A DNA stretch of 32,823 nucleotides from positions 1 to 32,823 of the forward strand of contig WJMF01000111.1 in the NCBI GenBank assembly GCA_014728085.1, in the 5' to 3' direction. This document shows, piece after piece, positions 1 through 32,823 of this stretch. Positions within the stretch are counted from its first letter, which is position 1. Every line of letters starts with the position of its first letter. The DNA is from Candidatus Zhuqueibacterota bacterium (GTDB lineage Bacteria; Zhuqueibacterota; Zhuqueibacteria; Residuimicrobiales; Oceaniaggregativiventaceae). Below the pieces are notes generated by a model. It was not told the origin of the DNA and ran no database searches. It worked only from the letters and a program-made list of their open reading frames with translations. The translations under genes were made by a program, and so were the position numbers.

Positions 1-844
1 TCTTTTGCTCCTGTAAAAAACCGGCCAGCTGCAGAGCATTCTTGCATTGGCGTTTCACGCGCAGATTCAGGGTTTTTAGTCCGCGAACGGCAAGCCAGGC
101 ATTAAAGGGGCTCAGGGTTCCGCCAAAAAGCTTAAGTGCATGGGCTACCTGATCGACAATCGTCTTTTCGCCGACCAAAACCCCGCCGATGAGGTCTCCA
201 TGCCCTCCTATATATTTTGTCGCGCTGTGCAACACCACATCCGCACCCAGCTTGAGGGGCTGTAAGACCGGGGGGGGTGTAAAGGTGCTGTCCACACAGA
301 AAAGCAGATCGCGCTTTCGTGCCCTGTTGGCCAGGGCGGCAATGTCCGCAATGACCAAATTGGGGTTTCCCAGTGTTTCTGTGTATAGTATTTTGGTTTT
401 TGGGGTAATGTTTTCCTCAACCTGTGCCAGGTTGGTAATGTCGACAAAGTGCGTCTTCACGCCGAATTTATGCATAAAATCGAGCAAAAAGCTCCTCGTG
501 CCGCCATAGATATTTTTTGACGATACGATCTCATCACCCGGCTCGAGCATGGCACTCATCAGGGCGCTAATCACCGCCATGCCGGACGCAGCCGCAACAC
601 CGGATTCACCCTCTTCCAGCAACGCAACCAGATTCGCCAGCAAATCCGTGGTCGGATTCCCGTGTCGGGAATAGAGATAGCCCTTTTGATCCCCTTTAAA
701 AATGGCAAATCCTTCGTCGCTGTCTTTGTAATCATAATTAACCGTCTGAAAAATGGGCGGAATATGAGAGCGAACCTGGCTGAAATCCGCCTCGTTACAC
801 GCCTTGATGATGCGCGTACCCAATTTTAAATTCTTTTTTTTCAT
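1..844 (-). CDS. Cys/Met-metabolism PLP-dependent enzyme (trans-sulfuration family), 3' end cut by window edge
   Basis: This is a fold-type I PLP enzyme of the cystathionine gamma-synthase / cystathionine lyase / methionine gamma-lyase family; the exact reaction cannot be told from sequence. About 281 codons are present and the C-terminal quarter or so lies outside the window. It starts MKKKNLKLGTRIIKACNEAD. The YSRHGNPTT substrate/PLP-phosphate region is near residue 60, and SGMAVISA near 90 is the segment stacking on the cofactor. ETLGNPNL near 155 is typical of the family, the aspartate of FCVDSTF near 185 should bind the pyridine nitrogen, and HSATKYIGGHGD holds the Schiff-base lysine at about residue 210. 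The ATG lies one base after the recX stop, so it is probably the last gene of the recA-recX transcript. I see no reason in the sequence for that linkage. Confidence 0.9.
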   Translation of the reverse strand, partial: MKKKNLKLGTRIIKACNEADFSQVRSHIPPIFQTVNYDYKDSDEGFAIFKGDQKGYLYSRHGNPTTDLLANLVALLEEGESGVAAASGMAVISALMSAMLEPGDEIVSSKNIYGGTRSFLLDFMHKFGVKTHFVDITNLAQVEENITPKTKILYTETLGNPNLVIADIAALANRARKRDLLFCVDSTFTPPPVLQPLKLGADVVLHSATKYIGGHGDLIGGVLVGEKTIVDQVAHALKLFGGTLSPFNAWLAVRGLKTLNLRVKRQCKNALQLAGFLQEQK

Positions 845-845
845 C

Positions 846-1487
846 TTATTCCAATTCCAGGTGATTCCAGTTTTCCAACACATCGCGGACAACGTCAAAG
901 CGAAAACCGCGCCGCAACAAATAATCAGAGAGCCGCTTTTTTGCTTTCTGCTCTTCCAGATTCCCGAATTGTTGCTTTTTCCGGTTCGCCAGGGAAAACG
1001 CCACCTCGCTTTCGTTGGTGCCTTCGTAGGCTTTGGCAATGGCGTTTTCGATAGCCGTTTCCTCAATGCCCTTTTTTTTCAGTTCCAGAGAAAGCGCCAT
1101 TTTGCCCTGAGGTTTTTGAGCCATCTTGGTGCGGGCAAAAAGAACGGCAAATTCGGCATCGTTAACGAGATCAAGGCGCTCGAGCTCCCTCAGGGTTTCA
1201 TCGATCGCACCGGTTGAAAAACCGGATCGTTTTAGCCGTTCGTCGAGCTCCTGTTTGCTTCTGGCTCTAACCGACAATAATCTTACTGCTTTTATCTTGG
1301 CTTTTTTGACCTCTTCCCGTTTCTTGATCGTTTCCACCTGAGACTCGGTCAGGCGGTCACCTCTGGCAATACCGCTTTCGAGCAGGACATCTTTATGTAT
1401 GCCAAAGGCGAATTCACCATCCAAAAATATAGAGAAACGATTGGAATCCTTCTTTTGCACCTCAATGGAGGTAATGGTTCGATCCAT
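846..1487 (-). CDS. recX: RecX, regulatory protein of RecA
   Basis: The 213-residue protein is a RecX-family modulator, which binds RecA filaments in the cytoplasm and limits recombinase activity. The family's repeated three-helix units are visible: RSKQELDERLKRSGF near residues 75-90, then LVNDAEFAVLFARTKMAQKPQGKMAL near 110-135 with the usual D-x-x-(F/Y)A signature, and a third unit ending SDYLLRRGFRFDVVRDVL. The N-terminal part (ITSIEVQKKDSNRFSIFLDG) is the short beta-rich extension seen in many RecX proteins. The start codon follows the recA stop directly with no intervening base, which implies translational coupling. Length and position are typical. Confidence 0.93.
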   Translation of the reverse strand: MDRTITSIEVQKKDSNRFSIFLDGEFAFGIHKDVLLESGIARGDRLTESQVETIKKREEVKKAKIKAVRLLSVRARSKQELDERLKRSGFSTGAIDETLRELERLDLVNDAEFAVLFARTKMAQKPQGKMALSLELKKKGIEETAIENAIAKAYEGTNESEVAFSLANRKKQQFGNLEEQKAKKRLSDYLLRRGFRFDVVRDVLENWNHLELE

Positions 1488-2525
<1,038 letters not shown>

Positions 2526-2549
2526 AGCTGTTTCCTTTATATTGTTTGT

Positions 2550-3134
2550 TCAAGAATGTAATTGAATTTTGGCCAAAGGCGTATATTTAGCCCCCGCAGA
2601 AGACAATTCACTTTTCATAATGGTAACGGATTCCACATCAAAAGAACCCGATTCGAAAGAATTGTTTTGCAGATAGTGGGAAACCTCCTTTACGCCATCG
2701 CCGTATTTTACCCTTCCTATTGTGAGGTGAGGGGTAAATTTACGTTTTTCCTTTGCAAAACCGATCTTGCAGAGCTCATTCTCGATCTCCGATTGTAAGC
2801 GCAGCATCATGTCCGGCACCGACCTGAACCCCGTCCAGTATATCCTCGGGCTTTTGAAATTCGGAAAGGCGCCGGCCTCATTGACCTGTAATGCAAACGA
2901 AGATATCTGGTTACACGCCTCTTTCACTGCTTTTTCAACCTTGTTGAGCTGGTCTTGTTCGACATCGCCGAGAAACTTAAAGGTGAGATGAATAGAGCGG
3001 GGCTGCACCCAGCGGACGCCCCGGCCCATCGGTTTAACGGCGTGTTGCAACGCGGCGATGTCGTCCCGGATTTTCTCCGGCAACTCTATGCATATAAATG
3101 TTCTTACTTTATCCATAACAAAACTGCTGTTCAA
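2550..3134 (-). CDS. thpR: RNA 2',3'-cyclic phosphodiesterase (2H family, LigT/ThpR)
   Basis: A member of the 2H phosphoesterase superfamily that opens RNA 2',3'-cyclic phosphates. The two catalytic HxT motifs are present: HLTFKFLGDV near residue 50 and HLTIGRVK near residue 138. The length (about 190 residues) and the opening RTFICIELPEKI are typical. The listed start is a TTG; an ATG seven codons in (position 3116, MDKVRTF) gives the more family-like N-terminus, so the start is uncertain. It sits between cinA and recA, a linkage seen in many bacteria, and is likely co-transcribed with them. Confidence 0.9.
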   Translation of the reverse strand: MNSSFVMDKVRTFICIELPEKIRDDIAALQHAVKPMGRGVRWVQPRSIHLTFKFLGDVEQDQLNKVEKAVKEACNQISSFALQVNEAGAFPNFKSPRIYWTGFRSVPDMMLRLQSEIENELCKIGFAKEKRKFTPHLTIGRVKYGDGVKEVSHYLQNNSFESGSFDVESVTIMKSELSSAGAKYTPLAKIQLHS

Positions 3135-3167
3135 TCCTTCTACTCACTGGCCGGGGTAACCGCGGCT

Positions 3168-4409
3168 CTAAAGCAAACCTTTTATTCGTCGTCGTAAAAT
3201 ATCCAGGGCAGCCTGGGCTGCGCGTACTTTGTTTCCCCTGCGGTCGTTGGGGAAAATATGCTTCTCCACCCGGGTACCCTGCTCGTCGGCGATAGCAATG
3301 TATACCAGCCCGACCGGTTTTTCCCTGCTTCCCCCCGTTGGGCCGGCGATACCGGTTGTGGAGATGCCAAAATCGGTGTCCGACAGCTCGCGAACTCCCT
3401 CTGCCATCGCTGCCGCCACCGGTTCGCTGACTGCACCGTGCTTTTGCAACAGCGCTTCGCTGACCCCGAGATTGTCCTGCTTTGACCCGTTGCTGTAAGA
3501 GACCACGCCCCGGTCAAAGTATTTCGAACTGCCGGAGACATTGGTAAGCTTGTCCGCAATCAGCCCGCCGGTACAGGATTCAGCCACAGCAACGGTGAGG
3601 TCTTTGTCGATCAAAAGATCGTGCAGTGCCTCTTCGAGCAGGATATCGCGATCGGCATAAATATAGCGATCCACTTTGTCGCGAATGCGCTTTTCGACGG
3701 CATCCAGCTTTTGCTTTGCCTGCTCTTTATCATCGGCTACCGCCGTGATACGGATTCTAACACCCAGATAATTGGGCAAAAATGCAAGTTTGGCATCTTT
3801 TTCCAGATCTTCGAGGTCGTCCAATTTGGAATAGAGTGTGCTTTCCGGAATACCCGTTGTACAGAGAATGCGATTCTTGACCACACCTGTTGACAGGATC
3901 TCCTCGAGGCCGGGCAGCACGTGCCGCAGCATCATCGACTTCATCTCCTGCGGGACGCCGGGCAGGATGAAAAACCGTTTTCCCTCTTTTTTAAAAAGAA
4001 ATCCGGGCGCCGTCCCTTCATCATTGTCCAAAATCTCCGCGTCTTCGGGGACCATGGCCTGCTCCTCATTGACCCGGGCCATTTCGACATTCCGTTTTGC
4101 AAATCTTTCTTTTATCGATTTCAGAACATCTTTATCTTCAACCAGATTGCTGTCAAAATATTGACAAACCACTTTTTTGGTAATGTCGTCATGGGTCGGA
4201 CCCAGGCCGCCGGTGATCAGCACTGTTTCTGCACGCTCTTCGGCAATGGCAAGGGCATTGAGCAAATGGTCCTTCTCGTCGCCAATCGTCGTTATCCATT
4301 GTACCGGACAATTGATATCGAGCAGGCGCTCACCCATCCAGGAAGCGTTGGTATTGACGGTCTGACCGATGAGCAGCTCATCGCCTATGGAAATAATTTC
4401 AACTTTCAT
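3168..4409 (-). CDS. cinA: CinA, competence/damage-inducible protein with NMN deamidase domain
   Basis: Two-domain CinA of about 413 residues. The N-terminal MoCF/molybdopterin-binding-like domain begins MKVEIISIGDELLIGQTVNT and contains the GGLGPTHDD motif; family members act there on ADP-ribose or NMN. The C-terminal PncC-type domain carries VAVAESCTGGLIA (active-site Ser) and GIAGPTGG, and converts NMN to nicotinate mononucleotide in NAD recycling. I chose the ATG at 4409 because it overlaps the pgpA stop as ATGA and starts with the family consensus. An upstream in-frame start (4424) would add MVGSF only. The gene is followed by thpR and recA, the classical cinA-recA neighbourhood. Confidence 0.94.
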   Translation of the reverse strand: MKVEIISIGDELLIGQTVNTNASWMGERLLDINCPVQWITTIGDEKDHLLNALAIAEERAETVLITGGLGPTHDDITKKVVCQYFDSNLVEDKDVLKSIKERFAKRNVEMARVNEEQAMVPEDAEILDNDEGTAPGFLFKKEGKRFFILPGVPQEMKSMMLRHVLPGLEEILSTGVVKNRILCTTGIPESTLYSKLDDLEDLEKDAKLAFLPNYLGVRIRITAVADDKEQAKQKLDAVEKRIRDKVDRYIYADRDILLEEALHDLLIDKDLTVAVAESCTGGLIADKLTNVSGSSKYFDRGVVSYSNGSKQDNLGVSEALLQKHGAVSEPVAAAMAEGVRELSDTDFGISTTGIAGPTGGSREKPVGLVYIAIADEQGTRVEKHIFPNDRRGNKVRAAQAALDILRRRIKGLL

Positions 4410-4891
4410 AAAAGACCCGACCATCGAAATATAATTTGCATCAAAATGTTGGTGTAAATGCCGGCATAAATATCATCCAGCATAATACCCCATCCGGATT
4501 TGATTTTTTCGGCTCTGTTGACCGGATAGGGTTTGACGACATCGAAAACCCTGAAAACAAAAAAAGCCATAAGCAAAAGCATCCAGCTTTTGGGCAAAAA
4601 GAGGACGCTTGTCATCATACCGACGAACTCGTCCCAGTTGATGCGTCCGGGATCTTTTTCCTGCCAAATCTGCTCAGCCCGGCCGGCCGCCCACACCCCG
4701 ACAAAAAAGAAAACAAGCGTCAGTAAAAGCAAAAATAACGGGGGTATTTCAGGCAAAACCCACAGAAAAAAACAGGCGACAGCAGCTCCCACCGTGCCGG
4801 GTGCAATGGGGAAAAATCCCGAGTATAATGTTGTCGAAATAGCCTGAGCAGGGCCCAGATTTTCCTTTTTTAGGATATCGGAAATCTTCAT
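4406..4891 (-). CDS. pgpA: Phosphatidylglycerophosphatase A
   Basis: A membrane phosphatase that converts phosphatidylglycerophosphate to phosphatidylglycerol. Family features are the early segment YSGFFPIAPGTVGA near residue 26, the acidic WDEFVGM motif near 85, and KPYPVNRAEKIKSGWGIMLDD with the conserved DD near 135. Several hydrophobic segments (CFFLWVL, FLLLLTLVFFFVGVW, WMLLLMAFFVF) fit a multi-pass protein. The ATG at 4891 follows a GGGAG and gives about 161 residues, the normal size. The frame is open upstream to 4978, but the extra 29 residues are polar and unlike the family. Its stop overlaps the cinA start (ATGA). Confidence 0.9.
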   Translation of the reverse strand: MKISDILKKENLGPAQAISTTLYSGFFPIAPGTVGAAVACFFLWVLPEIPPLFLLLLTLVFFFVGVWAAGRAEQIWQEKDPGRINWDEFVGMMTSVLFLPKSWMLLLMAFFVFRVFDVVKPYPVNRAEKIKSGWGIMLDDIYAGIYTNILMQIIFRWSGLL

Positions 4892-5034
4892 CTTCTCCCA
4901 TTCCGTCTTGATACGCTCTGTTTGTACGTCATCACAGGTCAATTGCTTCTGTTTTTTAGTATGTCCTGCAAAACACAATATTCCGGTACCGACAATAAAA
5001 TATAGAGTAAAAAAAATTTATGATAAAGGCAAGC

Positions 5035-5631
5035 TCAAAGATTGATCCGGCCTTCCAGTGCGCGAGTTAAGGTAATTTCGTCGGCGTATTCCAGATCGGC
5101 ACCGACGGGTATACCACGGGCAATTCGGGTGAGTTTAATCTGCATAGGTTTGATAAGTTTGGTCAGATATAATGCAGTTGCTTCCCCCTCTGTGCTGGGG
5201 TTGGTGGCGATAATGATCTCCTCAACCGTTTCGTCAAGTCGGGCGAGCAACGCTTTGATGTGCAAATCATCGGGCGAAATCCCATCCAGGGGTGACAGAA
5301 CACCTCCCAGCACATGATACAGTCCCCGGTATTCCCCGGTTCGTTCAAAAGCGATAATGTCATTGGGCTCTTCCACAACACAAATCACGCTACGGTCTCT
5401 TTCCTCGTTGCTGCAAATGGGACAGGGATCGGCCTCGGTTATATTGTAACACACTGAACAATACCTGACCTTTGTTTTCAGGTCGCTCAACGCTCCGGCA
5501 AGTGCTTCGACCTCTGATGCCTCTGTTTTTAAAAGATAAAAGACCGTTCGCTGCGCCGATTTTCTGCCGATTCCCGGCAGTTTACTCAACTCATGAATCG
5601 CCCGTTCTACCGTTTGTGAACTGTATCTCAA
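5035..5631 (-). CDS. recR: RecR recombination mediator
   Basis: RecR of 198 residues, which works with RecO (and RecF) to load RecA on gapped DNA. The order is typical: an N-terminal helix-hairpin-helix ([20 protein letters not shown]), a four-Cys zinc finger ([16 protein letters not shown], residues about 57-72), then a Toprim domain with [19 protein letters not shown] and the [13 protein letters not shown] signature, and a C-terminal Walker-B-like stretch ([15 protein letters not shown]). Translation starts at TTG, five bases after a GGGAG. It is the last gene of the dnaX-ybaB-recR cluster. Confidence 0.96.
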
Positions 5632-5654
5632 ATCAACTCCCTCAATCCTGTCGC

Positions 5655-5990
5655 CTACATACCCGGCAGCTTCATTCCGGGAAGATTGGGCATCATTCCG
5701 CCCGTAACCGAGGACATTTCTTCCTGGGAGCGCTTTTTGGCGTGTTCCAGAGCCTGATTGACTGCCGCAAGAACCAGATCCTCGAGCATTTCAACATCTT
5801 TCGGATCAACCACCTCAGGATCGATCTTGATTTCCAGAATATCCTGCGCCGCATTGGCGGTAACGTTCACCATGCCGCCGCCGGCGCTGCCTTCCACTTT
5901 GATATTGACCAGGCCTTCCTGAACTTCCTGCATGGCTTCCTGCATCTTCTGAGCCTGCTTTAAAAGTCCGGACAATCCGCCTTTATTCAT
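5655..5990 (-). CDS. YbaB/EbfC family nucleoid-associated protein
   Basis: A small (about 111 residues) YbaB/EbfC DNA-binding protein; the family forms tweezer-like dimers and binds the nucleoid. The N-terminal helix [20 protein letters not shown] is characteristic, as is [19 protein letters not shown] and the conserved [20 protein letters not shown] segment. The Met/Pro/Gly-rich tail is also usual. Two ATGs stand next to each other; the second (5990) is chosen because GGAG lies six bases upstream of it. It is sandwiched between dnaX and recR, the standard arrangement. Confidence 0.93.
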
Positions 5991-6009
5991 CATACTCTCC
6001 TTTTGCGAT

Positions 6010-7668
6010 TTATTGTACAAGTTCGGTATCAAACAGTTGCACGATTCGCTGTACCGCGCTGTTTTCTTTTACCAATTTCTCGAATTCGCTCTTTTTATCT
6101 ATGTTGACATTAAATTTGCGCTTCCTTTCCAGCTCGTTGTTCGTATCGATGCTGCAATAAACCGGCAAGTGTGCACCGGTTTTCTCGTAAATGATTTGCT
6201 GGATCAACTCCTTGCCGTTGGCAATCGAACTCATCTGAAAATTTTTTTCCGGGGCAAACATAATCTCGAGCCGGTTATTTTCCACACGCACCGGCCAGCC
6301 TTCCGAAAGAAACATGCCGAGAGCAATTTTTCGCTTTTTCACCTCTTCCAAAATCTTCCGCCAGTTGTCCTCGACTTGCTCAACCGTGCAATTCGAATTT
6401 GTCGGCTGGTCTTCATTGGATTCGGGTTGTTTTTGAGGGTCGGGAATCAACAAGCGGTTGGCTTTTTCCGGGTCGTAAAGGGTGGTTCTGCCTGTTTTTA
6501 GCGGTTCCGGGCCGGGATTTCCGGCCGGATCGGAATTAGATTTTTTTTTTAACACCTGCAAAAGCTCCGACAATTGCGTGCTCGAACTCATCTTGACCAT
6601 CTTGACCAATGCGACTTCGAGATGAAATCTGCCGTTAGAGCTCCTGCGAATAATACCCTCGGTGTCGGAAGCGATTTTAATAAATCTCAGCAGGTCTTCG
6701 ACCTGGAAATCCGTGCAGCTTTTCAGATAGCGGCGGCCGTCCTCTTCGGAAACATCCAGCTCGTCGGTTTGGCCGGTGGTCAGGCTGACCAGCAGGCAGC
6801 GAAAGTGATCGGACAAACCAAGGAGAAATTCATTGTAATCATAGCCCTCAACAAAGATGTGCGATGCGAGCTCGAGAACACCCCTGACGTCATTTGCTTT
6901 GATCATATCGGTCACTCTGAAAAACAGATCGCGATCAATAATACCCAGCAATTCGGCGACGTGTTTCAGCTGAATATCTTCACCGGCATAGGCGATCATC
7001 TGATCGAGCAAGCTCTGGGCGTCGCGCATACCACCATCCGCTTTGACGGCGATCAGCCTCAGGGCTTCGCTATCGATCTTCAAATCTTCTTTTTCGGAAA
7101 TGATTTCGAGCTGACGGATAATGTTTTTATTCGAAAGCCGCTTGAAATCAAAGCGCTGGCAACGGGACAAAATAGTTGCCGGAACTTTGTGCGGTTCGGT
7201 GGTGGCAAAGATAAAAAGTACGTTTTTAGGCGGTTCTTCAAGGGTTTTCAGCAAGGCGTTAAAGGCTTCGTTGGTAAGCATGTGGACTTCATCGATGATA
7301 TAGATGCGGTATTTTCCCGGCGAGGAGGTATAGCGCAACCCCTCGCGCAGGTTTCGGACCTCGTCGATACCGCGGTTGGAAGCACCATCGATCTCAAACA
7401 CATCGAGGCTGCGGCTTTCATTGATCTCTTTGCAAAAGGAGCACTGATTACACGGTTTGGTGGTAGGGCCCTCTTCGCAATTGAGCGCTTTGGCCAATAG
7501 CCGTGCCACCGTGGTCTTGCCGACACCGCGGGGACCGGAAAAAAGGTAAGCGCTGGCGGTACGGTTTTGTTCGATCGCGTGTTGCAGGGTCAAGGTGACG
7601 TGCTCCTGACCGACAACATCCTCAAAAAACATGGGGCGATATTTGCGTGCCAAAACCAAATAGGACAT
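6010..7668 (-). CDS. dnaX: DNA polymerase III subunits gamma/tau
   Basis: The clamp-loader ATPase of the replicative polymerase; the full product of 552 residues corresponds to tau. Walker A is GPRGVGKT at 45-52, a four-Cys zinc module lies at residues 64-79 (Cys64, 73, 76, 79), Walker B is IIDEVHML, and the sensor/arginine-finger region is ATILSRCQRFDF. Domain III follows to about residue 370, then a low-complexity linker and the tau-specific C-terminal part (VEDNWRKILEEVKKRKIALGMFL). At codons 373-376 the gene has ten consecutive A with a -1 frame stop just after, described separately; this should give a gamma form of about 377 residues. The start ATG is 32 bases after the SRP RNA. Confidence 0.97.
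   Translation of the reverse strand: MSYLVLARKYRPMFFEDVVGQEHVTLTLQHAIEQNRTASAYLFSGPRGVGKTTVARLLAKALNCEEGPTTKPCNQCSFCKEINESRSLDVFEIDGASNRGIDEVRNLREGLRYTSSPGKYRIYIIDEVHMLTNEAFNALLKTLEEPPKNVLFIFATTEPHKVPATILSRCQRFDFKRLSNKNIIRQLEIISEKEDLKIDSEALRLIAVKADGGMRDAQSLLDQMIAYAGEDIQLKHVAELLGIIDRDLFFRVTDMIKANDVRGVLELASHIFVEGYDYNEFLLGLSDHFRCLLVSLTTGQTDELDVSEEDGRRYLKSCTDFQVEDLLRFIKIASDTEGIIRRSSNGRFHLEVALVKMVKMSSSTQLSELLQVLKKKSNSDPAGNPGPEPLKTGRTTLYDPEKANRLLIPDPQKQPESNEDQPTNSNCTVEQVEDNWRKILEEVKKRKIALGMFLSEGWPVRVENNRLEIMFAPEKNFQMSSIANGKELIQQIIYEKTGAHLPVYCSIDTNNELERKRKFNVNIDKKSEFEKLVKENSAVQRIVQLFDTELVQ
6505..6550 (-). promoter_or_regulatory. Probable dnaX frameshift/slippage site: A10 run followed by stop and hairpin
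   Basis: Reading the minus strand, codon 373 (TTA) is followed by three AAA codons, making ten A (6550-6541). A shift of -1, or one extra A, reads ATC then TAA and stops. Five bases after the A run a hairpin begins: outer arms TTCCG and CGGAA (6535-6531 and 6509-6505), a four-base bulge, then a perfect GGCCGG/CCGGCC stem with loop AAATC. Slippery run, immediate stop in the new frame and close hairpin are the ingredients known from dnaX of E. coli and Thermus. Confidence 0.82.
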
Positions 7669-7700
7669 TATTTATCCGACATTAAAAATAAATAGAATTA

Positions 7701-7975
7701 CAGGCTGTGCACCTTTCCTCGACCCCTCTATTCCTGGCTTGCCAACGCTCGCAACTCGATCCGGGTCATCCCACGGCACATAGAATCCACTCCTACCGCT
7801 GCTAGCTTCCGCTCCTGACGGGGTTTGGGGCGTATCTATTGCGTAGGACCTGGATTTTCAACATTGCTCGCGAGGGTAAGTTCAGAAACGAGCAGACCTC
7901 GAAAAGGAATTCAACCCTGCTATAGCGGATTGCAGGTTACAGGGCACCGCTAGCTCCCCGTCTAGCACAGCCTTG
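7701..7975 (-). ncRNA. ffs: Signal recognition particle RNA, large bacterial type with Alu domain
   Basis: The minus strand matches the long scRNA form known from Bacillus. The 5' part contains the Alu-domain core GGTGCCCTGTAACCTGCAAT, followed by GAGGTCTG. The S-domain apex is GTCAGGAGCGGAAGCTAGCAGC interrupted around a GGAA tetraloop, keeping the GTCAGG and AGCAGC strands of the Ffh-binding asymmetric loop. The ends GGCTGTGC and GCACAGCC pair to close the molecule. Compared with the usual TCC-GGAA-GGA tip, here it is AGC-GGAA-GCT, a compensated change. The 5' end abuts tRNA-Ala, so it is probably released by tRNA 3' processing; exact ends are estimates. The RNA joins Ffh to target membrane proteins to the translocon. 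Confidence 0.92.
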
Positions 7976-8048
<73 letters not shown>

Positions 8049-8051
8049 GAA

Positions 8052-8140
<89 letters not shown>

Positions 8141-8220
8141 TGACAAAAACAATACCGGATCCTTTTCCGGTCAAACAAAACAAGCGACCGGTCTTTGTCT
8201 GCGTTTAGGTCGCTGTACAC

Positions 8221-8311
<91 letters not shown>

Positions 8312-8316
8312 GTTGT

Positions 8317-8775
8317 TTATTTTTGACGAATATTCTTAAAGAACTGTTTTAACAACGACCCGGATTCCTTTTCGCCCACACCGGCTATAACCTCTGTGCG
8401 AATATCCAGATTGCGGTTATTCAAAACCTGTAGCGCAGAGCCGTCTGCGCCATAACGCGGATCACGTGCAGCATAGACCAGCAAAGGAATTCTGGCGATG
8501 AGGATGGCACCGGCACACATGGGGCAGGGTTCCAGAGTTGTATAAAGAGCGGTGTCGTCCAGCCGCCAGGAAGCGGCCGCGTGGGATGCAGCGGTTATCG
8601 CCACTATTTCAGCATGAGCGGTGGGGTCCTGCAGCGTTTCGATCAAATTGTGACCCCGTCCTATCACCTCGCCGTCTTGCACCACCACAGCTCCAATGGG
8701 AACCTCCTGCCGCTGATATGCCTTTTGCGCCTCCTCGAGGGCCATGCGCATATAGTGATGGTGATCAGGTTGCAC
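8317..8775 (-). CDS. tadA: tRNA adenosine(34) deaminase TadA
   Basis: A zinc-dependent deaminase that converts A34 of tRNA-Arg(ACG) to inosine. The 152-residue protein has the catalytic HAE triad at residues 54-56 (His ligand, Glu proton shuttle) and PCPMC at 83-87 supplying the two Cys ligands. EVPIGAVVV near 24 and the DPTAHAE context are diagnostic. The start used is GTG at 8775, seven bases after GAGG; a shorter product from the ATG at 8754 or 8748 cannot be excluded. It is flanked on both sides by tRNA genes, and its known substrate tRNA-Arg(ACG) is encoded just upstream. Confidence 0.95.
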
Positions 8776-8793
8776 GTTTGATCCTCTGAATAG

Positions 8794-8867
8794 CGCGCCC
8801 GGAGGAAGTCGAATCCCCAGCCTTCTGGTCCGTAGCCAGATGCTCTATCCAATTGAGCTACGGGCGC
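8794..8867 (-). tRNA. tRNA-Arg(ACG)
   Basis: Acceptor GCGCCCG/CGGGCGC, anticodon stem TCTGG/CCAGA around CTACGGA (anticodon ACG), T loop TTCGACT. A34 is the expected target of the neighbouring TadA. No encoded CCA. Confidence 0.95.
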
Positions 8868-8880
8868 GTATGGTGTTCGG

Positions 8881-8952
8881 TAGCGCGTACGGGGATCGAA
8901 CCCGTGTTACCGGCGTGAGAGGCCGGCGTCCTAACCGCTAGACGAACGCGCC
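8881..8952 (-). tRNA. tRNA-Glu(CTC)
   Basis: Acceptor GGCGCGT/ACGCGCT, anticodon stem CCGGC/GCCGG around CTCTCAC (anticodon CTC, reading GAG), T arm ACGGG/CCCGT. The first acceptor pair is G1:U72, which is less common. First gene after the promoter at 8968-8996. Confidence 0.93.
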
Positions 8953-8967
8953 ATAATCCAGCTTGTA

Positions 8968-8996
8968 AATATACAAAGCTGTAGAGAAAATGTCAA
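8968..8996 (-). promoter_or_regulatory. Strong sigma70-type promoter of the tRNA-tadA-SRP-dnaX cluster
   Basis: On the minus strand a perfect TTGACA (8996-8991) and TATATT (8973-8968) are separated by exactly 17 bases. The predicted start is about 8-10 bases before tRNA-Glu. Confidence 0.85.
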
Positions 8997-9204
8997 CCTT
9001 TTTCAATTAACGACAAGCGGGCCGGGTTGGTTCCCCGTACTTGCATAACCCTCGTCGGCCGATAAGACCAATTGGCGAGCTTTATCCGGCAAAAATAATA
9101 TTGATAATTCTTGACTATTTGTGCTCCAGTTTGCATTTTAAGAATAAGGTCATCTGACCTCACGAATAATGACACTTTATTAATTATGGCAAGGGTTGCA
9201 AGCG

Positions 9205-11448
9205 ATGAGCAATTTGAAGCATATTATCTTTTTTATTCCCCTTTTATTTTGTGGCATGGATTTTTCTCAGAGCAGCGACAGCCTGATCACCCTCGACGGT
9301 GAGATTGTCGATTACCGGCAGAACGGCTTTCCCGGCCAGAGTATCCGCCTTTGAATTACCAGCCTGCCGTTGTGCTTTGATATCATCGATGAAAACAGCG
9401 CGTTTACCCTCACCTTTCCCAAAAAGCTCGTGGGTATGCAGGAGCAACCCGGGGTGCATGTCCCTGACGTGTTCGACCTGACGCCCACCTGGCCCAATCC
9501 CGGCAGCAGCGTGATCAGATGGGACTACTCCATGCCCTGGTCCACCCAGGTGTCTGCGACGATCTATGACATCCTCGGAAAAGAGGTGGGACAGATCTTT
9601 GACCAGCACCAGATCCCTGGCAGGTACACCGCGTCGTTTGACGCGACAGGGCTTCCCGCAGGGGTATATTTCGCCATGGTCAGGGCGAATGGCGCCTGGA
9701 GCGCGCAGAAATTCACTGTGCTCTCCAGGGACATGGGCAACTTCCAGGATGTGCGAGGCGCAGCAGAAAACGCGAGCTACCAGTCCTTTGCTCCGAACGG
9801 AAGGGTGCTGAGCAAGGGAGCCCTTGCCAGGGAGTATCTTGAGAACCTCGAATCCGACATCCTGATCGGCTATGACAATGCCAACGGCTTTCGGGTCGTG
9901 CAGGCTGGAACCACGAACGTGGACATCATACAGTTCCTTGCCAAGAGCGGAGGATCGATAAGCATAAAAGGCAACGCGCTCGCCCGGTTCGACGGCTTGC
10001 CGCAAGAGCCGGTCCCGGTATTTGCCGGCCAGGACACGACCATTGTCATCGGTGGCGTGTATGACGACCAGCCCTTTGACCTGGACAACCTGGTGCTGAA
10101 CTGCAACAACATGACCGTGCAGAACGTGAGCTACGGGGACAACGCCCTGGCGATGCAGGTGCGAATCGACGGAGAAAATCCCTATATCCAGGGCCAGTAT
10201 ACCGATCCCCTCGGCGGCGGGCAGGAATTCTCCCTGGACTTTGCCGTCCGGGAGAACGCCTTTACCAGTCCGCATGTGACGCTGCCCGCAATCCTTGAGG
10301 ACACGGACGAGGATTATGATGTGCTCTACGACCTTGCTTCCGTTCTTTCTGTGGATCCCGAGGGACTGACATACAGGGTGCGGTCGTCGTCTCTTGACGT
10401 CGGCGGAAAGGTGCTTCCCAACACCAGCCTGCTGCAGTACTTTACCGTGGATCCGGACTGTAACGGCCCGGCAACGCTGACCATCGAGGCCTACCGCGAC
10501 GGCGTCAAGGTCGGCCAGACCACCGCCGAGATGGAGGTGGAGCCGCAGACGGATCTCAATTTCAAGGTAAAAGATCTGCACGACGGGCTTGCGATTGCCC
10601 AGGACTATGTGCGTCTGCTGGATATGACCGATAATAAAGTCGCCGAGGGCTATACTGATATCGAGGGCCAACTCAACATCCAGATCGAAGAGTCGGGCGT
10701 CTATAAGCTCATCTATCATAAGGAAGGCTATTATGACAGGCAAGTCGGAACCGTCAACGTGGATAGCGACACGTCAATTACCGAGGTCCGCCTGAATAAA
10801 GCGACGTTTCCCATGGCGCTGCTCAACGAGATTGCCAGAGGGGGTGATTACACTACTAATCCTGATTCTGCAACAGGTGATGTCAATCGCTGGGTCACTC
10901 CTCCGCTTGAGATCGTGATCAATACAAATAATGACAGATCAGGAGACGTGGAGAATGATACGACCGCTGCCTACGAATGGGCCAAGAAACTGATGGAAGA
11001 AGAAATAAATCCCGCAACAGTAAATGATACATATCCTGACGGATTCTTCTATGGCGTTCGTGTGGAGAAAAAGAACCTGCCAACGAAAGACTACCTGTCT
11101 GCAGACATCTATTACGATGGTAAGATCATGATCCAATTCGTTACGAACCTTCCCGCCGCAGCTCTAAGACAAACGAAAGTGAACAGACAGACAGGCGAAG
11201 TGGAGGCAGCGACAATAATTTTGCAGGCAGGTCTTTCTCCTGAGGTGTATTCGGGATATGTGAACACTCTTCTTCATGAACTAGCATCAGTTACCTTTCG
11301 AACTGATGATAACTCAGATGCCATTAATACCAGCATTTTTTCGCACAATAATGGTGACCTAGATTATATCACAAAAAGAGATGGAAATCTAATAAGAGGA
11401 GTGTATTCCAGACCAACAAAATGGAAAGCTAACGATAAATCGTTATAG
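9205..11448 (+). pseudogene. Secreted multidomain protein with in-frame TGA, internal sorting-like domain and degenerate zincin-like region
   Basis: From ATG 9205 the frame reads a signal-peptide-like start (MSNLKHIIFFIPLLFCGMDF) and a carboxypeptidase-regulatory-like segment, is broken by TGA at 9352-9354, and continues open in the same frame to TAA at 11448. After the stop come SAFTLTFPKKLVG (end of the same beta-sandwich), then a domain resembling type IX sorting/FlgD Ig modules (FDLTPTWPNPGSSVIRWDY, IYDILGKEVGQIFD, LPAGVYFAMV), unusually near the N-terminus. Beta-rich regions follow, with a second regulatory-like module near 10690-10800. The last 200 codons resemble a matrixin-like peptidase (AGLSPEVYSGYVNTLLHELA), but HELAS lacks the second zinc His. 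The DNA turns from GC-rich to AT-richer near 10830. No function is assigned; most likely decaying. Confidence 0.6.
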
Positions 11449-11508
11449 TGCTCTATTCTTCTATTCTTAGAGGGTTTCTAAAAGAGAAAAAGAAATGATA
11501 ATGTGCTG

Positions 11509-12126
11509 TCATCTTCCTTCTACTGAGTCTCTCGGAGTATACCAGGTATTGACCGGATTCCCAATATCACACCATGCGTTTGTTTGGCCATACATATTCA
11601 ATTCACAGCAGGGAATCTGATCATCGCAGTTAGCTGATGAACCCACACAGAAGTCATTCCAGCAGAGATGATTACAGGGATCTTGATTAATACAAGTTTC
11701 TCCAATACTGCCAACCTCAATGCACAAGCCAGCCCCAGAATTCAAGTCAGGATCCCAGTAACACCCAGCGGCTGCTCCAACACCGCAGGATGATTCATCG
11801 CATTGCTTGCAGTCTTCACAACTGTTATCGTTGCAGCAATCACAATCAGGATCATCGCAGTCCTGCAGCCCGTCGCAGTCGTTGTCCCTTCCATCGCTGC
11901 AGCTTCCGGGCAGCGCTGCCTCGCTCTCCGCGGCCGGGCAGCCGGACTCTTGAGCATCCACAAGCCCGTTGCAGTTGTTGTCCATGTTGTCGCAGCAGTT
12001 CTCCAGCGAGTCCGTCTCGCCGATCGGTGTGGTGCGCCGGCTGCAGGAGCCGATAAGCTCGCTTGCGCACATGCACTTGTAGCCGGCCAGGTCCTGGGTC
12101 GTGGAGCCTGGATACTCGCCGCCATT
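11509..12126 (-). pseudogene. Cys-rich MopE-like fragment with DNDCDG metal-binding motifs, 5' truncated
   Basis: About 205 residues, very rich in Cys and Asp, with two copies of the putative calcium/metal-binding motif: DNMDNNCNGLVD and DGRDNDCDGLQD, followed by clustered CxxC pairs and a C-terminal Cys-rich domain ending SVEGR. Such repeats occur in secreted MopE-like and related surface proteins. The frame is open upstream to an ATG at 12198, but those codons overlap a different, recognisable reading frame (the DUF4143 fragment), so I regard 12126 as the junction and the start as missing. It has no signal peptide of its own. It converges tail to tail with the broken gene at 9205-11448. Confidence 0.55.
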
Positions 12127-12128
12127 TT

Positions 12129-12329
12129 TTAAAAAAAATCCTCGGGCTGCATGCTCAGGCACTCTTGAATGGAAATTCCATCCGCACCGATCAGCCATTT
12201 TTTTGATTGCGGATACCTTTTCGAAAACAGTGACATGCCCGGCAGGAAATTTTTCCTATAGCTGCTTTTGACTTTCAGAGCGGCAATTTTATCACCTTGT
12301 CCTGAGATTGGACTGGAGTGAAATATTGT
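12129..12329 (-). pseudogene. C-terminal remnant of an AAA-14/DUF4143 ATPase
   Basis: In this frame 66 codons are open from a TAA at 12330-12332 to TAA at 12129. The translated tail contains KIAALKVKSSYRKNFLPGMS, then FSKRYPQSKKWLIGADGISI and QECLSMQPEDFF. This is the usual end of DUF4143-type ATPases, where a conserved EVKS is followed by a PGM...F segment and a final LLVG.GGI...EFLS. The Walker motifs and almost the whole protein are absent upstream, so it is a remnant. It ends in a T8A6 tract right at the junction with the MopE-like fragment. Confidence 0.6.
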
Positions 12330-12664
12330 TTATGAGCAACAGCGCTCTCTTCATTAAATTTGGAAAATTTACTTGTTTTTTACAGCCGGCAAGCCTAATT
12401 TGTGGCAGAAAAGGTGAGTGGCATTGCCGGAGGCGGAAATAAATGGGGCACAAGAAGGACCCTGCAGCCAAATAAACCCTTTATACCCCTTCTCTTATGT
12501 GTTTGGGCATTTTTCCCATCCCCTATGGGATGGGAAAAAATAATTAACTGTACACAATTTGTGCCAAGCCGTCCACCCTCGGCTATTTGGAAACAAAACT
12601 CACCCTTAACTGAGATTGGTTTGACTGGTTACAAATAGTTATCATCCACTTGACAGGGGACTAG
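12330..12664. other. Non-coding interval upstream of the kinase gene
   Basis: No convincing gene. It contains the perfect palindrome at 12510-12539, a pyrimidine-rich stretch before it, and a GGGGA ribosome-binding site just before the kinase ATG. Stop codons break all longer frames with plausible starts. Confidence 0.6.
12510..12539. repeat. Perfect 13-bp inverted repeat, 4-base loop
   Basis: Arms TTTTTCCCATCCC and GGGATGGGAAAAA surround CTAT. The polarity (T before, A after the G/C stem) is the same on both strands and opposite to an intrinsic terminator, so a regulatory or RNA-structure role before the kinase gene is more likely than termination. Confidence 0.7.
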
Positions 12665-15316
12665 ATGATAGGCAAAACCATCTCACATTACACCATTCTT
12701 AAAAAGTTGGGCCAGGGGGGTATGGGAACGGTTTATTTGGCTCAAGATCTCATCCTGCGCCGAAAGGTGGCGATTAAATTCCTGCATTCCTTTCTGTTGG
12801 ACAATAAAGAGAGCAGAGCAAGGTTTCGGACAGAAGCAGTATCGGCTGCAACCTTGCAGCATGAAAATATCTGTCAAATATACGATTATGCAGAAGAACC
12901 CGATAATGCTTATATTGTCATGGAGTATATCGATGGTAAAAGTCTGAAGACGTTGTTGACAGAGGTTAATGCTCTGCAACCCGACGTCGCAGAGCGCATT
13001 ATCAGGCAGATTGCCGGGGGATTGCTCCATGCGCACCAGAAAGGCATTATTCACAGGGATATCAAGCCGGATAATATTATCATAGAGCCAAACGGCCGGG
13101 TGGTCCTCACCGATTTTGGCCTGGCAAAACTCAAGGATCAACCCAAACTTACCAAAACCGGTACAACACTCGGCACTGTCTGCTATATGTCCCCGGAACA
13201 ATTGCGTGGTGAAAACGTCGGTCCGGAAACCGACCTCTGGGCCCTTGGCATGCTTTTCTATGAAACACTATCAGGTGCGCTACCCTTTTGTGGTAAAAGT
13301 GAAAGTGCTGTCATTTCCGAGCTTCTAAGTCCGAATCCAATACTCAAAGCGTATCCCAAAAAGCTCACGCCCTATGCATATATCATCACCCGACTGCTGA
13401 ATAAAAACAAAAAAATAAGATTTCATTCGGCGGACGCTTTGATTACAGCTCTTGAAAGGCGTAGCAGATGGGACTTTCTTCGAATCCTCAGATTCAGGTA
13501 TAGAAAAACGCTCGCAAGGATTTTTGTGGTTTTGCTGCTGCTGGCAATGGGCGGTCATCTATATACACTCTTTATCAACTCCAGAATCGGACCGGTGCCG
13601 TGGCTGGCCACCTCAACCAAACTTGTACGTTTAACCTCACTCTATGGGGATGAGATGGGCAGGCTCTCTGCTGATGGAGGTTCTATTATCCTCTATCAGG
13701 GCGATCGTACACTTAACAGCCAGGACATTGATACTCAACAGATGAAGGTTCTGTATGAGTCAGATGTTGGCCAGGTCATTTCACCCGTGGGCAGTCCTGA
13801 CGGCAACTCCATCGCCTTCATATCAGACCGAATGACGGCTGTTTCGATCTACAATCATAGCAACGGAGGTGTTCGCCAACTGGTACCTCCCGTTGAGGGC
13901 AACATTTATCAGGTGGCTTGGTCACCCGATTCACGATTTATCACCTATTCCTGTGATACCTTCAAAGAACAAGTGGGTTGTGGGTTATATTTAGTGAGTG
14001 TTGAAAGCGGCGAAACCCGGAAATTGTTCACCCGTTACCCGTCAATGAATGAATTCAAAGCCACCTGGTCACCAGATGGCCGCTATATCGCCTTCCAGGA
14101 TTATTCATACCCGGATTCAAGTATGGTCATCCGGCTTGTAGACCTTGCAGATCACAGCATTTCCGAGCCGCTTTTTCATCTCAATGGCCACATTTCTGCC
14201 TGGTTTATCGGTGGCATGGTATTCAGTCCGGATGGAGAGTGGCTGATCTTTGCCGATATTATAAATGGATATACGGAATTGCTGGCACAATCGGTGGATC
14301 TGGCGCAGCAAAGAATCAGAGGCCGGCCGGTCCCCATTACCCGCCTCGCAGGGGATGGCTTGCCCGCCTGGCCGGCATTTGACAGTAGCGGCAAAAGGCT
14401 TTCGTTCAATGTTATCGAAAATGTCGAAAACATTTATACTGCTAATCTGGATATCGAAAAGAAAATGATTTCTTCGCCCTTTATTGCCGTGGCAAAAAAC
14501 AAGGAAAAAGAGCGTGATGCCTGCTGGTCTGTCACAGGAGATTCAATAGCATATGTCAAAAAATGGCGGGGACAATATTGGATCATGCTTTGGAAACGAA
14601 CAACCGACCAAATCGAAATGGTGTATGAGTTAAATGAGCCGATTAAACAGCTTTGTTTTCGTCCACATCACAACGCCTTGTCTTTTCTAAGAAATTACCG
14701 GCTCGAACAGATTAATTTAAAGAGCAGAAAGGCAGAGATTCTGTTCCCTGCAGATACCACTCTCAACCTCGGCATTCACGCCTATACCTGGGATCTACCG
14801 GGGGATATCCTCTATGTTTCAGCAAACACTTCCAGGTCGATTCAGGGGGATAGCGACATTCTACGGATTCATGATTTGAAGTCGGTTACCGATACATTAA
14901 TTTCCCATGCATTTATTATCAATACTGCAGGAATGAAAATTTCTCCTGATGGGCACTTTCTTGCATTTTACCGCTATGCTGATGACACCACAGGACCTAC
15001 GTCCCCCTTGCTGGCATACCTTGAATTGGCTTGCCCAAAAGAGCTTATCCTGACTCGGGTAAAAACAGTAGAGCCTGTTGGTGATTTTTCATGGACCGTA
15101 GATGGATCTATGATCTTGTTTGATTCCGTTGGTGACGACTTGTCTGCGAAACGGCATTTCAATTTAATAGACATCGCTACCGCCACTCGTCACCGGTTAT
15201 CGCTCGAAAATATAGACAAAAACGTCCTGAACGGACCCATCTCTCCGGATCAAAAAAATATCATTCTCTATGAAAATATGATGGATGCAGATGTCTGGAT
15301 GTTTGAGTTGGAATAA
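12665..15316 (+). CDS. Transmembrane Ser/Thr protein kinase with C-terminal PD40/TolB-like beta-propeller
   Basis: An 883-residue Hanks-type (PknB-like) kinase. The glycine loop is GQGGMGTVY (16-24), with catalytic Lys38 in VAIK, HRDIKPDN with Asp132, DFG with Asp150, and GTVCYMSPEQ as activation/P+1 loop, so all catalytic residues are present. One membrane helix lies at about 286-305 (IFVVLLLLAMGGHLYTLF). The rest is probably extracytoplasmic and made of repeated PD40 blades: SPDGNSIAFISDR, SPDSRFITYSC, SPDGRYIAFQDY, SPDGEWLIFAD, SSGKRLSFNV and later SPDGHFLAFYRY and SPDQKNIILYE. GGGGA before the ATG supports the start. The propeller may sense a ligand outside and signal to the kinase inside; the target is unknown. 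It stands alone on its strand ahead of asnB. Confidence 0.93.
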   Translation: MIGKTISHYTILKKLGQGGMGTVYLAQDLILRRKVAIKFLHSFLLDNKESRARFRTEAVSAATLQHENICQIYDYAEEPDNAYIVMEYIDGKSLKTLLTEVNALQPDVAERIIRQIAGGLLHAHQKGIIHRDIKPDNIIIEPNGRVVLTDFGLAKLKDQPKLTKTGTTLGTVCYMSPEQLRGENVGPETDLWALGMLFYETLSGALPFCGKSESAVISELLSPNPILKAYPKKLTPYAYIITRLLNKNKKIRFHSADALITALERRSRWDFLRILRFRYRKTLARIFVVLLLLAMGGHLYTLFINSRIGPVPWLATSTKLVRLTSLYGDEMGRLSADGGSIILYQGDRTLNSQDIDTQQMKVLYESDVGQVISPVGSPDGNSIAFISDRMTAVSIYNHSNGGVRQLVPPVEGNIYQVAWSPDSRFITYSCDTFKEQVGCGLYLVSVESGETRKLFTRYPSMNEFKATWSPDGRYIAFQDYSYPDSSMVIRLVDLADHSISEPLFHLNGHISAWFIGGMVFSPDGEWLIFADIINGYTELLAQSVDLAQQRIRGRPVPITRLAGDGLPAWPAFDSSGKRLSFNVIENVENIYTANLDIEKKMISSPFIAVAKNKEKERDACWSVTGDSIAYVKKWRGQYWIMLWKRTTDQIEMVYELNEPIKQLCFRPHHNALSFLRNYRLEQINLKSRKAEILFPADTTLNLGIHAYTWDLPGDILYVSANTSRSIQGDSDILRIHDLKSVTDTLISHAFIINTAGMKISPDGHFLAFYRYADDTTGPTSPLLAYLELACPKELILTRVKTVEPVGDFSWTVDGSMILFDSVGDDLSAKRHFNLIDIATATRHRLSLENIDKNVLNGPISPDQKNIILYENMMDADVWMFELE

Positions 15317-15523
15317 ACATTTCGCAATCCGACTCCATTCCGGTTGCCATTTTATTGATTTTTAAGTATATTTAGCCGAAATCATATACCGGATAACGGC
15401 ACAATCCGCCGAAAATACCCTTTTGACAAGGAATTTGAGGCTATGAACATACCGGACGCCGGCCGGCAGCGTCCATAACAGGATAACCTATTTCTCTAAC
15501 CACAACCCAACAGGTATCAACCG

Positions 15524-17395
15524 ATGTGCGGAATTTGCGGCATGGCCCTTAACAACACAATAAAGCCGGATAAAAAAGTGCTGGATGTAATGAACCGCAC
15601 TCTGGTTCACCGCGGGCCCGATCAGGAGGGAACATACACATCTCATGGCGTCGGACTGGGAATCCGAAGACTCGCGATTGTCGATCTTAAAACCGGCGAC
15701 CAGCCCATTTCCAGCGAGAACGATCATTGCGTTGTGGTCTGTAATGGCGAAATCTATAACGCACCGGAATTGCGCCAAACGCTAACTGCCCGGGGACATA
15801 GCTTCAAAACAACATCAGATGTTGAGGTAATCATTCATCTCTGGGAACAATACGGTAAAGACTGTATAAACCATCTTCGCGGCATGTTTGCCTTTGCTCT
15901 ATGGGATACGCGCCAAAAAAGTTTACTGCTGGCAAGGGACCGCTTTGGTATAAAACCGCTCTATTATTCTATACTTCCCGATGGATTGTATTTTGCCTCC
16001 GAACAGAAAGCGCTCCTGACCATCCCTTCACTATCACGAAACATGGATTTTTTGTCCCTGTCGGAACTGTTTACCCTGGGATTTGTGGCTTCTCCCAAAA
16101 CCTTGTTCGCGGAAATCCGCCAACTTGAACACAGCCATTACCTGTTGTTCAACCAGGGAGTGGTTCAGAGCGGGCCGTACTGGTCTCTGAACCTGATGCC
16201 GGAAAAAAACTCTGCTCCCATCGACCAATTGCCCCACATGATCGATGAAAAACTGGCCGAGTCTGTCAATATCCACACCCGCAGCGACGTACCGGTTGCC
16301 GCCTGGTTGAGTGCAGGGGTGGATTCCAGCGCCGTTGTTGCCTATATGCTGCAACATGTACCTCATCCCATCGATGTTTATTCGTTGAGTTATGAAGAAA
16401 AATCCGTTGACGAGTTTTATAAACAGCGCACCCTTGCCGATTTTCCCGACTATGCTATACGCCTGAACAAGGTTGTCTGTCATGACCGCGATTTTAATCT
16501 GTTTCCGCAATCGGTATGGCATTGCGAGGATCCGTTCACATCTGCTGCTGAAATATCGCGATTGATACTTAGCCGTGGCACCGCATCAAAGTATAAAGTG
16601 GTTCTCACCGGTGAAGGTGCGGATGAAGTGTTTGCCGGTTATCCATGGTATCGCGGTGAAAAATTGCTGCGCTATTTCCAATTCCTGCCTCCCCCCATAC
16701 GACATCTGATTGCCGATTTACCAGTGGTAAAAAATCGCTTTGCCGGTGCCGCACAGGTGCTAAAAGGACCCCCGAAAATGGGACTGGAAAGATTTTCGCG
16801 CTTGATTGGACCGCCGGCAAGCCGGAAATGGCTACCCGCTCTCTTGTCCGCACAACTCCTCGACAAAAGCAGGCTTTGGGATACAAAAGAGGCAAAACAG
16901 ATTCCCGATTATCATTCCTCTCTGTTATCGTTGCAGCACCTGGATATTAATGTTCGTCTCTGTGATGCTATCGTCCGTCATCTGGATCGCATGACCATGG
17001 CTTGTTCGCTGGAGGCGCGGGTTCCCTTTCTCGATCACGAGCTGGTCGAGCTGTGCTGCCGGATTCCCATCTCACAGCGCTATCGCATCGGCCAGGAAAA
17101 GATGATGCTGCGGAAATCCCTGAAAGGAAAGATACCGGAAGAAATCCGTTTGCGCCGCAAATATAGCATGACGACGCCGTTTCAAAAATGGTTAAGAAAC
17201 GATCTGCCCGACTTTGCCCGTTTGATGTTTTCCAAAACAATGATCGAAAAGAAAGGATATTTCAATTTCGAAACCGTTGAATCGATGCTGAAAATGCATC
17301 GACAGGGAGGCGGTGATTATGCCAGACTATTAATGGCCGTCCTTGGTATTCAGGTCTGGGACGAGTTGTTTGTCCAGGGGAAAACCGCGGAATGA
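15524..17395 (+). CDS. asnB: Asparagine synthetase (glutamine-hydrolysing)
   Basis: A 623-residue class B asparagine synthetase: an N-terminal Ntn glutaminase with Cys2 exposed after Met removal (MCGICGMAL), HRGPDQEG, GIRRLAIVDL and CNGEIYN, then a synthetase domain with the pyrophosphate loop at 262-269, GEGADEVFAGYPWY and DRMTMACSLEARVPFLD. The pyrophosphate loop reads LSAGVDSS, where most family members have LSGG(L/V)DSS; the Gly to Ala change is conservative. The length of more than 600 residues fits the larger AsnB type also found in polysaccharide or exosortase loci, but no such genes are near. The upstream gap of 207 bp holds a small GGACGC/GCGTCC hairpin at 15454-15474. Confidence 0.93.
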   Translation: MCGICGMALNNTIKPDKKVLDVMNRTLVHRGPDQEGTYTSHGVGLGIRRLAIVDLKTGDQPISSENDHCVVVCNGEIYNAPELRQTLTARGHSFKTTSDVEVIIHLWEQYGKDCINHLRGMFAFALWDTRQKSLLLARDRFGIKPLYYSILPDGLYFASEQKALLTIPSLSRNMDFLSLSELFTLGFVASPKTLFAEIRQLEHSHYLLFNQGVVQSGPYWSLNLMPEKNSAPIDQLPHMIDEKLAESVNIHTRSDVPVAAWLSAGVDSSAVVAYMLQHVPHPIDVYSLSYEEKSVDEFYKQRTLADFPDYAIRLNKVVCHDRDFNLFPQSVWHCEDPFTSAAEISRLILSRGTASKYKVVLTGEGADEVFAGYPWYRGEKLLRYFQFLPPPIRHLIADLPVVKNRFAGAAQVLKGPPKMGLERFSRLIGPPASRKWLPALLSAQLLDKSRLWDTKEAKQIPDYHSSLLSLQHLDINVRLCDAIVRHLDRMTMACSLEARVPFLDHELVELCCRIPISQRYRIGQEKMMLRKSLKGKIPEEIRLRRKYSMTTPFQKWLRNDLPDFARLMFSKTMIEKKGYFNFETVESMLKMHRQGGGDYARLLMAVLGIQVWDELFVQGKTAE

Positions 17396-17540
17396 TCCAT
17401 AAAGATTTCTCGTCAATAACATTATCCGGTCCGAGTCGCCCCGATTTCAATAAATTCGGTGATATCGACATCTTCCGGCAAGCGTATAGATTGACCGCCT
17501 TATAAAAGAGTTTACAATGCCGGGCCCCTGTGAATTCCGT

Positions 17541-19067
17541 TTATTTTTCAAACACTGTCCACTGATAGACCTGTTCGCTGATCTCTTTGGCGGGATTTTT
17601 GAGTTTTAATCCTCTGGTCACGCCGACCGGTTTGGAGATCTCCTGGGTGATGATGTCGATAAAATAGCCATCGCCCAAATTTTGCCGGTGATAATCCACC
17701 GGCGGCTGTTTTTCGGTACTCGCCTGCAAAATAAGCTGCTCCACGCCGGACGGTTCACAGATGACGCCGTCAAACGGGATTCTGATCCACTGATTCACCT
17801 GGTCGGTGGCGATAAAATAATTGTTTTTTATCAGCGTTTTGGTGTTGTCGGAAAAGATATAGATGAGGCGTATATAGCAGGATTTGTTGGTTCGAACAAA
17901 AATTTCCGGTTCTTCCCCATAGGTATAAATGACCGGCCCTGCACTCATCTTGTCCGTGCGCAACTCTACTTTGAGTGTGTTATCCCGCTGTATGGCCTTG
18001 TAAAGCGCGAGTTTGTTTCGCAGCGCCTGGTCGAGATTTTCCGGTTTGATCCGGTCCCAGCCGATCCGGTCACAGGTAATGCCATTGACAAAAACCTCAC
18101 TGCTCCTGTTCATGTTGCTGTTTTTCGATTCCATGCGCACGGATAACAGCACACCATCGTCCATTTGTAAAATTTTACCCCTGAAGACAAAATCCGCCTC
18201 GTCGTATTGCGAAAAGGAGAGCGGGTACCAGCGGTTGTCTTCGGCGATGCGATTGGCACTGATCTCGGAAAAATTGCGGCCAAAAGACGAGACAAATCCG
18301 GTGTTTTCATATTGCAGAGGGTAAAAAACAAAACTGCGCTCCTGCCCCTTCCCTGCGAGAAAAGGTTGCACGATCTCTTGCACAAGCGCGCTTGTCGGTT
18401 TTGGCGTCGTGCCGGACAGCCGGGTGAGCTTTGTCTCTGCCGAAGAAGTCGACGGCAAAGTGTTGATCTCGCTGTCGAAATCGTTGTGCCAGTTGTTTAA
18501 AAAGAGGTAGATTTTGAGGTCTTCTTCGAGCTGCTTCGATTGCGATATACAGGCTTTATAATTTTCAATCGCTTTTTGAGGGTTTTGGTCGGTCAGAGCT
18601 TCTGCGAGCTTGAAGCTGTTTTTGATCTCTGCCATAGCCGTTTCTATCTTTTTTCTGAACGCATTTTTCATATCCGATGCCGGAATGCCGACCAGGGCAT
18701 AAGCGTAATTGCGGTCGCTTTCGTTTTTCAGCACTTTGTAACCCATCACTTCCAGGTCTGTTCTCACCTGCGTTTCGCTGAGAAAAAAATCCTCCACCCC
18801 GGAACCGGCTCCAATTCCTGTTTCCGTCGTCCGGTTAATGGTTTCGCCGGAAACACGGCTAAAAATAACCGACGCCGCATCTTTCAGAGCCTCTTCTTTT
18901 GCTTTCAATGCCGCCTCGGCCGGTTTCCCCGCTTTGATTTCAGAAAACCCCTTGCCGACAAAATATCCGGGATATTGCCCGGCAAGATCCGCATCGTACC
19001 AATCCGGCATTGCCGGCATGCCTGCCGTGGTGACAAAAAAAAGGATGATAAACATTTTTGCTTTCAT
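17541..19067 (-). CDS. Exported protein with LPP20-like N-terminal and DUF4384-like C-terminal region
   Basis: A 508-residue protein starting with a signal peptide (MKAKMFIILFFVTTAGMPAM) without a clear lipobox. Residues about 25-140 (YPGYFVGKGFSEIKAGKPAE, KEEALKDAASVIFSRVSGET, YALVGIPASDMK) resemble the LPP20/DUF400-like domain in which repeated gene products add cofactors or subunits at the surface; this is a family resemblance only. The middle has a helical stretch (KSQKAIEN-like YKACISQSKQLEEDL). The C-terminal part (SAGPVIYTYGEEPEIFVRTN, CYIRLIYIFSDNTKTLIKNN, IRIPFDGVICEPSGVEQLIL) matches the DUF4384 pattern. AAGGG precedes the ATG. It converges on asnB. Function unknown; probably periplasmic or outer-membrane associated. 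Confidence 0.7.
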   Translation of the reverse strand: MKAKMFIILFFVTTAGMPAMPDWYDADLAGQYPGYFVGKGFSEIKAGKPAEAALKAKEEALKDAASVIFSRVSGETINRTTETGIGAGSGVEDFFLSETQVRTDLEVMGYKVLKNESDRNYAYALVGIPASDMKNAFRKKIETAMAEIKNSFKLAEALTDQNPQKAIENYKACISQSKQLEEDLKIYLFLNNWHNDFDSEINTLPSTSSAETKLTRLSGTTPKPTSALVQEIVQPFLAGKGQERSFVFYPLQYENTGFVSSFGRNFSEISANRIAEDNRWYPLSFSQYDEADFVFRGKILQMDDGVLLSVRMESKNSNMNRSSEVFVNGITCDRIGWDRIKPENLDQALRNKLALYKAIQRDNTLKVELRTDKMSAGPVIYTYGEEPEIFVRTNKSCYIRLIYIFSDNTKTLIKNNYFIATDQVNQWIRIPFDGVICEPSGVEQLILQASTEKQPPVDYHRQNLGDGYFIDIITQEISKPVGVTRGLKLKNPAKEISEQVYQWTVFEK

Positions 19068-19561
19068 CAGCTTTTTCCCTTCTGTTATGACAAAACCCGT
19101 TTATGAGATCACCGGAAAAATCGATTTGCTCAACCAAACATCCGATCGTTGCTGATGATCCCGGCAAGCGATTGGGTTGTCCTTTGCAGACATGTTGGTG
19201 ATTACAGGTAAGCGCGTCAGGTATTGTATTCATCCTGAGGTAAAAATTCAAGCAAAAAGGGAGAAATGTGTATATTTATCCGGGACAAATCAGCCCGGAG
19301 ATCGCCTGTGAACATGTTTATAAATATATAGCGGCGGGGCTGATATTCGTTTACCCCCCGCCACACCATTATTCACCTTACCGACTATAACACATTGCCC
19401 GGGCGGACAAAGCGCTCCCTGCCGGTGGTGCCGTTCAATATACCCGCTCGCCGGCGATCCCCGAACATGTTGAGACACTTGCTCAAGCGGCTCCTTGACT
19501 GCCGAAACGGGCTGACAGATCACTCTCCTGCAAAGCTGTTTCGGCGGTCATATCACCAGGA
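19068..19561. other. Non-coding interval between katG and the DUF4384-like gene
   Basis: About 490 bp without a supported gene. An 8-bp inverted repeat GCCGAAAC/GTTTCGGC (from 19501, arms about 29 bases apart) lies just downstream of the katG stop but has no T-tract. The far end should hold the promoter of the DUF4384-like gene, which I could not place with confidence. Confidence 0.5.
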
Positions 19562-21763
<2,202 letters not shown>

Positions 21764-21782
21764 TTAATTGCAATTCGGAACG

Positions 21783-21820
21783 ATTATTATTAATATGATA
21801 CACACTTTTTTCGACGACAA
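21783..21820 (-). promoter_or_regulatory. Candidate katG promoter with operator half-site
   Basis: On the minus strand TTGTCG (21820-21815) and CATATT (21797-21792) are 17 bases apart. Directly after the -10 stands ATTAATAATAAT, matching one arm (TAATAATA) of the palindrome in front of the neighbouring regulator gene. The -10 match is modest. Confidence 0.5.
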
Positions 21821-21828
21821 ACCCGATT

Positions 21829-22236
21829 CTATTTTTTCGCGTTGCACTGTCGACAAAGACCAAAAAATTCCAGTTTATGATGACGGATGGTAAATGCGGT
21901 GAGTTGTTTCGCCTGTTCATTGAGATTGTCATAGGTCGCCGGCATCTCAAAATCAAAAATTTTGCCGCATGACTCACAGATGAGATGATAGTGCGGTTGT
22001 GTCTTGGCTTCAAAGCGGTCGAATGTGCTGCCAAAGTGAATCTTCTTTACCTGCCCCCCTTCGATAAGCGTAGCAAGGTTTCGGTAAACGGTTCCGAGGC
22101 TCAGATTGGGAAATTCATTTTTTAATTGCCGGTACAACCAATCCGCGGTCGGATGGGTACTGGTTGAGCGAAGCAATTCCAGCAGGCGATTGCGCTGTTT
22201 GCTCTGTCGAAACGTTTTTTGTTCTTGTTTTGCCAT
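21829..22236 (-). CDS. Fur-family transcriptional repressor, probably PerR-like
   Basis: About 135 residues of the Fur superfamily. The winged-helix part (QRNRLLELLRSTSTHPTADW, LSLGTVYRNLATL) is followed by the dimerisation domain with PHYHLICESCGKIFDF and a final CRQCNAKK; the CESC and CRQC pairs form the structural zinc site. HFGSTFDRFEA supplies regulatory-site His/Asp candidates. The ATG at 22236 (MAKQEQKTFRQSKQRN) is chosen because the longer frame runs through the operator/promoter DNA. Its location just upstream of katG suggests a peroxide sensor, but Fur and PerR cannot be told apart with certainty here. Confidence 0.88.
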   Translation of the reverse strand: MAKQEQKTFRQSKQRNRLLELLRSTSTHPTADWLYRQLKNEFPNLSLGTVYRNLATLIEGGQVKKIHFGSTFDRFEAKTQPHYHLICESCGKIFDFEMPATYDNLNEQAKQLTAFTIRHHKLEFFGLCRQCNAKK

Positions 22237-22244
22237 AGTCTTAC

Positions 22245-22265
22245 TAATAATAGTTACTATTATTA
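22245..22265. promoter_or_regulatory. Operator-like 21-bp palindrome in front of the Fur-family gene
   Basis: Perfect arms TAATAATAGT and ACTATTATTA around one central base. It overlaps the -10 hexamer and ends nine bases before the ATG. Its size and A/T pattern suit a Fur/PerR box and autoregulation. Confidence 0.75.
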
Positions 22266-22290
22266 TATGGAATTCCTGACCGATAGTCAA
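22262..22290 (-). promoter_or_regulatory. Promoter of the Fur-family gene
   Basis: TTGACT (22290-22285), 17 bases, then a perfect TATAAT (22267-22262) on the minus strand. Confidence 0.85.
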
Positions 22291-22381
22291 TCTGTATTCG
22301 GAATATTATCAGCGGTATCAGCAATCTGCGGCAGGCGAATATATCGTCTTTGGCCAACTAACGGCATAAGAGCGATCTGGT

Positions 22382-22810
22382 CTAATTCTTCTCCTTGCCG
22401 GTCTCCTTTGCTCTGGATTGCAATATACTTTCCTGTGTCAGCGTTTTCAATTTCAGGATATGAACGGTGACCCCCAGCGCCACCAGCAGCAACAGGAGGC
22501 GAACATACCAAAGATCAACGACCCCGATCACGGCATAGGCAATGGTTGCCCACAGCAAAATCAGGGTCGAAATTTTGACCTGCCGGCTAACAGCCCTGTG
22601 ATCACGGTAGTTGCGAATGTAGGCGCCAAACCAGCGATGGTTGATCAGCCACGTATACAACCGCTCCGAGCTCCGCGCAAAGCATACAGCCGCCAGCAAT
22701 AGAAACGGCGTCGTCGGCAGCAGGGGAACAACAATACCGATCAGCCCAAGTCCGACGGATACGATACCGATAAGTGCAAGCATCCCCTTTTTCAATGCTG
22801 TCATTTTCAT
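22382..22810 (-). CDS. DUF454 (YbaN-type) inner-membrane protein
   Basis: A 142-residue membrane protein of the YbaN/DUF454 family, of unknown function. Typical features are the first helix LALIGIVSVGLGLIGIVVPL, the short PLLPTTPFLLLAAVCFARSS motif, and a paired second half with WFGAYIRNYRDHRAVSR followed by two more hydrophobic helices (TLILLWATIAYAVIGVV and LWYVRLLLLLVALGVTVHIL). It lies upstream of the Fur-family gene on the same strand but is separated from it by a gap holding that gene's own promoter. Confidence 0.9.
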   Translation of the reverse strand: MKMTALKKGMLALIGIVSVGLGLIGIVVPLLPTTPFLLLAAVCFARSSERLYTWLINHRWFGAYIRNYRDHRAVSRQVKISTLILLWATIAYAVIGVVDLWYVRLLLLLVALGVTVHILKLKTLTQESILQSRAKETGKEKN

Positions 22811-23051
22811 CCCTCAACAGAACGCTCTGCTTTTCTTCAACGGCAAACAAATCGCGCAGAGACACGTGGCTGTGCCGTGGCCGGTATGCGCATCAGGATA
22901 TAAAATATCCGGCAAGAAAGCTGTCCCTTTCAAATGGGAATGACGGATCATAATTTTGCTCTCAGTGTCTCCAACAATCCGGTATATTTGCCGGGTAATC
23001 CGTACAGATTGGGATCTATTTCTTCTTTTTGCATTTTTAACCATACTTCCA

Positions 23052-24821
23052 TCACAAAGGCCAAAAGGTCAGGATTGCCGGAACACCGATGAGAACGATG
23101 AGAATTTCCAGCGGCAACCCCATACGCCAGTAATCGGTAAACTTGTACCCGCCCGGTCCCATGACCAGGGTGTTGGATTGATGGCCGATGGGGGTCAGAA
23201 AAGCGCAGGAGCCGCCGACAGCCACCGCCATCAAAAAAGGATCGATAGAGACAGCCAGTCCCTGCGCCACGCTGATGCCGATCGGTGCCATCAACACCAC
23301 GGTGGCAGCATTGTTAAGGATATCGGACAAAAACATGGTGATGATCAACAGCATCGCCAGGGTCATCCACGCCGGAAAAGAGTGACCGACATGCAGGATA
23401 AACCCGGCGATCTGTTGCGCGCCGCCGCTGGTCTCAAGCGCAGCACCAACGGGAATCATCGCGCCCAAAAGCACGATCACCGGCCAGTCAACGCTGGCAT
23501 AGACCTCGCGTACCGGCAACAAGCCGGTTAATACCATGGCCACGGCGGCGATGGAAAAAGAGATCTGCACCGGCAACCAACCGGCGACCACGGCGACAAT
23601 CGAGAGGGTAAAGAGGGACAGGCTGAGTGCTATTTTTTTCTCATAGCCCAGACGCAACCCTCTGCGGGCCAGCGGCAGACAACCGAGGGAAGAGATCACA
23701 TCATCCATCATATGTCGCCGTCCCTGTAGCAACAGCACGTCGCCGGCTCGAAATTTGATGTTGTTGAGGCGCAGGCGAATTCGTTCATCCCGACGGGCCA
23801 CGGCGAGCAGATTGACCCCGTAGCGGTTGCGCATTTTGGCATCAGAGGCCGTCTGGCCGATGAGCGGTGAATCGGCCATGAGAACCGCCTCGCTGATGGC
23901 AATGTCCTTGGATCCTTCGGCATCTTTGCGAAACTGTTTGCCCGCAGCCAGTTGAAAACCCGTATCGCCCAAAAAGGTCTCGAGCGCCTCTGTATCGCTT
24001 TCCACAATGAGGATATCACCCGTTTGTAAAACCAGATTTTCATCCGGCGCGTGTATGCGCTTGTTTTTATGCACCAGCCCGAGAATCCGCACCCTGGCAT
24101 CTGAAATGTCTTCCAGTTCAGCCAACGTCACTCCTCTGGCTTTGGCATCGCGTTTGACTTTGACTTCGGTCATATAATCATCAATGTCGAAGAGATCTTT
24201 TTCCGATTTTTTTGCCGCTCGCCGGGGAAGCAGCCGCCAGCCGATGAAACTGGTGAACAACATACCGCCCACAGCCAGAAAAATGCCCACGGGGGTAAAG
24301 GAAAACATGCCAAAAGGCGCTGCCGCCACATCGGCGCGAAAAGTAGCAATGATAATGTTGGGGGGGGTCCCGATCAGGGTGGTCATACCGCCCAACAGCG
24401 AGGCGAAAGCGATGGGCATTAGCAAATAGGAAGGTGGATTGCCGCTTTTGCGCGCCATATGCAGGGCAACGGGCATCATGATCGCCAGGGCGCCGACATT
24501 GTTCATAAAAGCGGATGCCACGGCCACCAGCAAAGACATGGCCGATATCTGCAGCAATAAATTGTCCCCCACGCGCATGACCCATTTGCCCAGCAAATCG
24601 ACCAGGCCGGAATATTCGAGCGCCTTTCCGATGATCAAAACAGCGGCCACGGTAATGACCGCCGGATGGCCAAAGCCGGAAAACGCCTCCGCCGGCGGGA
24701 CGACGCCGGCAATGACCAACACAAACAGCGCGATCAGCGCCACAAAGTCATGCCGAATACGGCCCCAGGCAAAAAGAATCAAAACGAGAAACAGAGTCAA
24801 ATAAACCAGAGTTGCTTGCAT
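23052..24821 (-). CDS. SLC13/DASS-type transporter with two TrkA-C (RCK_C) domains
   Basis: A 589-residue permease of the SLC13/CitT-like superfamily with the YfbS-type layout. The N-terminal transmembrane half ends near residue 175 and contains FMNNVGALAIMMPVALHMAR and LLGGMTTLIGTPPNI, the conserved SNT/TPPN-like cation-site region. Two TrkA-C regulatory domains occupy about 200-400 (ARVRILGLVHKNKRIHAPDE, LIVESDTEALETFLGD; then SPLIGQTASDAKMRNRYGVN, GDVLLLQGRRHMMDDV). The second transmembrane half contains SDILNNAATVVLMAPIGISV and SCAFLTPIGHQSNTLVMGPG. The symmetric TPxN motifs suggest sodium-coupled transport of an anion such as sulfate or a dicarboxylate, but the substrate cannot be read from the sequence. 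Confidence 0.9.
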   Translation of the reverse strand: MQATLVYLTLFLVLILFAWGRIRHDFVALIALFVLVIAGVVPPAEAFSGFGHPAVITVAAVLIIGKALEYSGLVDLLGKWVMRVGDNLLLQISAMSLLVAVASAFMNNVGALAIMMPVALHMARKSGNPPSYLLMPIAFASLLGGMTTLIGTPPNIIIATFRADVAAAPFGMFSFTPVGIFLAVGGMLFTSFIGWRLLPRRAAKKSEKDLFDIDDYMTEVKVKRDAKARGVTLAELEDISDARVRILGLVHKNKRIHAPDENLVLQTGDILIVESDTEALETFLGDTGFQLAAGKQFRKDAEGSKDIAISEAVLMADSPLIGQTASDAKMRNRYGVNLLAVARRDERIRLRLNNIKFRAGDVLLLQGRRHMMDDVISSLGCLPLARRGLRLGYEKKIALSLSLFTLSIVAVVAGWLPVQISFSIAAVAMVLTGLLPVREVYASVDWPVIVLLGAMIPVGAALETSGGAQQIAGFILHVGHSFPAWMTLAMLLIITMFLSDILNNAATVVLMAPIGISVAQGLAVSIDPFLMAVAVGGSCAFLTPIGHQSNTLVMGPGGYKFTDYWRMGLPLEILIVLIGVPAILTFWPL

Positions 24822-25206
24822 CCTTTACCATCCTTTGATATTTGCCGCGATATGTTTCGCCTGATGACAAAAGCCGGGTACCCTTGTTTTTGCTTGAAAA
24901 ACAAGCCGTCAAAACCGTTTCCAATATTCACAGCGTTGCTTTGTCATGCTCGAACCCCTCTCCGCCTTCTTTTGTCAGCTTTGTGCTGCTTGTTGATGTC
25001 TTGCTATTTAATAAAAAGGACTCATCACAACATTAAATTCAACATTTTTTCTTTGATTTTCAAGACTTTCTTTCGGTGTTTTTGTAATATGACGCTTGTT
25101 TCTTTTTGCAGATAAATTAGCGGGCTGCGTAAAGATAGCATCTATTGCCGGGGAATTCATCTATAGCGTTCAGCAATATCACACTCCTTCGCATCAAACA
25201 CAAACC
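24822..25206. other. Non-coding interval upstream of the transporter gene
   Basis: About 385 bp, AT-rich after 24990, without a supported gene. Short frames here have no recognisable content or credible ribosome-binding site. It should contain the transporter promoter. Confidence 0.5.
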
Positions 25207-25464
25207 TTAACATAACCAAAGCAGCCAGAGAGGTCGGTGGCATGCTGCTTTTTTGGAAAATCCAGTATCGAATAGAAATGTACCTTCCCTGCCGCATACT
25301 TTTGCCTGTATAAATACAAGCTTCTTTTTCGTAGTGAAAGGCACTGTAACCGGTTCATTTGCCGCGGGAATGAGTACCGCTCTCTTTTTAAAAATGCAAT
25401 TAAAGCAACTGATTAAAAAAAGGACGATAAAGAAAAAAAGTGTCTTTTTCGCAGACAATTTCAT
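25207..25464 (-). pseudogene. Truncated retropepsin-like aspartyl protease / lipoprotein remnant
   Basis: The 85-codon frame begins with a lipoprotein-type signal sequence (MKLSAKKTLFFFIVLFLISC, Cys20) and continues to KLVFIQAKVCGREGTFLFDTGFS. The hydrophobic-DTG-(F/A)S context is the catalytic motif of bacterial gag-like aspartyl proteases, which are normally about three times longer. After GFSKK the sequence loses similarity (ACHRPLWLLWLC) and stops. The second half of the enzyme was not found downstream in any frame. Most likely a deleted or frameshifted gene. Confidence 0.55.
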
Positions 25465-25525
25465 TCGTGGTTGATTTCCAATTTGAATTGCCTCAATGGC
25501 TTAATGCTTGTATACTTTTTTCACA

Positions 25526-25616
25526 TAACGGTTTGCGCATAACCAGGCCATAAGAACTGAATTCAGGTACAATCACATCTCGGCGAGCCACCAGATGTTG
25601 CGCGGCCCAACCGTTA
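25526..25616. repeat. Imperfect inverted repeat with internal hairpin, attC-like in architecture
   Basis: Outer arms TAACGGTT (25526) and AACCGTTA (25609), then GCGC/GCGC separated by unequal bulges, with an inner hairpin ACATCT/AGATGT (25575-25598). A GCCCAAC heptamer is at 25605-25611. The outer heptamers do not fit the attC consensus, so I call it only a structured repeat at the 3' side of the methyltransferase gene. Confidence 0.4.
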
Positions 25617-25641
25617 ACGACCCGCCAGATGCGCCAACGCA

Positions 25642-26388
25642 TCACCGCGGCATCAGCGCGAACACACCCCAGCCCAGATATTCACGCGTGTAAGCGGCAT
25701 AGCGCTTGGGTTCGGAGGTCAGTTTGGCTCGAACATCTTTCGCGATCTCGTCGTCGGGATTGGCTTCAAGCCATCGGCGCATGGTGAGCCATTTGGCCGC
25801 CTCGTATCGGTCCCAGCCGTTTTGATCAGCCAGCACCATTTCAATGACGTCGTAGCCGAGGTGACCGAAAGACGCGAGAAGTTCTGGAAGCATGACAAAG
25901 TCGGATATTGAGTTGGCAAGACACCCCCTGGCAACATCTTCCGTCGGCGGTAACTGCCGCCAATAGGGCTCGCCGATGAGGAGGATCCCTCCGGGGCGGA
26001 GGCTCTGCGCCAGAAGCTCGATCGTGCCGATGACTCCCCCGGCGATCCAGGTAGCACCGAGACAGGCTGCCACACCGGCCTTGTCGTCCGAAATGTAGCC
26101 GGTAGCATCGCCATGAATGAACTTGACTTGATCGGCGACGCCGAGTTCTTCAGCGCGGAGTTTCGCTTGCTCGGTGTACAACTGGCTCATGTCGATGCCG
26201 GTGCCGATGACTCTGTAATCGCGTGCCCAGGTGCACAGCATCTCCCCCGAACCGCTGCCGAGGTCGAGCACTCGGGTCCCCGTTTCCAGACGCAGCGCCG
26301 CGCCGAGAGTGGCGAGCTTTTCAGGTGTGAACGGGTTATGGATACGGTGAGCACTTTCGGTGATGTTGAAGATCCGTGGAATGTCCAT
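25642..26388 (-). CDS. Class I SAM-dependent methyltransferase
   Basis: A 248-residue Rossmann-fold methyltransferase. Motif I is RVLDLGSGSGEMLCTWA (about residues 39-55) and the acidic end of beta2 is GTGIDMSQLY. FIHGDATGY with its following acidic residue marks motif II/III, and LRPGGILLIGEPYWRQLPP is the post-motif loop. The C-terminal half has an unusual helical region (WDRYEAAKWLTMRRWLEANP) seen in small-molecule methyltransferases. The substrate is unknown. It is clearly GC-richer than the DNA around it and is flanked by structured repeats and toxin-antitoxin genes, which suggests acquisition by transfer. Confidence 0.85.
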   Translation of the reverse strand: MDIPRIFNITESAHRIHNPFTPEKLATLGAALRLETGTRVLDLGSGSGEMLCTWARDYRVIGTGIDMSQLYTEQAKLRAEELGVADQVKFIHGDATGYISDDKAGVAACLGATWIAGGVIGTIELLAQSLRPGGILLIGEPYWRQLPPTEDVARGCLANSISDFVMLPELLASFGHLGYDVIEMVLADQNGWDRYEAAKWLTMRRWLEANPDDEIAKDVRAKLTSEPKRYAAYTREYLGWGVFALMPR

Positions 26389-26512
26389 TTCGGCAAGTCT
26401 CCTTATGGGTGTGAATCAATTCGGTTACGGCCTAACCATACTACTAACTGCGGGGGTTCATCAGTGTCACCTGCCAGCACCGTTTGGGTAATATTTAAAT
26501 AGAAAACTCTCT

Positions 26513-26547
26513 CCGCCTTGAGACTGATCCAATCAAGTCAAAGGCGG
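26513..26547 (-). terminator. Possible terminator downstream of higA
   Basis: A hairpin with arms CCGCCTT and AAGGCGG plus four and three further pairs (GACT/AGTC, GAT/ATC) around loop CCA, about 31 bases after the higA stop. On the minus strand it is followed by a short TTTT only, so termination is likely but not certain. Confidence 0.5.
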
Positions 26548-26578
26548 TGCCGAACAGGTGAACATTCGGGTTCGTTGC

Positions 26579-26872
26579 TCAGGATATGCTTTTGATTTTC
26601 TCATAATCTTCGCTATGCTGTTGAAGGGTGTCCCACATGTCGACATTTAATTGTAGGTTTAGCCAAAAATCCGGAGTTGTGTTAAAATATTTTGCTAATC
26701 GAAATGCTGTGTCTGTCGTTATAGAGCGCTTGCCGGTTATGATTTCATTGACTCGCACCCGGGTAATTCCGAGCGCATCTGCGAGTTGTTGCTGAGTCAT
26801 GTTCAAGGGCTCGAGAAATTCATATTTTAATATCACTCCGGGAAGAGTGGGTTTGCGATTCTTGGGTAACAT
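26579..26872 (-). CDS. higA: HigA-type antitoxin, XRE family
   Basis: A 97-residue antitoxin of the HigA/VapI type that should bind its HigB partner and repress its own operon. The helix-turn-helix is MTQQQLADALGITRVRVNEI, followed by TGKRSITTDTAFRLAKYF and the family signature NTTPDFWLNLQ. An AGGAG lies seven bases before the ATG. It follows higB on the same strand (HigB first, as usual). The frame is intact although the toxin gene is broken, so it may now be an orphan antitoxin. Confidence 0.92.
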   Translation of the reverse strand: MLPKNRKPTLPGVILKYEFLEPLNMTQQQLADALGITRVRVNEIITGKRSITTDTAFRLAKYFNTTPDFWLNLQLNVDMWDTLQQHSEDYEKIKSIS

Positions 26873-26915
26873 GAAAAAACTCCTGGTGATATTGTACCAG
26901 TTCTACGTCAAATAT

Positions 26916-27164
26916 TTAACCATCCCTAAATACAAAACAGAGACGCCATGGTCCATTAACCGATATTGCCCACTGGGCCTCTCTATTTCCATGCAACGCA
27001 TGTAGGTGATCGGAGGGTGGTGCTGTAAGATCTTTACTGTCTTTGGCCGAATTCAACACATCAAGTTTCCTTAGCAAACGATTGTTCAAACCTGGAGGGA
27101 CTCGTTTATGCTTTCCCGTGTTCCAAAATGTTTCAAGCCGGGATTGTCGAAAACGTTCGATCAT
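26916..27164 (-). pseudogene. higB: HigB toxin truncated by an in-frame TAA
   Basis: A RelE/HigB-type mRNA interferase, recognisable over 82 residues (MIERFRQSRLETFWNTGKHK, LHALHGNREAQWAISVNGPW, RLCFVFRDG). Family members continue with one more beta strand ending in a VEIxDYH-like motif. Here a TAA at 26918-26916 interrupts, yet directly after it the same frame encodes IFDVELVQYH, the missing strand. The truncation removes the conserved C-terminal His region, so the toxin is probably inactive unless the stop is read through. It is followed by higA. Confidence 0.8.
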
Positions 27165-27172
27165 GTTACAAT
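27144..27172 (+). promoter_or_regulatory. Candidate promoter for the plus-strand higBA-like module
   Basis: TTGTCG (27144-27149), 17-base spacer, TACAAT (27167-27172). It overlaps the start of the divergent minus-strand higB, so the two modules may interfere or be co-regulated. Confidence 0.5.
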
Positions 27173-27266
27173 ATGATATGTTATGTGACTCATTACAAGA
27201 AAAATCTTATATTCCATCTAAAGGGTTGGGTAATTAATGAAAAGGTGAATAAAAATCTTGTGTTTA

Positions 27267-27280
27267 TGTCAAATTTGACA
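27267..27280. promoter_or_regulatory. Perfect 14-bp palindrome, candidate antitoxin operator
   Basis: TGTCAAATTTGACA is its own reverse complement and ends 12 bases before the toxin ATG at 27293, where an XRE antitoxin would be expected to bind. Confidence 0.5.
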
Positions 27281-27292
27281 TATGTTTCACAC

Positions 27293-27624
27293 ATGAGTCC
27301 TGATGATAAACCCTTCGTCTGGTTACACGGAGAAGTGAAATCTCCGCCCTTTTTACAAACCGCTCGGTTGGAGGCCGGCTTTCTTTTGCGAAAATTGCAG
27401 CGAGGAGAAATCCTGACAATGCCACATGCGCGTCCAATGCCTTCTATCGGGCACCGCTGTTACGAATTGCGGATTAATAATATCAATAGCGCCTGGCGCA
27501 CTATCTTAAGAATTGATACCGATGCGATTGTTCTTTTACACATTTTCAATAAAAAACAGGCAAAACGCCACAGCACATTATTGATAGTTGTCAAAAGCGA
27601 ATCAAACTTTATGATTCGATTTAA
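27293..27624 (+). pseudogene. Gp49-like/HigB2-type toxin with a one-base frameshift
   Basis: The product begins MSPDDKPFVWLHGEVKSPPF and carries LEAGFLLRKLQRGE, HARPMPSIGHRCYELRI and TILRIDTDAIVLLHIFNKK, the phage-Gp49/HigB2 toxin pattern. After NKKQAK near 27565 the frame turns into unrelated sequence. Reading on in the other frame gives KTPQHIIDSCQKRIKLYDSI and a stop at 27622-27624, which is exactly the normal family ending. One A appears to be missing in the AAAA run. The natural stop is 23 bases before the antitoxin ATG, the expected spacing. The toxin is probably inactive. Confidence 0.85.
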
Positions 27625-27647
27625 TCTTCTTATCGAGGAAAATTTAT

Positions 27648-27962
27648 ATGGATACCAAAAAGAGAAAAAGATTGCAAGACCAGGGTTGGAGCGTTGGCTC
27701 CACACAAGATTTTCTTGGTCTTTCCGATAATGAGAACATTTATATTGAACTCAAAATCACACTTGGTGAAAATCTCAAAAAGATCAGACTCGAAAAGCAA
27801 TTGACCCAGGTTGAGTTTGCAAAAGTTATTCGATCCAATCAGTCCCGGATCGCAAAAATGGAAGCCGGTGATCCATCCGTATCCATTGATTTGCAAATAA
27901 AATCATTACTCGCATTGGGGACAAGCCGAAAGGATCTTGCTAAATTGATATCAACTGATTGA
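27648..27962 (+). CDS. XRE-family antitoxin of the HigB2/HigA2 type
   Basis: A 104-residue antitoxin with an N-terminal toxin-binding region (KRKRLQDQGWSVGSTQDFLG) and a helix-turn-helix at about residues 38-90 (LGENLKKIRLEKQLTQVEFA, KVIRSNQSRIAKMEAGDPSV). It sits after the matching toxin, with GAGG nine bases before the ATG. The frame is intact while the toxin is frameshifted, as in the neighbouring minus-strand higBA module. Confidence 0.88.
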   Translation: MDTKKRKRLQDQGWSVGSTQDFLGLSDNENIYIELKITLGENLKKIRLEKQLTQVEFAKVIRSNQSRIAKMEAGDPSVSIDLQIKSLLALGTSRKDLAKLISTD

Positions 27963-28020
27963 TTCGATATCCTGTTCTTTTCATGAGAATTTTATTTTAA
28001 GAGATTTCGCTTTTTGGCCA

Positions 28021-28097
28021 TAACCATTCAGCATAACCAGTGCAGTGGTGGTTGGGTCAGGAGTGGGTGGAACTGCATCTGGTTCATGCTATGGTTA
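28021..28097. repeat. 24-bp bulged hairpin with a G-rich 25-base loop
   Basis: Left arm 28021-28046 and right arm 28072-28097 pair as TAACCAT/ATGGTTA, AGCAT/ATGCT, AACCAG/CTGGTT and TGCAGT/ACTGCA. The bulges are TC on the left and single C and T on the right. The loop contains several GG and GGG runs. The extrahelical bases resemble attC folding, but the terminal heptamers do not match RYYYAAC/GTTRRRY. Confidence 0.65.
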
Positions 28098-28142
28098 GCA
28101 GGTACTTGCGTTGCTTTCACCTATTGATTTATAAAAAAAGTA

Positions 28143-28171
28143 TTGCGCACTATTCAGATTACACGTATATT
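28143..28171 (+). promoter_or_regulatory. Candidate promoter of the phd/relE-like operon
   Basis: TTGCGC (28143-28148), 17-base spacer, TATATT (28166-28171). A short inverted repeat TTGTA-CT-TACAA at 28170-28181 overlaps the likely start point and could be the antitoxin operator. Confidence 0.5.
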
Positions 28172-28208
28172 GTACTTACAATTGCAAGAACATAATAATG
28201 GGGCCAAT

Positions 28209-28484
28209 ATGAAATTCATCAATATCAGAGAACTTTCAAAATCGCCTTCCAAATATATCAAAAGTGCCAATGAGGAAGGGGATGTGATCGTCACCCGCAA
28301 TGGCCAACCATATGCCGTTATTTCTAAAATCGATGGCGCCGAAGTGGAAGATTTTGTCCTGGCCAAACATTTCGATCTTGAAAAACAGTTCAAACGAGCG
28401 GTAAAAGAACATAAAAGCGATGAAACGATCGACGCTCGTGTTTTGCTCGAACAAATCGAAAGTGACTCGCCGGATGGGGTTTAA
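28209..28484 (+). CDS. Phd/YefM-type antitoxin
   Basis: A 91-residue antitoxin starting MKFINIRELSKSPSKYIKSA, with the Phd/YefM fold features: an N-terminal beta strand and helix for DNA binding, then EEGDVIVTRNGQPYAVISKI, and a flexible acidic C-terminal tail that would wrap the toxin (LEQIESDSPDGV). The ATG at 28209 follows GGGG; the frame is open further upstream but that part crosses the promoter. Its end overlaps the toxin start by 11 bases. Confidence 0.9.
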   Translation: MKFINIRELSKSPSKYIKSANEEGDVIVTRNGQPYAVISKIDGAEVEDFVLAKHFDLEKQFKRAVKEHKSDETIDARVLLEQIESDSPDGV

Positions 28485-28794
28485 AGTCGAATTCACCAAA
28501 AGAGCAATAAAGGATTTAAAGCGATTAACCAGCAACCAGCAACGACAAATTGTCCTGCAATCGATTGAACTTGAAAACGAGCCTTTTCCGTTCAAAAAAA
28601 AGGTCAAACGCATTCAGGGCTTCAAATTTCCCTGCTATCGCTTGCGCATTGACCTGGATTCCGACTCGTTCAGAGTATTTTATGGTATTGAAAACGATAT
28701 CGTTTTTATTCTGCGAATTATCGCCAGGAAAGATGCTGATAAAATCTTAAAAGCTCTAAAGAATATTGACTTCCCACCGGATATCCCCCAATAA
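28474..28794 (+). CDS. RelE/ParE-superfamily toxin
   Basis: A 106-residue toxin with the RelE fold: MGFKVEFTKRAIKDLKRLTS (beta1 and helix 1), FPFKKKVKRIQGFKFPCYRL and RIDLDSDSFRVFYGIENDIV (beta hairpin), and IIARKDADKILKALKNID at the C-terminus. R/K residues in the RVFYG and ARKDA segments occupy the usual catalytic area of RelE-type ribosome-dependent RNases, but a ParE-type target cannot be excluded. The ATG at 28474 lies inside the antitoxin end, so the pair is translationally coupled. Of the three adjacent modules this is the only one with an intact toxin. Confidence 0.9.
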   Translation: MGFKVEFTKRAIKDLKRLTSNQQRQIVLQSIELENEPFPFKKKVKRIQGFKFPCYRLRIDLDSDSFRVFYGIENDIVFILRIIARKDADKILKALKNIDFPPDIPQ

Positions 28795-28831
28795 ACCAAA
28801 TACCATTGTTTTCAAAAGAGCGAAATTTTCA

Positions 28832-28891
28832 AGTCAACGCAAGTGGAACATATTCTCTGCTCAAACTACTTTTATAACAGGCTCGTTGGGC
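28832..28891 (-). other. Possible degenerate attC site (one good core)
   Basis: GTTGGGC at 28885-28891 (GCCCAAC on the minus strand) fits the attC core. The partner AGTCAAC at 28832-28838 has one mismatch, giving a 60-bp element about 90 bases after the DUF4386 stop. Internal arms hardly pair, so it may be only a half-site or a cluster border. Confidence 0.35.
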
Positions 28892-28981
28892 GGCGTCGCA
28901 GAGCACTAAAGCTTGCCGGTCAACTTGTCACGGTAGTGGTATGGCGAATGCAAACAGATGTGCTGGCAGCTCTTGCACCCA

Positions 28982-29677
28982 CTAGGGCTCAGCGATCGAC
29001 CCTGCCACGTCCGGGAGTTTGCGCCCGCGAATCAGTAACCAGAAAATGAAGGCCACTTCGCCGATGAATGTGAACATAGCCAGGCCGAGAACGTAGTCCG
29101 GACTGAGCAGGGTGCCGAAACCGTCCACGGTGTATCCCACGCCCGCAAGGATCAGCAGGCCGCCGAAGAGCCAGTGAATAAAGCCTGACTGCCAGGCCAC
29201 AAGTCCTACGACGATGAGGTGAACGCCGAATATGACCAAACCGACCTGCCAGAGGGTATCAAAGCTCTCGAGAAAGAACACCGTCAGAGCTGGATCCATC
29301 GGCCCGGCGCGCAGTGCATCGTACAGGCTGTTGACCGCCACTGCCAGAATTGCCGCGTACACCAAGCGCAGCCAGCAGCCGAGCAACGAGAGGCTCGGGT
29401 TCACACTGCGAAGTACTACGTACAGCCCCCACGCCACAACCACATCCAGGATCGCCACGACGATCAAGCCGGCGGCGGCCAAACGAAGGAGCTCCGCCGA
29501 TTCGGCCAGGTTGGCTGCGGTGGCGGCCGGATCGCCGGGAACGGCCAGATTTGCGATGACACCGAAGTTGGCCAGTGCAGCAACGACCGCCATCACTAGC
29601 AAACCGATGCCAGCAACAAGAGCGGCGGTGCCTGCCCGTGTGTCGCCCTTCAAATTCGCGGTTGCCTTTGTATTCAC
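28982..29677 (-). CDS. DUF4386-like membrane protein (cassette gene)
   Basis: A 231-residue multi-pass membrane protein with about six hydrophobic helices: AALVAGIGLLVMAVVAALAN, LRLAAAGLIVVAILDVVVAW, LLGCWLRLVYAAILAVAVNS, LWQVGLVIFGVHLIVVGLVA, the GLLILAGVGYTVDGFGTL region and FTFIGEVAFIFWLLIRGRKL. The order and the GYxVD motif fit the DUF4386 family, whose function is unknown. An AGGAGG precedes the ATG. The gene is strikingly GC-rich next to AT-rich neighbours, and its start lies 37 bases from the attC core at 29714-29720, as expected for an integron-type cassette. Confidence 0.8.
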   Translation of the reverse strand: MNTKATANLKGDTRAGTAALVAGIGLLVMAVVAALANFGVIANLAVPGDPAATAANLAESAELLRLAAAGLIVVAILDVVVAWGLYVVLRSVNPSLSLLGCWLRLVYAAILAVAVNSLYDALRAGPMDPALTVFFLESFDTLWQVGLVIFGVHLIVVGLVAWQSGFIHWLFGGLLILAGVGYTVDGFGTLLSPDYVLGLAMFTFIGEVAFIFWLLIRGRKLPDVAGSIAEP

Positions 29678-29713
29678 TGCTTACCTCCTTGTACTTGGGT
29701 ATTTCAGAGCGCC

Positions 29714-29813
29714 GCCCAACAAGTTGCTCAAACGCGGCGGTGAACAACAATCTGATTGACCAACAAAATCTGGAAATAATTTTGATACAGCCCCGTGCAG
29801 CAAAATGTTGGGC
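29714..29813 (-). other. attC-like recombination site (100 bp)
   Basis: Bounded by perfectly complementary cores GCCCAAC (29714-29720) and GTTGGGC (29807-29813), consistent with RYYYAAC and GTTRRRY. Inside, an extra A/T pair, a 2-base unpaired spacer and then TTGCT/AGCAA, followed by an interrupted ACG..GGC/GCC..CGT arm of unequal length, reproduce the R box, spacer and L box layout with extrahelical bases. The orientation follows the flanking genes; the internal consensus is ambiguous on this point. Confidence 0.7.
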
Positions 29814-29854
29814 GACGGCACCACCACGCAGTGTGCATTACAAGACTCACATCA

Positions 29855-30496
29855 TTAACCGGTGACTTTCCGAAACAAGTATGCATTACCCACCCTTTTG
29901 TATGCAATCCCTTTTTGAAGTTTTTCCAAATACTCTTTCGTCACTCGAATCGGCGATTTGGGCACAAAGTACTCATCAAGGTTCGTCTCTCGAATAGAAT
30001 ACTTTCCTTTTCGCAAAAAGAATACCCCTATTAGTTGATAATTCCTATCTATAGCCGCCAGGCCGGCATCACCGTGACTGTTATTGGCTAACAGCAACCC
30101 GCCTGTTTTGAGATACTTTTTACAATCTTGCCCCACAAACCCCGCATACTGAGAAATCAACAAATCAAAACTATCAGGGTCTTCAGCAAACCCATTTCTG
30201 TAATCAGCAAAATGATATCGAACTTGAGCCATTTGTGAGTAATTCTTTTTTTGAGCGATAAGCTCATCTGTCTCAGGAGCATCAAAAAATTGTCTGGCTT
30301 GTCTGTCGTTATCCACATAAACGACCTCTGGAAAAATAAAAGAGGGCGTGATATGCACAAAACTGCCTGGATACAAGACGCACTGCAAGGTAAATCTGTC
30401 GGCAATTATTTGGAATAGATCCCGGCGCTCAAATTCCCTATCCACAAAATATTTTTGATATAAAGCAAGAGTAGATTTTGTCACTGCCTTTTCCAA
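29855..30496 (-). CDS. Methyltransferase-fold-like protein of unknown function (cassette gene)
   Basis: A 213-residue protein without a family I can name firmly. The core looks like a degenerate class I methyltransferase: VYVDNDRQARQFF (acidic end of a beta strand), MAQVRYHFADYRNGF, then FDLLISQYAGFVGQDCKKYL and KTGGLLLANNSHGDAG in the place of motifs IV and V. No clear GxGxG motif I is seen; YPGSFVHITP may replace it. The C-terminal part contains FVPKSPIRVTKEYLEKLQKG. The start used is TTG at 30496, 22 bases from the attC core; GTG at 30484 is an alternative. It is the only gene between two attC-like sites. Confidence 0.65.
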   Translation of the reverse strand: MEKAVTKSTLALYQKYFVDREFERRDLFQIIADRFTLQCVLYPGSFVHITPSFIFPEVVYVDNDRQARQFFDAPETDELIAQKKNYSQMAQVRYHFADYRNGFAEDPDSFDLLISQYAGFVGQDCKKYLKTGGLLLANNSHGDAGLAAIDRNYQLIGVFFLRKGKYSIRETNLDEYFVPKSPIRVTKEYLEKLQKGIAYKRVGNAYLFRKVTG

Positions 30497-30517
30497 TTCT
30501 TATCAACACATTTCGCC

Positions 30518-30645
30518 GCCCAACAATTGTATCACCTGTTTGAAACGCATCAGACGAGACTGTTAAAAAGAACTGAACTTCAAACTTTACACAAAAACAG
30601 TACAAAAAAATCTGCGTTTCAAATCAGGTGCATGCGCTGTTAGAC
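30518..30645 (-). other. attC-like recombination site (128 bp) with bulged 17-bp stem
   Basis: Cores GCCCAAC (30518-30524) and GTTAGAC (30639-30645) both fit RYYYAAC/GTTRRRY. Inner arms 30533-30549 and 30613-30630 pair over 17 bp, CACCTG/CAGGTG and TTTGAAACGCA/TGCGTTTCAAA, interrupted only by one extrahelical base (T30624). A further ACTGTT/AACAGT pair lies in the terminal region. Read on the minus strand, the extra base is in the left half, as described for attC sites. Confidence 0.78.
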
Positions 30646-30735
30646 CACCGATGCGGCATAAAGAACAGTTATATTGAATTTGCAAAGAACTGAAAAGAAA
30701 AGTATTTTGTGGAACAAGTATGAGATCGTTCTACT

Positions 30736-31137
30736 CTAAATAGTTATATCGGACAAATTTATTGTAATATTGGGAAATGCTTTTATTAGCTGCTTGTCTG
30801 TTGTAATAAGTTTGGCCCCTAAATCTTTTGCTAATGCCACATATTCGCAATCATAAGCACTACAACCAGATTCTTTAGCTAACTCTAGCACATCCTTTGA
30901 TTGGACTTGATATTCACCGCCCTGCATTAACTCTTCTGCTTTCTTCACCAAGAACAGAGCTTGTGATAGGTCGAAATATTTATTCCTGACGTATGTTGCC
31001 AGAACGTTCCGATATTCACTGCGCCATAATAATGGTGCAATCCACTCGGGATCTTTTTTTAGTAGCTGTTTGGCTTTATCTGTATACCTACCTTCAATCA
31101 AAAGATAAGCAATAACATTCGCATCTATTACTTTCAT
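30736..31137 (-). CDS. PIN-domain toxin (VapC/FitB-like)
   Basis: A 133-residue PIN ribonuclease. The acidic metal-binding residues are in place: Asp5 (KVIDANVIAYLL), Glu41 (WRSEYRNVL), Asp96 (CSAYDCEYVALA) and Asp114 (LITTDKQLIKAFP). The start overlaps the antitoxin stop by four bases (ATGA), the usual operon layout. VapC-type toxins cleave specific RNAs, often initiator tRNA. An attC-like site lies about 90 bases after its stop. Confidence 0.93.
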   Translation of the reverse strand: MKVIDANVIAYLLIEGRYTDKAKQLLKKDPEWIAPLLWRSEYRNVLATYVRNKYFDLSQALFLVKKAEELMQGGEYQVQSKDVLELAKESGCSAYDCEYVALAKDLGAKLITTDKQLIKAFPNITINLSDITI

Positions 31138-31376
31138 AGTCTTCCGAATTCTTTATACTCTTTTAATTTTTCGTCGGTTAAATAGGGAACATCAATATTT
31201 TGATAAAAGTTTTCGATTTGGCTAATAAAATCATCCGGATTAACTTTTCGACTTTTAATCATATTTTCGATGCAATAAATAACTTCATTATTAATGCTCC
31301 GACGATTAAAGGAAGCAGTAGCCTTTAGTTTAAGGTACAGCTCGTTAGGAATATTTTTTACTGTAATTGTTGCCAT
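31134..31376 (-). CDS. Ribbon-helix-helix antitoxin (FitA/VapB-like)
   Basis: An 80-residue antitoxin. The N-terminal ribbon-helix-helix (MATITVKNIPNELYLKLKAT, ASFNRRSINNEVIYCIENM) is of the Arc/FitA type and should bind the operator. The C-terminal tail (IENFYQNIDVPYLTDEKLKE) would bind the PIN toxin. The ATG at 31376 is chosen because GAGGTG stands six bases before it; a GTG three codons upstream overlaps that site. Confidence 0.9.
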   Translation of the reverse strand: MATITVKNIPNELYLKLKATASFNRRSINNEVIYCIENMIKSRKVNPDDFISQIENFYQNIDVPYLTDEKLKEYKEFGRL

Positions 31377-31419
31377 TGAAATCACCTCATTTAATTACTG
31401 CAAAATGAAACCATAATGA

Positions 31420-31448
31420 AATATATTTTATTGTGATAAAATTGTCAA
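31420..31448 (-). promoter_or_regulatory. Consensus promoter of the PIN toxin-antitoxin operon with candidate operator
   Basis: Perfect TTGACA (31448-31443), 17 bases, TATATT (31425-31420). The spacer holds an inverted repeat TTTTAT-TGTG-ATAAAA (31426-31441), well placed as the antitoxin operator. Confidence 0.8.
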
Positions 31449-31476
31449 TGATTTTTTTGTGGTCTGACTTTTAGTG

Positions 31477-31580
31477 TTTTATGCGTCGTTGAGCCAAAAA
31501 AAAACAGAACCATTTCAATAATCCATTTGCTATTGTATTATTTTATATTTTAAAAATGTCAGGCTCAATGACGTATAAAA
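31477..31580. repeat. 19-bp inverted repeat (17 matches) with AT-rich centre
   Basis: The arm at 31477-31495 (ending CGTTGAGCC) and the arm at 31562-31580 (starting GGCTCAATGACG) match in 17 of 19 positions when one is reverse-complemented, about 66 bases apart. It lies between the toxin-antitoxin promoter and the IS21 end. The right arm may be within the element and the left one outside. Confidence 0.55.
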
Positions 31581-31616
31581 TTCGGTTGAACGAATCCGCT
31601 GAACACTATGGTGCGT

Positions 31617-31708
31617 ATTCCGGGTCAAAACTGCCACCCATTCCGGGTGAAACCTGCCACCTATTCCGGATAAAAGTTGCCACCCATTCCGGATGAAAAC
31701 TGCCACCC
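31617..31708 (+). repeat. Four tandem 23-bp repeats at the IS21 left end
   Basis: Four head-to-tail copies begin at 31617, 31640, 31663 and 31686, each starting ATTCCGG and ending TGCCACC(C/T) with few internal differences. IS21-family ends carry such repeats as transposase binding sites. Confidence 0.85.
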
Positions 31709-31783
31709 GACATTTTGCTTTTCCGAACATTCTCTTAAATCGCTATCTTTTTCCACTGGGTCTAACAAGTGGAGGAGATAGTA

Positions 31784-32823
31784 ATGCCAATGAAAAGAAA
31801 GTCTATGGAAAAAATAAGAGAAATTATACGTATTAAAGAACAAAGTAATCTCAGTGAAAGAGCCATTTCACGAGCGCTTAAAATTTCCAGACCAGTTGTA
31901 AAGCGATATCTCACGACAATTGAAAATGCCGGTCTTGATTATCAAGCTATTAAAGAAATGTCTGATACGACATTGCTGGAGATTCTTTCAGATAAAAATC
32001 TTCATTGCTCTGAAAAATATAAAACTCTGCATCAATATTTTCCATATTTTGTAAAAGAGCTCAAACGAACCGGTGTCACATTACAGCTTTTATGGGAAGA
32101 ATCCCTTAAAGAACATCCTGATGGATACAAATATTCTCAATTCTGTTACCACTTTCAAAAATGGCGTGATGACAACAAACCAGACATGCACATTGAGCAC
32201 AAAGCCGGTGACAAGGTTTTTGTAGATTTTACAGGAAAACATCTTTTCCTTGTCGATCCTGAAACAGGTAAAAATCAACCTGTTGAAGTCTTTGTCGCTG
32301 TCCTGGGCGCCAGTCAAAAAACCTATGTTCAAGCAACTAAAAGCCAACAGAAAGATGATTGGATCGATGCCAATCAGAATGCTTTTCTTTATTTCCAGGG
32401 AGTGACAAATGCCATTGTACCGGATTGTTTAAAAACAGCCATTACAAAAGCTAATAAATATGAGCCGGATATCAATCCTGAGTATCTGGATTTTGCCAGA
32501 CATTATAGCACAACTATTCTGCCAACCCGACCTGCAAGTCCACAGGATAAACCTTTGGTTGAAGGAGCGGTCAAAATTGTATATGCCTGGATTTTTGCCC
32601 GATTGCGAAATCGTATCTTTCATCACCTGGATGAGCTTAATGCTGCAATTTTTGAATTGCTCGACGATTACAATAATAGGCCCATGCAAAAAATTAAAAT
32701 TTCCAGAAATGTACTATTTAATAAAATTGAAAAAGATGCTCTTAAACCGTTACCTGCTAACAAGTATGTTAAAAGAAATTTTTACCGGTCAAAAGCACAA
32801 TTTAATTATCATATTTATTTCAA
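31784..32823 (+). CDS. istA: IS21-family transposase IstA, 3' end cut by window edge
   Basis: The frame is open for 346 codons to the window end, with GGAGG eight bases before the ATG. The N-terminus has a helix-turn-helix (NLSERAISRALKISRPVVKR), and a second DNA-binding region follows to about residue 130. The retroviral-integrase-type catalytic core begins GDKVFVDFTGKHLFLVDPET with Asp148; IVPDCLKTAITK gives Asp214, and PLVEGAVKIVYAWIFARLRN gives Glu260, so the DDE triad is complete. No stop or shift is seen, so this copy could be active. Confidence 0.93.
   Translation, partial: MPMKRKSMEKIREIIRIKEQSNLSERAISRALKISRPVVKRYLTTIENAGLDYQAIKEMSDTTLLEILSDKNLHCSEKYKTLHQYFPYFVKELKRTGVTLQLLWEESLKEHPDGYKYSQFCYHFQKWRDDNKPDMHIEHKAGDKVFVDFTGKHLFLVDPETGKNQPVEVFVAVLGASQKTYVQATKSQQKDDWIDANQNAFLYFQGVTNAIVPDCLKTAITKANKYEPDINPEYLDFARHYSTTILPTRPASPQDKPLVEGAVKIVYAWIFARLRNRIFHHLDELNAAIFELLDDYNNRPMQKIKISRNVLFNKIEKDALKPLPANKYVKRNFYRSKAQFNYHIYF

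Follow-up and report, generated by a model that had tools for sequence, protein, structure and literature searches.

The window analysed here is the whole of contig C10 (32,823 nucleotides) of a Candidatus Zhuqueibacterota genome, a metagenome-type assembly of 5,189,837 bases in 244 contigs that is 97.9% complete with a reported contamination of 0.03. The left part of the contig carries housekeeping genes and the right part ordinary genes, and beside a tRNA pair, up to a kinase gene, lies a patch of damaged reading frames. The features of this region are:

8793-8952, minus strand: tRNA-Arg(acg) and tRNA-Glu(ctc), the end of a conserved dnaX-SRP-tRNA-tadA-tRNA block (ARAGORN)
8953-9204, no strand: putative rearrangement breakpoint zone, from which the ancestral dihydroorotate-dehydrogenase-like (DHOD-like) neighbour is missing (locus comparison, contig C21)
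9205-11448, plus strand: ORF A, a broken multidomain gene of secreted type (translation and profile searches; signal peptide and first domain by eye)
9352-9354, plus strand: in-frame TGA within ORF A (reading frame)
10831-11860, no strand: AT-rich island over the 3' parts of ORF A and the Cys-rich frame (GC and GC3 steps)
11509-12126, minus strand: Cys-rich reading frame without a 5' end, convergent with ORF A (translation)
12127-12131, no strand: junction of the Cys-rich fragment and the ATPase tail, a T run followed by an A run (sequence, GC)
12129-12329, minus strand: C-terminal remnant of a DUF4143/AAA_14-type ATPase (tblastn to an intact relative)

All three damaged genes that a preliminary description had reported as packed together here were recovered. 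ORF A runs from an ATG at 9205 to a stop at 11448, a span of 747 codons with one internal stop, the TGA, and the 697 open codons behind that TGA compare with a longest frame of 239 and a mean of 114 in 500 base shuffles. The start resembles a signal peptide and is followed by a CarboxypepD_reg-like pattern that is cut by the TGA (both recognised by eye), then by a FlgD/Por_Secre_tail-like domain, a cadherin-like domain, a second CarboxypepD_reg-like domain and an AT-rich C-terminal domain, which agrees with the signal-peptide-bearing multidomain gene described earlier. The best supported of these domains is a Por_Secre_tail (T9SS-type) match to PF18962 at residues 46-122 of the 697 (E 2.4e-8, 34.6 bits against a cut-off of 27), which was also found with TIGR04183 (E 5.9e-7, 29.4 against a cut-off of 23); the cadherin-like match was weak (E 0.083), as was the second CarboxypepD_reg match at residues 404-474, which fell below the Pfam cut-off. 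ORF A thus resembles the T9SS-type sorting and FlgD Ig-like proteins (PF18962, TIGR04183, PF13860) in having this domain above the curated cut-off. T9SS cargo proteins, however, carry the sorting domain at the extreme C-terminus, and because that of ORF A is close to the N-terminus and is followed by about 575 residues, a role as a C-terminal sorting signal is unlikely. Reassignment of the TGA codon was considered and rejected, as translation with table 11 leaves the window's other long genes open and ORF A contains a single TGA.

The C-terminal part of ORF A had one convincing relative among the 82 genomes of the phylum set (own genome included), in a genome of the same class, G039 (31% identity, E 6.2e-22). 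This homologue (locus L003, 201-1860) is heavily broken by stops and several frame changes. Its similarity to ORF A carries on across the position that corresponds to 10831, and its opening order is the same, with a sub-threshold CarboxypepD_reg followed by a FlgD_ig domain above cut-off, near the start of the gene as in ORF A. A DUF5615-like PIN gene (by eye) lies downstream of it in G039. Matches in two further genomes, G056 and G072 (E 0.004-0.005), were treated as chance after examination of their loci revealed nothing convincing. The C-terminal part had no match in viral contigs, phages, plasmids or PHROGs, and a longer ORF A query retrieved from plasmids only matches to the sorting-domain region, in three records.

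Zincin metallopeptidases carry an HExxH zinc-binding motif and a later Met-turn. We take the HELA of ORF A, with the S-I-F-S that comes later, to be a zincin-like pattern: at the position of HExxH, ORF A reads HELAS and the broken homologue HELAR, neither a full HExxH, and S-[I/V]-F-S follows in both at the place expected of a Met-turn. None of the peptidase family models matched ORF A in Pfam and profile searches, a comparison of the C-terminal part with the PDB by sequence gave nothing meaningful, and an AlphaFold model of the C-terminal 294 residues had a mean pLDDT of 30, too poor for a structure search. Judging from its sequence, ORF A was probably once a secreted or surface protein built of Ig-like modules and a C-terminal domain of zincin-like sequence, and it was probably lost through the stop codon in its first domain.

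The Cys-rich frame (11512-12126) lacks its own start and continues into the ATPase tail to 12255, which bears out the earlier account of a Cys-rich fragment without a 5' end. At 248 codons it is barely longer than chance would allow (shuffled maximum 228), so the case for its being coding is made by its Cys-rich repeats and by a third-position GC of up to 0.86. None of the 81 other genomes in the phylum set yielded a homologue, and the frame had no match in viral contigs, plasmids, Pfam, NCBIfam or PHROGs.

The ATPase tail, also as described before, aligned to residues 340-395 of the intact 396-aa ATPase of a relative (39% over 56 aa, E 2.4e-11, tblastn), with similarity ending at 12299. The intact relative matches PF13635 DUF4143 (4.4e-26) and PF13173 AAA_14 (2e-23), while the tail itself has no Pfam match, its AAA_14 and DUF4143 domains being gone, and 12001-12700 showed no further significant similarity. 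By this alignment the tail is a remnant of a DUF4143/AAA_14 ATPase rather than a member gene, matching the last 56 residues of that relative and differing from intact members in that only the tail is left. Such genes are common in the order, with matches in eight of ten genomes searched (own included). Another DUF4143-type gene, at 1498-1868 of locus L076 in G012, has suffered an internal loss that leaves its front and tail (by eye), so decay of DUF4143 genes is not unique to the window; in the part of the literature open to full-text search, no paper contained both "DUF4143" and "pseudogene". The stop of the ATPase tail falls precisely at the beginning of the Cys-rich fragment, and at this junction (12127-12131) GC changes abruptly from 0.65 to about 0.42. 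A strong, terminator-like palindrome (12509-12540, z -4.9 as single-stranded DNA) stands between the tail and the kinase gene, and was seen in no fetched locus except those overlapping the window.

Base composition changes sharply within the patch. The preliminary description had GC high in 9250-10830 and lower afterwards, and the fall itself was confirmed (0.571 against 0.43 in 10831-11448); it does not last, as GC is 0.652 again in 11860-12126. Because the GC-rich composition returns, 10831-11860 is an AT-rich island, near host composition, that lies between two GC-rich pieces and spans the 3' halves of the convergent genes. The reference for composition was a sample of 274,462 bases with a mean GC of 0.456, taken from up to the first 20 kb of each of 20 further contigs of this genome (C1-C9 and C11-C21). 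The GC of 9250-10830 was above that of 318 windows of the same size from the own genome (rank 1.0 after rounding), and 9355-10830 exceeded all 174 sampled own ORFs in both GC and GC3 (rank 1.0), a comparison in which the script warned that at least one sampled ORF had an undefined codon score. Foreign origin is not proved by high GC alone, since katG-like and CitM-like ORFs on this contig are GC-rich as well (0.568 and 0.556, GC rank 1.0 after rounding). Codon usage of the 3' part of ORF A fell at the 0.6th percentile of sampled own ORFs.

A single-step model placed the change in ORF A at 10831, where GC3 drops from 0.73 to 0.39 with a log-likelihood gain of 36; none of 500 permutations gave more than 8.6. 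Across the 163 own ORFs with at least 200 codons, those of the window included, this step was the largest (38.0; next 13.8) and the only GC3 fall of at least 0.30, one other ORF having a rise of that size; for the relatives' loci described below (17 of the 20, with 95 ORFs), the largest step was 20.8, a rise near a 5' end. The Cys-rich frame falls from a GC3 of 0.84 to 0.40, a step of 22.1 over its 205 codons and of 10.2 over the 248-codon frame. In the L003 homologue GC is 0.47-0.61 and drops to about 0.40 in the neighbourhood of the second CarboxypepD_reg-like domain, which is near, not exactly at, the step of the window, and since GC falls there too, the split appears to be old. The preliminary description had allowed for an assembly join; at 10831 this is very unlikely, because the broken homologue spans the step within one gene.

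The conserved surroundings of the patch were traced through tadA, which was found in 27 of 30 genomes searched (own included), and flanks were compared for 20 of the 26 relatives with a tadA match. All but one of these 20 loci have tRNA-Arg(acg) and tRNA-Glu(ctc) beside tadA, with 0.9 to 12.2 kb of flank compared beyond tRNA-Glu in the 19; the exception, L057 in G008, has tadA without the usual flanking tRNA-Arg and tRNA-Glu. Neither pieces of the patch nor relatives of the kinase gene occurred at any of the 20 loci, apart from generic sorting-domain matches in four. Intact versions of the damaged genes at the same locus in close relatives, which the preliminary description had named as evidence against it, were likewise absent from these 20 loci within the lengths compared.

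The gene first to the right of tRNA-Glu is gltX-like in L056, L072, L073 and L074 (by eye). In all three loci from the same family (L058, L060 and L064), tRNA-Glu adjoins a DHOD-like gene, followed by PFOR. The PFOR of the own genome is on another contig (C21:6464-10051), where the order is that of L058, with KaiC-like, fusA, pgsA, HAD, PFOR and DHOD-like genes (of these names, all but PFOR and DHOD were assigned by eye). Beyond the DHOD-like gene, C21 continues with arylsulfatase-like, RtcB-like, phosphoglycerate mutase, GalU-like, HflC and NrdD genes, the first of them standing in the place expected of tRNA-Glu. The ancestral gene order is therefore split between C10 and C21: this lineage has lost the junction of DHOD and tRNA-Glu, and the patch is immediately next to the break, on its tRNA side. 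On the right flank, a search of seven relatives for ORF 17544-19067, made for ancestral context, gave nothing, and a search of genome contigs for the kinase gene gave a single distant locus.

We interpret the patch, with a probability of roughly 0.6, as the remnants of at least three unrelated, partly foreign genes at a point of chromosome rearrangement in this lineage. The ancestral junction between tRNA-Glu and the DHOD-like gene would have been broken and the tRNA-Glu side joined to new DNA; fragments of foreign composition would have been placed beside tRNA-Glu with or after the rearrangement; and decay would have followed by a nonsense change in ORF A, loss of the 5' end of the Cys-rich gene and loss of most of the ATPase gene. 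The genes presumably no longer work, and the GC-rich pieces would come from another lineage. The patch itself could be older or younger than the breakpoint. Pseudogenes at synteny breakpoints are a general kind known in bacterial chromosomes, and the patch is like them in that gene remnants lie where conserved order stops; it differs in that only one side of the break was examined in detail, in an assembly with a gap. A large insertion in place of a rearrangement, of at least about 55 kb across two contig arms, is formally conceivable because the assembly is in 244 contigs, and the rearrangement is favoured over an island of this size because C21 carries ordinary chromosomal genes past the break. 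Apart from one curious feature, the GC3 step in ORF A, these relics at a breakpoint are mostly ordinary genome decay.

We think it improbable that the patch is an assembly artefact in which the DNA of other organisms was joined at 12127-12131 or at 9240-9360. The junction at a T/A homopolymer run, where GC passes from 0.65 to about 0.42, the metagenome-type assembly and the absence of the Cys-rich gene from the rest of the phylum set all speak for such a join, and 12127-12131 is where the earlier suggestion of a join keeps some plausibility. Against it, ORF A is open across 10831 and a homologue from another family has both sides in one gene, housekeeping genes occupy the left part of the contig and ordinary genes its right part, and the reported contamination is small.

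It is similarly doubtful that ORF A still works, with its TGA a sequencing error or bypassed, which would leave the two minus-strand pieces as the only relics. A single stop among 747 codons, which could be a base error, and the 31% identity that the C-terminal domain keeps to its homologue are consistent with a working gene; yet the stop falls in the first domain and removes everything behind the signal peptide, the only good homologue is also broken, and the codon usage of the 3' part is far from that of other ORFs of the genome.

A more speculative suggestion, which we hold to be quite unlikely, is that ORF A and L003 represent an undescribed secreted family whose AT-rich C-terminal module (degenerate zincin-like, HELA[S/R] ... 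S-[I/V]-F-S) is exchanged among different GC-rich stalks of Ig/FlgD type, the whole gene having been repeatedly inactivated, independently in two families of the phylum. The AT-rich module on a GC-rich stalk is known here from two broken genes only. Polymorphic toxins with exchangeable C-terminal domains combine a conserved front with a variable, low-GC toxin module and an immunity gene; here a GC3 step was seen in ORF A and a different front in L003, and no immunity gene or toxin family was recognised. Because the Cys-rich gene also has a GC-rich front and an AT-rich tail, the two genes may have had their 3' ends replaced together in a single exchange. A small hint that secreted proteins of this phylum exchange modules comes from the GC3 step within a gene, combined with a GC fall at a nearby domain of its distant homologue.

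Integration of a mobile element at the tRNA genes by a tyrosine recombinase, followed by decay, is highly unlikely: the tRNA-Arg/tRNA-Glu pair adjoins the patch, whose GC is atypical and whose pieces are absent at the relatives' locus, but tRNA-Glu has the patch at its 5' end, which is not the side normally used in tRNA integration, no 12-mer of tRNA-Glu recurs on C10 outside 7900-8960 or on C21 (the far boundary may be on another contig), no phage or site-specific integrase was found among the window proteins scanned (the contigs being incomplete), and the ancestral neighbour survives elsewhere, on C21, in its own gene context. The two ends of the patch also had no direct or inverted 11-mers in common. 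The preliminary view of foreign, eroded DNA inserted beside tRNA genes thus holds for the decay and the foreign composition, and gives way to a breakpoint as regards the mechanism: the patch probably came with the rearrangement or later, and not through integration directed by a tRNA. More generally, tRNA-adjacent "islands" in metagenome-assembled genomes can be rearrangement scars, and the two can be told apart by tracing the ancestral neighbour.

Elsewhere on the contig, two toxin-antitoxin pairs were found at 26582-27164 and 30739-31385, one consisting of a HigB-like toxin and an HTH_3 gene, the other of a PIN-domain gene and a FitA-like antitoxin. The end of the contig (31616-32823) has four 23-bp tandem units ([T/C]ATTCCGG...TGCCACC) followed by an IS21-type transposase-like frame (by eye), which is probably why contig C10 stops there.

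Follow-up and report, generated by a model that had tools for sequence, protein, structure and literature searches.

Does a row of single genes separated by repeats that resemble recombination sites, with no recombinase gene beside it, mark the remains of an integron? This question is raised by the 32,823-nt window analysed here, which is the whole of one contig (C10) of a Candidatus Zhuqueibacterota genome (5.19 Mb in 244 contigs, 97.9% complete). The original prediction, made from the sequence alone, was of a cluster of attC sites lacking an integrase, or of the far end of an array. That proposal is supported by independent attC models, by attC homologues beside the intI genes of relatives and by the lack of an intact intI in the assembly. 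In the published definition, that of the IntegronFinder class, a CALIN has at least two attC sites <4 kb apart and no intI. In the window, three predicted sites (28018-28100, 29714-29813 and 30518-30645) lie on one strand within 2.7 kb, the largest gap being 1.6 kb, with cassettes between them and no intI nearby. The locus differs from described CALIN in nothing essential, one drifted and one atypical site aside, and we conclude that it is a CALIN, a decayed or split chromosomal integron; clusters of this kind have been described before, and the window adds another member.

The two sites recognized in the original prediction have their cores and arms where it placed them. On the minus strand, site 30645-30518 (128 nt) runs from core GTCTAAC to core GTTGGGC, and site 29813-29714 (100 nt) from GCCCAAC to GTTGGGC, with an inverted core match of 7/7; in both, the end heptamers conform exactly to RYYYAAC and GTTRRRY. 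Site 28018-28100 (83 nt, minus strand), which the prediction missed, departs from consensus at both cores (TGCTAAC and GTTATGG). Bulged arms had been attributed to both of the predicted sites. Site 30518-30645 shares with 28018-28100 two unpaired bases on the same arm, six nucleotides apart (T-N6-C on the bottom strand), whereas 29714-29813 has drifted L arms and neither a clean bulge pattern nor six-apart bulges. Unpaired bases six apart are the spacing that the integrase uses most efficiently, and 28018-28100 and 30518-30645 in this respect resemble the T-N6-G/T-N6-C attC sites described earlier (PMC3053210), whereas 29714-29813 and a further site at 31462-31591 show the spacing unclearly.

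A detector based on paired cores and arm pairing gave scores of 21.0 for 30518-30645 and 13.7 for 29714-29813; annotated attC sites of class 1 plasmids scored 13.5-18. Twenty shuffled windows yielded a single match of at least 11 (12.5), and 35 unrelated loci (328 kb) none of at least 12.5. The background was higher in unrelated contigs of this genome, at about one match of at least 12 per 250 kb, and ∼500 kb of its other contigs gave chance matches of 14.1 and 14.5, so that 13.7 is not by itself decisive for 29714-29813. A separate bulge test, which demands both cores and, on the 5' arm, two unpaired bases at a spacing of six, was passed by 30518-30645 and by 28018-28100, the latter with 8/8. 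By chance it was passed once in unrelated DNA (328 kb) and once in other contigs (607 kb); a further chance match fell inside a transporter gene of the window, at 23348-23415.

Searches for attC were run with the purpose-built covariance models R2 and R3; an earlier model, R1, with trimmed loops, was dropped, long sites being out of its reach. The training set of R2 comprised 12 attC sites, taken from class 1 integrons, a cyanobacterial plasmid and relatives but not from this genome; that of R3 comprised 22, among them sites on other contigs of this genome, with the window sites left out. Contigs were searched directly with the models, and the attC scan covered ∼13% of the genome. In both models loops were padded, a few spacers were trimmed or padded, and calibration was brief, so that the E-values are rough. 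With R2, 28018-28100 scored 24.2 bits (E 0.003 in 77 kb), 30518-30645 25.2 bits (E 0.013 in 534 kb) and 29714-29813 16.0 bits. With R3, searched against 677 kb of this genome, the first two rose to 31.5 bits (E 3.3e-4) and 28.5 bits (E 0.0019); 29714-29813 was weak, at 14.6 bits (E 0.22 in a search of the window). The sites are not background, 29714-29813 being the weak one, and 28018-28100 is the best attC site in the window. The same 677 kb gave 15 R3 matches, confined to six contigs (C10, C18, C23, C24, C120 and C142) and to a single strand in each, and 328 kb of unrelated genomes gave none. A search of Rfam returned no attC-like match.

The three sites also share 69-87% identity with attC sites beside the intact intI genes of relatives or on other contigs of this genome. 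For site 30518-30645 the identity is 69% over 114 bp, with an attC from a locus fetched around the intact intI of a relative (L076). Site 28018-28100 is 72% identical to an attC in another such locus (L067) and 84-87% identical to copies in C120 and C18, the C120 copy (84%) having intact cores. Although its model score is low, 29714-29813 is 72% identical over 69 bp to an attC of C24, and we therefore read it as a drifted attC; by sequence and predicted fold, 30518-30645 and 28018-28100 are assigned as attC recombination sites. These results bear on whether the region could instead be an ordinary chromosomal toxin-antitoxin island strewn with attC-like palindromic repeats of REP or MITE type. 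In favour of this, the genome contains further copies of the 31462-31591 element and of the 28018-28100 stem-loop, and one copy in C18 has degenerate cores. The bulge signature, the core heptamers and the alternation of genes and sites are nevertheless those of attC, the sites are confined to six contigs, and their homologues flank real intI genes, so that we consider dispersed repeats a most improbable explanation.

Two further candidates in the window fared differently. The site at 31462-31591 (minus strand), also missed by the original prediction, has cores GTTCAAC and GTCAGAC and a long stem with A.C mismatches in place of bulges. Neither R2 nor R3 recovered it; it is 77% identical over 145 bp to a copy at C23:3913-4051 (L109), with homology that stops near both cores. 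We regard it as an atypical attC-like site, with which the PIN cassette described below would begin. The heptamer GTTGGGC at 28885-28891 (plus strand), which had been put forward as a possible attC, is bare: it has no arms and no hairpin partner, only a repeated 52-bp block, and was rejected. The block (28836-28887, the junction extending to 28891) recurs in C18 at 94% identity (L106:11689-11740), where it ends at GTTAGCT, and the two copies diverge directly after the GTT of the core-like heptamer. The feature is a junction rather than an attC, and the ends of the block could be left over from recombination at G|TTRRRY. From 28018 down to 25600 no attC was found; worn look-alikes there, a weak inverted repeat around 26430-26560 and some heptamers around 25611, were not significant and were rejected. 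Neither attI nor Pc was found, and the intI-proximal end of an array is absent from the window.

Gene content follows the sites. On the minus strand, the atypical site 31591-31462 is followed by a FitA-like RHH antitoxin (31134-31385) and PIN toxin (30736-31137; Pfam PF22513/PF01850 for the pair, 30736-31385) and then by attC 30645-30518; next come a gene for a 213-aa protein (29855-30496), attC 29813-29714, a gene for a DUF4386 membrane protein (28982-29677; PF14329, E 2.6e-40) and the lone core 28891-28885. Beyond this core, a Phd/YefM antitoxin and ParE/RelE toxin (28143-28794, plus strand; PF02604, PF05016) lie antisense to the array and precede attC 28100-28018. Past that site are a second antisense pair, of Gp49/HigB-like toxin and HTH antitoxin frames (27128-27962, plus strand; PF05973, PF01381), a HigBA pair (26579-27164, minus strand; PF05015, and TIGR02607 above cut-off) and a class I methyltransferase (25642-26388, minus strand, identified with Pfam; GC 0.59). 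In all, the region holds four toxin-antitoxin modules, the DUF4386 gene, the 213-aa gene and the methyltransferase. The PIN pair, the 213-aa gene and the DUF4386 gene are each a single gene or operon that starts near a core and is oriented with the attC, as in gene cassettes; the starts of the latter two lie 22 and 37 bases past their cores, as had been predicted, and the Pfam matches agree with the predicted identities of the PIN module and the DUF4386 gene. The sharp GC contrast of the DUF4386 gene also held up (0.608 versus 0.407 and 0.402 for its neighbours). Both the Phd/ParE and the Gp49/HTH pairs are oriented opposite to the array. The Gp49/HTH and HigBA modules are probably further cassette content, and the methyltransferase is possibly an old cassette at the array edge: a heptamer GTTAGGC (26430-26436) lies 42 bases ahead of its start, and the attC models gave no match there. 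The methyltransferase is also partly covered by the PADLOC mad2 model (E 8e-16), probably as a generic methyltransferase match.

A 'methyltransferase-like' assignment had been given to the 213-aa gene, and this was not upheld: its product has no Pfam, NCBIfam, PADLOC or credible PDB match, and the real methyltransferase is the gene at 25642-26388. A single-sequence AlphaFold model of the 213-aa protein had a pLDDT of 34, and a search for viral relatives found none. Homologues with ∼36-54% identity occur in five other genomes of the phylum and on three plasmids. The plasmid relatives (36-40%), from Maritalea, Tritonibacter and a Tenericutes bacterium (L086-L088), are always annotated as hypothetical, with no clear attC nearby.

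The locus is not conserved as ordinary chromosome. Of 82 genomes of the phylum, this one included, 6 have the 213-aa gene and 3 the DUF4386 gene, and no attC lay near the relatives of the DUF4386 gene in 35 named genome loci. In a genome of the same family (G002), the transporter that flanks the array on its left is represented by an orthologue with 76% identity, beside which there is neither an array nor any attC site. Upstream, the array is bounded by an element that the contig end cuts (31616-32823, plus strand). Four 23-bp repeats (31616-31707) mark its end, and an istA-like open frame runs from ∼31784 to the contig end, with an rve domain slightly below Pfam's cut-off (E 1.1e-6); we named it IS21-type from this anatomy. 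Elsewhere in the window, a large bacterial SRP RNA gene and five tRNA genes are clustered on the minus strand (7705-8952).

The IS21-type neighbour, the mixed GC of the cassettes and the array-free G002 orthologue would all fit a cassette cluster imported on a mobile element, such as a plasmid or transposon integron, rather than a resident integron. We consider this improbable, since many attC sites lie on several contigs of this genome, the toxin-antitoxin content is heavy, intI is common across relatives and no plasmid DNA match was found.

Where, then, is the integrase? As had been noted, the window has none: neither TIGR02249 nor IntI has a match in contig C10. Nor did the whole assembly, searched with profiles and with proteins, yield an intact IntI; these searches recovered two Xer-type recombinases of the host. 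The one remnant lies at the end of contig C142 (6064-6225, L063), a 5'-truncated, 54-residue IntI-like C-terminus for which the integron integrase model is the best match; it is 51-68% identical to the IntI proteins of relatives, as against 44% to the host Xer protein. The frames upstream of it are interrupted by many stops, the N-terminal part having been lost within the contig, and, as in an integron, it points away from attC sites that lie on the other strand. Attendant genes include HEPN/MNT, Fic-like and methyltransferase genes. A weak Xer-like C-terminus in C23 (E 0.1) was left out of the IntI count. As assembled, the locus is not a complete integron, in which an intact intI adjoins the array. 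Among 40 relatives from the same family, order and class, 17 encode an IntI above the curated cut-off, and many broken intI copies are also present. Some intact copies stand beside attC sites homologous to those of the window, and in L067 intI lies on the strand opposite to a series of attC sites, which is the geometry of an array. In this group, integrons seem common, many of them in decay.

These data also bear on whether the cluster belongs to a complete, working integron that the assembly has split, its intact intI lying in missing sequence. The window, a whole contig, ends inside the IS21-type repeat, most attC-bearing contigs are short, draft assemblies are reported to inflate CALIN counts (PMC9024848), and relatives do carry intact IntI. 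Against this, profile and protein searches of a 97.9% complete genome yielded no intact IntI, and the sole IntI fragment in it has lost the N-terminal part within a contig. We regard a split working integron as a serious possibility, though short of a probable one.

Other contigs give a wider view of the cassettes. C120 (L176) has a clean cassette array with an attC at 754-836 and a toxin-antitoxin cassette, and C18 carries, near 9500-9700, a truncated copy of that cassette fused to its attC. A mobile-like element is shared by C24 (L112:171-969), C18 (L106:16212-16473) and C142 (L063:18-499), with identities of 98% and 88%. Its ends adjoin attC core heptamers (after RYYYAAC, at GTTCAAC), and it is possibly an attC-targeting insertion element.

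We conclude that the cluster is very probably a surviving segment of a chromosomal-type integron, whose cassettes would have been captured by IntI and whose integrase has probably been lost. Integron integrase acts on attC as a folded bottom strand, which it binds and cuts. The unit in the window would be a gene cassette, made up of a core, a gene or toxin-antitoxin pair and an attC, and the integrase would have captured and ordered such units by binding the folded bottom strand and cutting at G|TTRRRY; the IS21-type element would have landed at the upstream edge of the array. With cores, spacers and arms laid out in the same way, the units resemble the class 1 integron cassettes used in model training (aadA1, aac and VIM plasmids, L083-L085), but loops are longer in the window (sites of 83-130 nt) and resistance genes are absent. 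There is also a likeness to the sedentary chromosomal integron of Vibrio cholerae, with its toxin-antitoxin-rich cassettes (19 toxin-antitoxin cassettes have been described; PMC11023631) and embedded IS; the present genome differs in having no working integrase, in the spread of its sites over several contigs and in attC sites that are diverse rather than near-identical. Toxin-antitoxin cassettes of known chromosomal integrons bear their own promoters (PMC11023631), which would explain the reverse orientation of the Phd/ParE and Gp49/HTH modules. Such modules may also select against loss of neighbouring cassettes. The attC sites, their cassette layout, the lack of an intact intI in the assembly and the intI remnant near attC sites on C142 are observed directly; that IntI captured the cassettes, that the integrase was lost and not merely missed through an assembly gap, and that the toxin-antitoxin modules stabilize the cluster is inferred.

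With no intact integrase, the cluster should be immobile except where an integrase is supplied in trans; excision or capture of CALIN cassettes by an integrase of other origin is possible (PMC9668308). A more doubtful, tentative extension is that this organism retains, in several attC clusters, a large toxin-antitoxin-rich cassette pool that has lost every working integrase, is held by addiction modules and can be mobilized only in trans. The drifted and truncated sites offer a picture of integron decay after loss of the integrase, and attC sites that have diverged beyond what a simple consensus can capture proved recognizable through bulge spacing and genome-specific models. The finding contributes an integron from a bacterial group where intI proves to be common and often broken.
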